From Moniliella sp. 'wahieum' (taxonomy: Eukaryota > Basidiomycota > Moniliellomycetes > Moniliellales > Moniliellaceae), in contig RSEE01000004.1 in NCBI GenBank assembly GCA_003971905.1, positions 1,116,001 to 1,180,000 of the forward strand: a stretch of 64,000 bases of DNA, written 5' to 3'. Made by a program: the position numbers and the translations under genes. Shown piece by piece: positions 1-64,000 of the stretch. The notes beneath the pieces were generated by a model that was not told the origin of the DNA, did not search any database, and saw only the letters and a list, made by a program, of their open reading frames with translations. The first letter of the stretch is position 1; the number at the start of each line of letters is the position of its first letter.

Positions 1-1591
1 GTGATACTGGTGATGTGTGGCCAGCGGGGTAGCAGCCGGTAGAGGGGGGAAGCTAGAGAAGGAGGGCCAGGCCCCAGGGTGCCTTACGTTACGTTACGCC
101 ACTGCATGTGACGCGTGACGCCTCTGCTGTCTGGTGTTCGGGGCACACTAGGGCACGTTTCCAGCGATCGACCGGGTACAGATATTCATACACTGGCCCT
201 GCGCCGTCTACGCGTTGCGCTTGAAGCTCGCGTGAAGCTTGAAGCTGGCTTGAAGATCCACTCGACCAATCTCTTTCCCAGGAGCATCATGCATCATTAT
301 GCCGGTGGGGCGTTCGGTGGAAATGACCCTCTGTAGCAGAGTGGGGGCCCACATCCATCACATGCATCACACACGTCAGATCATCGATTGCTTGTTACAT
401 GTTACATGTCGCTCTCCCCGCACAGCTGCCAGTCGCTCGTCGCTCGCTCGTCGGGCCTGCACAGGCACCTAATGCCTAACCCTGTCTAACCTAGGGCCTA
501 ATATCGCGGCAAGCAAGCATTGCAGTAGGATCGACCAGGATCGACCCCTCCGACCCACCCAGTACCCAGTCCTCACCAGCTCGCCCCAGCCACTCTGTAT
601 CCAATCCCGCAGTACTTCTCCAACGGCGTACTCAGCGTAATACACTCAGCGTTAACCTCACAGCGACTCAGCATTCGGATCTCAGATCTCAAATCGGGCG
701 AATGTGTCTCATGTCCACATGCCCCCCACTGGAGCCCTATGCGAGCCATAAAATAGGACAGGCGCCCCATGCCGTGCCATTTGCTAGCTGCCAGACTATA
801 GCCGAACCTATTAGCACGGAGCCAGTTTGCTCCCGACGCCGTCGAATGATTAAGGAGGGTGCTTGCACAGCAGTATACAGAGCATCCCAGTCGCTGATTG
901 GGTCGAATGATTATCGATTATCTCGATTCATCGATTAATGGGCTCCACAGAGGCCCCTGAGGCTCAGGTGCTCGGGGCTGTCCAGGCCTGCCTGCGCGAG
1001 CGTCGAACCCGGACCTAAGCCTCCCCGGGACGTTTGTTGTTCTCCAGGTTCACAAGACCCCACACTATCGGGCTGCCTCTGTTGTCCCAATCTCCAACAG
1101 GCAGGCCCACCCCGACACAGCCGTGTCCTGAGTTTCTCTATAGCTGCCACCAACGCACTCTTACTTCCTCCCCTCATCGGCCTCATCCCTCCGGCCAGTT
1201 CGCCAATCCTGGCTCATTATTCTTTGCTCAGCGCTCGGCGCTCGACCTCAGCCGTTCGTCCCCCCGCCCGCTCTCTCGGTGTCAACGCCCTGCGACCCTG
1301 TGTGCGCGCCCCTTGCGCATCCACGGCCCCTCCGCCCCACTTCGTTTTGTAAATCCGCTGAGTGCCCCCCCGCCAACATCCGCCCCTGAGTGCAAGCCAC
1401 GCTTCCCCCGTGCGATGGCCCACAAGCTTATTCCCCCGCCGCAAGCTCCGCCGCGTCCCGGCCGACTCGAAGGTGGCTGACCTGCCTGCTGAGTCTCAGC
1501 AACATGGCACTGCCCCGTCCCCGTCGGAACAACACTCTCTTGCTCCTTCTAGCCCTCGATTTCTGCATCACACGAACCGACCACTGGACTG
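1..1591. other. Left-edge intergenic DNA without a recognised gene
   Basis: No recognisable protein or RNA gene is seen. The stretch holds short heptad-type repeats: AAGCTT-centred units near 220-255, ATGCAT units near 288-300, AGATCT units near 675-692 and ATCGAT units near 910-940. From about 1050 the sequence becomes C-rich and pyrimidine-biased, as expected of the promoter and 5' leader of the gene that follows. Confidence 0.5.
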
Positions 1592-2428
1592 ATGAGTACA
1601 TCCCAGGATCTCCTGCCCCCTGCCCGTGCCCAGCCCTCTCCGGCCGGGCATCCTTCTCCCCGGAGACTGTCGAATCTGCAACGGGAGCAGCGAGAGCGGC
1701 GAGAGCAGCTGATGCTCTTCCGCAATGCAGCGCTCCATCCCTCCCTCACCGGAAACAGCGAGGAGATGGGCGCGGTGGGACCATGCACTCTCTCAACGTG
1801 CTCAACTATCGGGACCCCCTGTTGAAGAGCAGATGTGTGCGTCTCACTCTGGTGCCTTTGAGTGGAGCGAGTGGGCGGCTGCACGCCTCAACCTCCCGCT
1901 TCCAGCGCCTCACCGACACATCAATCCTCCCATTCCAATTTGCTCGCCTCCCTCGACGCGCACCAGGATCCAGGGCGGAAGCCGCGGCGCCACGGCCGTT
2001 CCTGCTGCCTCCAGGTCCAGTTTCTCCTTCGCTCGTTCCTCTCCTCGTCTCTCAGTGACCGGGTCCACGTCGTCAGCGCTGGATTCACGCTCGTCCTCGC
2101 GGCCCTTACTTTTGCTTCCCCCTGTTCGCAGGGCCGGAGTTCAAGCCCAAGCCCAAGCCCAGCGACCAGCTTGGCTTCTTTCTCGGGCACGTTGCGCCCC
2201 CGCCGCCAAAGGCGGAGCGCAGCTTGTTCGCCCGAATCGGCTTGGCTTCCCGTCGCCGCGCTTCTGCGCCTGACTCGCCTCCCCATAAGCACCTGGATCC
2301 ACAGATGGGATCAGCGATCTCCCGGTAGACACTTTGTTTCTGCCCGCTCCGCCAGCTTGTCCATGCCGGCACTGATGGAGCATGGCGACCTGCCTCCCCC
2401 CTACGAGGAAATTGAACCATCCGCCTAG
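1592..2428 (+). CDS. Unrecognised protein with N-terminal basic coil and C-terminal PPPY motif
   Basis: I do not recognise this protein. The ATG at 1592 opens a Ser/Pro-rich N-terminus beginning MSTSQDLLPP, followed by a short charged helix (LQREQRERREQLMLFRNA). The middle is Ser/Arg/Pro-rich and low in complexity. A more ordered stretch (about 2131-2328) contains FKPKPKPSDQLGFFLGHV and a PPPP run. The C-terminus ends DLPPPYEEIEPSA at the stop at 2428. PPPY is the classic ligand of WW domains and NEDD4/Rsp5 ubiquitin ligases, so a role as a Rsp5 adaptor or substrate is a reasonable guess, not shown. The reading frame changes several times, so the exact protein, and whether short introns are involved, is unresolved. 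Coding potential is supported by the charged helix and the clean C-terminus. Confidence 0.42.
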
Positions 2429-3232
2429 TCGATTTGCCTCTGCTTTTGTTGTGACTGTCGTTTATCATACTCGTACCTCTAGGTACCGACCCCACCGCCC
2501 TGAGCTCATCATCATTTCCACTTCCCCTCGCCCCAATCCTCCATCGACGACGTGCGTGCCTATCCCCGCCATCCCCGAACTCTGAAAGTGGACCGTTGTA
2601 CACTCTCCTTGTTCATGAACTGCTACGATTTTTCGGGTCGATCCACTTGGTGTGTCTTATTGACGGCAAAGGTGTAGTCAATGGATAGGCAAAACAGAAA
2701 AGAGGTATATAGTTTGCTTCGGCTTGACCGGCTGGGCCTTGAACCCCTGTCGCGCCGGATACCGGACAATGTAGTGTTGAACCCAGCCGCGAATCCACCG
2801 GTACCATGCCGTGGTCTCTCCTTTCGTTTGGGAAGGTTAGTAACTTTTCCCAGGGAATGTAAGGAAGGACGACAATCATTAATCATTGCTCATCAGCGCT
2901 GGTTGAATGAAGGATGAAGCTTGAAACTTCAAGAGCGATCTAATGTAGTTCGTCTCCCCCCCCTCCCACACACACGCCTCAAGCAGTTGATCGCCAGCAC
3001 TAACGTACCTGATAATCGGAACCTGTTCTACCTAATCGTTCATTCCCTGCAACTGTGATCATTCTTCTTCTTTCTCGTCCGCCTCAAGACGACGGTACGA
3101 GACTGATGATATGGATAGTGCGGGCATCATGGTATTGGTTGGCAGCGCATCCTCTAGGCCATGGCATGACGACACGGGGCGAGTAGACCAAGTCACTAGA
3201 GATGGCTCAGGTAAAATGCGAGCGTTGATACT
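2429..3232. other. Intergenic DNA between convergent genes
   Basis: This lies between the stop of the PPPY gene and the stop of thioredoxin reductase on the opposite strand. I see no coding or RNA signal; it presumably holds both 3' untranslated regions. A C-rich run lies near 2957-2972. Confidence 0.4.
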
Positions 3233-4468
3233 CTATGTTGGACCGAAGCTCATCAATGTCAATTTCCCAAACAACGCTTCATCTTCGGAAATGAGCCGTT
3301 CAGCCTCGAGTGCAGCCATACTGAGAAGGCAAAGGAGGTTAGTAGGCGAGTTGGACAGCACAGCGAAGCGATCGAGAAACGTACCATCCTGAGCCAGCGC
3401 TGGTAATCGCTTGCCGATACCCCGATCCTGGACATCCCCGGCGGCAAGAATCCCTTGACCGAGGTCTGCGTCTTGCCCGGCGTGTGAGGATGTATCCGTC
3501 CTCGTCGCAATCCACTTGGCCACGGACGAGATCGGTGGCTGGGCGTGCCCCACCGCATAGAACAGACCAGCAGCGGGATCACGCTCTCCTGGCCAGTCTG
3601 GTTATTGCGCACCTTGACCGCCCGCAACAAGTCCTCGTCGCCCTGGGCCTCAATCACCTCCGTCTCGTACCATACCTCAATCGCTGCCTGGGCGGCCAAC
3701 CGTTTAAACAGGATAGGGCTGGCCCGCATCTGAGGTTTGCGCACCAAGACAATCACTTTAGCCGCATACCTGGTCAAGTACAACGCTTCTTCGCATGCAC
3801 TGCTCCCGCCTCCAATCACGACAACCGTCTGACCACGAAAGATGGGTGCCCCCCATCGCACACAGCGCACGTCGAAATACCGATTGCCAGTACAATTCCT
3901 CGCAGGCAAGTGGAGCCGCTTGGCAGAGGCGCCGTTGCATAAATCAGGGTGTCGGCCAGTTCATAATCATCCTCGTCAATCGACTCTGGGGGAGGGATGG
4001 GATGGGCGCAAGGGCAACCTCGAACGGGTCACGTCGATCGCGCCAGAACCGAAAGGGCGGGAAGAGAGGTCGACCCTGGCAATGCGTCGGAAATGATGGT
4101 CGTACCAAACCGGAGGGCTGGGCACGGAACTTTTCCACAATGGCCTGCCCCGAGATGCCCTCTGGGAAGCGGGAAAGTTGCCAACGTCCGAGGTGGTGGT
4201 GAGGTCGCCCCCGGCCTGGGGCACTTCGGGCGCAGCATGGCGCGACGCATCCCCATGGTTCGTATCATCCAAGCCCAGCTCAGAGGGAAGACGTGGGCCT
4301 TCAAAAAGAAGGGGTGCAGGTTGGCCCGAGCCAAGTAGATGGCAGCCGTGTGCCCGCCGGGCCAGAGCCGACGATGACGGCGCTGTGCCGCGGGCGGGTC
4401 GCGGCGGGAGGGGGAGAGAGAGGATGAGGGAGGATGAGGGTCCGAGGGGGGCGCCGAGCTGCGGCCAT
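3233..4468 (-). CDS. TRR1: Thioredoxin reductase (NADPH), fungal low-molecular-weight type
   Basis: This flavoenzyme reduces thioredoxin with NADPH. The start ATG at 4468 precedes the FAD motif HSAVIVGSGPAG. Then come LARANLHP, GGDLTTTSDV and FGTTIISDA with VDLSSRPF, all family landmarks. The redox-active CAVC (GISTCAVCDG) lies near 3855-3875. The NADPH-binding motif VVVIGGGSSACEEALYLT follows it, then the late FAD motif AAGDVQDR. The last exon begins in a Gly-Cys pair and continues MAALEAERLI to a TAG at 3233. It follows a 64-nt intron (3321-3384, GTACGT...CTACTAAC...CAG). About 25 extra residues separate LARANLHP from GGDLTTTS, where the usual protein has about ten. Several single-base frame changes occur, one in the G run just after CAVC. 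Length fits the family. The identification is firm; the insertion is real only if those frames hold. Confidence 0.9.
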
Positions 4469-4940
4469 GATGCGGTCATGCTCACCCAGGGAGCGTGGGA
4501 GGGGGGGGGGGATGGGATGGGAGAAGGAAGAGTGGGTGTGTCTGTATCCGACTACGCTCGAAGCAGGCCGACACCGATGCTTCATCTTCCTCACTGCGCC
4601 TACGCGGACATACGCCCTTTCACCCTGGCCTACATGGCGTGACGTAAAGGACCCGTCCGTTGCAATTTCACTGGGACACCACAGACACCTCGAGTCAAGC
4701 TAGTCAACCCTAACCCCCACACTCAGGTAACCCTATGGCCATTCAACAATATTCATGGCCAACCTCGCTCCTCGCCCTTCAAGCTAGCTTCAAGCTTCAA
4801 GCTGCAAGCCTTAACCCTAAGCTTGAAATGACATCATTGAGTAATTCCTGTGATGTCTTTCTGCTTGGATCGGCTCGCCACTGCCTTCACAACTTAATTC
4901 CTCTCGACCACCATTTCCATTTGCTGCTTTCTGAACTCAT

Positions 4941-4980
4941 CTCGTTATTACAGAGTAATTCTCGTTATTACAGAGTAATA
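4941..4980. repeat. Tandem duplication of a 20-bp unit
   Basis: Two adjacent 20-bp copies beginning CTCGTTATTACAGAG are identical except for the final base. It sits in the intergenic DNA upstream of thioredoxin reductase and may be a recent slippage or insertion footprint. Confidence 0.8.
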
Positions 4981-5149
4981 ACAGTCTGAATAGGGATTCC
5001 CTCTCCCTTCCTCTCTTCCCATCTCTTTCCCCACTTACTTACTACTCGCACACCTATTATAACTCGAGCCCGCCCACGCCCGAATTGCCCTTTCCATACC
5101 TCCCTCAGCATCCCATCCGTTCTCATCCTCCCACTGAACATCACTCCCA

Positions 5150-6512
5150 ATGCCCCCCCCTGGTTTAACTGCCTTCTTCCTTCCATTCCTCGGAATGACG
5201 AAGAGGCCCAAAACGCTGTCAACAGCGTGTCGGCCGTCCTCGACGTCTTTCAAGATCACATTGCCCTTATTACCCCCTCTCAACAGAGCAGTAGTCAGTC
5301 TCACCTCATCTCCAAAGCAGCCCTGGTTTCTTGCCAAGAAGATGTCGATCGCCTAGGCTGTTTCCGACTCGAAAGCGATCCTAGTGCCCATGCGTGTGCC
5401 CTGGAGAAAGTCCAAACCATACGCGCTATATTCGGGATCTGTTGACAATTCTTCTGAATCGTTTTGCCGATCCAGACTGGTGGGAACATTGGGGACAGCT
5501 AAAAGATGGACCCATTTCTCCCACTCCTGACATGAACGCCAATCTGGACTCTTCCTCCGCGCTTAACGATGCGGATCACATTCGGGACGCTATCAGCCTG
5601 TTACGCCGCTACAGAGACTTTGGCATCCAAGGTATGGATCTGGTACATATTGCCCATGACCGCTTCCCTAATAAAATGTCGCTTTCTCTGCGCTGGACGA
5701 CGTCATTTGCACCAGACCTGCCTCTCAAGACAACTCTCCTTTTTATTTCAAAATGATTGATCAAATGTGCACGACCGTACCTGCAAAGCATATGTTGACC
5801 AGGGGGAAGGCTTTCTGGCCCTGGTTCCAGGCTCTGATGGATCGTCGGGTGTCAGTTATTCATCCCCACGCCAGAGGTACGGTCGAACTTGGCCAGAAAT
5901 ACGAGCACTACAACGAGACTCTGGATCACCAGTTGGTTGAGGTCCTCGTATCTCACATTGCCTTTGATCTATTCCATCCTATATACTCAACTGCGCGTGC
6001 ACAATTGGCTTCCGAGTATTTCATATCGGCTCAACTTCACTACGGCTATCTCACCGTCTCCCAGAAGAACGGCATGATTTTCAAGCTTCAGAAAATCCGC
6101 CGCGGTCAATGGGATGGCGCTACTCTTCTCGCACATCACAAGAAACTTGCCGCACGCTGGGAGCTCGCGACGGGAGGATCGCTTGACCCAACGCTCCTTA
6201 AGCTTTTTCTTCTTGGAGGCGTGTTGGATGACGACTTTTGCAATCAACACCAGAATGATGATTACGACACTGTGCAGTTTCATGTCAAACAATTACCGCC
6301 CTCTCCGGCTGAGAGTCTGGGCGTTGTTTATTGCTTTCGTATCGGCGGTTCATCTGCATCTGGTCCTCGATCATTCCCTTGGTTCAACGGCCGAACGACT
6401 TTCATCGCCCACTCATAATCTGTCTATACCACGACCGTTTTTCGGTCATCTCGCAAAATGGGGAGATGGACAACGAGATGAGTGTGACGCCACACTGGTA
6501 TAGTCGGCGCCG
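5150..6512 (+). mobile_element. Decayed coding stretch of a probable retroelement, Gag-like
   Basis: A coding-like stretch carries helical, charged protein sequence unlike any housekeeping family I know. The clearest part (about 5880-6290) includes KIRRGQWDGATLLAHHKKL and LLKLFLLGGVLDDDF. The pattern of a helix, an 'LLxLFLLGGVLDDDF' step and an acidic tail resembles the Gag polyprotein (UBN2-type) of Ty1/copia-like elements. It is broken, with several interruptions, and no protease, integrase or reverse transcriptase is found downstream. One copy of the dispersed repeat described below starts about 600 bp further on, which would fit a long terminal repeat. The family assignment is weak; an unknown host gene is the main alternative. 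Confidence 0.35.
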
Positions 6513-7130
6513 GTAGCCCAAGCCCGAAACCTTTTTCGGTTCATTCATTCCAATATTCCTTCCTGTGCAGGGCAGGAATCCTCTCTAGCCTCTGTAGCTC
6601 ATGTTATGCAAAACACCATCAACTGCCTGCTCCCTGGCCTCCTATAGAGAGGCCCTATTTATTAGCTACATGAGATGTCGTACGAGCTGGATTTCTGTGA
6701 AAAGAAAGCGATCCGTGTCTACAAACCAGGACGCAGGCCACCTCACCAAAAAAGACCAACTCGGAGAGCGCCTGAGAGATCCCAGAAGTTTTAAAGCGGC
6801 CTATTCCATGATGTGCGTGAGGGTGTCGGCACTACAGAGTTGATTGTTCATCACCACTCAGGTGAACAGCATCTTTTACAGATGTGTTCATCAATCCGGT
6901 AAGCAGGCCGAAACTGTCTCTTACCCTCACATGCTCTGCGCGTACTCCAGACTCCACACAAACATTCCTCTCTTCGATAATGCTTTATTCGTTTTTCGTT
7001 CCCCATCACGGTCCATATGGTGGCCGCCACAGTGTCTCTTTCGTTCCCCCTTTACCCGTCGTGGGCGTGTTGACATATACGGCCATTTACGACCCCAAAA
7101 GACACTTCCATCACCTTTGACCCAGGCTGA
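6513..7130. other. Degenerate DNA between Gag-like stretch and dispersed repeat copy A
   Basis: A/T-richer than its surroundings, with small open frames on the plus strand but no recognised domain. It is probably further decayed sequence of the same element. Confidence 0.3.
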
Positions 7131-7378
7131 ATTTCTGCATCCATATCATTGACAGAGCTTAAGGCTGTGGAACGGAGAAACGCTACGCCTAAACGGACCC
7201 ATTCATCTTGCGTGTGCTGCCTGATATATTAACACCAACCCCGTTTGAGGAACCAGAGGAATCGCCAGGGGATCAGGATCCTCTGGTGCCCGCCATCCCT
7301 TCCATACCCGAGATAGCGCGTGTGTAGATACGGATGAACGTGGTAGACATCAGAGCGAGGAACCATTTCCATTGAGCA
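7131..7378 (-). repeat. Dispersed repeat family, copy A
   Basis: Read on the minus strand, this ~250-bp block matches the plus-strand blocks at 11957-12190 and 16744-16925 and part of 49925-50035. Shared landmarks are CCTTAAGCTCTGTCAATGA at one end, a GGTTTAGGC/GTTTAGGCGTAGCG block, and a CAGAGGATCCTGATC/CTGGTTCCT block. It sits just downstream of the Gag-like stretch, so it may be a terminal repeat. No open frame runs through it. Confidence 0.75.
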
Positions 7379-9348
7379 TCAATCTTTGAATCAATCCATA
7401 ATCGCTTAAACGACCTATACACGATCGTTCACTTATTCGCCACACTCTTCACTTCACGGACTGTGTGTGTGCCGACGACAGACAATGATGAGACTCTGCA
7501 TTAGCTTGGAGACACGGGTGTCGGTGCCGCGACACGCCACAGGAGGCAGTGTGGACGATGCTAACCTACATATACTGTGCCTCTTATAACCTCTTAGATT
7601 ATCTTTTAGATAGCTTTTTCAACTTTAACCTTGCTTCAAGCCTCTCAAGAGGGCCCCACTGCCTCGTTCGACCCTTTCGAGGACACGGCCTCGGGAAATT
7701 TCTGTCGGGAGAGGCACCCTGCAGGCACCGTTTTTGTTGCGTTGCACCATGTGCGCGAGAGAGTCTATTGGTTCCAGCATCTGAAACGCTGACTTATCTG
7801 TTTGACGTGAGGTGCATGCTACAGGTAATCTCACCAGTGACATGATTTGCCACATGTCACACAGTGACTAGTGACATGTGACATGTCATACATGCGACAT
7901 CGCTCCTGGCGACCCGCAACGCCTGCAACGCCTCAGGCGCCTGACCGGCCTGAGCGTTTAAGCCCACAGTGGCGTTGCACAGAGCTCACATCTGAGGTAC
8001 ACGTCACACAGGTATTTGTCTGTTAAGCGTCACGCGCGACGCGTCAAGCTCGTCAAGCTTCAAGAACTTGATTGCATTACCATATGCAACACTCAGCCCA
8101 CAGTCAATAATCGTACTCAATACTAATACTATCTTAAGTATCATGCCGATCTATGTACATCATGAAAATCCCTCGGCTGATCCATCCCTCCGCTCAGCCA
8201 TTGAATCATTATTCTTGTTTTTTCTGTCCGAAAAAGCACTGATTTTGGTTATTGGGTTAGTTGGGTACCCCTTTCATATAGTGTGGAGAATAACGCGCAC
8301 ACGGCATCCTTCCTCGCCCCGGGGTCTGGCATATGTGCGCGATGAAAATATAAAAACGGAGGGGAGGGATTAGCTTATCGGGACAATGGCAGAAGAATCA
8401 TCTCGCCGTGTTTTTGCGAACACCTATAGGAGTTTTGTCGCGCTCGGTGGCGCCGTTAGCGCGTCAGCGTTCTTTTTGGCCATACGCGCACGACGCATCT
8501 ATGCCTGTAATTCTGGGTGTTCTAAAGCTGCTGACGCAGCGCTGACGGTCGGACGCGGTCCAGACCGTCTACCTTTAACGAGAATCAATAATTCCATTGT
8601 GGTCACCGGAATGTATTATGGGAGGGGAGCATTCAATATTCTCAAGGGTACCCCCCGCCCGTTCGCACATGTATATACTCAATCCTTTTATCGACCTTAT
8701 CATTAAAAACGTTAAACATATACTAACCTCCTTTTTCAACGTTCATCCACTTTGCGCAACTGGTTAGTAGTATAGTAGTAAAGTCCCTGTCACCGGGATA
8801 ATGCGTAGCCCCCACACAGATCTGATATACAGTTGTCACCACACCAAAATGAGAGAGGTAATCAAAAGCCGTAAGGCTCTGCGACATGTGAGTGTCTCCC
8901 ACTCCCCCCCCCCCCAACAAAAGTCCTACTATATTGTACTATAAATAGCGCCAGCAGCGCGCATGGAGAGAGACGAATGAGACCGTAGATGGTGACATAC
9001 AGTTTTACCCCATCAGGAGTCGCCTGCGGTGTGACCTAATAACTGAACGAAGCGTCTGAGAGAGATGTCATATAGTGTCAAACTCTTCAGGAGGAAACAG
9101 GGAGGATGTGGACAGAAATTCAAACGGTTGGGTGTGTGTGAGGAGAGGTTTACACGGTCAATTCGAGCAAGGGAGGGGGACGGGTACGGGGAATAGCGTG
9201 CGGTGTGACGACGACTGGATATATGGCGCAAACACATAAAGGAATCACGGTGGTAAAATGGCCATAAGCAAAGCACTAAGAAAGATATTAAGTGTGGGAG
9301 TCAAAGGCATTAGGAGGTTGAATCGGCGAAAGCAAAAGGAGCTCAAGT
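7379..9348. other. Intergenic DNA with repeats
   Basis: No secure gene. Heptad-type CATGTGA/ATGTCAC units occur at about 7852-7893, and CCTGAGCG-type units at about 7915-7965. A 106-codon frame at 8386-8706 begins with an ATG about 30 bp after TATAAAA (8349-8355), but has no recognisable domain. A long C run lies near 8900-8914. Confidence 0.4.
8386..8706 (+). CDS. Small unrecognised open frame (doubtful)
   Basis: This 106-codon frame opens with an ATG in an acceptable context, about 30 bp downstream of a TATAAAA at 8349-8355. The N-terminus has a hydrophobic patch (FVALGGAVSASAFFLAI) that could be a membrane segment or signal anchor. No family is recognised, and the rest is not clearly protein-like. 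It could be chance in a gene-poor, repeat-bearing stretch. It is listed only because of the TATA spacing and the hydrophobic segment. Confidence 0.18.
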   Translation: MAEESSRRVFANTYRSFVALGGAVSASAFFLAIRARRIYACNSGCSKAADAALTVGRGPDRLPLTRINNSIVVTGMYYGRGAFNILKGTPRPFAHVYTQSFYRPYH

Positions 9349-10926
9349 TTATTCTGTTTCGTCCAATCCCCCGCCTTGGCCGCAAGGGGCTGAAGCGGGA
9401 GCACACGGCGGCAGCGACAGCATCTCCCTGAGCATGTCATAGTCTTCCTGCTCTGGTGCGGTGGTAGGGTCGTGACCATAAAAGGACCAGTTACATGGGA
9501 ATAGCGGGTTGTTCGTAAAAATAGCCTCCTGGGCCTGGCCGGTAATATTGGCGTCGTTCGTCATGCGGTGGGGGATGACACCGAGAGTGTGTTGAAGTCT
9601 TGGTCGATCGGAGAATCCAGTAGGGAGACAAGATTCACCCCGCAGCCGCGAACATGTCTGCAAATGACGTATCTTCAACGCTACTTGCCTGTTGGAAGGT
9701 TGGAGTAGATGTGTCGTGGACCAGGCCCAAGCCTGGCCCTGTTTCGTTCCTGCCGGCATTGATGCCAGGATGGTTTACAATTTGGATTTTGAAGAATGCT
9801 TGGAGTCGGAACTGGAGGGAAAAAGGGATCCACATTGGTGAGGATGGGCCACGGAACAGAGGGCTGGGTGTTGGGGAGAGCATCATAGGTTCCATGGGAA
9901 ATAAGGGTGAGTTCTCTAATGGAGTAGTGGAAGAGCTGAAAGGGAACGTGGAGCCGGCTCTGCATGGGGTGAAAATGACAAAGTGGATGCCGGAAAGTGG
10001 GCGCATGCGGACCCTGCTGAGTCATGAGTGGCTTGACAAAGGCTGGGATGGGCTGCATTTCAGGCTGAGATACAGGAATATGCTTCTTTTGCATTTCCTG
10101 TTGCGTTTTCTGCCGTCGAGCATCACGGTTGCGCTGCCGTGCCTCCAGCCGGGCAATCTTCCTCTGCCCCTTCAAGCCGTGCACGGCGCATCCGTCTGGT
10201 TTCCCCCCGGGCCTGCTGGACCTTTTCCAAGGCAGCCCTATCGTGTCCTAGCTGGCGCAGAGCCAAGTCGGCATAAGCTAGTGTCCGTGTCTCCAGTGAT
10301 GAGTCGGGTGAAGCGCCTGGTGGAACTTAGCTGACTTTACTGATGAGGGGCTCTTGCGTGTAGAACGCGAGGATTTGGGTGCTTGAACTTCCAGTTGGGA
10401 TAGAGGCGCGCGTGCTCCCTCCCCTTTTCTTCAGCCCGAGCATGCCACTCACGCCGCTCGGGGGCTGGAAGATTGTGCCATACCGCTCTCAGGATCTGAG
10501 ATGCGTGACTCATGTGGGTGACTTGAGGCAACTCATCCGACTTAAGGAACCAGGAGCGGAAGAGCATGAAGGCGTTGGGAGGTCGTTTGATGTGCCCCGG
10601 CTCCCGTTTCTTCTTCGCATGGGATTTCTTGTGGACAGTAGACCCCCCCTTCTTGCAGGTCTCCAATGCTTTGCTGGGTGATGTATGAGAAATCAGTGTC
10701 TTATCGGAGCTGGTACTGCACACAGACCCGCGCCCAAGCCAGGCGTTTTCTCCTTCCCCATAATCGCGCTGCAGAGTATGGATCGTCAGTATTTTCTTTC
10801 GTTGGCTGAATCAGGAGAGGATGCCCACTTACTATGAGCGCGGGTGACCAAGACGGAGAAAAGTTTAGAGTCGACGCGTGGGCCTTTGGGCAGCCCGTCC
10901 ACAACCGTACATGGAGGGGACGGCAT
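9349..10926 (-). CDS. HMG-box transcription factor
   Basis: A DNA-binding protein with a MATA/SOX-type HMG box. The box (about 10360-10600) reads IKRPPNAFMLFRSWF, then QILRAVWHNLPAPERREWH and ends YPNWKFKHPN. RPPNAFMLFR and the Trp residues are hallmarks. A Lys/Arg-rich stretch (HKKSHAKKKREPG) precedes it, a likely nuclear signal. A long charged helix follows (LAYADLALRQLGHDRAALEK and IARLEARQRNRDARRQK), probably a coiled coil. The C-terminus is Pro/Gln-rich and ends GGGLDETE at 9349. The start at 10926 (MPSPPCTVVDG) is chosen because a TATATATA lies about 110 bp upstream. A 64-nt intron (10769-10832, GTAAGT...CTGCAG) follows exon 1, but the frame across it does not match the box, so either a base is missing or the start is wrong. 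The family is firm; the target genes are unknown. Confidence 0.75.
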
Positions 10927-11956
10927 GATAATGATGGGCGTCGAAACGAGAAGAGGAATGGGTTGAATAGGGTGTTGATGGCGGAAGGAGGGGAAGAAGG
11001 AGATGTTGATAGTGGGGTGCGCTTCGGCAGCAAGCGACATATATATATGCCGTGATGATACGGATCGGCTGGGAGACCATCCCACCGTCCGAGAGTCACC
11101 GTAGTAACCCCCTTTACGCTATCATCCATTATTTCTGACGGCCTGGCTGTGTGTTATATACATGTTATAGGACAGAGGTGTCGCAACGGGACGGGAGAAT
11201 ATGGAGATGCCGTGCACAACGCCAGAACGTATAGCATATCGCACCCTACACAGACCCTGGCTCCGGCCCAGGGACCATCAACAGTTGCCACGCATGCGTG
11301 TGTAGTATATTGCGGGGAAAGCATGCACACTGACAACAGGGAGCAAGGCACACACACTGTGATCGATGATTGGTTTTGGCGGGGGTTGTCGGCGCGCGTC
11401 CTCCACACAAATACTGTTTAGTAGCCTCGGGCCCTGAGGGAGATCCGAGGGCTTGAGGCCCTGATACCTAACGCTTATAGGCCTGGGCGCCTGAGCGGCC
11501 TGAGCGCCTGAGCAACCTGAACCCCAGAAGGCTCAGCTGGCCAGGAAAGGGACTTCGTGCATCGCCAGAAGGGACTCCGGGGGTGCCGAAAAGTGTGAGA
11601 GTATAACATAAAAAATCACCGATAACGCGCTCCCGTTTTACATTTTGCTCCTGCTGAGGCTGACGCGCTGACACGTCGCGGTGACACACACCAGTCAACG
11701 TCTAGTTGCATTTCCTCATACCGCTCTTGTTGCAATATGCCGCCAAATCGGTTGGCAATGCCGGCATAAATCTGTGGCTGCAAACCGTTTTTTTCCTCCG
11801 ACGTGATATTATTAGTGCTGTAATTTAACATATAAGCCTACCTACCCTGTGGCAAGCGCCCGGTTCTGGGTCTAACAAGTTAAAAGGGGCGGGGTCATGC
11901 TATTAGGTCAGAACTTGGGAACGACCTCTCTGTTTTATAAGGAGTTGGCTACCAAG
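10927..11956. other. Intergenic DNA upstream of HMG-box gene
   Basis: Apart from the TATA element, no gene is recognised. A run of CCTGAGCGG/CCTGAGCGC-type units occurs near 11470-11525 and resembles the units near 7920-7965 on the other side of the HMG-box gene. Confidence 0.4.
11038..11046 (-). promoter_or_regulatory. TATA element upstream of HMG-box gene
   Basis: An alternating TATATATA lies about 110 bp upstream of the ATG at 10926 on the minus strand. It also overlaps an alternative in-frame ATG at 11040, which argues for the downstream start. Confidence 0.45.
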
Positions 11957-12190
11957 TCTCAGTGGAAATGGTTCCTCGCTCGGATGTCAACCACGTTCAT
12001 CCGTGTCCATACGCGCTTCCTAGGGTACGGGACCGGATGGCGAGAGCCGGAGGGTCCTGATATCCTGGCGATACCCCTGGTTCCTTGACTTAGTGGCGCT
12101 TCCAAGTAACCCCCGCAAGATGACGGTTCGGTTTAGACGTAGCGTTCCCCCTGTCCCAGCCTTAAGCTCTGTCAATGAAATGGACGCGGA
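11957..12190 (+). repeat. Dispersed repeat family, copy B
   Basis: Plus-strand counterpart of the block at 7131-7378. Shared stretches include GGAAATGGTTCCTCGCTC near the left end, AACCACGTTCATCCGT, GGGTCCTGATATCCTGGCG, CGGTTTAGACGTAGCGTT and CCAGCCTTAAGCTCTGTCAA. Copies A and B are inverted with respect to each other and flank the HMG-box gene at about 4.6-kb spacing. Confidence 0.75.
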
Positions 12191-12632
12191 GTAGACGATG
12201 TAACGGGTGGACGAGCCGGGAAAGTGGTCATGTGGTCAATGGAACGGTGGGCCAGGGGAAAATAGGGCTCTGGACCGTCGGCATGAGCAGAGGACGGCTG
12301 GGGCGAAGCCTCAGCAGACCAGGCTGTATGGCCCCGGCGTTCCCCTCGTTTAGTATACCCCGGCAAAGAGGCTCGCCCGGGTCCGAGGCTACGTAAAGGC
12401 ATCATAGTGTGCCCGTGGGATACCAATGAAATTTGATGAGAGTTTGAATCCACGGTATACTTTCGGCAGCCGATGAGAGAAGTGCCCTGAGTTGGGGTGC
12501 AGATAGTGCACGGACGAAAAAAAAATAACTGTCGAAATGATCGATCTACCTGGCAGATGGTCGAGGATTTGCGTCTGCGGGGGCGACAGTGTGGTGCAAT
12601 ACTGGTGCAACATATGGGGGAGGGAAACCGTG

Positions 12633-12709
12633 GTTGAAACGTTGAACGTCAACTGACCAATGACCAGTGACCGCTGACCGCTGACCGCTGACCGGTGACC
12701 GTTGAACCT
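12633..12709 (+). repeat. Heptanucleotide array, TGACCNN type
   Basis: Eight consecutive 7-bp units lie in perfect register from 12654: TGACCAA, TGACCAG, TGACCGC three times, TGACCGG, TGACCGT, TGAACCT. Two TTGAACG-like units precede them (12633-12650). The constant part is TGA and the variable part a tetramer, the same grammar as in the other arrays of the window. Confidence 0.9.
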
Positions 12710-13001
12710 GTGCGTGCGAGCAGGACATGGGCGGACAAATTGCAGCCCCTAGCACGCGTCCATGGCACCCAGGTACAAAGCAGCAGCGCTGAAGCGCTGA
12801 AGCGCACTGAAGGAATGTAGCCCAAGAACCGCATGGGTTGAATCTCAGAAGGACTGCTGTTTCGCCGATTCCGTCCAGGAACGGCGTCCCTGTTACGCGA
12901 GTTGCCGAACTGTCTCTCCGCCCTGTGGCTCTGCCTTACAAATGGGACAGCCCTCTCGTTCAGCATAGGCGTCACGCGTCAGCGCCACTGAGGCCCTTGA
13001 A

Positions 13002-13140
13002 TGAAGCTTGAAGCTTCAACTTGAAGCTTGAAGCTTGAAGGATGATCGATGATGCATGATGTTGATGATGCAGATGCATGATGCATGATGCATGATGCAT
13101 GACATGTGACATGTGACACGTGACGCGTGGACGTCACACG
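13002..13140 (+). repeat. Composite heptanucleotide array with changing unit
   Basis: A 7-bp array in which the unit changes step by step. From 13022 the units are TGAAGCT (twice, after an imperfect lead-in), TGAAGGA, TGATCGA and TGATGCA. After a short irregular patch come TGATGCA three times (13079-13099), TGACATG twice, TGACACG and TGACGCG (13121-13127). Most tetramers after TGA are self-complementary. The array ends with the inverse form (GTCACACGTGTCA), giving a palindromic tail. It lies about 500 bp upstream of the symporter gene. Confidence 0.92.
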
Positions 13141-13659
13141 TGTCAAACCTTGGATCTTGGGCCAGAGTCTCACGCTCACTGAGCTCAGGCTCAGTACTCA
13201 GTGCTGGTACTGATTGAGCGAGCACTGAGGCGCTGAGCTCCATTATCGGTTAATGATTGCCTGCATTAATCAAGTTTACGTTTATATTAATCGGTTTAAA
13301 TTTAAATTCATTTAAATTTAAAATTTAATCCTACTCGATATCCACACGAATTTCCCGCACAGTGCCCCTCCGCTGGACTGACGGCGTGTGGCCTGTGGCA
13401 TGTGCCCCCTGTTCCTGTTTGCGGCGGGCTGAACGTTGAATCGAAGCCGCATGGCGCCTGCCTCCATCCCAGGCATTGGGCCGAGATGCTGAGAGAAACA
13501 GCGTACAAAATTCACCGCCACCGTTATCCCTTCCTTTTCTCCACCGCCTACGCCTTTGCCTCTCCCCATCGCCTCCTTCGCCCACTCTTCTTCCTGCCTC
13601 CCAGCAACCGCCAACCGCCAACCACCCCCCTCACGACTGCGTGCACGCGCTTCGCCTTC

Positions 13660-16471
13660 ATGACGCAGCACCTCACCACATCCCAGGGCAATGCCCTGGT
13701 CTACTCCACTCTGGTCGGCTTCATGTTTGTTGGCCTCTTTGCCGGCTGGCATGTGAGCCGTAAAGACTACATCTCAGGCGTCCGCACCCAAAGCAGTATG
13801 TTCTCTCCCCTTACTTCCTGACGTTGTGTACGGTGTGGATATTGACATTTTTCTTTTCTCATCCCCTTTCAGTTATCCCACTCACATTGAATTGGATCGC
13901 ATCAAGTTAGTTTTCTCACATACCAGACCCGATGTTTTTGAGCACCAGGAACAGTCTGCGCCTTGTACGGACAAGGCATCCTCGTTTATCGGCAGTCATG
14001 GATCAAGGTATGCAACACGATTTTCATCCCGTTTTTTTTTGGCCTGAAGGGGAAAGTGCCTCGGCACGTAACCCTCGCTCGACACGCACACTAGGTAAGA
14101 GATGGGGCGGCCGCCGGCCAGGCTGGGTTTTCCTCCTGGCAGGGTTCTGCGGCTGCTCTGTCGCTGCACTCGTGCAGTTCACTGTATCTTGCCCTCTCCC
14201 TCTCCTATCTTCCTTCTCTCCTTTCTTGGACCCGAAGGTCCAGTTTGGCTTGGCTCATTGAGCCAAGTAAGTTATTGCTAATTAAGTTTGCAGCTACACT
14301 TCCCGACTTCGCCGTTGGGCTGAAAGCGGTCCCTTTGGATCTAGTCAAGGTGGACGGACGATGGGACGGAGCAGGCCAAGAACGGTGGACTCAGAGATGG
14401 GGGCTGGCCTCAGTAACCCCCTCTTTGGTGTCGTACACAGCCAGTTACGGGTGTCCTTCAGTTTAATGTCTGCCTGCATTTGTTCCTTCGGCGCAAAGCA
14501 AGTGACAAGGCTGTTGGGCTGAGATTATACCGTCATCGCTTTGGTCACTCAGGCCTGAGAGGTGATTCTCTTGCAGTGTCTGTGGGGCTTTTGCGATTGT
14601 ACCTGATCAAGTTCATGCTTGCGAAGGGATGCTGCGTTTGTGCACTTGGCAAAGGAGATGGTGTGGCCATTGGGGTACTTTGGGACACACCCTCTGCCAT
14701 CACTGGATTCCAGTTGGCCTGTTACCTCCCCTTGGTTCTCCTTCTCACCATCCTTCCCCCGTTCCCACTCTTGTTGTGACTTTGGGTTGGAGTTGGGATT
14801 TAACCCATCCCCTCCATCCCATTTGTCTTAACAGAGCTACTTGTGGGTTCCACGTGAACTGCATGGCTGACTTCCCTTGCCTGTTTTTCTGCAGATATGT
14901 CTTCGTCGCTTCTCTTTGGGTATCCCAACTCGCCGTCATCCCAGGCGCCGGGATCTTGGGGCTTGCGCGTACTCATTTGGCACAATTTTGCCTCTTTGGT
15001 TCTTCCTCTGGCTTGGACCTCAGATCCGAAAGTTGGCCCCTGAAGGCTTCGTCCTGAGCTCCTTCTTCCACAAGCGTATGGGTGGTTCTGGGCTGTCTAT
15101 CTGCTCTTTGCGTACGTTCTCTTCTCTCATTAAGAGGTGCAGTGTAAGGTATTGACACTCTTTACTCAGTTCGTCGGATTCATTTTCACGTTCATGCTGG
15201 TAGAGCTCAACACCTACGGGAGTGTTGTGAAACTCTTGGCGGTGTGGATCCCACCATCGGCTCTTGTGGTGGCTATCACGACCACCATCTATACGGCTTA
15301 CGGCGGGTTCCGTGCTTCGCTTTGGACGGACAATGTCAATGCTGTGGTGATCGTCATTCTCATGGTTATGACCGGTGCTGCTATTGGTACCAAACTTGAC
15401 ATCAGTCATGAGCGTATAATCGAATCGGGGTTGACCAAACCGCAATGGCTCGGCGCTAGCTTGTGGTGGGTCTTGCCCGCGGCGCTGGTCTTCAGTCAAA
15501 TGATCAATCAGGGCTTTTGGCAACGTGCCTTTGCCAGTAAGGATGACCGTACCCTCTTTTGGTCTGTGCTCCTGGCCAGCCCCATCTTGTTCGCCATCTG
15601 CTTCTTGGTGGGTATGACCGGCCCCCTGCCCAATGGGCAGGTCTGTTTAATGGACCCACCGATTCGATGATGGAGAGGACACCTTCTTTTACATTTTGGC
15701 TACCTTGCCAGCTGGGTGCAGGGCACCGTTTTGGTTCTTTGTGGTGCCCTGTCATCAAGTGCATACGATACATTCCAATCGGCTCAGATTTCAACCATCT
15801 ATGGCGACTTGTTTATGGGCAAGGTCAACATTTGGATTTGCCGGTTTATCCTTCCTCATCAATGTCCCCTCGGTTGTCTTGGCTGTCAAAACATCGACAT
15901 TCTTGAAGTATTTTCAGTGGCCGATCTGGGGGCCGCTTGCGTGCTTCCCGGTCCTCTGCTTGGTTTGATTCCAGCGCTTTGGTTCCTCAATGGGTTCGAT
16001 GTTTTTATTGGCGCTTGTGGCGGGTTCTTTACTGTCTTCCTCTTTGGCTTGGTCTTTTACAAGGGCGACGTGAAGGAGGCGGGTGATTTGATCGGCCTTC
16101 CCGACGGTCTTTACGTGGAGAACTACTCGGTCTTTGGTGCCTTCTTTGCTGCGCCTATTGGCTCGGTCCTTTGGACCTTTGCTGCGTTTTTGTTCCGTGC
16201 GGCAGGTATGTGGGTTGTCTGCCGTTACACCGGATGGGAGTACGATGTGTTTGACAAGGAGAAGCGCGCCCTTCGTCCCCATGAGTGGACCAACGACGAT
16301 GCTCGTCCGGTTGATCTGCAAAAGGAGGACGTTGAAGGTCAGCCGGACGTCATCCTCCCCTCATTCTCCCCGGACACCAAGCCTGACGATGCCATTGAGC
16401 CCGCTGGGTCTGATTCGAAACATCCCGGCATGGACGAAGAAGCAAGTCAGACATTGTCAAGGACGGCCTGA
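13660..16471 (+). CDS. Solute:sodium symporter (SSF family), urea/proline permease-like
   Basis: A polytopic plasma-membrane transporter of the sodium:solute symporter fold. The ATG at 13660 opens MTQHLTTSQGNALVYSTLVG with a first membrane segment, followed by a 77-nt intron (13796-13872). After it IPLTLNWIAS matches the family's conserved second segment. Further landmarks are AYSFGTILPLWFFLWLGPQI with RKLAPEGFVL (around 14950-15060), FVGFIFTFMLVELNTYGSVV, and YTAYGGFRASLWTDNVNAV, the signature of this family. Next are QGFWQRAFASKDDR and AYDTFQSAQISTIYGDLF. The C-terminal cytosolic tail is acidic and ends TLSRTA at 16471. A second intron is 15112-15169. The stretch 13930-14880 is poorly resolved and may hold more introns. 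Single-base frame changes are frequent. The substrate is uncertain; fungal relatives include urea and polyamine carriers. Confidence 0.8.
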
Positions 16472-17523
16472 TTGCTGGCCCTCCCGAGCTATCCCGAACC
16501 TGATTCCCCCCCTTCGGTGTTTCATCTTACGCCCTTCCTTGAAACCCCCCCTATTCTCCTGTCCCATCCGTACTTCTCCCTGGCCTTGACTGAATCACAG
16601 ACTACTACCCCTGCCCTCTTAGATCTTATGTCGCAACGTGGTTATGAGCTGTAGGATTGCGGAGGCGATGTAGTTATATGTATGTGGACGACGTATGATG
16701 GAGAAGCAACGATAGTAGGATGAAGCTGATGAAGGGAGCCAGGCAGGCGCGCTACCTTAGGTGTGGGAACGGATGCCGGGCACCAGAGGGTCCTGATCTC
16801 CTGGTGGTTCCCTGGTTCCTTAAGCGGGGTTGGCGCTATCAAGCAGCACACCCAAGATGAATGGGTCGGGTTAGGCGCAGCGTTTCTTCTCCCCCAGCCT
16901 TAAGCTCTGTGAATGATATCGATGAATAGACAGATTAGTACAAAATAATGGCACGAAGACATGAAAACGAGGTGTCCAACTAGGACAAAAGTGACTCGCT
17001 AATAGCTTCACCCTAGTACTCAAAAGCTTCAAGCTTCTTCAAGCTTCAAGCTTTTTGCCGCAGCTCCGTCCCCGCACGGAAAGCCAATATAGCTTTTCAT
17101 CCCGCCGCCGTGCAACTCATGCGCGGGGGCGGCCTGGAGTGGCACGGCGCCAGTGGCCCGCCCTCCCTCGGGCCTGCTCACGCTCGCATGGGCCAGCGCT
17201 GGCGCTGCTGCCCCTGCTGACCCGCTCAACCCCCAGCACAGCGTCAGTGTCCTCCGCCTCGCCTCTTTAGGAGCGCATATACGCGCACAGCCGATACGAG
17301 GCCTGGCTTGCCACCGACCGCTGCTGGACCGATGCCTGTCTCTGCTTTCCACCACCACCTCCACGCAGGCCCGCTTCCGCACTCAGTGCGTATTGCCCAA
17401 GCCCGTCCGGCTCTTGTCCGTGCTGCGACTGACCTTCTGTGCACTTCCGTTATCCTTTTCTACCTCTGCTCCTCTCATACACCATAGGAAAGAGCACCCT
17501 CGTAACCCATCCATTTGTTCACT
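16472..17523. other. Intergenic DNA and 5' leader of eIF4A
   Basis: Holds copy C of the dispersed repeat, a TTCAAGCTTCAAGCTT heptad patch at about 17027-17055, then a C-rich promoter-like stretch to the eIF4A start. A pyrimidine tract and a possible 3' splice site (ACCATAG near 17482-17488) suggest a 5' leader intron, but I cannot place its donor. Confidence 0.4.
16744..16925 (+). repeat. Dispersed repeat family, copy C
   Basis: Third copy, same orientation as copy B. It shares CAGAGGGTCCTGATCTCCTGG, CCCTGGTTCCTTAAGCGGGG, GGTCGGGTTAGGCGCAGCG and CAGCCTTAAGCTCTGTGAA-like blocks with copies A and B, and is diverged by substitutions and small indels. It stands alone between the symporter and eIF4A. 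Confidence 0.75.
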
Positions 17524-18727
17524 ATGTCGGGATTGATCCCGTTGCTTCTGGCGGTAGCACCGATCCTATGGCTGAGCCTTCGATTGAGTCCAACTGGAAC
17601 CTGGTTGTCGATAACTTCGACACCATGGAGCTCAAGACGGAACTCTTGCACGGCGTATACGCTTACGGGTTTGAGAAGCCCTCGTCCATTCAGGCGCGTG
17701 CGATCGTTCCCATTATCAAGGGAAACGACGTGATTGCCCAGGCCCAGTCGGGCACCGGCAAGACAGCTACGTTCTCTATCGCCATTCTCCAGCGCATTAA
17801 CGAGACTGTCAACAAGACCCAAGCTCTTGTTCTGGCACCAACTCGTGAGTTGGCTTTGCAAATCCAGAAGGTCATCCTTTCTCTGGTCGAATACCTCAAA
17901 ATCAACTGCCACGCCTGCGTCGGCGGCACTCGCATCTCGGAAGATATTGCTCGCCTTCAAGAGGGACCCCACATTGTTGTTGGTACCCCTGGTCGTGTGT
18001 TTGACATGATTGACCGTGGTCACTTTGTCACTAGCAATCTCAAGATGTTCTGCCTTGACGAAGCCGATGAGATGCTCTCTAAGGGGTTCAAAGAACAGAT
18101 GTATGAGATTTTCCAACGCCTACCCCAGGACACTCAAGTTGTTCTCCTCTCCGCTACCATGCCCACCGATGTGCTGGAGGTGACCAAGAAGTTTATGCGT
18201 AACCCTGTGCGCATTTTAGTCAAGCGTGACGAGCTGACCCTTGAGGGTATTCGTCAGTTCTTCGTCTCCATCGGAAAAGAAGACTGGAAGCTGGCCACGC
18301 TATGCGACTTGTACGAGACACTCACTATCACCCAGGCCGTCATATTCTGCAACACGCGCCGCAAGGTCGATTGGCTCACTGATCAACTTACGAAACAGGA
18401 ATTCACCGTCTCGGCCATGCACGGTGACATGGAGCAATCGCAGCGTGACGTAATTATGCAAGAGTTCCGTTCGGCTCCTCTCGTATTCTCATCACGACAG
18501 ACCTGCTTGCCCGTGGCATTGATGTTCAACAGGTGTCACTAGTGATTAACTATGACCTTCCTACCAACCGCGAGAACTATATTCACCGCATTGGCCGTGG
18601 CGGTCGCTTTGGCCGTAAGGGCGTCGCCATCAACTTTGTCACTGAGGATGATATCTCCATGATGCGCGAGATCGAGAAATTCTACTCGACTCAAATTGAG
18701 GAGATGCCGATGGACATTGCTGACTGA
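17524..18727 (+). CDS. TIF1: Translation initiation factor eIF4A, DEAD-box RNA helicase
   Basis: ATP-dependent RNA helicase of the eIF4F cap-binding complex; it unwinds 5' leaders. All DEAD-box motifs are visible in order: Q motif GFEKPSSIQ, motif I AQSGTGKT, Ia APTRELA, Ib GG and TPGR, motif II DEAD (CLDEADEML), motif [28 protein letters not shown] and [12 protein letters not shown]. The protein ends with the usual MPMDIAD at 18727. Length of about 400 residues is normal and the body is one exon. The ATG at 17524 is the true start if one G is missing in the GGG just after it (MSG then IDPVASGG). A second missing G lies in EFRSG near 18470. Both sit in short G runs. The identity is certain. 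Confidence 0.96.
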
Positions 18728-19228
18728 TTTAAGGTCGTGCAACTTGGGATATCCATCATCTCCATTTTCCCCTTCCCCATTCGCCCCAACAGCTCAAGAT
18801 GACTTGACGATTTCCTGACCCTGTTCCGCATTGTTCACTATGATTCCCCCGTATGCCTGAAAACAACAATAAGGGGGAATACATCAAACGTTGACCTGAC
18901 ACGGGGCCAACAAACGCATTCATGCATATGTGTGATACGATGTGCCTCCCCTATTCTCATACCTCTCTAGGTTACCCTGCGCGTTATCGCACGTCCTCAT
19001 TCATCCCCCAGACCAACCAATATGAAATCCTATTGATAGGCATATAGTACTGTGTGAACCTGATGAAAGTGATCCGCCTCACCGCCTCACTCCTTGACCA
19101 CCCTGCATCTGCTGAGCGCACGATCTTTCCTCCTGGAGATGAATTGGGAAGACAGGAGCTCGCTTCCTCAGGTCGCCTTAAACCCTGCTTCTTGTGCAGG
19201 GTAATTTTACTTTGTTCAACAGATAAGA
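18728..19228. other. 3' region of eIF4A and upstream of tRNA-Val
   Basis: No gene is seen. It probably holds the eIF4A 3' untranslated region and the extragenic 5' flank of the tRNA. Confidence 0.4.
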
Positions 19229-19328
19229 GGTCGGATGGTCTAGCTGGTCATGACGTACGCTTCACATCCTGGAGCAACAGGTCTCGTTGAGACGCGTAAG
19301 GTCCCCGGTTCGATCCCGGGTTCGATCA
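19229..19328 (+). tRNA. tRNA-Val (anticodon CAC) with 26-nt intron
   Basis: A full cloverleaf folds by eye. The acceptor is GGTCGGA/TTCGATC (two G-U pairs) with discriminator A at 19328. The D stem is GTC/GAC with loop TAGCTGGTCAT, the anticodon stem TACGC/GCGTA, and the T arm CCCGG-TTCGATC-CCGGG. The variable region is AGGTC. The anticodon loop reads TT-CAC-A, then a 26-nt intron (19267-19292) inserted after position 37, then C. Mature length is 74 nt. A and B box promoters are the D and T arm sequences. CAC decodes GUG valine. Confidence 0.92.
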
Positions 19329-19330
19329 TA

Positions 19331-19339
19331 TTTTTTTTT
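19331..19339 (+). terminator. RNA polymerase III T-run terminator
   Basis: Nine consecutive T residues begin two bases after the discriminator of tRNA-Val, the standard Pol III stop signal. Confidence 0.9.
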
Positions 19340-19839
19340 AGCGATTAACCTCACCCAACCAGTACTACTATTAAGAGAGCTGTGTGTGGAGTTCGCTCTT
19401 ACCAGTAGGTGGTACTCCAAATGCAGTGGTAAGGGACCCCCCCGCCCCCCCCGAAAACCATTACCGTGGTCATCGACCTCAACAACCATCATCATTTTGG
19501 CCTCTCAGAGCAAAGAAGGTAGTCTCCCATGAATCCCCTGGGAGAGGGTAAGATGAAAACAGATAAGCCAAGAGAGTATACCATGTGAGTATAGTATACC
19601 GACGTATGGAGAGATGCGAGACTCACATCAAAAAAAGAAAAGAGTAAAATACTTGTGTGATGGTCATCCAGGTCATCGAGGTCATCAGATGCATCAGGCA
19701 GAGGTATCATCCAGCGTGCTTTCAGCGTGACGTTCAAAACAGAGTGGCAGAATGATGCACGGTAAAAATAAAATCGCGCCGATGACGTCTTTGGGGACAA
19801 GAGTAGAAAGAGACGAGAGGGGAATACACATATATACTC
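19340..19839. other. Intergenic DNA
   Basis: No gene recognised. A C-rich run lies at 19437-19452, and GTCATC units repeat near 19662-19690. Confidence 0.35.
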
Positions 19840-21021
19840 TTATGGCGTATCCGGGGTGCCCCACTCAGACTGAGGGATGCTCCCTTGAAGTGCAGACTGG
19901 CCACAGGCAGAGGACCACATGTCCGAAGCATTGTGGCCCACGTTGGGGACAACACAAAACTGATGGTGGAAAGGTCCGGAGGTGATTGCATGGACATTGG
20001 GGGCGATACTCGAGTATTTCGGAAATTGGCTCAAACGGTCCTGACCGCCCACATTGGTAGAGTTTTCGGCACCAGCCACAAGTGCCTTGTAGACCCAATA
20101 GTCGTACCCGCGTTGCGTCGGCTGTGCCCTCCTTGGGCCATAGCTGAGCAGGATTCGTCTCCATTGGGGTATCGAGAGTGGGTGTCCATGTCGCCCACCA
20201 TAGTCAACAGGCGGCGGGAAGAAACATACCGCTTCAACATGGTCTCAGTGCCTTTCCAACGGGATGATGCGTAGCGAATGCTACTGATCCCCTTTACCCC
20301 ATAGTCCCAATCGTTCCAGCCCGAACAGGACGATGGGGAGAAAAAGTCTTTACCAGGGCGGTAGGATGTAAAGTAGGGTAATGTGGGATTGTTAGCTGCC
20401 ACATAGACCACATCGGTGGATGATGAGGTCCAGTCGTCGGCAAGGAGTGCATAGCGGGAGACAAATCCCCCTCCGTCGGAATGCCCGACAAAGTAAACGG
20501 ATTCCAAATGTGGGTACTTGCTGCGGTCCGTAAACTGCTGGCGCAGCCAGTCGAATGTGTCATAGGAAGAACAGATCTCCTGTGCGTTGGAAGCATCTTC
20601 ACCTGACACCCAAGAGATCTCGGAGGACCAAGCAAGGTCGCGGTCTTTGTTGTACCAATTGTTTGACTCCCCGTCATAGTCAGACTGGAGATAGAAGTTG
20701 GGGGCAACGACAACCGTGTGGTGCTGAGATCGACATTGTTGGCCAAATCTGAAAAGGTCTGGTCAAAGTCGCGCAAGCTTCCATGCTGGGCTACCATGGC
20801 GATGCTCGCTCTAGAAGGTGTAGATGCGTTATTGGGGTCAACCCACAAGTGTGAGGTCATGAAAGGGATGCGGAAGGAAGTTCCGCTACACGGGGCGTAG
20901 GTGTGGAAGGTTGCGTGCTTGGGGGGGTTGGGTGTAGCTGCAATACCAGGGACGGGTGCAGTTGTGACCATAGTGGCCACTGACAATATAGCCCTCCAAT
21001 AAGGTAGACGCCAAGGATCAT
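19840..21021 (-). CDS. Secreted alpha/beta hydrolase (PHB-depolymerase/feruloyl-esterase-like)
   Basis: Serine hydrolase, probably an extracellular esterase. The ATG at 21021 gives MILGVYLIG followed (with one frame change) by AILSVATMVTTAPVPGIAA, a good signal peptide. Then come PPKHATFHTYAPC, SHLWVDPNNASTPSRA and IAMVAQHGSLRDFDQTFSDL. LVVAPNFYLQSDYDGESNNW follows. The nucleophile elbow VGHSDGGGF lies near 20475-20500. FSPSSCSGWNDWDYGVKG and MLKRYVSSRRLLTMVGDMD would carry the acidic residue, and VPNVGHNASDMW the catalytic His. The stop is at 19840. Cys residues (APC, SSCSGWN, SACGQ) could form disulfides, as expected outside the cell. Several single-base frame changes occur. Substrate is unknown: polyester, feruloyl and lipid esters are all possible for this fold. 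Confidence 0.75.
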
Positions 21022-24000
21022 TGCTGGGGCCGTTTCGCGAACAGGAGAGGGTAATATATCGGCCGCAGTCGGAGTATTAGCCCGCCTGTAGAGCGTAGTA
21101 TTGCTGCGGTGTTGGATGGAGATGGTAACAACTACTAAAACACTGCGATGGCCCACAAAAGGAGAGAGCCCCAGCGAAAGACGATGATGGGGGAGGAGAG
21201 ACTTTGGTCTGAAGACACTCTATAAAAATGATAAAAGGGAAATATAGAGAGAGAGAGCTCTAAGAGTTGATATGCTGGCTCACATACAACAGGCAGAATG
21301 GGAAGGGACTGACGTATGTATGTGCAGATAAATGTAGAGACCAGAAGACAAAAGAGGAAGCTATCACGCGTTTTCACAATGAGTACGGATAAACAGTATG
21401 AAATGGGGCCCCGATCAATCATGTATATGGTGTGGTGTTCTGCGCTATCCCGCGTGTGTTGCGGTGCGTTGCGGTATGTTGCAGTATGTTTTGCGGTGCA
21501 CTGTGGTGGATGTGTGTGGCATGTTCATGAAATGTCGAGAAAGAGCAGCACTTATTGCTTGAGTGCGGGGAGGAACAATCTTTATTCAAGAGAAAAAAAG
21601 AAATGGTAAAGTGCAAAAGAAGCAGGGCAGCACACTCTGTCTCATTCACAACGCTACTAAGTACTAAGGATGCTTCGCTTACACACCCACAATAGCAGTC
21701 GGCCTGTCTCTTCCGTACCTATGCCATGATGCAGATCGATGAGTACTCGATGAGTAGAGGATGTATATGGGACGCCGAATCTCCGAAAACACGTATCGCC
21801 GCTGCTGGCCAAGTATTACATTTACATGTTACATGTTACACCAGCTTATATTTTGTAACATGTAACCCGAGAATTTGGCATACGTGGATGCGCCAGACAT
21901 ACGCAGCCACATGCCTTTTGTATTGCCTTCGTGTGTCTGTTCATATTGTCAAACACCACACATGCATTTACACACTCCACAATGCCCTTCGTCTCTCACT
22001 CGCTCCGTTGTACCCACCGCAGGAGCGATTTTCCTCTTCTTCCTTCGCTAGTTATGGCTTTAGCGCTTATCAGCAAGCGTTTCGACCCGTGTTGTACTAT
22101 GTGTATGCATATACAAATAGTACCACCGCGTGGCTCATGCTTTGGCTAACGTCCCTTCAGTTCCTCCTCAGGTCTAGGAGTTCCGCTGTCTTCTCTCGGT
22201 TTTTTCCTTTTCTGCAGATTAGCCCCTGGTGGCGAGTCACTGCTTGATGTTCCTCTGTAGGTGTTACTGGTTGGCTTAGACCACTACCACCACACTAGTG
22301 CGATTGCATCACTCTCGAGGACCATCCAGACTCCAGAGGTCTCATCAAGTAGTAAGTGCTATTGTGCCGTAACCACCTGGCGAAGCGGATGGCCCCTGCT
22401 TCCTCTCGCTGCCTTTGCCTGATTAATGATTCTGGATGCTGCTCACATGACGCTCACATCGCTTATTTTGCTATTGTGCTGCTATGGTGACTGGCTTCAC
22501 CGGCTGTGAGACACTTCCGTCCCACTCTAGCCCCTGAGACTCTGCCGACTCCGACGGCTGTGGTGGCGCGCATGTGGCCACGTATTATAAGCCAGAGGGA
22601 CTATTAGTATAATTATAGCCTTCTCCTGTATTATAACCTCGTCCCCTGTTTCCTACCACCGACGCCTATCTCTCGCCCACAATCGATCGCCTATAGCCTG
22701 CGGTCATATACGATTTAGTATCCATTTCGGTCTCCATATCCGGGTTATCAGGATGTCGCTAATACAGTTGGTCCTTTTGTGCCCCGGGCGAGTTGCATGA
22801 TGCATGATGCATGGGACCTGTGTTTGAGCTTTCGGAAAAGATCAGGAACTTAATGGAGATGGACCACATATGTTACGGGGCCCCAGATGACATGTGACAT
22901 GTGACACAAGGGAGGTGATATGTTTGTGCGTACCGGAAGATGGCACACGAGAGAACCACCGCAACTGTCATGGGGGAAGTACCGAGGTGGTAACCCCCTG
23001 TAGTTTAGGGGTATAAATATAAACCCTTGGACAGGTCAATCGGTGTATCGTACCTTAGGTTCTGCTCCAGATCCTGGTTAAACCGAGCGGGTGTAGAGGC
23101 GAGGGAGAGACCCTCTATTAGTTTGGGTGGCTGCCTGCGTGCAAAGGCCGCAGCTCAGACCCTCCGAGATAGGAGCCGCGTACGTAGGTCGTTAGACCAG
23201 TTGAAGGGGGCCAGGGCTCCGAAGTTACTCTGTTCCTCACAGCGTTACTACACTCGGTACGCTGTAGTAGGCGGGAACAGACAGAGTCCTAAAGAAGAGC
23301 AAGCGCTACTGATGCATGATGAGAGTAACCGCGGCTTGCAGCGTACTCGACGTAAGTCGTAAATTCGTAAGCGTAAAGGGTGTGGTAGAAGATGGAAGGG
23401 CGAGAGAGGAACGGGTAGTCGTGGAGACCAAAGAGGAGACAGGATAGTCGACAAGGACCACAGCTAGGAAGCCTTAGACATGGCTGCTTTTATATACAAC
23501 AGAAGGAAGCAGGCCTCAAGTGCCTCATGACAGGTATAGACAGAATGTGGGTTAGGGTTACACTTTCCTGTGAGGCAAAGACTAATGCACAACAGCCCAT
23601 GCTTTAATTTGACTTCTTGGGAAACAAAAGCACACAGAATGCGTCAAGAACTTGGCGTATATACCATGGATACCATCCCAGCACTGCAGAAACCTTTCTT
23701 CCTCCTATATAGTGAGCGCCTATAGCCCCATGCCTCACTGGCCGAGTTCAGACTCAGCTGGCACCGATGCGCTCGATGCTTATTAACCCCAGTGTCTCCA
23801 GTGTCTCTCTCAGATCCCACATATTGTGACCGGTGACCGCGTCAGCCAGAGCCCGGAGGCCCTGAAGTTCGGACTCAGCGCCCTCGTTGAACGTTGATGA
23901 ACGTTGAACTGGCTACGTTCGGTGCAACAATGTCAGTTGTGGATGAAAACGTCATACAGGGGGGGTAACCGGTAAGGATGACGACGAGTGTGTGTGTGGG

Positions 24001-24452
24001 GAGCGCCTTTGTGCACTTTTGTATCGCTCACTTGCGTGGCTGGCGCATACCACCATCTCGATAGCAAAACAGCCAAGCACATCGCAGCTGTACCTCGCTC
24101 TTCCTTTGAGCCATGGTAACGGAGCATCACTTTCGAGATGACCTCAGTCTCACTCATTTTCATACCCGGCACTGGCCTGCGTCCCTGCCCTCCTCTGTGG
24201 TCTGATGGCCGGTATCGCCCTCTAAAGCGACTCTGGGCTGTGGACTGACCGGGCTCAGTAGGAATCCCGGGTGAATCATCTCTCTTGGACGCTATCGTGC
24301 TGTGTCCGGAGACTGACGCCCAAAAGGTATGACGTTCACCGTTGTGTGAGAGATAATACCAAAACAGATGGATCAACATTCACTCCATCAGCCCCTCTCT
24401 TTCTTCCATATAGCACCCACACCACCATCATCACCACGTTTTCTCCATCATA
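21022..24452. other. Long intergenic stretch without a recognised gene
   Basis: About 3.4 kb with no convincing protein family. It holds GTTGCGGT-like degenerate units at about 21450-21515, TTACATGTTACATG units near 21818-21865, and TGCATGATGCATGATGCATG at about 22796-22815. ACATGTGACATGTGACAC lies near 22890-22908. A TATAAATATAAA at 23012-23023 has no gene that I recognise behind it. The 173-codon frame at 21726-22247 looks like chance. Confidence 0.4.
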
Positions 24453-26374
24453 ATGACTTGTTGGACCTGTCTTCCGAACATCATCTCTACCCAGAGTCTA
24501 CTCTGGACCTCTGGGGCTATTATCACGATCACCATTGCCCCACTGTTGCTCGGTATCTGTCATATTTCCATTTGCTTTTTCTTCAATGTCTTCACAGACC
24601 ACTTTTCCCTTGGACGATACGGCGATCTTCCCCACCCGATACGCGGGCACATATCGATGGCGTCCCGCCTCACATCGGCGATTTTGGTCGTATCATTGCT
24701 CTTCCTCCTATGGAAGCACACCGCCAATTTGTTAAAGAAACGGGTTCTGAAGTATTGGTCTACCGTCGTTCGGGATGGCGACCACGGCTGCTCTTGGCTG
24801 ATCCAAAGGCGATGTTACATGTTCTCAATGCTCAATACTCTTACTCCTTTCCCAAACCATCTCATATCCGCTCATTTCTCTCCCGCTGCCTGGGAGAGGG
24901 GCTTTTGGTGGTTGAAGGCAAGTCCAGCCGTGGTTCCTCGTTTCTTTTTTCTCTCGCCCGGCGTTAACATCTTTTCTGTTTCCGATTTCTCCAGGGGCCA
25001 AGCACAAAAATCAGCGCAATATCCTTCAGCCTGCGTTCAGCCTTTCTGTCATCCGCGACTTGGTGCCTTCGTTTTTCTGGCACGCTGGCCGTTTAACTGA
25101 CCGTCTGGGACGAACTGTGGATGCGTGTAAAGGCCCCAGCGACGACGCTGAATTCTTGGGACAGACGGCCGCAAGCAGCAAGCTGAGCCAGCCAGGAGCC
25201 CCAATCCTAGATGTGTATGCGTGGATGAGCAGGTGCACATTGGATGTGCTAGGTGACACAGGCTTCAATTGGTCGTTTGACAGTATCCTCAAGGATGACC
25301 CAAACGTGGTCGAATCGCCTGGACCTCGAAAGGTGGATCACATGTCGGATGCGCTTCAGTCAATATTCACCCCAATATTCCTAAAGCGCTGGGAGGTACT
25401 GGTGCTTCTTCTTCGAAACCAACCCGGATTGGGATTTCTCCAGTACTTCCGTCTCCTTTTGAACGACAGAAGGACCGTGGGCTGGAAATAATTCAAGACT
25501 CAACTAAGGACATTCTGGTCGCCAGCTGTCAAGAAATTGAAGCGGAGATGGAAGAAAAGCCCGAAGGTCTGAGGAAGGAGGACTGGGAAAACAGGCCCCA
25601 AAGTACAGGCGGCAAAGATTGCTCTTCTATATGCTCAGGAGCAAATGAGCCGTGATTTACCTGAGTCCGAGCGCCTGACGGACGCGGAGCTTTTAGGACA
25701 AATGACCACCATTCTTGGCGGGGTACGAGACTACTGGGACCCTTTTATCTTGGGTATTGTACGAACTGTACCACCCCCGGAAGTCCAACAGAAAGTTCGG
25801 AAAGAGATGCCAGACTTTGTGGCCGAGGGACGGGATATCTTAAGCTACCAGGATCTGGCTTCGCTTTCTTATCTCGATGCTGTGATCAAGGAAACATTAC
25901 GGTGCGGGCGCCGATACCGTCAACATTTCGTGTCGCTATTCATGATTCGGTCATTCCTCTTCCCGCCCGTATCCCAACACGCGACGGCCGTGGACCTTCA
26001 ATCACGTACTGTACGGGCAGGAGAGGAACTCTTTCTCCCCCTTGGCTTGATCAACACATCCGAAACGTTATGGGGACCAGACGCTACCACTTGGCGCCCC
26101 GAACGGTGGTTCGATGTACCCTCTAATGCGAAGACTGGTATGTCCCTTCACCTTACCTCCTTCATCTGCGGTCCCCGGGCTGCATTGGAAACCGGTTTGG
26201 CCTGACGGAGGCTAAAGTGGTACTCTTCTCATGCCTACTAAACTTTGACTTCTCTCCGTTGAAGGATGGGAAATTGAAGCGAAGCAAGCGATCGTACTTC
26301 GCTCTCGTGTCAAAGGCCAGGAACGAGCAGGGATGCAAATGCCTTTGCGTATCAGGCGGGTATCTGCCCCGTAA
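24453..26374 (+). CDS. Cytochrome P450 monooxygenase, ER-anchored
   Basis: Heme-thiolate monooxygenase. The ATG at 24453 opens an N-terminal anchor (IITITIAPLLLGICHISICF). The body contains HIGDFGRIIALPPMEAHRQF, SYSFPKPSHIRSFL and GEGLLVVEG. After a 77-nt intron come AKHKNQRNILQPAFS, the helix-C region, and the I-helix AGYETTGTP near 25720-25745. The K-helix EXXR is KETLR in YLDAVIKETLR, the PERF motif is WRPERWFD, and the heme loop is FICGPRGCIGNRFGL near 26160-26200, with its Cys ligand present once one G is restored. The C-terminus MPLRIRRVSAP ends at 26374. The intron 24918-24994 starts GCAAGT rather than GT, a GC-AG intron. About six single-base frame changes occur. The CYP family and substrate cannot be named; its electron donor would be the reductase at 39.5 kb. 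Confidence 0.88.
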
Positions 26375-26672
26375 TTCACATCATCTCCCCCCCCTTTTAT
26401 AAGGTCTTCGTGGCATATGTTTTTGAGTACGCCAAAAGGGAGAAGAGGACATAATAAGGGTGTGTGTGGCTGTGCGACTTGAGAACAAGGTCGGCCAAAC
26501 GGTAGCGCGTGCACATCAGCTGTTGAAACATCCAAGTTGCGGGCGTGGGCAGCAACGAGAGGATACAGAAGTATCAGGGCACCGGTGAGGACTTGGGCGA
26601 GATGGGACACCTTCTGCATGTTTGCTGGATGGGTGCTTTGATGTTATGGGGAGAGATCCCAAAAAGATAATG

Positions 26673-26678
26673 AAAAAA
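26673..26678 (-). terminator. RNA polymerase III T-run terminator
   Basis: Six T residues on the minus strand begin two bases after the end of tRNA-Arg. Confidence 0.8.
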
Positions 26679-26680
26679 TT

Positions 26681-26776
26681 AGGCTGCAGCCGGGATCGAA
26701 CCGACGACCTGCGGCAACTACAAGTCTGGGGCATGCTCGCCGAAGACCGCCACTCTGGCCACTGAGTTATGCAACC
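26681..26776 (-). tRNA. tRNA-Arg (anticodon TCG) with 23-nt intron
   Basis: On the minus strand the acceptor GGTTGCA/TGCAGCC, D stem ACTC/GAGT, anticodon stem GCGGT/GCCGC and T arm GTCGG-TTCGATC-CCGGC pair well. The variable region is AGGTC. The loop begins CT-TCG-G, giving anticodon TCG; a ~23-nt intron follows position 37 and the loop ends with T. The total of 96 bases leaves 73 mature. The discriminator would be T, unusual for arginine. A GTAG inside the intron could mislead a scan into calling tyrosine. Confidence 0.75.
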
Positions 26777-27201
26777 CTTGTTGAATGCGTCAGATTACGA
26801 CACATTTTATCCTGTCACTAGAAATATCTTGTTGAGATTTGGTGTACCCCACCGCGACTCCCACGCGTATGAACACCTCCATCGCATTCATAAAACAATT
26901 TATTGTTTCTTGCTCGTGTACTGCGAGACCAACCCCCCATAGGTCCTTAGACTCTCTTCCTCGCACAATCAGGGTTCCCCATAGGCCAACCTGCATTCTA
27001 TCTCCAACTATTCACATCTTTGCAGAGCAAAGAAGTGGTGAGGATGGTTGCTCAACATAAGGGATGCCTTAACTTGAAGAGTCAACCCTGCGGTGGGCGA
27101 GCATGGTCAAACTGAGCCAGGGTTCATGTCTCGTTTGAAAGAGGTGGCATACACAAAAGATGAGGCAGGAAGGGACTGCAGTAAGAGCGAAGACTAGAGG
27201 T
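26777..27201. other. Intergenic DNA
   Basis: No gene recognised between the tRNA and the 3' end of the ORM gene. Confidence 0.35.
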
Positions 27202-28055
27202 TCACTTTGAGAAGGCACGCGCAATTGCCGGCGTTGCTGGGCGCGAGTGGGTCGGAGAAGGCGGTAGGCTCTGAAGCGGTGTGGTGGAGGGCATAATCTT
27301 TAGACGAAGCCGGTCCAGCACAGGGAGCTTGGGGAATACACCGACAAGTGTAGCGATAAAGTTGATTGAAAAGGTCCAGGGTTGTAGTGGGTGTAATGGG
27401 TGGCCATAAGAAAGCTGAGTAGAGGGCGGGTTAGCGCTCGTTCTCTCCCTCCTTTTGGGTGAGAAAACAACGTACAGTAGAATGGGCAGGGAGGTGAGCC
27501 ACTTTTTTGTTGGCGTGAAATGTGCACCATCATCAATCTGTTCCCACAATGTTAGGCCATCGTATGCGCCCGCGTTCGACTCAAATGGGGTACCAGTCAC
27601 GTAGTGGAACATGATATAGGAAATCTGAGAGAAGGGGTCAGTACTGATCTGTTCGTACACTTGTATGAATACGCACCACCGCGTAGCCCACACAGACCAG
27701 CGTCCAGCTCAAGTCCGGCGTCATGCCTGGCAGCACGTCAAGCATAATCTTGGACAGAAAGATAAGACGACGTGAATGATCCATGCACCTGCAAGCTCAT
27801 CAGTATCAATGCAAAATTTATCCCGGGAATATGCGTATGAGGCATGGAGCAAGGAGAAAGGGGGGGGCATACCTTTGTAGTTAACCCAGTCAGCATTGGC
27901 ATTGAAGCCCGCATTCTGGTCGAGCAATTGCTCCGGCGTCTCGTTAACTTTCGTAACAGTGACCAGCGACGCGCGGCGGTCTTTTCCGGCGGGGTGCGCT
28001 GCGTGAGGGTTGCGTCGGTAATCTCGATGCGCGGCAGTGAGAGCGGCGGGGCCAT
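27202..28055 (-). CDS. ORM1: ORM/ORMDL family regulator of serine palmitoyltransferase
   Basis: ER membrane protein that restrains sphingolipid synthesis by binding serine palmitoyltransferase. The ATG at 28055 starts MAPPLSLPRIEITDATLTQR. Then RRASLVTVTKVNETPEQLL and NADWVNYK lead into the family core: GAWIIHVVLIFLSKIMLD, LSWTLVCVGYAV, SYIMFHYVTGTPFESN and LTLWEQIDDGAHFTPTKKWL. It ends with FSINFIATLVGVFPKLPVL. Four membrane segments fit ORM topology. Three introns are clear: 27789-27872 (84 nt), 27625-27676 (52 nt, GTGCGT donor) and 27415-27475 (61 nt). RRAS sits where yeast Orm proteins carry Ypk1 phosphosites, so kinase relief of inhibition is plausible. The C-terminal tail after MPSTTPLQ is longer than usual. 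One C is missing before WTFSIN and another base in the N-terminus. The identification is firm. Confidence 0.9.
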
Positions 28056-29315
28056 GGGGGTGGGTGGAAGGAGGAAGAGGTAGGATGCTAGTAGGATACG
28101 CAGGCCGACTGGAGGGGGGAAGTGCTGGGAGGTGAGTCACCTGGTCAGTGGTCACTAGTCACTGGCGACCGGTGAGTGGGGCGCATAGGGGCAGTGCAGT
28201 CTGTCCGCGCGCCGCCCGCCGCCTGATTGAGTACTCAACGTACCGCGTACTCAACGTCAACGCGTTAACTGAGTACCGAGTAGGGTTGGGGGGTGACATG
28301 TGAAATGTCATGCATGTGGCGTCCTTTGGAAGAGTTGAGCTGATCCAGCCATCCGCATCTGGGGAAGCAAGGCAATACACCAAGTACGACCTCATAGAAC
28401 TGCACGCTTAAGGCTTGCCGGTTATTCCAAAGAACCATCATGATGTGCAGTCATATTATTGGCAGATCCATCCGGTTTGGTAAGAAAAAGCGGGAGCCAG
28501 AGTGTCCAGGCCTACTGGCGACCCCATTAGCTTCCTGCGTGGGTTGACATGAGCAAAGAGTACGCTCCGGATGAGCCAGCCTGGCAAGCGCGGCATCTCT
28601 CTGTCCCTGTTTTAAGCGCTGCATTTGGTAGTACGAATCCACAGCAGAGACAGAAGAACAAGCAGCGAAATGGTTGTGCTATTCCAAGAAAGGATCCAAT
28701 CAAGGGCTCGGCAACGTGGACAGAGTCGGTCAGAACAGGGTGAATTGCGATGTACAATCAGCTACATACATGGTGGCGCTGACTGAAGATGTCGGGGAAA
28801 AAGAGATGGCGACAGTCCATGAGAAGGGGGCAGTGAGATATTGTCTAGGAAACCATGGCATCCCTGATAGAGCCTGTCGCTGCCAAACCCATCCCTCTTC
28901 GGCAACGACAGGCTCGCCAGCCTAAGGGACGCAGGTGCTCCGATCGTGCACTTCTCCACAAAACACCACATGGAGGTCAATTTCGGGTTTTCTTAAGCAC
29001 AGCGCACCACAGTGTGCATCCCATACGGCTCACGACTACAATAAGCGCACGTGTCATGATACAGGGTTGCACAACTGGCAACCTTAAGATGCATATCCTT
29101 TTGGCGTACACGTCCACCGCTAGGGGCAAAGTGCACTGGAGCTTCTTTTCTGGCAAGTAAAAGAATGCTCAATTGGAGGGAGACCGCACTGGATCCGCTG
29201 CTCAGGTGGATTCTCGCGGATACGAAAACTCAGAACGAGGCATCGCACGAGGAGAAGATCCAAGACGGCAACCCTCATATGGACCCGCTCTGGCAACAAA
29301 AGCAAGAAGAATCGT
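28056..29315. other. Intergenic DNA
   Basis: No recognised gene. It holds a CACTGGCGACCGGTGAGTG stretch at about 28159-28177, GTACTCAACGT units near 28230-28275, and a TGACATGTGAAATGTCATGC heptad patch at about 28292-28315. The frame at 28549-28743 looks like chance. Confidence 0.35.
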
Positions 29316-29705
29316 TTAATTCTCCTCCGAGCGCACCCGGGCGTTGGCGTTGGTCACCTTCACGCCAAGGGCCTTGGCCTGCTCGAGGATCAGCACGCGC
29401 TTCTTAGAAGAAACATTGTGGGCAATCTCGGCGGCGTAGGTCGTGTTGTGCATGAGCAGAAGGCTCACATCCTGGGGGTTGGACACAACAAAGCGACGGT
29501 AGCCGTTGGGCATCAAGAAACGGGTCTTGTTCGAACCGTACCCGATCTTGGGCATCTTGGTCACGTCGCGGAAACGGCGACGGACAACCGAGTCAATACC
29601 CTTGGGCTTGCGCCACGAGGTGGCGAGGCGCTTGTAGCGGTCCGCATGGTGGCGGGTGAACTTCTTAGTCCGCTTCTTGACGATGGGGATGGTGGTGGCC
29701 GCCAT
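29316..29705 (-). CDS. RPL32: Ribosomal protein eL32 (60S)
   Basis: A complete 129-residue large-subunit protein in one uninterrupted frame, the only long conserved gene in the window with no frame change. It starts [16 protein letters not shown] at an ATG at 29705. Family landmarks follow: [64 protein letters not shown] and [19 protein letters not shown]. It ends [11 protein letters not shown] at 29316. Length matches the eukaryotic family. It is transcribed away from uL13 across a 458-bp shared promoter; a leader intron just upstream of the ATG (TTCTAG at its end) is possible. Certain identification. Confidence 0.97.
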
Positions 29706-30163
29706 ATTGACTAGAAGAGTGAGGTGGATTCGGAGTCAGATCCTTCACTTAAGAATAGGGCAGCTCTGGTACAGACGAGCCAGCGTGGGACCACCGGGAG
29801 ACAGCGACTCACCTCTTGTTGTGTCGGTCGGTGGTGGTGACAAGCCTCGACCTGCCCAAACAACATGCTTGGACGAAATGTTGTGGTCAACGTCGCCTCG
29901 TCAAGCTGCCGCAGCGCAGGCATATGGTCAGTGTGCAGAAAATAGATTAATTTCTGTATACTGCTCTAGTGCGAGTAGGGTCTCCTTGTCTTGGCAACCC
30001 TAATTCATACAACCCTATCTTCCTCCAGCGTAACCCACGTTGGTAACATCGAGAAGTCCCCATCTCCACCACCCTACGGTAGTCAAGTTCAAGGTGAGTT
30101 TGAGGTCGGCATCGCCGTTGGCTTACGAGTACTGAGTGGAATGCTGACCGAAGCGTAGAAACC
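29706..30163. promoter_or_regulatory. Shared divergent promoter of eL32 and uL13 with telobox-like motifs
   Basis: The 458 bp between two divergent ribosomal protein genes hold four ACCCTA cores. AACCCTA lies at 29996-30002 and 30011-30017, CACCCTA at 30070-30076, and the inverse TAGGGT at 29976-29981. ACCCTA is the core of HomolE/telobox elements known in fungal ribosomal protein promoters (bound by Rap1/Tbf1-type factors). Clustering here supports joint control of the pair. Leader exons and introns of both genes probably also lie inside. Confidence 0.6.
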
Positions 30164-30776
30164 ATGTCTTCTATGTCTGCTTCTCCCGTCGTGATTGACG
30201 GAAAGGGTCACCTGCTCGGTCGCCTGGCTTCGGTTGTTGCCAAGCAAGCCCTCTCTGGCCAGGCTGTGGTGGTTGTCCGCACGGAACTCATCAACGTGTC
30301 CGGCAGCTTCTTCCGTAACAAGTTGAAGTACCACGCCTACCTTCACAAGACCCACTGCTACAACCCCTCCAAGGGGGGCCGTGGCACGAGCGTGCGCCTT
30401 CGCGCATCCTCCACAAGGCCATCCGCGGCATGATTCCCCACAAGACCGCCCGCGGCAAGGCGGCCCTGGCCAAGATCACCCTTCTGGAGGGTGTTCCTTC
30501 GCCTTACGATGCGAAGAAGAAGGTCGTTGTGCCCGCTGCCCTGCGCGTTCTTCGTCTGAAGCCCGGTCGCAACTACGCACCCTCAAGCGCATCTCGTCCG
30601 AGTTTGGCTGGAAGTACGAGGGCGTCGTCGCGAAGCTCGAGGAGAAGCGCCACGTTCGTGCTGCTGCCTACCATGAGCGCAAGGTGGCTGCTCTCAAGAA
30701 GAAGCAGGCTGCCCTTACGGGTGCTACCGGTGCCCTTGCCGAGATCAACCAGAAGCTGGCTGTCTATGGCTTCTAA
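30164..30776 (+). CDS. RPL16: Ribosomal protein uL13 (60S, L16/L13a)
   Basis: Large-subunit protein of about 200 residues. The ATG at 30164 opens [20 protein letters not shown]. Then come [31 protein letters not shown] and [18 protein letters not shown], the conserved core. After that [60 protein letters not shown] and [13 protein letters not shown] follow. It ends [11 protein letters not shown] with the stop at 30776. Two single-base losses break the frame: one G in the run after NPSK (near 30378) and one C in RNYATLKR (near 30573). Both restore the family sequence exactly if filled. There are no introns in the body. Certain identification. Confidence 0.96.
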
Positions 30777-31771
30777 ATCAGTCTTTTTGAGTGGCTGTGC
30801 TGACTCCCGTGGTAGGCACCATCTTCCAATTTCAACACTGATTTTTCCCAAAACGTGCGTGGTCGGCACGGTTCAACCGTATATGACTTGCCGAGATCCC
30901 GCTCGCCTGGGTCACCTCGTCTGTCCTTCCATGCACTCAAATACACCACATACACCCTCCCGGTGTACACTACGGCGGAAAAGGCGCTCAGATGAAGCTG
31001 ATGAAGTCCCTTCATAGAAAACAGCCCGGTCAGGTTGGAGACGCTTGCTCCCAGTTTTCTCTCCTCCAGCAGCACATTGCAACTAGGGTGAAGACCAATA
31101 ACGCTGGCAGAAAGTTATATCCCGTCCCTATGAATCAGCCTGCACCGATTACTGCTATGCCAGCTCAATGAGGTGGTGGCTAATGGGTAAGGCGTCCATG
31201 GCCAGTAGGCGAAGTCACGACTTCATACTGATTGAAGCACCTCTGTTCCAGAAAATTGCCCTGCAGAAGCCCGCATCTAACACATTGCCCAAACAGGCTC
31301 GACGGACAGGTATAGCGGGGACAAAAGTTTGGGGATGAGATGTTACCATGCTAAGGAGAAGAAGGGCTGGTCATTCCATGGCTGAGACCATTCAGATATA
31401 GGCCGCAAATGGGACAATGAACACCGTAGAAGGCATCAACGCATTCAACAGAGCGGTGTTTTTACCTTGTATGCAGGGCAGCATACCACATGCACCACAA
31501 GATCATGCCTCAAAGAGGTCCTAACGCAGTAACGCGGGCGAAATTATAGTACAGTGAAAAGAACACGTGTTTCTATGGCGGCGACAAATCTTCCTCTGAA
31601 AGCCCTTCTTGCAGCTCCTGGAATACTTTTGCCGGAGTATCAACAACGGCGGCGACAAAATGGAAGGGTTGCGGTCCAGAAGCGTTTGGATGAAGTGGTG
31701 CATCATGAACATGAATGAGGTAATGGTACGGGTGATGATGGGACCAGGAGACCTGATGGCCTTCGAGGGGG

Positions 31772-31795
31772 ACGCGATCGCGATCGCGATCGCGG
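31772..31795 (+). repeat. GCGATC hexanucleotide run
   Basis: Three to four perfect GCGATC units in tandem. The period is 6, unlike the heptads elsewhere. Confidence 0.85.
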
Positions 31796-32601
31796 TGGCG
31801 GTGGTAGCAGTGTTAAACGTTAATCTTACCAACAAAACGACCCTGCCTGTGTCATACTTTTGGCTGATGTCACTCTCATTTCCGATTTTTCATCCCAAGC
31901 GTCTCGCTTTCCCTGTTTCTTCCACTTCGCACGTACCATGTCCTCTCTGCTCTTGCTTCTTCCCCATGAACGACTACTACATCCTTTGACCTAGTCTCGA
32001 CTCTGGTCTCCCTCGCCTTAGCCCCGACTGTGACACTGCCGAAGGCCCTCAAGCTGTCACTATATGGTCAGGCCCTCTGTCAGATGTCAGCCCCCTTGAA
32101 GACGAAAGCGAATTCCGCGGAGCTGCTAATAAGCCTGAGGGACTGCAAGAGGCATCTTGGCCAAACGCCCAAGCCACACCATGCGGCTCCATAACGCATA
32201 ACCGCTTACGAGCGTGATGATATTTACTGGGAACAATCAATTATGCAACATCGAGTTATCAATCCGGCTCAGGGAAGACGGCAACCAGTTCCCGCAGCTC
32301 ATCGGTCCCTATACTTTAAGCGATCTGCCAGCACGTGCCCCGTCTACGGGCCTTATTGTGGGGGCCATGTGCGTGCTGTCAAACGCACGAGAGGTGCCAA
32401 GGTCCAAAGTGGAGGTGTGGAGGTGTCTGAGATCTGGGTGCGAACCATCAGTGCATCAGCACTTTTCTGGGTGGCATGTGCGTCAGTAAGGCCGGAGCCA
32501 GGTCTAGCAGACATCATCACCTCGGCTGCCTTATTATAGCCGTAGCCTCTATAGTCTTAGTCGAGTTTAAAGGTAAGCTGGTAATGAGGGAAGGTTTTAG
32601 A

Positions 32602-32622
32602 TAATCGATAATCGATAATCGA
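32602..32622 (+). repeat. Heptanucleotide array, TAATCGA type
   Basis: Three perfect tandem TAATCGA units (TAA plus the self-complementary TCGA), directly followed by TCA and then by two AAAGGCCT units. Confidence 0.9.
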
Positions 32623-33843
32623 TCAAAGGCCTAAAGGCCTAAAGCGATTAGCGCGTAAAGGGGCGATGCGTATAGTGCACTTAAATGGGCTAAGGTTAGC
32701 GTAAGTTGAGCGCTAATCAAGAGCATTGACCGAAACATGAGGCTGCACCACCCAGAAAGCTCAGAACCGCGGTTCAGATTCGCAGGCCTCAGATCTCGGA
32801 TCTCAGACATGGGTGGCGGCTGGGCCTCAGCGGTCAGGCTCTCAGACTGCGCTGGTACTGTGTTGCCGACGGGTGAGGTGAACTGTCTGAATATCTAGAT
32901 CGGAGCGTGTAGCACTAACGCCGCAACAGCGCGGCGGCAGTCACCATGCACGAGGTATGCCGCCGGTGTCCGCAGGCTCAGCCGCTAGCAGTGCAGCGCA
33001 GCGTATGTACAAGTATGCACGGACCAGCGTGCATCATGCATCACTAACCCTGCCATTGGCACCCAACCTCCCTTCTGAGATCTGACTGAGGACAGAAGAG
33101 GCGTTCCATGTCCGTGGATGCCACACTCTAGTAACGCGTGGTGCATCACGCGTCACGTACTGCGTGGGTAGTCGTGGGCAGGGAGAAATGGACAAATCGA
33201 TGCCGGAACTGTCATGGTGCCTTTCGTGCAGCCCCCCGCAGTGTATGTATGTCTGATCGTTTATACTGAGTGCACCAATCAATCAGATGGTCTGAGACTG
33301 GTGAGCCGGTAGAATCCGGTGAGATCGAGGCGAACGTAGCCTCCATCCATTCATTGGCCATCGATGGGACGGGTGTGAAGCTGTGAAGAATATTGCATGA
33401 GAGCGTTGGGTGGCCAATTCAGACGCTGTTTCGGCGTACCTGGCCGAGTTTTGGCAATACGCAAGGCTTGCCTGCGCCTTGTCCTCCAGAGAAAGAAGAC
33501 TGGGCATTTGCCCTGCTCCTTGCTTAGTTTACCCGCGGACCCTCTCACTCCCATCGGGTTCACCGGAACCGGCGCTCGGGCCATTGCCTACCACTGCGCC
33601 CGCAACGAATGGTGCGATCTGGGAGGGCCCGATGCACCTGATGCCTGATGCCTGACCTGAACCTGAAAAGCTTGACGCCTGAATATGGAAGCGCTGGCCC
33701 ATGGAGTTACAGGGCATGTGGTACACGCGCTGCCAGGGTGCTGCTGGGGCGCTCTTGAAGAGCTTGAAGCTTGACTAGTGGCTAGTGACTGTACCCGAAC
33801 GGAGGCTCTTCGCTCTAAACCTATACCTGCATCCTGTGTCGGG

Positions 33844-33850
33844 TATATAA
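33844..33850 (+). promoter_or_regulatory. TATA box of alcohol dehydrogenase gene
   Basis: TATATAA lies 79 bp upstream of the alcohol dehydrogenase ATG, a typical distance for a strongly expressed fungal gene. A pyrimidine-rich stretch follows it. Confidence 0.65.
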
Positions 33851-33928
33851 AGCGACTAAGATGTCGTTCGACCACATCTTTCTACCCACGTCCACCCACC
33901 CCTGCCTGTTCCATCTTCCTGTTCAGCT

Positions 33929-35087
33929 ATGACCGCCGATATCCGCGAGACTCAACTCGACGTGCCCCAGGTCGCCACCAAAGCCGTCTTCTCGAAGAAG
34001 GGTGGCCCCATTGAGTTCGTCAAGTACGACCCTGCGGCCATCCAGCTTAAGGAAGGTGAGATTCTGGTGCGCATCACTTACACGGGCGTCTGCCACACGT
34101 ACGTATACTTCTCCTTCCCCTGCATTGTCGCGCAATGTGCTGACGACTCTTCTAAAGCGACCTGCATGCCATGCTTGGAGACTGGCCCCTCGCCACCAAG
34201 CTGGAATCAACGGGCCAGCCTCTTGTTGGTGGCCACGAAGGTGCGGGTGTGGTAGTCAAGCTCGGGACTGGCTCCGATCAGTGGGTCAAGAAGGGCGACC
34301 GTGTTGGTATCAAGTGGGTCGCAGATGCTTGCCTCAACTGTGACTACTGCCGCGTCGGCTACGAGTCGACCTGCATTCACCTCGAGAACTCTGGGTACAC
34401 TGTGGATGGTACGTTCCAGCAGTACGTTGTCTCGACGGCCAAGTACGTGACCAAGATTCCCGACAAGCTCGCCCTCGTCGATGCTGCACCCATCCTTTGC
34501 GCTGGTGTCACCATTTACCGGGCACTGAAGGAGGCGAACCTTGAGCCTGGACAGTGGGTTGTTCTGCCGGGTGCTGGTGGTGGTTTGGGCCACTTGGGTG
34601 TGCAGTACGCCGCAGCCTTGGGTACCGTGTCATTGCGGTTGACACGGGCGCGGAGAAGAAGGCGTTGGTCGAGAAGTTGGGCGCAGACGCCTGGATCGAC
34701 TTCAAAGAGTCGAAGGACATTGTCGGCGATGTCAAGGCACTTACGGATGGCCTCGGTGCTCATGCGGCGGTTGTTGCTGCCGCTAGTGACTCGGCTTATA
34801 CCCAGGGCCTCGCTTATATTCGGCCGCGTGGCACTCTTGTCACTGTGGGTATGCCGCCTGGCACGGTGATTAAGGCGGATGTGTTTGACACGACTGTCAC
34901 CGCCAAGAAGATTGTCGGCTCGATTGTGGGCAACCGGCAGGACGCCCTCGACTCGCTTGCCCTGGCGGAGCGGGGCAAGGTTAAGGTGATCTACCAACTC
35001 AAGGGGCTGTCGGAACTCAACCAAGTCTACGACGACATGCACCATGGCAAGCTTGCTGGCCGTATCGTACTCGACGTCGACAAGTAA
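33929..35087 (+). CDS. ADH1: Zinc-dependent alcohol dehydrogenase (ADH1-like)
   Basis: Cytosolic NAD-dependent enzyme interconverting ethanol and acetaldehyde. The ATG at 33929 opens MTADIRETQLDVPQVATKAV. Catalytic zinc ligands are Cys in GVCHTDLH and His in GGHEGAG. Structural zinc Cys residues lie in CLNCDYCRVGYESTC. The Rossmann motif is GAGGGLGHLGVQYA, followed by YRVIAVDTGAEKKALVEKLG with the NAD-selecting Asp. Later come VKALTDGLGAHAAVV, RPRGTLVTVGMPPG and VGSIVGNRQDALDSLALAER, and the end is GRIVLDVDK at 35087. One 59-nt intron (34099-34157, GTACGT...CTGAC...AAAG) splits GVCHT from DLHAM. One C is missing in ALGYRV near 34622. Length of about 355 residues fits yeast-type tetrameric ADH. 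The TATA box and high conservation suggest strong expression. Confidence 0.95.
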
Positions 35088-36328
35088 ATGCCTCTCGACA
35101 AGGAAGAAACGCCTAGGGGTTTCCCAACTCGCGTATGTTGTTGATAGATATGAAGCAAGCCGTCCGTTCATCATGCATTTTGCGTACAGTTTCGTAAGAC
35201 GTTGCCCCCCCCCCCCCCCGACAGCTGTAATCACCAGTGCGGCTGTGCTGTTATTTGAACAAGGTAGAAGAATGTGTCTGGAGCCACAAGTACTACTGAA
35301 ATGGGTGCATCTGTGAAGGGAATACGTTTGCGGAATGGTATACGTGCTGGTCTCGAGGTGCGATGCACCTGTTGGGCACACTGGGACGGCTGAATGCGCC
35401 CAGCATATACGGCGTGGCTGCGCTGGCTCACAACTTGCGTGGCCCAAGCGCAGGTATGGAGGCACCATATATGACGTCAGATTCAGATGGCATGCATGAC
35501 ACAGAGCTACTGCGGCGGCCATCGATCACTCGACCACCGCTCGCAAATCACAAGTCGCTTGCCGTCACGCGTCAGCGTTAGCATCAAGCTTCAAGCCAAG
35601 CTCTGAAGGATCTGGAGCTTGAGTTCAATAAGCTTGAAGCTTGAAGCTTGAAGTGAGGCTCATCGACATCGCGCTGCGGAACCGGGCATATGGTCACAGT
35701 GCGGGGTTGTGGGGTGGATGGGAATGGGGGCTGCCAGGCTGGGTGTGGCTGGGCGGCTGATGTATGCATGATGCCGGGACAGGGGACTGACGGAGGCGGC
35801 GGCGCGCAGATGTCCGGCCGGACGCGGTAGCATGCACGATGTCAAGGCCCGACGTGGCACAGCTAGTGCATGGACAGGGATTGCGCATTGCCACCGACAG
35901 ACACTTACCGAGTCGCTGTCGCGCTAGTCGGTGGGTCCTGCAAGCCCCTGCAGGCTCCTGCACGGGGGGCAAGGTGCCAGCCGGCGGGAGGCAGGGGCTG
36001 GTGCCAGCCGACGAGAAGCGAGCAAACAAGAAAGCTAGTCGCTTGCTGTTTCCCCTTTCAGCTGAACGAGCGCTCGTTCAGCGCCGATAGTTCGACCTGT
36101 TCGACTGCCGAATTTCTGTGCCGTGGGATAAATACGAGAAGTGGATCTCTTGGGCGTCATCGACATCGCGGGCGACCTGGCAGGCAGGGCAGTAGGCTCC
36201 TTCTCATCATACCAGCGGGCAAGTGGGTATTGTCTGCTGTCTACCACCGTGGCAACCATACAGCAGCCTCCTGCACCCTCACCGCTGTCCCCGCTGTTCT
36301 CCTCTGCCGTTTGTGTACAGTATCCGTT
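35088..36328. other. Intergenic DNA
   Basis: No gene recognised. A run of 15 C residues lies at 35205-35219. AGCTTGA heptads (TTGAAGCTTGAAGC) lie at about 35631-35652, and GTCACGCGTCAGCG at about 35567-35580. An inverted GAACGAGCGCTCGTTC palindrome lies at 36064-36079. Confidence 0.45.
36064..36079. repeat. Perfect 16-bp palindrome
   Basis: GAACGAGCGCTCGTTC is fully self-complementary. It lies about 250 bp upstream of the RING-protein start and could be a dimer binding site or chance; its core AGCGCT resembles the heptad tetramers. Confidence 0.6.
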
Positions 36329-38142
36329 ATGCCGTCCCAGGCCATCTCGTTGTACCCACTCCTGGCCATGACACCGTCCAGTGGACCGGCTGGACCGCGT
36401 TCACCACCCTTCTTGCACCCAGCAGCATCGCCAGCACGTCCAGCTTTGCAGACCCTGCCTCCAATTCCAGGGAAGATCAAGCTTCTCAACACGAGATGCA
36501 AAACTTCCGCCAATCAAGATGCACATCCCGACGAGGAGAATGAGCACGCCTTGGACACGTCAGTCCCTCGCCCCTTGGGTCCCCGACGGCGGACGGTGCC
36601 CTCAGTTGCCTACCCTGAGCGTCTTCGTCCCTTGGGCCGCCTTGAACGTGCCCCGCAAACCTCGCCTTCAAACTCCCAACTTGCTCATGAATCCAACCGT
36701 TGGCGTCGCAGCAGTGCCAGTGCTACACCCTCCGACAACGAGGTGGTGCAAAGCCCCGAACACGAGCCTCCTATTGAGGATCCGTTGCCCGATCAAGTAT
36801 CTGACCCATCACTCCCTCGACCGGTGTGCTCGATTTGTGGGGATGCCCGCGGGCATATGGTCTACTGAAGAACTGCGATCATCCATTCTGTGCATCCTGC
36901 CTTCGCCAATGGCGGCAGCAAGGCACCACTTCGGATCAAGACGAGCTCACGAGCAACTTTAAGTGTTGCCCACTTTGTCGCACCCAGTCCCTGATCTCTG
37001 TTCGCTCCCCTGACTTTTTGGTTGGACAAGCCAAGATGGATCGGATCGATGCGCGATGACACCCAAGAAAGGAATTCCGTGTCGATACTTTACCAAGTCA
37101 CTTCGCTCGTCCCAAGGGCCCTTTTGCCCCTTGGGCGATGATGCTTCTACCTGCACAAAATTGGGCCAGGCCACTTCCGATTCGGTCTGAGTGTTGACGA
37201 AATGCAAGCCAAATCACGGGCACGACAAAGAGTGGCGGCCAACCGTTCCGATCCTCCATCGGAGGATGAGGCGTCGGACACAGAATCCATCTCTTCCATA
37301 CATCCTCAGTTGCCGGACAGGCACGACCTACCACTCTGCATCGATTTGGTTCTGTTGGCCGTGCTCGGACCCGGTTCGGTGGGTCTGGGTTGGGGTTGAC
37401 TCCCATGGAGCAGTCGCCTTCCATTTCCCCAGCACCCAGTGTGGCTTCCCCACGCGCCTCTCCTGGTCCCGGCGACGGACCAGGCCGACGGTTGTCTTTT
37501 GGGACTTCGGTCTTGGCCTCATCCGGTTCACTTTCCCCCGTTTTGCATACTGGATCCGGCCCGATGGAGCGGCGGGGCTCCATTGCTGCTGCTGCTGCTG
37601 CCGCTCGGCGCCAACGGGAAAGCCGACAAGGCTCGCTGCCGGCCGTGTCCCCCCGCCTCACCCGGGCCGGGTGATGCACTGAGCCGGAGATCATCCTTTG
37701 GCGCTTCGGCATATGCGTCCCGTTCTCGGGCCACCTCACCGGTGCCCTCTGCCCCTCATTTGGTGGGGTCCGGATCCAAGGAACGGCGAGGTTCGATCGC
37801 GGCAGCTGCAGCAGCTGCGCGGCGCCAACGGGAAGCGCGGTCGTCCATGTCGTCAGGGAAAAGTGGGGCCTTGGGGGTTATCGGTGGACTGGCGCCGCTC
37901 TCCGAAGCCCAGCTTCCTTCTTCCCTCGCTTCGAGCAATGGGCTGACCAGTCGACGCGCCTCGCTCGCGGCAGCTGCGATTGCGGCGGGGACGAATCCCG
38001 GGTCGAAAGATCCGAGAGCGTTGGTGCGCAGTCTTCACACCACCCTGCGCCTCCGTCGACGATACCTTCCACATCTGCTATTGATTCGGCCTCGTCAGGC
38101 TCCTCACGCACGCCCTCACCTGCATCCCAACACAGCTACTAG
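36329..38142 (+). CDS. RING + CCCH zinc-finger protein, makorin-like E3 ubiquitin ligase
   Basis: The N-terminus (ATG 36329, or 36368) is Ser/Pro-rich. A C3HC4 RING follows at about 36820-36990: CSIC, then KNCDHPFCASCLRQW, then CCPLC. Next is GIPCRYFTKSLRSSQGPFCP leading to CPLGDDCFYLH, a C-x5-C-x3-H finger as in makorins. RING plus this finger fits makorin-type E3 ligases. The C-terminal third is low in complexity and contains a tandem duplication of about 80 residues. Each copy has RR[LS]SFG near its start and ERRGSIAAAAAAARRQRE near its end; a third RRASLAAAA follows. All five RRxS sites match basophilic kinase consensus (PKA type). The end is taken as PSPASQHSY at 38142. Several single-base frame changes occur. 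Family-level call is good; function is inferred. Confidence 0.72.
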
Positions 38143-39532
38143 TAGACTGGTCTGGATGCGACGTTTGGTTGAGCATTCATACCCACCAGGTGTACCCGCT
38201 AATTCCTTCTCTCCATCATGAGAATCATATGGTTATTCACATAAAATACGATGCATGATGCATCGGTTGGATGTGCTTCTTCTGGGTCAAGTGCTGGTAG
38301 CAACGTGAAAACATGTACAGAAGATGTGTGTTGATGTTGTTAAAACGATAGCATCAGGGGTGCAGGCGTTTGTTGGTTCCATTTATGGGCCAAGGTGGGG
38401 TTGGGTGCGCCGTCATTCTTTGATGGGCTCATTAATTGACGAGCTAGCGCAGGAGCCGGGCACGGGTATTGCTACACCTCTCGTCGCAAAGAGGATGTCA
38501 CTGCCGCCAAACATGGTTTGATCAATGCGTGGTGGAGATCACACATGTACAGCGCAGGGGGGTTCGCGCATGCAATCCATAATCCCCAAAACCGACAGAG
38601 AGAAGATGTGGTGTGGCATGCACGAGGCGCAGGAAGGGTCTAAGAGAGGGACGAGATCAGACCGTCGGTAGCCTGCACTCACGGCCAGTCAGTTCTACCT
38701 CTATATCGGGCTGCAGAAGATGACCATCACTGCACGGCGCATGTTGGGCTGCATGGCGGTGTTTCCGCTGTCCGCACAAGGTGGACCAGCCACCTAGTAA
38801 AAGACAATGCAAAAATGCACCCAGGATGCCCGACTGGGAAGCGGAGGCTGGGCACGTCGCCCTGGTCCGGGTGAGTAGAAAGCGAGGGAGGCGAGAGAGG
38901 CGGTAGTAAGAAGGAAAGGCCATGCGAGCGGGCAATAAGGGGGACTGCTGCGTACATGCGCGCGTGGCTTTGCCCGATCCACATCACGTGATGTGACAGT
39001 CGCCGATCCGATCTCAGCGCCTCGGCAGACTCGGCGTGCGGGGACTTTGTTGGGGCGACGTGGAGCGTTTTGAAAAACGGAAACGCGCTGAGGCTGAGGC
39101 TCAGCGCCCAGACTGAGCAGCTGGTAGGTGGCACCCGGTGGCACTTCGTGGCACTTGGGGCATGGTCTTGCCCGCGACGCGCGTTTCACACGCCTAGTGC
39201 GAGTATGCACACTTTGGGGCACAGTGGCTTGGTGCTGGCTGCCCAGATGGCCTTAAACCGGCAAGGGCGCGCGACGGGTGATCCATGGATGATGTGGGCG
39301 GCACCTGAGCTTTGCATGGGGCTCGCATCGGTGATGCTCGATGCATGATGCGCCGCATGCGGGCTCTGGCTCAGTCTTGGGCTCAAGCAGCAAGTGTGGG
39401 CCGCAAGGTTGAACGTTGCAGACGTTGAAGACGTTGAAGCTTCACGCCCTGTCGTCCTGTTCTCCTCGAGCCCCCACCACCACTCCGCTTTGCCCTGTCC
39501 ATCCTTCTCCCGGCCCTCGTGCAGGTGTGATC
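38143..39532. other. Intergenic DNA
   Basis: No gene recognised. It contains ATGCATGATGCATC near 38252-38265, GCTGAGGCTGAGGCTCAGCGC near 39088-39108, GATGCATGATGCG near 39340-39352 and a mix of TTGAACGTTG and GACGTTGAAG units at 39408-39440, all of the heptad type. Confidence 0.45.
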
Positions 39533-41768
39533 ATGGTCGCCACGATTGACCTCCTTATTCTGGGAGGGCTGGGCCTGCTCACTGTTCTTTTCCTCTTCCG
39601 AGGCGTTATCTTGGCTCCTCCCGACCCTCGGCTGCCGACAAGTTTGCCCAGGCTGACGACACGGAAGCAACCGACTTTGTTACCAGCCTCCAGTCCCAGG
39701 TGCGTTGTCCTGCCTGCCCTCCCTTTTTTTCTCCCTTGTATGCCTCCTTGCCAGCGGCCCCTAACCTCTTGTGGTTCGTGCGCTCAGAACAAGCAAGTTG
39801 CCATCTTTTTTGGTTCCCAAACCGGCACTGCAGAAGAGTATGCGATCAAGTTTGCCAAAGAGCTCAAGGCCGTTCGGTACTTCGCCCTTGGTCCTCGACC
39901 CTGAAGACACTGACTTCACCAAGCTCGACACTCTTCCGGAGAACTGCATGGTCTTCTTTATGGCCACCTATGGCGAGGGTGAGCCAACGGACAATGCAAC
40001 CCAGTTGATGGAACTTTTGGAAGACGATTCGGCGGAATTTAGCCAAGGCTCTTCTCGAGGGCGTCAAGTACGCTATCTTTGGTCTGGGTAACCGCACCTA
40101 CGAACAGTACAACAAGGTGTCACGCACACTTGACGCCCGTCTCGCTCATTTCGCGCGACCAAGGTGGGCGAGCGTGGCGAAGGTGACGACGACAAGAGTT
40201 TGGAAGAGGACTACCTGGCGTGGAAGGATGACGCGCTGGTGGCGATTGGAAAGGCACTCGAATTGCATGAGGGTGGCGGCGGAGACGTGTCGACTTTGTT
40301 GTCACGGAATCTGACATGCCTGTGGACGACTCCAAGGTGTTCAAGGGCGAGTTGTCGTCTCGTGCGTGACCAAACCAAGGCCGTACATGATGCCAAGAAC
40401 CCGTATGCAGCGTCTATTTCGACCACCTACGAAGTGTTCCCCGACTCGCCCGACCGGTCCTGTGTGCACATGGAGTTTGATCTCGAGGGATCGGGTATCA
40501 ACTACCAACATGGCGATCACCTGCTGTCTGGGCTAACAACCCAGACCATGAGGTGGCACGTCTCACGTATATTTTGGGTCTTTCCGGCAAAGAAGATGTG
40601 AAGATTGATGTCAAGTCGCTTGATCCGACGCTGGCGAAGGTGCCGTTCCCCACGCCTACGACCTACGAAGCTGTGCTGAAATACTACCTCGACATTGGTG
40701 CCAAGGCGGGTCGTCAATCGCTTGTCGTCGTCAAGTTTGCGCCGAACGAGAAGGCGGCAGCGGAGCTGAACCGCATTGCCCAGGACAAGGAATACTACAA
40801 TGCAAAGGTGGGCTTTCTCTTACACTCTTGGTCAAGTCTGCAACTGGTTGCTGGTGACTCGCTTGCAAAGGAAGACGTGGCTAAATCCACGCCGTGGGCA
40901 ATTCCATTTGACCGGATCATCTCTTCGGTCCCTCGTCTGGGTCCCCGCTTTTACTCCATCTCCTCGTCTCCCAAGCTCCATCCGAACAAGGTGCACATCA
41001 CTGCTGTTGTGCTCCGGTACACGCCGACGGCGAGCTCGCCCTCGTCAGGCGGTGGCACACCCATCTGTTACGGGTCTGGCGACCGGTTTCATCAGCCAAT
41101 TGCGCATGGTGGCTCTCAGCCAAACCCCTACGGCCCTGAGGACCCCAAGTTTGGTACACGGTCTATTCGTTCTTGGTCCTAGGAACGCTTATGGTCCCGC
41201 CGGGCCCGGAATGAAAGTCCCGTTCACGTGCGTCGTAGCAATTTCCGCCTGCCCACCAGTCCCAAGGTCCCAGTCATCATGATCGGACCCGGTACCGGTG
41301 TGGCCCGTTCCGTGGGTTTGTGCAAGAGCGTGTCGCGACGGCGCGCAAAGCCAAGGCAAAATACGGCAATGGCGACGCTGCCCTGGCGGACTGGGGCGAC
41401 ATGTGGCTGTTCTATGGCTGCCGCAAGGCCGATGAGGACTTTTTGACAAGACGGAGTGGCCCGAGTACAGTGCTGAATTGGCCGGTAAGCTGCACATGGA
41501 AGTTCTCTGTCACGCGAAAAGTTCAAGCCGGACGGGAGCAAGTTGTATGTGCAGGACTTGATCTGGGCGCAGCGCGAAGCGTTGGCCAAGGCCATCCTGG
41601 AGAAGCGGGCATACATTTACATTTGTGGCGAAGCGAAGGGCATGGCACAAGAAGTGGAAAAGGTGCTGCAGCGCATTCTCGCGAAGCCAAGGGCTCCGAG
41701 GCTGCGGGACTCAAGGAGTACAAGCTGCTCAAAGACCGGTCGCGGCTGCTACTCGACGTGTGTCTTAG
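39533..41768 (+). CDS. NCP1: NADPH-cytochrome P450 reductase
   Basis: Diflavin enzyme of the ER membrane that passes electrons from NADPH through FAD and FMN to P450s. The ATG at 39533 gives an N-terminal anchor ([15 protein letters not shown]). Exon 1 ends TSLQSQ; an 88-nt intron (39700-39787) follows. The FMN domain starts [19 protein letters not shown] and includes [15 protein letters not shown] and [15 protein letters not shown]. The linker/FAD part has [37 protein letters not shown] and the FAD motif [10 protein letters not shown]. The NADPH part has [29 protein letters not shown] and [17 protein letters not shown]. It ends LLLDV-W-S at 41768, the aromatic C-terminus of the family, if one G is restored. 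About ten single-base frame changes occur. The identification is certain; the exact protein needs a polished sequence. Confidence 0.94.
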
Positions 41769-42374
41769 TCCCCGTTCCTGGTCTTTTCTCCGCCATTGGG
41801 TGGTCGGCAGTGGCAGCTGCCCCTCTGTGTGTGGTAGTGGCAAGATTGCCTTGTATGACCATAGCCCATTTGCAACGCCTGTTGATTAACGATGAACAAG
41901 CGCAACATGATGCCGAAAGAGGTCCAGATGGAGAAAACAGGTGTTGGTAGAGGCGGCAACAATGGAAATCAGTATCCCTATAGTCCCGGCCGTGCGCGTT
42001 CTCAGATCTCAGCATCTCAGCACACGCATAACAGAACCAGAAACGCGTCATAGCTCGGTCACTTATTAGCTTCAGTGCCTTCAGCACACCCATCCGCTGA
42101 GAAATGGCGTTGACGTTGATGGTAGCGCGGATGACGTGCTTGGAGCTGGCTATATAAGCTAAGCTAATTATCAGCGCGCGCCGCTGTGAGATCTGAGAAT
42201 GAGATCCCAGGCACTCCAAATCACCGATCGTCACCTGCTTGAACGGATCGGCAAGATATAAGCGCGCATACTCATCGATGATCCCAAAGTATCCGCCCCA
42301 TCGGCTTCTTTTCTAGTGTCTCTTCTCCGTCTTCCCGTTTCTTGTCTCCACCACTCTGCGTCGCACCCATCACC
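41769..42374. other. Intergenic DNA between P450 reductase and sulfide:quinone oxidoreductase
   Basis: No gene recognised. AGATCTCAGCATCTCAGC lies at about 42004-42021 and AGATCTGAGAATGAGATC near 42189-42206; both are heptad-type. A pyrimidine-rich leader precedes the next ATG. Confidence 0.4.
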
Positions 42375-43855
42375 ATGGTTGCCTCTCTCGGTATTGCTCG
42401 CAACGCTGCCCGTCTGCGCTCATCCGGCCGCCCGGCCGGGAGTGCCTGCTGCCCAGCGGACTCTCGCTGCACTCGTCACTGCCCCTCGGCTCTTGCCTAC
42501 GCCGCCGCGTCGAGCGCCGGGGTCTGGCCACCAGCTCTGAAGCAATTGCTGCAGCTAACTGTGACGCCACTGGATCCAAGAAGGCTACAAAGTCGTCGTG
42601 GTTGGCGGTGTACCGCCGGGCAAGATGTAGCCCACATCCGTCCCGGACCCAGACTTTGCTGACTCACCGCTTCGATTCTGGTGATTGATCCGGCCGAGTT
42701 TCACGATTAGCATGGCTGACCTTGGTTGGAGGTGGCGTCCGTACGGCACAACAGGGCCGGCCGGCGTAACACCAAGGACTTGGCTCAGGGAAAGGGATGA
42801 TTGAGTTCCTGTCCGATGCCGTCACCACCTTTCAGCCCGAGGGAACACAGTTCAAACCAAAAGCGGCCTGACGATCGAATATGACCAGCTGGTTGTTGCG
42901 CCTGGGATCAAGACAAACTGGGAGGGCATCGAGGGGTTGCCGGAGGCATTGGCCTCCCCCGAATCTGGGGTGGTCAGTATCTACGGCTATGAAACGACCC
43001 AAAAGGTGTTCCCGGCTATCCAGGCTTTGACCAAGGGCCATGCTATCTTTACTCAGCCTGCGGGTGTAATCAAGTGCGCAGGTGCGCCGCAAAAGATTAT
43101 GTGGATGGCGTACCATGAGTGGAAGAAGCTGGGCCGTCTATCCCAAGACGATCCTAGCAAAGGTGTGCAGGTGAGCTTCTTGACTGGCATGCCCACCATG
43201 TTTTCAGTGCCCGAATACAGCGCAACGCTGGACCAACTCCGTCAGCAGCGCCACGTCGAAGGTCTGTTCAAGACCAACTTGATCAAGATTGACCCCAAGA
43301 CCAAGGTGGCGACCTTTGCTCAGGAAGGCAAGCCCGACCTAGAGCGCGAGTATGACCTGCTCCACGTCTCACCCCCTATGGGACCGCTTGACTTCATCAA
43401 AAACTCGCCTCTGGCCGCTGAACAGGGGATGATTTGTTGACGTGGACCAGGCTACGACCCAGCACAAAAAATACAAGAACGTCTGGTCTCTTGGCGACTC
43501 CTCTTCTTTGCCCACCTCCAAGACGACGGCTGCCATTACAGCTCAGGCGCCTGTGACAGTAGCCAACTTACTCTACAGTGTGTCCAACCCAGGCGCGACG
43601 GAGCTGCCCGCAGCATACGACGGCTACACTTCTTGCCCGCTCATCACGCAGTACGGCAAGGTTCTTTTGGCCGAGTTTAAGTATGGTGGGAAGCCCAAGG
43701 AGACCTTTGGTCGGTTTGTGGACCAAAAGCAGCCTCACTGGCTCTTCTGGTTGCTCAAGCGGGACTTTTTCCCGCGGGTTTACTATTCCTCCATGGTCAA
43801 GGGCACCTGGGCTGGTTCGAAAGGCTGGCTGAACCCTAAGTCGTTGCTGCCCTAG
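42375..43855 (+). CDS. Sulfide:quinone oxidoreductase, mitochondrial (HMT2/SQOR)
   Basis: Flavoprotein of the inner mitochondrial membrane that oxidises sulfide and reduces ubiquinone. The ATG at 42375 starts MVASLGIARNAARLRSSGRP, an Arg/Ala-rich presequence. The FAD motif VVVVGGGTAGQDVAHQL follows (with frame changes near 42590-42630). Then KDLAQGKGMIEFLSDAVTTF, YDQLVVAPGIKTNWEGIEGL and TQPAGVIKCAGAPQK, whose Cys is one of the redox pair. Next are YHEWKKLGRL, FLTGMPTMFSVPEYSATLDQ, VWSLGDSSSLPTSKTTAAI and YDGYTSCPLITQYGKVLLAE, whose Cys is the second. The C-terminus GWLNPKSLLP ends at 43855 after LFWLLKRDFFPRVYY, the membrane-binding part. Frame changes lie near 42450, 42600-42790 and 43430. 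Length is normal. It would detoxify sulfide and feed the respiratory chain. Confidence 0.92.
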
Positions 43856-44401
43856 AAAAAGAGGTAGAACAGGAACAGAAGCTCTAGTGTTTCGCCTCAG
43901 CCTGGATCTTTGTTTGTTCGTAACGATGATACGCAATTGATTTTCTCTCGTTGCTACCTTGCGCCTAATAGATTTTGTGTGCTTCCAGACACGTAGCCTT
44001 TTGTTGGTCAGGCTGCCGTCGGGGTTTCTTCTCCAATGACCTGGAGGGCGGCACGATGAGTTATTGGTGGGTGGAGCCGCGCCTTGAACGTGAGTTCATC
44101 GTTCAACGTTCAACTCTGTTTAACCTGACAATGCCCAAACGAATCTCCGTTAAGGGCTGAGCCTCAGCGCCCTCAGTGCCTCAGCAGGCCTCAGCCTCAG
44201 GCCGGTCTCACGGGTAGTTGCTTCGCTTGCGAGTCCGAGTAAGCGGTAATGATGGCGCGAGCGACACGCGCCCAAACGCGACCCGTTATGATACCGCGTC
44301 AAATTCCAATCCCATTTAAAACGTTTCATTCTCTCCCGGCGCGGTCAGCGCCGACATGGATTCTCATCTCATTTTAACCATCCTCATCACCAGCAACTAC
44401 G
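43856..44401. other. Intergenic DNA
   Basis: No gene recognised. TTGAACGTGAGTTCATCG/TTCAACGTTCAAC units lie at 44085-44113, followed by TGAGCCTCAGCGCCCTCAG-type units at 44158-44200. Confidence 0.4.
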
Positions 44402-45367
44402 ATGGCCGACGAAGTGAGGGATGCGTTTGTGTCCTACATCCCTCCGGAGGATTTGGATAAGAGAGGGGAGGAAAATGCACTGCTCCCACTTGATGTGGTT
44501 CCTGAAGCGCTGGAACGCCTTGGCCTCGACGGGGACGACGATCTGGCGCTCTCTATCCTACGGGAAGCGGCCGAGCCATTGGGGAGGGGATTGGGAATGG
44601 GCGTTCCTTATCCCCAGTGGAAGGAGGTGGTGGAGGTGCTGTTATCCCAGCAGCGGGACGAGGACCAAAATGCTCAAGGAGCATCGGACCAACAAGAGGA
44701 GCCCTCACGGCGGCGGCGGCAGCCTCCTCGAGCCGCTCGAGCTGCAGCTCAACCCCATTGGATGGACGACAACAGCGAGGAAGAGGAGCCCGAATCGGAC
44801 AACTCCGAGATGATGCCTATGAGGAAGGGGACGTTCCTAATAGGAAAAGAACCCGCGCTGGAGTAGGGAAAGGTGATGAAGATGAGGAGCCAGACGATGA
44901 CGACGACGACGATGAAGACGATGATAAGGGGGTTTCCTGCCTCCGCGGAAACGACGTACTCCCGCCCGTGCGCAGCAAGGAAAGGTGACGGAAGTACACC
45001 GCCAAAGGGCAGAACGTGTTTTTGGTCTGTTTCTTGACCAGCTTCCGGAGAAGCCAGAACGGCTGACTGCCCAAGACTTGATTGCGGTGGCCAAAAGCAT
45101 GGGGGATACTCTCTCCTTAAACGAGGTTCGTCTGGTTCAAGATTGCTGGGAGCTTCCGTGTTGACTTTGTGTTGTAGGCACAGGATATGGTCGAACAGGC
45201 GGTCCGGCTGGGCAACGAGCAATCATCCCAACCTACAACAACTTCCAGCGTAAGCCCTTTTGAGTACGTCCCCTCTCGCTATGGTCACAAGCGAAGATGT
45301 TGATCCTGATTCATTCCCTGCTAGGCTGGCAGCTGTCATTCGGAAGCTGGGTATGAGGAGATCTTAG
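44402..45367 (+). CDS. EF-hand-like (centrin/calmodulin-type) protein with acidic linker
   Basis: The ATG at 44402 opens MADEVRDAFVSYIPPEDLDK, then LLPLDVVPEALERLGLDGDD and YPQWKEVVEVLLSQQ, the helix-loop-helix rhythm of an EF-hand pair. A long linker follows: Arg/Pro-rich (RRRRQPPRAARAAAQP), then Glu/Ser-rich, then a basic patch (RKRTRAG) and a run of Asp near 44890-44930. The C-terminal part reads ERVFGLFLDQLPEKPERLTA, QDLIAVAKSMGDTLSLNEAQ and DMVEQA. This resembles the third EF-hand of centrins (LRRVAKELGENLTDEE). It ends FQRLAAVIRKLGMRRS at 45367. Introns are 45126-45177 (52 nt) and 45250-45324 (75 nt). The calcium ligands are poorly conserved, so it may not bind calcium. The gene itself is well supported by splicing; the family call is moderate. 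Confidence 0.65.
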
Positions 45368-46073
45368 GGTCCCAGCACTCGAGTTGACTGATCTCACTCG
45401 GGTTGACTGATGTTAGCGACTACGAGACTGTATCCGATCTTATTGGGATGCATGACCTACTTTCGCTTCAAGCATAGCTCCTGCTGCATCAGGCGTCGTT
45501 GCACCATCGCGTCTTGCCCACAGATCCCCTGGGCACATATACAACTTCAGACAAGGCGTGAAGGAAAAGTGTTGAGCCACAAGTCTTCAAGCATCGTCGA
45601 AGGGAAGGAACAGGAAGAGAGAAGGGAGATGGAGCGAGCAGGGGGCGCCCTGCGAGCGGAACTCTTTCGACCGGCTAAGCGAGAGCGTCACCGATCCACT
45701 GAGGGCCGAGCAGGGGAAGCCTAGCACTACCCCCCAACAGAGGCAAGTGGAGGCTGCGAAGGAAGTAAGAATATCATCCGATAGCACTTCCTCGTATACA
45801 ATGGGAGAAGGTTTGGATATGGATAATGATACGAGAGACTACCGATTATGGATATCGTTGTTCTAAAATGCAACACGTAGCTGAAGAAGCCACAGGAGAA
45901 CGAAAAATGGTTTACACTTAACGTGCTAGTGCTCTCCTGACAAAAATTCGCTTCGGGAAAGTATGGACAGGGATTGCTACAAGCTTGACTGTCGATGGGT
46001 CTGATCAGATCCATGACCGAAAGTAGCAAGCGAATCGTAATAGACAAAAGAGAGAGCGGGAGCTAAGGGCGAT
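45368..46073. other. Intergenic DNA
   Basis: No gene recognised. An 18-bp direct duplication-like pattern (GTTGACTGAT...GGGTTGACTGATG) lies at about 45382-45414. Confidence 0.35.
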
Positions 46074-47118
46074 CTAGCGGGGGGGAAGTGGTGCTGCCAA
46101 GCGGAGCCGAGGTCCGCGGAGGTAGGCCAAAGGAAGGAAAGATCTGCCCATGCGAATGGGTCGATGGGCCTGGTTGGGCCATGGGCAACCCGAGCCTGGC
46201 ATTGGAGCCATCGGTTGGGCAGGGGACGGGGCCGGGTGCGGAGGAAACGGATTAGCAGTGGCAGGGGTAGAATAAGCTGACGGAACCGGGGGAGGCACCC
46301 AAGATTCTTCCGCCTCAAACGGATCCTCTTCTTCGGCAGCTGGCGTGCGGGTCGAGCGGGACGCCTTCTCCTTCGGTGCATCGACCAAGGCAGTAGTAAC
46401 ATGAGGTCGGGAACCGTTTCGACGTATGAATGGAGGCCATTCGCGACGCGAAGTTCGTTCAGTTGTTCAGTAAGAACGCGCGTGCGGGTGTGGAGGTCGT
46501 TGAGGAGGCTGCGGTACATCCTCTCAGGGCCAGCGAGTCGTCGACAAACTGGAGGGAACGGTTGACAATCAGCGCCTTCGAAGGACGACGCACCTCGGAT
46601 ATGGAGGGAATACGGGAGGCCACACATCAAAGCGAGCATTGAGGCTGTCGCGGGGCGCGTTCCGTCGCGTTGTGAGAAGCACGCTTGTCAGGCGTGGAGA
46701 TGGAAGAAGTGCGAGTACCAGCAGACTGGGGCTGGACGGAGGCTGGGATTGGGGTTGGGGTGCGGGTTGGAGCTGGGAGTGTGCAGGAGGCAGGGGCTGG
46801 AGCGCAGACGCGTGGAGTGCGGCTGAAGGGGAGGGGCCAAGATTGGGCGGTTGGGCACGCATGGCAAAGTGGGGTCGGGGAAGGGGGGAGGGGAGGAGAA
46901 GGGCAAGGGGAAGGAGCAGGAGCAGGAGCAGGCGCGAAGGAGATGCCGAGCCAACCAGAGATCGTCACACCGGTGGGGGAGATCGATCTGGCTGTCTTCC
47001 AAGCAGAGGAAAGAGGGGGGAGGAGGGGGGGTGGGTGCCGCGCCCGGGAGGCCGAGATGGATTTGAGGGATGGCTGTAATCTGAACCAGCGGAGGGCGAA
47101 CGCATGGTGCACACGCAA
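46074..47118 (-). CDS. Proline-rich protein with central coil, not recognised (uncertain)
   Basis: I do not recognise this gene. On the minus strand a central helix reads MYRSLLNDLHTRTRVLTEQL followed by NELRVANGLHSY, a credible coiled coil. Downstream is an acidic-then-proline-rich tail: KEKASRSTRTPAAEEEDPFE, AEESWVPPPVPSAYSTPATA and NPFPPHPAPSPAQP. The DPF and NPF tripeptides are of the kind used by endocytic adaptors to bind AP-2 and EH domains, which hints at membrane traffic but proves nothing. Upstream lies a Pro/Ala-rich stretch of low complexity (47060-46650) that may or may not be coding. Frame changes are needed to connect the parts. No start codon can be chosen with confidence; 47118 is simply the furthest open point. 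Confidence 0.35.
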
Positions 47119-47471
47119 ACCCTAGCGCATGTTTACCCCACACTGGTGTGCTGCGGGGGAGCGCACTCTGTGTGCCGGGCGTCCTGCTCACTGCCCTGGT
47201 GCCTGGCTGGGATGTTCGGTGTCACGCGTGTCACAGGCTGCTGATGGCGCTGATGGTGCATGATGGTGCTCGCTCACCGCAAGGCTGAGCCTGAGCCACA
47301 GGGATGATTCATCCGTGGCGTGAGGCGCTGAGGCCCAGCGCTCAGCCTGAGCGTCATCGCGCTCTCGATTCCATCGCGCCCCGCACCCGATGATGCGGGC
47401 GGCATTGTTCCAATGTTCAATTCGATTCGCGTTGCGCATTGGGACAGCGCACCCGGAGAGGTCCTCGTGGC

Positions 47472-47524
47472 CATCATGCATCATGCATCATGCACGAGAA
47501 GTGCTGTGACATGTGACATGTGAG
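47472..47524 (+). repeat. Heptanucleotide arrays, TCATGCA and TGACATG types
   Basis: Three TCATGCA units (CATCATGCATCATGCATCAT...) are followed about 15 bp later by GTGACATGTGACATGTGA. Both are 7-bp arrays of the TGA/TCA plus self-complementary tetramer kind. Confidence 0.9.
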
Positions 47525-49924
47525 AGAATCACTGCTATCCACTCGCACTTGATGGGTCACCGGTCAGCCTGACCGGTCAGCAAGAGGCTGTTACACGTTA
47601 TGTTACGCGTCTCTGTCAATGCGATCTATATCTTTGACGAGGACATTCGCCCCTTAGTTGCCTATTCATATTTTCTGTTCTTGCCCACGTATCGTCTCCT
47701 TTGGGGACGGAACGCTGCGAGCCCACACTTGTTTCCTGGTTCCCCGCCTGTGGGAATGGGGGTCTCCCCTTGTGTGGCGACTGTGCTCCCCACAGCTCCT
47801 TTATATCTCCCTATTCTCTCTCTCTCTATGACGTTAAGGTTTTCCCCCACGGTCCATCGGCGTCTTTACCTTCTTCGATTGACGATCCATTAGTGTCTCC
47901 ATCTTCGTCCATCCGCACAGTAGTGAGGCAATACTACTTTTCCTCTCTCCTCCTATAATAGTTCTCTGTCTCCGCCTTTCTTGCCACCTCTTCAGTCCCA
48001 TCTCTCTCAGCTCCAGCTCTTCGACCGCTCAACAGTGCTCGGCCTTTCGTATCCATAGTCACTGGAGCTTCCGGTCACGATTTCAGCACCACAACTCCAA
48101 AAATCTAAAGGTTTCTATTCTAAGTCCAGTCAGGGTAGCGTTGCCTCCCGCTACTCTGTCTCCCTGTCCCCAATAAGTCTGGGAAAGCATTCTGACACGT
48201 CATTACTGACCTACGCAGCTTTTTTTGCTTCAAAATTGGGCGTCTCTAGTATACTATATAGCGGAAGGATCCTCTCAATATCGGTTATCCCTAGATGCAC
48301 ACCACAATGCATAACAAATGTGGCCAAAATACGAATAGACCCGCGAGTCGGCACTTTTTCCGACTTGCAAGGAATTGTATCACTATACGATATCCGGTAG
48401 GCGTGGGCCCACGCTATGTTGGGATCCGCTCGTGACAAGGCCCTCCACATTGTCGATCCACACTAAGGGTGGCTCTCGCGCTTTCAGCAACAGCATCCCT
48501 TCGGTTTCCGTTCAGACTGTATCTCTCCACGCCAATGCTCCGATGTATTCTAGTTTCTGCGTATAGAGCGCGTGCACAGCTGTTGAAAGTGATTCTCTTA
48601 TGCACAGAACCAGGAATGATAGTAACTATGACTGGCAGATTGATTTCCCTGTAAAGTTGCTGTATAGCGCGTTTGTTGTCGCCTTCCCGACTATATACTA
48701 TTGCATCACTCTATAGGGGTGCATATATGGGACTCCATGTCTTCATCAGGTGTTTTGTCAAGAATGGAACACACACGGAGACGAATGAATGCTTCGCCCC
48801 ATTCCAACCTACCGCCAGATGGGAGAAGTGACCCAACGAGAAACGAGCTCTCCTGGTGGAAGGACAGGATATGTGACGACGGAGGTTGCTGGATTCTGAT
48901 CCCAAGTGGAATCCTTTTCTGCCCACCGGATACCAGCCTCACGGAGGACTTAACACGTTTCAGATACACAATCCAAGGGACACTGGTGTGGGCGTAGGAG
49001 GGTCGCGAGTAGTGTGCTTTGCTACTTTCGTGGGGCAGAGCCAGGCAGCGTCCGAAAAGGAGGTTGTTTGCACGTTAAGGGGGCGCTGCGACGTGAAAGC
49101 GGGGACCGCTGATGGGCGAGGGAGGGCGAGGAAGCTAATGAAAAAGGCGGTTCGTCTAGAGTGGAGTGCTTAGAAGAAAGGGAGAGTACGGGGGAAAATG
49201 CTGGGCGGATTGGTCCACTGATCACAATTGTGATCGAACTAAGCACAGACACAGGCTTTATATAAGAGGGGAGAAGGGGAAGAGGACCAATAGGGTTACA
49301 GAGTAAACTGGAAACGAGTCAAGGGGACAAAGCGAGGGGCCAAGGACAAAATGCGCGAGGCGAGAGACGAGGTGAGGGCCAAGTGCAAACCGACCCGAGA
49401 CCAGAAACTGAATCGAAAACATGTCTGTGTAGTTCGGAGAGTTTCAGATGAGAGATGATTGATGAGTGGGTTTTATAGATACTAAGGACGAGAAGTCGAG
49501 TCGAGACAGTGAGTGATATAGGGAAGATAGTGAATGATAGAGAACTTGAAAAGGTGGTGATGTATTAATAGGAAGGGAAGCGGAGAAGTGGATGCAACGA
49601 TAAAGGAGTATAGAGGTGGCCGCGCGAGGCATCTTAGTTCCCTGACCTGATGTGAGACAGGATACACTCTCAGAAGCATATGGCCTCTCGGTTTCAAACA
49701 TCCCGCGGATTATTATGATAGACATGTCTCCTCGGTCTCCCTCTAGTACTGCAACTGAAGGGGATGATGACAGGGCCGTTATTCACAACTATATCAGACG
49801 AGAGAAAAACGCACAAATAAAAGTTATATGTTCACAACTTCTTCTCTGGCCGTTTCCCTCGATTCGCTTTCTACACCTCTGTGCTCGACAAGGCGTTGAC
49901 GATGAATGAATATATAGTACTCAA

Positions 49925-50035
49925 GGGTTACGCCAACAAGCACGGTACATGCCGGATGTGCAACAGGTCGGTTTAGGCAAAGCATTTCTTTGTCCCCGCC
50001 TTAAGCGTTGTAAATGATATAACTGTGCGCAGTAG
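49925..50035 (+). repeat. Dispersed repeat family, copy D (partial, diverged)
   Basis: Matches the right half of copies B and C: CAGGTCGGTTTAGGCAAAGC, then CCCCGCCTTAAGCGTTGTAA and ATGATAT. The left half is missing or too diverged to see. Confidence 0.6.
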
Positions 50036-50764
50036 ATAAAAGGCGTGACCCAAAAGCAGCAGAGATGACCCCGAAGAGGAAATCGCGTCCCAAAAATAGG
50101 ACAATGAAGGAAGATACCGCAACGTGGCAATCTGGGTTTGGGCGTAAAAAGAAGACATGTGGTGGCCCGCGTTACATCGTTCTCTGGTGCACTGAATGCC
50201 TGTGGAAATATAATCTGTGGACCTTTGGGCCTTGTCGACGTTGAAGAAGGATTGAGCGGAGACGGGATACTCTGCCTTATCCGTCTTCGGTCCGGGGGGT
50301 CGGTGTCACCCTCTCCTCCTGCCAGGAAACGTGGGATAGAGAAAAAGGAAGTAAAATGATTGAATACATATCTATGGACGGACTGGAGGTATATATTTCT
50401 TAAAAGAAAGAGGGGAGCATAGTCGAGAGGTGGACACATGATCTCCCAACTGATAGGAACCACAGCATAGTGCCCATACGGGCCTAGTGGGCCAATGGTC
50501 CTATGGCACTGCATGAGTCTGACATCTCCGTCCATCTTTCTGTTTTCACCATCAGTCTGCGACTGCATCTGCACACAAGACTGAAGCATAAAGCTTGAAC
50601 AACTTGAACAGCATTTATTGACCCCAGCTCGACAATACAACATATGATATGCTAGCTGATAACATGTTGTAACACTTCAAGGGATCTTCAAGCTTCATAC
50701 TGAAGCTTTATATCAAACACGTTCACAACTTTTGACCTATAATAGCAGGTGCAGCCCACGGACG

Positions 50765-50846
50765 TTATGTCTACAGGACGCTATGTCTACAGGACACTCT
50801 GTCAACAGGACACTCCGTCAACAGGACGCTATATGTCAACAGGACG
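50765..50846 (+). repeat. Minisatellite, 16-bp unit, five copies
   Basis: Five tandem units of the form CTATGTCTACAGGACG, with variants CTCTGTCAACAGGACA and CTCCGTCAACAGGACG; the last unit is 18 bp. Degenerate GGAACGGTGGC-like units follow to about 51420. Confidence 0.85.
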
Positions 50847-53793
50847 CTAGGGAACGGTGGTTGCCGTGGCTCCGGTGAACGATCACACAGTTGGACAATG
50901 GAATGGTCGGCAGCAGAACGGTTGTTAAGGTATCAACGCTGTCCCATAGAACGGTGGCCAAAAAAAGGTGACAACGACGGAATGGTGGCGATGGTTGGGA
51001 CGACGGAACGGTGGCGAAAGTGGCGACGACGGACGGTTGCTACGGTGGCCCATCCTACCCAAGGAGAGAATGCCAGGGTGGCTCGATGACGAAGCAACAG
51101 CCAAGAGCAGGCGCCTCACTTCCATCGGCAACCCAGCCCTCGCTCTCCATCTTCTGATATGTCAAGTACGGAATGCACTCTGAGCCTGGGCAGCCTTTCG
51201 CCCACCCGATTCTCTGCGTGACACGCCAGCCACGCCTTTCTGTTCTGACTCCCTTGTTTTCCTGCTGACAACGGAACGGCATGCTACGCCGCACTGAAGA
51301 TGATGGAATGTTAACCTATGTCGCATGTTGGAGTCTCTGTTAACAATGGAATGGTGGACAGTGGGGATGGTGGGGAAAGAGGCCTATGGGAATGGTGGAC
51401 CAACAGGGGGTAAGGGGCATATGCATATGAAAGGGTGTGGACTATAGGGGTTAAAGATGGCCGCGTGTGTTCGTAACCAATTAACACGGAGGAAAGCTGG
51501 GGCGAAGCCCCAGCCCTTCAATACAGACGCACGGTAAAAGCATCAGGAGTACGCATACGGGCCATAGGCCCGGTGGTCCCCTAGTGGCGAGATATCTCAC
51601 ATTGGTTGAGCGCTCTCTCAGACTCACAGATCTCAGATCTCAAAAACAGATCTCATTAATCATTTCCAATTCCTGTTGCTCGTCCGCCTCACTCTCTTCC
51701 TTGGTTACCCTCTCGCCTTCGCTATGTGTCTTCTTTCTGCTCCTGCTTCTCTCCCGCGTTTATTGTGCTACACCGGGGCCTTGTCGTTACTGTTGTTCTT
51801 TTCTTAATCGCCCCCGACGGATCAGTTTTGTTGCGTGACGCGTGATGAGAGCGGGAGATGTCCTGTCACATGCATGCCAATGTCACATGTCCCATGTCTC
51901 TGCATGCCACATGGTACTCGACTACAAAGTCTCTCACTTGGGACATCCTTCTGTTACATGCATGCATCATCGACATCGATATCGATCCTCCTTCGCTTCT
52001 TGCACTTCATGCAATGCACATGGTGCCATTGGCGCCTCGGTCTCAGATCTCAGCGTCAACATCACCGGCATCACCAACCTCTTGGCATGAGCATGAGGGC
52101 TGGCACCGAGAGCACACCATATATAGCCAGGAAAACACAGATATGTTCAATGGTGGGCACCCACTCACTATACTACACGTACTACACGTACCACCCTGTC
52201 ACTATATCATTAGGCTTTGAGGGAAAAAACATGATTCACCACGGAACATCAATCAAGGGCACCACCACTTTGGTCATCGGATCATCTCATTTAGTCTTTA
52301 AAAACTCCACACTCTCTTGCGGCCGCGGTTGTCCACACTTTGATCTACATCGATGATCACGTTCATCACGCGTATCGCCGATACCGTGTAGGCCAGACCG
52401 TAGGTCTCGGGCTCAGATCTCATGCGCTCATGCCCCCCTCAGGACCAAGCAATACAAGTCAAGATTCAATAGCGGCTGCGTCAGACCTTCCTATTACCTC
52501 CATCTCCAAGGCTGGTATTGTGGAGCTAACAGGTAATTGCTAGAATGGCCCTTTGAATATTTTAAACTTTGAAAACAGACCGAGCAGCGTTGATTTCATG
52601 TTTCTCCCCGGTATTTTAATCGGGGCGAAAAAGCAATCTTGCGCCTGGAACAGGATCGCTGGGAGCCGATGGCCCGACACAGGCGCTGTGCAGATCCCGC
52701 CGAAGAAACTAGCCCGCCTTGGCCGCGCGTACCGAAGCAGTGCCCCCGTGCGGCTGTATGTGGGATGGGCGAGCGCGAACACCTGGATTCTTGGCTGTGT
52801 CGCTAGTCCAGTGCGGTGCGCGGGGAAAGGGAGCAGCCACTTTGGCGCCAACTGCATGCCGATCCAAATGTGCCGGCGCAAAGCGTGCCAATGGCCTTGG
52901 GCTCAGGGGGAGACTCAACTCAGACTGAGTCACTGCGTGCGAAGTGGGACATGCCCACCCTTGTGGGTTTGCAAGGACTGGCCGATATTACTTGCTTCAG
53001 GCCTAGCTTCTCTGGCGTTTTCAGCATGTCTTTCACCACCCAAAGTTGCAACGTGGATGGCACTCAAGCTCAAGAGTGCGCTAGTGCTTACGTTGGGTTG
53101 GTCTGCGTAGGCGCGAGAGGAATGGTTTGGATATTGTTCAATGCTGAAATGTTCAACTTTCACGTTCGTTCAGCGCTGGTGTTCATCACGCGTCACGTTC
53201 ATCGATCATCGATCATCGCCGACGGAGAGCACTGTGATTATTCGCGCAGACATTTGCGTGCTTACATGCATTACACAACGTTGCAACCCGAAAAGCAGGG
53301 CAAGAAACGGGCGGCAGAAGGTTGCAGAAGGCCAGCGCAGAACGTCGAAGGTGTCTGCGCGAGTGCGGGTGCAACGTACAGGAGGCGATCGTGCTTCGCA
53401 GGCGCGCGCGGGGGCTGGCCGTTACAAATCAATCGCCGGTTCCCAGGACGGAAGGGCAGAAAGTTGGATGGGCCCTGGAGGGGCTGCTGATGCGCTGGGG
53501 CGAGAGCTGCGCGGTGCTGGGGTGATATAAAACAAGCGGAGTCGGAAGCCCGACGTGGTTTCCAAAAGGAGCGTATACTGCGCTAGTGCTGCAGTTGCGG
53601 TTGAACAGCACGGCGCTTGCCCACGCGCGCACGGCCGGTACGGGTGGTGAGGCCTGAGGCTGGGGGCCTGTCCCGGTTGGTTTGGGGGCTTCCCAGGGTG
53701 CTTAGCTGCCGTGAGGCACTGGAGCGCTGCCGCGCCCAGGCACTCAGGCGTCACGCGTCAAGCCTCAGACTGCCGATACGCGTTAGAACTGGC

Positions 53794-53828
53794 GTCACAT
53801 GTCACATGTCACACGTCACGCGTCAGGC
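53794..53828 (+). repeat. Heptanucleotide array, GTCACAT to GTCACGC
   Basis: Five 7-bp units in perfect register: GTCACAT twice, GTCACAC, GTCACGC, GTCAGGC. This is the reverse-complement reading of the same unit progression seen at 13100-13127 (CATG to CACG to CGCG). Confidence 0.9.
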
Positions 53829-54145
53829 CGAGGCGGCCGCCCGTGTCCTGGGCCAGTGCCGGGGCCAGAGTGCCGCTGCCTGCGCAGGCACGCCGGCCCA
53901 CAGCGGCCAGATGCGGCTTGCCGCGCGGGGCAGCGCCAGCGCAGGGTCGTAGGCTTTAGGTACAGGCGCAGAAAGTGGCGGCACACAGATCCACCGTCCT
54001 GCATTTTTGCATCTGGCCCGCACGTCGCCTTTTGCCGGTTGGCGGCAGCCCGTAGCCTCGCGCCTCAGCCGCAGGCCGCAGGTCAGGATTCAATCACCTC
54101 GCCTCTTGCCCTCTCCCGTCCATCGTCTTTCTCGGCCACACCACC

Positions 54146-56360
54146 ATGCCGCCATCCTCGTCGCCAGCGCCGGACTATGTCCCGCTGCAGCGCGCCTCCC
54201 GCTCTACCGCCTCCAGCCACGCATCCTCCCCTTCCTCCTACACCATCCTCTCTACCGGCGTGTCCCATGGAACTGCCTACGCCCCCTCGGAGCTTGCCGG
54301 CGCCGCTGCCGCTGCCAAGGCCGACGACACTGTCGGTGAGGACAACTACGATGAGGAGGACTACGAGTTCGACGGTGACAACAGTTCATGGCCAAACATG
54401 CCATCGACTCAGCCGGCCAATCATCCTGGTGGCCATTCGCCTTGCTCCAGCGTCGTGGCCGTGGTGGACGTGATATTCCCCTGCCGCAGACTGTACCCCT
54501 CCTCGGGGTCTCACGAGACCACAGCGAGAAGCCTATCTCGTCCGTTCGCCTTGCCTGGGGTCGCGTAGGCAACCGCCTGCCTCGCGGAGTCCGCCAGGGC
54601 GTAGCCTTTCTCTTCAACCCCCGCCACGCCCGCCACCTGTTCATGGCCGTTGGAGTGCTGCTAATGCTTACCCTCGTGGGATTCGGCATCAATACCCAGC
54701 TCGTCCGCCCGCCTCCCTACCAGCTGGTGCCAAGAGAGGACTATGCTTCCGTCCTCTCCAAGTTGTGAAAGAGCAGAACTTAACTGCCCTGATCCCTCTT
54801 GCTGATTCAGAGACAGGCACGGGCACTATGACGGACACCATTCCGAGCAGATTGGTCTGCTCCAATCCCGCTTGGAGGCCCGGAGTCTTTTGGCTCGATG
54901 CGCTGGCAGCCAACACACGACTCTGGTCCCCCGTCCTCTCCCCTCGACAGGCCCCCTTCGCACATCCCTTCTACGATGTACAGCTCCGACGCGCCCCGCT
55001 TCCTGCCAACGAGTCAGCTGCCTGGCGCGCAAGTTGGGAGAAGTTTGGCTTCTCTCCCGTCACTTTCCTCACTGACATGGAAGCGGATAAGTTTGTCGAC
55101 GAAGACTATGGCCCAGACCGATTGGGCGGTTCCCAGCCCAAGTCCTTGCTAGACAGGACGCGAACGGCGGTGCAAAAGGCATGGTACGCTCTCCCACGGG
55201 GTGTCATGCGGGCCGACTTTATGCGTTACCTCCTCCTGCTCTCCCGTGGAGGGACATGGTCGGATATGGACGTGGATCCGATGGGCAACCTCACCGACTG
55301 ACCAAGCCCGATGCTCGTTGGATTCCTGTTCCCCGCATCTCAAAGCTGGCCGCTTCGAACGACCCCACTTGCGCTCCGTTCCTGACCGATCAAGGGAATA
55401 TCCGTCTTCCTCCTCTCGAGCCAGTACGGTTGGTGGTCGGACTGGAGTGCGAGCCATGGCAGTACATGCAGCATAGCGACCGCGCCTGGCTCGAATCCGC
55501 CCGCATCCTGGCAATGCCTCGGCACCGGGAGGTGCAATTTACGCAGTGGACCTTGCATGGTGCGCCGGGCCACCCAGTGTTAGGATGTGCTGCGGCGTCT
55601 GCTGGCATCGGACAAGCAGTTCGAAGACTATGTCGCGCACCACACGCCGTTCCACAAGAACGCCATCCATCCTTGGACCAACATTGATGCTGCGCGCAAA
55701 TGGATTCTCGCCGACTCGACGCCCGCGTACCCGGTTGGCCCGAGTGAGGACGACAGTGCCAGCTGGTTGCACTGGCGCATCTGGCCTTGGCGCTGGGCGT
55801 GGCCGCGCTGGGGCTGGCACCCACTTTCGGTGGAAGAATGGACCGGACCAGCGCTGTGGACCGACGCGGTTTACCTACCTCAATGCTGTGGCCGGTTTGC
55901 ACCCTCGCGATCTGTATGGGCTCAACGAGGCGGTCCAAGTAGCGGAGTGATTGTGGCTCCCAACTCGTGGTTTGCTCCTCCGCGAGACGACTTGGGCCAA
56001 GCCAAGGTCCTCCACAACTTCCGTGGCTCTTGGAAGCACGGGCCGACATTCAGGGCGCAGGAGGAAAAGGCTGGGGATGTAATCACATCAGCTGGGCCCT
56101 GGGCGCTTTTCCCCTCGTTTTCCATAGTTTCATCTCATGATTGCTGTGCTGCTGTGCGCTGTTCCCTGTCCCTCCTTCTCCTCTCGATCTCATCGATCTC
56201 AAAGCTGATGCTCTTGCCGCTCTCCTCAGTGGCAAGGGCAGGCGGCAGCCCCACCAGCCGATGTGCCCTTCCTGTAACGTTTTTGCCCACACCATTCCCT
56301 GGAAGCAATGCCTGTCCTGGGTCTGATCGCTCGTGGCGCGTGTCTGGCGCTACCCCATAG
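54146..56360 (+). CDS. Och1-type glycosyltransferase (GT32), Golgi
   Basis: A type II membrane glycosyltransferase, probably a mannosyltransferase that extends N-glycans in the Golgi. The ATG at 54146 opens MPPSSSPAPDYVPLQRASRS, a cytosolic Ser-rich tail with an acidic patch. A membrane segment follows (LFMAVGVLLMLTLVGFGI). The lumenal domain has RADFMRYLLLLSRGGTWSDM with DMDVDP as the metal-binding DXD motif near 55260-55275. LVVGLECEPWQYMQHSDRAW, VQFTQWTLHGAPGHPVL and VEEWTGPALWTDAV with FTYLNAVAGLHPRDLYGLN are GT32 landmarks. It then has VIVAPNSWF and HNFRGSWKHGP, the usual C-terminal WK motif, near 56025-56045. The 3' end is uncertain (56045-56360). Several single-base frame changes occur. 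It contributes to cell-wall mannoprotein assembly by family knowledge. Confidence 0.82.
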
Positions 56361-56719
56361 CGTTGCGTCTTGCTGGGAGGGCCTCAAGCCAGGGCAATTG
56401 CGGAGGATGATGCATGTGATGAATGATACTAGCTATGATGAAGCCTTGCAATCGAGTGGCAGCGCGTCATGGTGAAATCAAACATGGCAGGAGTCATGCT
56501 GGTCACGTGCCTTCGTCGCGACGGCGCAGAGCAGAGCGGCAGACACGGCGCAGACAACACGGCGGGCTGGCTGCCTGGCCGCTCGCTTCGCCACCACCCC
56601 TGCGCCCCCGCATTTAGTGCAGCCGCCGCGCCCCAGCCGATCCCAGCGGCCTCTGACAGCACTCTACGCGTGTCTGTGCGGCTGCTGCCCCTGCCCACCA
56701 TTCGCACGCGCGCCCGCGA

Positions 56720-58673
56720 TGCTCAAAACCCCCGCGCCGCGCGTCTGCCCGCCTCGCTGCCGCCCCCTCGCCGCCCGCGCGCCGGCCCTCGCGCCCCGAG
56801 GACGAGGAGTGTGCGGCTGGAAGACGTGCTGCCCAGGCGCACCCGCCCACCGCCTCCTCTGCTCGCCGCCCTCCTGGCCTCGCCTCTAGTCGCCCTCCGT
56901 CGGCGCGGGGCCGGCCCACGTGCCCTCACCACCCCCTCCCCCGCTCCCACCCACCTTGCGGCGTCGTCTAGGCAGCCGTCCCAGGCGAAGCGGAAACGCG
57001 CCCGCCTTTCCCCCCCGGAGGAGGCCACAGCTAGAAAGGCGCCGAAAGCCGCGCGCAGGTCTCATGTTGTCGGCGGCTTCCGTTTTCCGAAGATGAGGAG
57101 GAGCCAGAACGCGTACCGTTGACGCCGCCAAGGCATGCTCGTGCGCAAAGTCGCTTTGAGCCCTTCCCGCCGATCTCGTAGGGGAAACACCGATTGCACG
57201 CCGGAATCAGGCCGCTCGGAGGGGCGATGTGTCCCTTGGGCTTGGCCTTCCGTCGAGTGGGGCCAAGGGGCGAAGGAATCGCAGCTCCCTCAGTGGCAAG
57301 GCGTCCCGTCGTGTTTCCTCCCTGCGCAACGGTAGCATCGCCTTTCCTCACCCTAGTGTACCCGACGAGCACTGCATCGCCATTGTGCCGACACGCTGGA
57401 CCCGTCGGACGCTTTACGTATCTTTTGGCCTGGTGCGCCGAACGCGCCCGGCCACCCGAATCCCGAGCAAGTACCGAACAAGATCGCCGCCTGCAGCAGA
57501 CCATTGCCCAGACCTTGGCCGACCTAGACTCGCATGAGCTCACGCTCAGTTGGCTCTCTCGCCTGGCCGCCGCGAAGAGTTGGCTAAGCGGAGAGGAAAC
57601 CAAGGTACGAACGGACCCCGCTTAGCTGCCCATCCGCGGAATGTGGCCAATGCCCAGCGAGCCGTCGAGCTACAAGCAGCAGAGGCGCGCATTGCGGATG
57701 AGGTGCAAGGGTGGCAAGATGCCAGTCAGCGGGTGGACGCGTGCCAACGCCGGACTGGGTTGCTGGCCGAGGCGCTTGCGCGCGTTTGGCCTGGTGAGCG
57801 AGGGCCCGAGTGGGACGTGGATGCTGAATCGGAAGAGGAGGACACTACGACGGCCGAGACGTGGGCAACGCTAGAAGCCTTTGCCAACCACCGGACACGA
57901 GAGGATGAGGATTTACCAGAGATGGCGCATCCCCCTGGACGTGACCCAACTCCTCCTGTCGACCTGGGGAGGAGGATGCAGCTCTCCGCGCTGCCGCAAG
58001 CCGAGCCTAGCTTGGTCTCAGCGGGACTCGGTCCAACTTCCTCTGCCTTGGCGCGCTTTGGCCTCGGAGGCAGCGACGGAACTAGAAAGCCTCCCGCCTT
58101 GGTCACAGCAGGAAAAGAGGGATAGATGCAAAAATGGGCCGCCAAGTCCTCAAGTCCTGGCCAATCCCGAAGAGGCCTGGAACTGGTTCCTGTCTGAGCA
58201 AGGGACTGTCCGTGATCCGCGTTGGGGCGACGTGGAAAGTCAGGTATGTTGATTGAAGACTGTGCGGGTTTGGCATGGTGTGCTAACATTTCTTGCATTG
58301 ACAGATTGACTTTTTGCGCCAAGAAGCACACAAGCTCTCTTCGCTCGTCCATTGTTGTGCAGCAATATACACAAGCTTCTTCTTCGCGCGCTACAGCAGT
58401 TTGCGGAATCCTCTCGATGCCCCCGGTACCCATCGACCATTGGGAGCAGGTGCTCTTTCAATGGATGAAGCCGCTTCCTCAACCACAGCAGAAGCGACAA
58501 GCGCAACGGCGTCATTGCTGGCAGCCATCACTACCTCCCTTCCATCCCTCGGGCGGGGCAACCTCGACGGACCAAGACGAGACAGATCCTGGGGATTTGC
58601 TCCGTGCCCTGGCACGTACGGACGAACCCACCGAGCTCGCAGTCCCTCTCCACCGCCCAAGACACGCCCATAA
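56720..58673 (+). CDS. DSN1: Kinetochore protein Dsn1/Mis13 (MIS12 complex)
   Basis: Subunit of the MIS12/Mtw1 complex that links the inner kinetochore to Ndc80. The N-terminus is long, basic and low in complexity; KRKRARLSPPEEATARKAPK is a likely nuclear signal. The conserved basic patch RRNRSSLSGKASRRVSSLRN (around 57270-57335) matches the Aurora B-regulated RRxSS motif of Dsn1. It is followed by FPHPSVPDEHLYRHCADTL, LRILLAWCAERA and RRLQQTIAQTLADLDSHE, the MIS13 core. Next come helices (AVELQAAEARIADEVQGWQ), an acidic stretch (DAESEEEDTTT), WNWFLSEQGTVRDPRW and a 61-nt intron (58244-58304, GTATGT...TGCTAAC...CAG). Then IDFLRQEAHKLSSLVHCC and DPGDLLRALARTDEPTE, a typical Dsn1 C-terminus. 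The start is uncertain. Several frame changes occur. Family call is good. Confidence 0.75.
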
Positions 58674-59351
58674 TAAGCGGGTGTGTGAGCAACTTGCCCT
58701 GCTCCTCTTCCCCACCCCTTTTATTTTTTCATGTAACTCTACCACCCATCTCTCCCTGAACGGCCTCCCTGCATTTCTCGGAGGTGTTCATGCATGTACA
58801 TGATATACTGTTGCTCTGATCTTTGAACTACCCACTCTCCTTCACCGGGTTTTGTTGAAGTCGTGGCTGCGAGATAAAAGTGATGCGTGATGTTGCAGCG
58901 ATGTCCAGGAACCGTAACCCTCCCTCGTGCAGCCGGCTTCCACGGATGTATATCTCCGCGGGTGTGGATGCCACGGGTGCATGGAAGGGGAAGCTCGCGA
59001 ACCGCAGAGCAGCGACCCTCCTTCGCCGGGATGGGGGCCTCAAGGTGCGGGTGCCCAGGTAATGTGGCTGGTGCAAGGGTGAGGGGGGTGTTGCATGTGC
59101 ACGCCTTTGGATGGGCTCGGCAACAGACGCTGCGAGGCACTGGCGGCGCATGGTGGCATGGTGGAATCGGTGCAACGGCCCTGGCCCCCGTTGCGTCGAG
59201 CCTGACTGGCTCATTTCAAATTTCCAACTTGCAGCGGACTTGAAAAAAAAAAGCACAACCCACACGGCGCCTTCGATGCGCCTCAAGACCTCAAGACGCC
59301 CCCGTAGGCCCGCTGCCTGCCTACCACCCCTTCGTCCACTTGGCCCGCGAG
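58674..59351. other. Intergenic DNA between Dsn1 and Ipi1
   Basis: No gene recognised. A long minus-strand frame crosses this stretch and the next gene but shows no domain; it is an antisense shadow. A leader exon of Ipi1 could lie near its right end. Confidence 0.35.
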
Positions 59352-61805
59352 ATGGCCAAGAAGAAACAGTCGCTGGACTTTCAGCGCAACAAGGCCCGCC
59401 TTGGTCGCAAGCAGGTTGCCACCAATGCGACCGACACCTCCTCAAGGCCAAGACTGTTGCTCTCCCCACCAGAGCATCCTGGTCGAGCGCAGTGGCGCCT
59501 GCGCACAGCCCGGGGCCAAACCTTGGCCGACCTGCGTTTGGCCACAACCATCCGAATGCCGGCACGCGCAAGGATGCTTTCCAGAGCATGCTCACTTTCC
59601 TGAAAAGCCACGAACAGTTTGGTGTCGCCGCCTCTCCCGCCGTGCTCGCCACCATCCTCCCTGTGGCGGCCAACCACTTGGCCGACAGGGATGGGGGTGT
59701 GCGTCTCGCGATTCGCATGCTGCTCTCTTGGCTCCTGCCTCGTGCCTTGCAGGTAGGTAGGGCATTGGCTCCGTTGATGGAGACACTTCTCTTCTTCCTT
59801 CCTGGGGCACTTTCGTTTGACATGGCAATCAAGGCTGATTCGGTACGGACGATGGACGTGATCTTGGCCATCTGCCAGCCCCGACTCGGACTTCGTTGGC
59901 CGCTGGGTGGCAGAGGATGCGGCTTGCGCCACCTGCATCGGTGGGAGACGATGCTGGACACGCTGGGACACTCCTCGTTGGCCTGCTCAATATGCTGGGG
60001 TGACGCTTCCCACCACTACCCGAGCCCACACCTCCAAAGCAGGACCGGTCGGGGCAGCGGGGACAATTGAGGCCCCGCTGGCCACCCGGGTTGCCGTGCT
60101 GACTGCTTTGAGGAGATTGTTGGACACGGTTTATCCTGGCAGCGACCCACCCTCGTGTTTTCCGGTGCCGAAGCCGAGTTGGCCAACGTTGGCACTAGTG
60201 TGAACAACGTAGGCACCTGTCCTACTTGGTTCTTTGCTAGCGACTTTGATTGCCCTCAGATTGGGAGTCTTTCAGTCGGATGCTGGCGCCGCTCCGCCCA
60301 GGATCTCGCGCCCCAACCCTACCGATTCCGCGAAGTAATGAGAAGGAGGTACCTCCCTTGCCCGACGCAGAACTCATGGATCTCAGCTCGACACTGGGCA
60401 GTACACTTGGCGTTGACCAACTTTCGGCAATGGTTCAGGCCATTGCTAAAGGCGCACCGACGTGGACTCGGAGCAAAGGAACAAGGGGGACATCCCACAA
60501 GATTTGTTCATCCTTTTGGCGCCCACACTCACGGCACTCTATGTGGAAGTGGCTGTGGAAGCGGTGGAGACGCTGCGGTCCATCGCCCTGCTTCCTGCGG
60601 GCGCTGCAGCGGGGAAGGCGGCCCGGACGGGTCAGAAGATGGTGGGTTGGATGCACATCTCGACCCTGCTGTGCAAGCTATATTTGGAATCACCTTGTTA
60701 ACGCGCCACCTGTTCCGCTCCATGAGCTTGACGACCAATGCACAAGTTCAGGGGGAGGTGCAGACTGCTCTGATCAGTCTGCTTTCTCACATGGGGAAGC
60801 ACTTCCCGCTTTCTATTCCCGCCTTACCTTCCCATGTACCCGGATCCCAGGATGGGGGCAGGCCTATCGGAGGAACGAGGCGGCTTTGCGAGCGATCAAC
60901 TTGGCCTATGCGGAGCTCTGTGCCCGGGCGGCGCATGCACAGCGTAAGACTGATGATGATTGGGCCCAAGTTAACGCCAAGGAGGCCTAACACCCGTCGG
61001 CGCCCTATGGCTGACACCCCTGCCGGTACCTCTGAACCAAACGACGCAAGGTTGCTTTGGAGGGACGAGGCTACGATTCGGCGCTTCGGAACCGTCCATG
61101 CTCACTGTCCAGCTGCGGCATGTGAGCAGTTATTTGCTCGACGTTCTGCGCCAAGGAGAGAATGACGGAGCTTTGACACTGGAGAAGAACACGGACGATG
61201 CCAAGGTTGACTTGGACGCGGTAGAGAGCATCTTGCCCACCGTGTGGCTTCTTCTTAACCTACCTCACACGGACGATGGCAAGAAGACGGAGGAGCTGCT
61301 GCCGTCGCAGCTGCTAGATGCGTTGGTGGACCGATTCCGTGCGCTCCCAGCCGCTGCACCAAGCAAGGCCCCTCTTTTTGCCTTTTTCGCGCGCGTGGCT
61401 ATGGTGGAACGGTTCCCTTCGTACAAGGGTGCGTTCCGTACAACGCAAGTGGTCACCGATACGGGAGACAGTCCTCTGGGCCGCTTCCTGAGAGAAGTAC
61501 CGCGCTACCTATGGGAATTGACCATCAGTTCCGGCGGGGCAGAAGCTCGCAAAGCGCGGTCTCAACCTGTACGAGACTTTTTGCGGATGGTCATCCTCGA
61601 TCAAGGACATGATGCTTTCTTCGGTGACGATCTCCTCGCACTCCAAGATATGCTTGTCCCTTTCTTCACCACGCACAACGGCAAGAGCATGGCGCAACGG
61701 ATCGAATTGGAACCCGTTGTGGCTGCATTTGGGCCCGGCGCGTTGACTCCACGTTTGTCGGCAGCGGTGGACGCTACTGCTGCTGCCTCCACCCAATCCT
61801 CATGA
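59352..61805 (+). CDS. IPI1: Pre-rRNA-processing protein Ipi1 (Rix1 complex, TEX10-like)
   Basis: Nuclear factor of the Rix1-Ipi1-Ipi3 complex that acts in ITS2 processing and late 60S maturation. The ATG at 59352 starts MAKKKQSLDFQRNKARLGRK, QVATNATDTSFKAKTVALP: the Lys-rich 'KxGK...NATxTSF' N-terminus is diagnostic. Helical repeat (HEAT-like) sequence follows: GTRKDAFQSMLTFLKSHEQF, ILPVAANHLADRDGGVRLAI, and HFDMAIKADSVRTMDVIL, which matches the conserved 'THI..DI..DSL..L..LL' block of Ipi1/TEX10. The rest (about 500 residues) is helical and diverged; its last open part (61098-61805) ends DATAAASTQSS. The gene is longer than yeast Ipi1 (334 residues), as in other filamentous or basidiomycete fungi and animal TEX10. 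Many frame changes and possibly introns. It is convergent with chitin synthase, 67 bp apart. Confidence 0.75.
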
Positions 61806-61872
61806 TGCATGTAATTCTATCCTTGCACATCTACTAGTCACCACAACCCGCAATACCGCTATCAGAATAGAC

Positions 61873-64000
61873 TCAACATGGGAGGCGGCAACGTCGGAAC
61901 AGCAACACATGATAATACAGCATTCGAGCGGAGAGAACAGGAGCGAAAACAAAGATTAGGCGCTGGAGCGGAAAACGTAGTAGCATGAGGGCGAAACAAT
62001 CCTTACCCGCCCAACAGGGGATGGTCATGTAGATGGTGCTGCAGACAAAGCGAATGGTCGAAGCAATGGCGACCCAGACTAAAATGACAAGCATGTACAC
62101 CTTCTGAAGCGAGGCGGTACTCGAGTCGAACGCGCTGCCGCGCTTTCCTCCCGATAGGATCACAGCCATAAGCAAAGATTGGACAGACCCAAGCCAAACG
62201 ACGTTGGTGCGGACGTTGCGATAGTAATCCATCTGCTTCAACTGCTGTTCCTCGACCGAAGGGGGACCCTGGACAATGACCGGACGATCCTTGAGGTTGA
62301 TCAGGGCATCGTGGTAGGCGGCATCAATGTCGGCTTGCCCGTTGGGCAACACCAGTTCCACCACTCCTTTTCTCCCTTCTTGCCACAACGGCCCGGCCCA
62401 AGTCGTTGGAGACGGAATGGTCGCCCTTGGTCCCCCACGAAAAGTCGTGCAAATTGCAAAACGCATACACGTTGAGAATGTTGGCCATGTCGGACTCAGG
62501 AGCATGTACTGCAACATGCTGGTGAACAGGTAGGACGGGTCGAGCGCAATCAAAGAGGCAGCGACATAGACGCCATACGTGGAGAGTACAGAGTAATCAT
62601 CTCAGCGTAAATGCCGGTATGTTCGCCCCCGAGTACACGGACAAAGCAGATCACAGCCGCAATGAGCATGTACACCATCAGTACGGCAAAAATCGCTGCG
62701 ACCGTGTAGTACTTCCATTTCGAGCCTTGGGGCCGGTTTCCAAGAGCAAAGATGAAGCAACTAACCAGTGACCCAATGTAGACATACTGGGTGATGGTGT
62801 GAGCACGTTGATATGAGGAAGATGAAACTGGGGGCCTCAAGACCTTGGGTGAGGATCACAAAAAAGATGAACATGTTGCCTACTGTGAACCAGGAAAAGA
62901 CAAGATTTAAGAGGTTGTAAAGGGCTTGGATGCCCAGCATGGCTTTGCGCATGGGTGTGTGCCCGCTCGCACCTAGTTGACGTGTATGAACCAGGGCGTA
63001 TAAGCCAGCAAAGAAAGATCCGTTGAGCCAACGCCTCCGCTGACTGATCAGCTCCGCCAGGTCTGTGGGCACGTCCGTCACCGCTCGAGCCGACTTGACG
63101 TATTTGAGAACCCACCCCGCGTTCCGCTTGGCTGCCAACTCAAAGCACAAGATACGATCCTCGGCCATGTACATGTTGGAGGTGAACACGTCGGCTTCAG
63201 CGCCCAAGAGCGTCTCGCCTTTAAAGTACGAGGCCAATGGTCCCTTGCCGTCCTCATCGTTTGGAGGGCAATGTACCCGGTAGGCTGAAAATGCACCAGG
63301 TAAGACGGAAATGAAGCCAAAGACAGACTCGGTAGTTTTGTCCAAGATGTTGGAAATCTTGTACTCAAAATTTTGTGCTGCCACGAGCGGGTTAAGCAGG
63401 GCAGGTCCAATCCCCCACTTGCCCCTGGTATCAGCGCAAATCTCCCGCAGGCACCAGCCACATTTGAGTTGATATCGAAGGACTTCCACAAATGGTACAA
63501 TGACTTGGGCTCCGGTCGAGTTCCCACGTCCAGAAGCAGGCAAACGTTGGGCTCAAGCACACGAGAGAAGGGTTGAAAAACCAACGGTGAGAGTTAATCT
63601 TCTTCTGGTTATGCTCCTTGAGACAAAAGATGATTTGACAGGGAACCAGTCCTTTTCGGCACCCTTGAAGCGCATGTTGGGATCCAAACTGAGTTGCGCA
63701 GTGTACTCATAGACGTGTGCCTTTACGACTTGGTCATTGACCGTGTTTTTGCCACCCCGTCTTGGTACACACCCAGGGCAGCCAGACAGTCGAGCACTCG
63801 GGGATGAATCTTCTTGCGCCCATCCGAAACAATTGCGACTACGACCTTTTGCCAACCATGCTGGCCCCAAGTCTTGCTGCGTGTGCGCGAACAAAGATGA
63901 GCAATGTTCTTCATCACACCGTGCATGGTCCGGGTAAAAACTGATGAGGAGGAATGGTCAGATATCCCGTCAGGCGGATGGTCGAGAAAAACACTTACGC
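61873..64000 (-). CDS. Chitin synthase, division I (class I/II-like), 5' part outside the window
   Basis: Plasma-membrane processive enzyme making chitin from UDP-GlcNAc. At the right edge [20 protein letters not shown] and [19 protein letters not shown] are followed by [40 protein letters not shown] and [16 protein letters not shown]. Then [40 protein letters not shown] and [13 protein letters not shown] in [12 protein letters not shown] and the product-binding QRRRW in [20 protein letters not shown] (near 63020-63050) follow, then membrane segments and [21 protein letters not shown] and KINSHRWFF point to class I/II. An intron (63941-63998, GTAAGT donor) begins two bases from the edge. A GTAAGG after IYMTIP near 62005 may be a last donor, so the stop is uncertain. 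Several frame changes. Confidence 0.92.

Follow-up and report, generated by a model that had tools for sequence, protein, structure and literature searches.

Palindromic heptad arrays and a stereotyped 7-bp insertion at TxA sites in the genome of Moniliella sp. 'wahieum'

The composite array and its surroundings

The window, by which is meant the whole stretch of 64,000 nucleotides (64 kb) that was analysed, contains at 13002..13140 a composite array of 7-bp units that can be read as the outcome of 7-bp insertions at several TGA sites, some nested within one another and some side by side. An earlier note on this DNA had described heptads composed of TGA plus AGCT, AGGA, TCGA, TGCA, CATG, CACG or CGCG, and all of these are present in 13002-13130. 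The 7-bp phase is kept over most of this span and breaks near 13016-13021 and 13060-13078. The junction palindrome given in that note, TGACATGTCA, is absent from the array, the real junction being TGACATGTGA.

The array can be read with a single rule, TxAcd -> TxAcd.d'c'.TxAcd (right-type event), which on the other strand takes the form abTxA -> abTxA.b'a'.abTxA (left-type event). Across 12996-13150, ten exact events of this kind were undone one by one, reducing the stretch from 155 to 85 bp. A first block of two TGA.AGCT units followed by TCA (13002..13018) accounts for one of them. In the next block (13022..13045), formed by two TGA.AGCT units, one TGA.AGGA unit and a closing TGA, AGGA would be the original spacer that still separates two TGA sites. 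AGCT would have been generated by events on the first TGA, and these events could be of the left or the right type, since CT.TGA.AG is symmetric. On the second TGA, TCGA would have come from a left-type event and TGCA from a right-type one, as suggested by GATGA.TC.GATGA followed by TGATG.CA.TGATG at 13041..13061, both undone in the stepwise analysis. Both the sequence and its undoing give three TGA.TGCA units in a row, closed by TGA, at 13079..13102. In the last block (13100..13130), which runs through two TGA.CATG units, one TGA.CACG and one TGA.CGCG to a final TGG, CACG is read as another leftover spacer, lying between the CATG side and the CGCG side. The CGCG unit ends in TGG and therefore does not count among the ten exact events; we take it to have decayed. 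Judged from the sequence, an iterated 7-bp event would account for most of the mixed array, which on this reading needs no exchange of one tetramer for another, and the model predicts non-palindromic tetramers such as AGGA and CACG where an original spacer separates two TxA sites.

Other arrays in the window are of the same kind. A decayed TGA.CCGx array lies just upstream of the composite one (12653..12705), and the same grammar is found in (GATAATC)n at 32600..32623, (AAGCTTG)n at 35630..35653 and (CATCATG)n at 47472..47494. At 53793..53825, TCA is followed in turn by CATG, CACG and CGCG, making this a second array with the CATG/CACG/CGCG series. The window also carries, on the forward strand at 22966..23532, an LTR-like interspersed repeat of 567 bp (TGTCATG...CATGACA), whose copies serve for the before/after comparison presented below. 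This repeat is also found in L039, L027, L022 and L042, and at least 39 further matches to it in the genome have identities scored at 85-89%. Two further features were observed in passing. A repeat piece of ~185 bp at 12001-12190, ~0.8 kb upstream of the array, occurs again at 7134-7376 and 16748-16924 and has 43 other near-full-length genome matches with 93-98% identity. At 26681-26776, a tRNA was called by Rfam and not by ARAGORN, perhaps owing to an intron.

The 7-bp event at TxA

The assembly that was read comprises 69.5 Mb (69,494 kb) in 223 contigs, and its DEAD-box helicase and chitin synthase domains, along with rDNA of fungal appearance, suggest a fungus. Twenty 10-kb stretches from contigs C1-C4, four more from C5, C6, C12 and C41, and the 64-kb window, itself picked for its array, make up a sample of 304 kb, or 0.4% of the genome. 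The table of anchored heptads covers both strands of 200 kb outside the window, while the counts of periods, hexamer pairs, odd palindromes and masked palindromes cover 264 kb, the sample as it stood before the last four stretches. Expected values derive from Markov chains of order 2 or 3, which are not equivalent to real neutral DNA.

Within the window, the N4 is self-complementary in 37 of 61 cases of TGA-N4-TGA and in 33 of 52 cases of TCA-N4-TCA. In the 200 kb, this holds for 169/299 heptads with TGA/TCA anchors and 37/64 with TTA/TAA anchors, against ~5% for all other anchors (576/11,147; 650/11,275 with TTA and TAA counted in). The highest values among anchors other than TxA belong to ATG/CAT (33/262), which can overlap TxA arrays, and CTG/CAG (22/185). 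The 40 commonest tetramers listed after TGA in the 200 kb include 14 of the 16 palindromic ones; ATAT was seen elsewhere, and TATA was not seen. The regular heptads described in the earlier note are real, genome-wide and far beyond chance; what has to be revised in that note is its fixed TGA anchor, the rule being T-x-A with any base as x.

The same picture emerges from counts that are not tied to an anchor. Among the exact 7-bp duplications in the 264 kb, 113 of 172 are self-complementary bar one base, as opposed to 0/14 in a third-order Markov control, and no comparable effect was detected in that sample at periods 4, 5 and 8-24. Period 6 shows a weaker tendency, with 128 of 264 exact duplications having 0 or 2 mismatches to their own complement (16/67 in the control), and has no anchor-specific palindromic class. 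Neither of the outcomes that had been named as fatal to the original claim, namely equal use of all tetramers or a period 7 no commoner than 5, 6 or 8, was obtained. As a separate observation, exact 6-bp duplications are themselves in excess (264 vs 67) without following the TxA rule, perhaps reflecting a second, less specific short-duplication process. Palindromic hexamers of the form A-N4-T occur one base apart as 87 identical and 19 unlike pairs, where 0 and 1 are expected, and no such pairing was found in the 264 kb for hexamers with C..G, G..C or T..A outside. Odd palindromes with T.A around the centre and arms of at least 5 number 179 vs 51 expected; other loops and centres are much less raised, the next being a loop of 3 with A...T (123 vs 60).

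The geometry of the event is defined by the junctions themselves. TxA.N4.TxA cases amount to 341 vs 10.2 expected. The 7-bp periodicity reaches (left, right) by (0,2) in 42 cases, (2,0) in 22, (1,0) in 17, (0,0) in 15, (0,1) in 7 and (1,1) in 5, and since the periodicity most often extends by two bases beyond one side only, the basic product is of 12 bp. In a grid of loop by stem by closing pair, in which boundaries were not demanded, a loop of 1 with a stem of 2 closed by T..A was counted 401 times vs 1.6 expected, whereas the same loop and stem closed by A..T, C..G or G..C gave 5, 8 and 11 (1.1, 3.3 and 3.8 expected). With loop 1 and T..A, a stem of 1 gave 30 vs 17.5 and a stem of 3 gave 2 vs 0.1. 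Other stems and loops were rejected as the rule: raised cells exist, such as loop 2 with stem 1 (C..G 84 vs 14.6; T..A 54 vs 5.6) or, for T..A with stem 2, loop 2 (8 vs 0.3) and loop 3 (9 vs 0), and none comes near 401 vs 1.6. The cell with loop 3 and stem 1 comes from reading these same arrays in rotation. When exact boundaries were required in a grid of copy length by bridge length, the combination 5+2 was the one TNA cell standing far above the other anchors, with 64 vs 0.6 expected, compared with 4 for ANT, 2 for CNG and 8 for GNC (1.0, 1.9 and 2.6 expected). At TNA, the 5+1 combination (14 vs 2.8) and plain copies of 6 bp (17 vs 3.2) and 7 bp (16 vs 1.4) are raised as well, and they are raised likewise at other anchors.

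Classified by flank, palindromic junctions comprise 107 of right type, 91 of left type and 101 internal ones (0.55, 0.65 and 0 expected), in addition to ~44 that match neither flank (7.8 expected). Classes that are not palindromic and match in just one half show a rise of at least twofold, which we read as decay. A double-complement class (9 vs 0.75) and a plain 7-bp copy class (16 vs 0.65) are also present. Pure tandem duplication of the 7 bp abTxAcd (16 vs 0.65) was rejected as the main route, because other anchors likewise show raised counts of 7-bp copies. Pre-existing palindromes were rejected as the substrate, as neither ANNNNT palindromes (718 vs 744 expected) nor TxA-centred 7-mers (725 vs 705) are in excess in the 264 kb once tandem contexts are masked. 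Longer TxA-centred palindromes remain slightly raised after masking (211 vs 178 for arms of 4; 21 vs 10 for arms of 6), an excess that we read as decayed leftovers.

The central base is usually kept. It is unchanged in 399 of 439 comparisons, and becomes its complement in 18, undergoes a transition in 13 and changes otherwise in 9; template switching that inverts x was rejected on this basis. The 18 changes to the complement, counted in the right-type grammar and including 12 of TCA then TGA and 4 of TGA then TCA, might perhaps represent a rarer inverted route, although this class is not clearly above other changes of x. Among 127 events, 15 of the 16 possible dinucleotides cd and all four x are represented; x is used about as in the background, while CG and TG are frequent as cd and AA, AT and TA are rare. 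Right-type events avoid T before TxA (18 vs 46) and favour C after TxAcd (87 vs 57).

The LTR-like repeat allows the state before the event to be compared with the state after it. At a first site, represented in the window by a single forward-strand event at 23310..23321, copies without the insert have TGATG between CTAC and AGAG, and copies with it have TGATG.CA.TGATG between the same flanks. Allowing 3 mismatches, this site is unoccupied at 70 places in the genome and carries the insert at 2; because the insert-bearing form was searched over a longer string, some copies may be missed. A second site of the same repeat is unoccupied at 92 places and occupied at 4, where the inserts read TCA/TCA twice, TAA/TAA once and TGA/TTA once, and its insert-bearing copies (L022 2128-2139; genome positions C5:1213324, C14:58104, C2:902115 and C11:513492) represent three x backgrounds. 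Since insert-free copies of this second site also have TTA, TCA and TAA, insertion there was probably recurrent and copied the local x, which suggests a recurrent hot site. Going by these copies, the insert-free state is most likely ancestral and the change a gain of 7 bp. Gap rows between repeat copies in the sample measured 7 bp in 18 cases, 6 bp in 5, 8 bp in 5 and 5 bp in 9; of the 18 rows of 7 bp, 7 fit the rule by our reading (one of these 7 rows by a generous one; 3 distinct sites in all) and 11 do not.

Taken at the level of sequence, the junction counts and repeat copies show that insertions occur at TxA in this genome that are stereotyped and exactly 7 bp long, and that the added 7 bp consist of a 5-bp direct copy plus 2 nt, the latter being the reverse complement of the dinucleotide beside TxA. 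They show as well that heptad arrays in phase are built up when events recur on one TxA or on TxA sites next to it, and that events on both sides of one TxA place different palindromes within one array. The feature is real and its elementary event is established on these comparisons; the palindromes are a by-product, made by reverse-complement copying of the flanking dinucleotide during insertion.

It is very unlikely that the pattern is due to ordinary slippage of microsatellites or to unequal exchange, in which units able to form hairpins would expand more readily. Arrays do hold runs of units, with up to 7 palindromic junctions, so that slippage may lengthen arrays already made. Nevertheless, new units arising by slippage would copy an existing unit of the same length, whereas unoccupied sites hold one TxAcd only and the first copy already carries 2 nt that are missing from them. 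The commonest run is of 12 bp and not 14, slippage does not account for the T..A closure, and nothing in it demands the unit symmetry seen in 113/172 vs 0/14 duplications, a symmetry that other periods lack save for the weaker tendency at period 6. As a founding event, slippage is contradicted by the before/after pairs as far as these sequences go, and later growth may still follow this route; the view already expressed in the earlier note, that ordinary slippage is insufficient, agrees with this.

Distribution and age of the events

The rule holds across the whole genome. TGATGCATGATG occurs 3,769 times vs 11 for its letters reversed, and the ANT-anchored ACTGCGCACTGC occurs 15 times, as opposed to 1,971 for its reversed string, which obeys the TNA rule. 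Undoable events in the 304 kb number 295 for TNA, 5 for ANT, 6 for CNG and 11 for GNC. Events are found in 25 of 25 stretches: the window has 96, and the 24 loci have 2-46 per 10 kb. Runs of two or more junctions make up 63 of 313, the longest having 7 palindromic junctions. No event was detected in 50 kb of E. coli, where control anchors also gave 0, or in 8 rDNA loci, which are partly masked. With a density of ~0.7 independent sites per kb, the events are scattered, and extrapolation from 0.4% of the genome gives an estimate of roughly 48,000 sites and 67,000 undoable exact insertions. Only 59 of 401 events lie in open frames of at least 200 codons, vs 32% of TxA sites; such frame counts are not gene annotation, and TGA/TAA units close frames by themselves. 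Outside this genome, an array of TCA.TGCA with four TCA in phase was observed at 4570-4600 of the IMG/VR contig L043, which is the one viral contig with the 19-nt array; it holds 5 rule-obeying 12-mers and 1 with an ANT anchor.

This distribution bears on the suggestion that the arrays might be sites for a dimeric DNA-binding protein. Dyad-symmetric units at fixed spacing are what a selected binding array would offer, and one recognisable consensus would be anticipated from it, whereas 15/16 dinucleotides and four x were found among 127 events, and no protein reads at least 14 of the 16 palindromic tetramers, combined with all four x, as one site. Moreover, the palindrome excess lies in tandem contexts, and the events are scattered at the density given above and are fewer in long open frames. 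We give this explanation almost no credence, and the dimeric site offered by the earlier note has to be abandoned, the unit being no selected palindromic binding site.

A library or assembly artefact is scarcely more credible. The evidence base is one assembly, which would leave room for such an origin, but artefacts would not be expected to be fewer in long open frames or to be common to two or more copies of a repeat. In addition, forms one constraint off are as common as perfect ones (463, with about 33 expected, next to 401), as for old mutations. The similar numbers of perfect and near-perfect forms suggest a process that is long-running and still recent.

Proposed mechanism and relation to known systems

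The explanation that we favour, and to which we would give somewhat better than even chances, is a self-templated 7-bp insertion at TxA through a break, a mini-hairpin and re-copying, a scheme that is in part inferred. A strand break would occur just 3' of efTxA, and the 5-nt end efTxA would peel and fold back, placing A on T across x. A polymerase would then add f'e' to yield a 7-nt mini-hairpin, ef.TxA.f'e', after which efTxA would be copied again off the template and the strand would be closed. At the next replication, the 7-nt loop extruded in this way would turn into a 7-bp insertion. Such a scheme would yield exactly +7, keep x, produce the one-sided relation to the flank and regenerate TxA for further events. 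Base pairing or a hairpin is required by the reverse-complement bridge, and the constraint on form proposed in the earlier note has stood up, while its copying mechanism with a fixed 3-bp anchor essentially matches the data once TxA is taken as the anchor.

One point against the scheme is that priming is weak from a hairpin that has one unpaired base, or from a triloop on 2 bp. Furthermore, thermodynamics alone would allow C..G closure and stems of 1 or 3 bp, and the observed counts are nowhere near this. The 11 gap rows that depart from the rule, the small class with x changed to its complement and the ~44 palindromic junctions matching neither flank also weigh against it. The scheme by itself gives no reason for T..A only or for a 5-nt peel, both of which would need a specific enzyme. 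The strictness of T..A and the invariable 5+2 geometry point to a dedicated, putative break-making enzyme with TxA specificity. The stronger proposal, that a dedicated enzyme or polymerase-nuclease pair recognises TxA genome-wide and writes a self-templated 7-nt mini-hairpin beside it, as an undescribed sequence-directed insertion machine that starts arrays from repeat-free sequence, is a tentative one whose chances we put slightly below even. The insertions probably have no function, being a mutational by-product that selection purges from genes.

An alternative that we consider unlikely is that each event is the footprint of a DNA transposon that would duplicate a 7-bp target with TxA at its centre (abTxAcd) and excise through hairpinned flanks. 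Hairpins nicked 2 nt from the tip would leave a heteroduplex (cdd'c' / b'a'ab), to be repaired to the right- or left-type form. This model gives both mirror forms, keeps the length of 7 and is symmetric about TxA; the 2 nt formally equal P nucleotides; the double-complement (9 vs 0.75) and plain 7-bp copy (16 vs 0.65) forms are both above chance; and Ac/Ds hairpin footprints are known in a fungus (PMC5873905). On the other hand, known hairpin footprints vary, whereas one form dominates here and the P lengths make up no ladder of similar size that is specific to TNA. A search of the 304 kb for transposons with inverted ends and TxA flanks found none: among pairs of inverted ends of at least 10 nt lying less than 6 kb apart, 0 of the 19 with identical 3-bp flanks have TNA flanks, and where the ends measure 12 nt or more, two of 251 pairs have matching 3- or 5-bp flanks, neither being a TxA-centred duplication around an element. 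A genome search with PF13359 (DDE_Tnp_4) at E <=0.001 returned 0 matches, a result that covers one transposase family and for which 1 of 14 control genomes, a bacterium, gave a match; a Harbinger transposase was rejected as the source on this basis. Finally, the runs of at least two junctions (63/313) would require repeated insertion and excision at each site, and the double-complement form can also arise within mixed arrays.

Returning to self-templated insertion at TxA, the 7-bp event fits no known class among those tested, and the pattern points to an undescribed DNA-copying process. In the titles and abstract openings returned by a literature search, no description of such 7-bp TxA insertions was found. 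The birth of tandem repeats from unique sequence is a long-standing question, and to our knowledge most known routes require a pre-existing repeat. Here, the founding event of tandem repeats is visible with an exact grammar, caught before and after in repeat copies, and frequent enough to be measured. Whatever activity is responsible would insert DNA in a site-selective and self-templating manner, which sets it apart from the mutational classes tested; if the proposal is true, the TxA machine would account for the scattered sites and exact insertions estimated above. Its signature can be searched in any genome with a few lines of code.

Several known systems share part of these properties. CNG triplet repeats undergo hairpin-driven expansion, with units self-complementary around one unpaired base; self-complementary tandem units are common to both, but here the unit is largely free, the closure is T..A and the founding events carry the rule. 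PIF/Harbinger elements make 3-bp target duplications of TNA type and excise precisely. They share TxA as a symmetric target core, in line with the dominance of the TGA/TCA and TTA/TAA anchors, but the genome search gave no DDE_Tnp_4 match. RAG/Transib are hairpin-forming transposases with P-nucleotide footprints. The footprints of hairpin transposases of the hAT type (Ac/Ds) likewise have short direct target copies joined by palindromic nucleotides, which formally derive from off-centre opening of a hairpin, and the 2 nt found here are indeed complementary to the flanking dinucleotide. Ac/Ds footprints vary in length and include deletions, and 128 Ds excisions in Candida albicans gave 28 kinds of footprint, the commonest two with 35 and 18 (PMC5873905). 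In contrast, one TxA-specific form dominates here, 5+2 alone being TNA-specific at such a level (64 vs 0.6), and no associated element was found in the sample. In polymerase theta snap-back, a 3' end likewise folds and copies itself, leaving reverse-complement insertions, with a reported median of 7 bp in cells (PMC4912351). Those insertions mix random and templated nucleotides in many lengths, whereas here the length of 7 bp, the 5+2 partition and the TxA anchor are fixed; the templating in cis by the adjacent strand is common to both, as the inserted dinucleotide is the reverse complement of its neighbour. Snap-back by polymerase theta is the nearest known chemistry to the 7-bp event at TxA, although without its fixed form.
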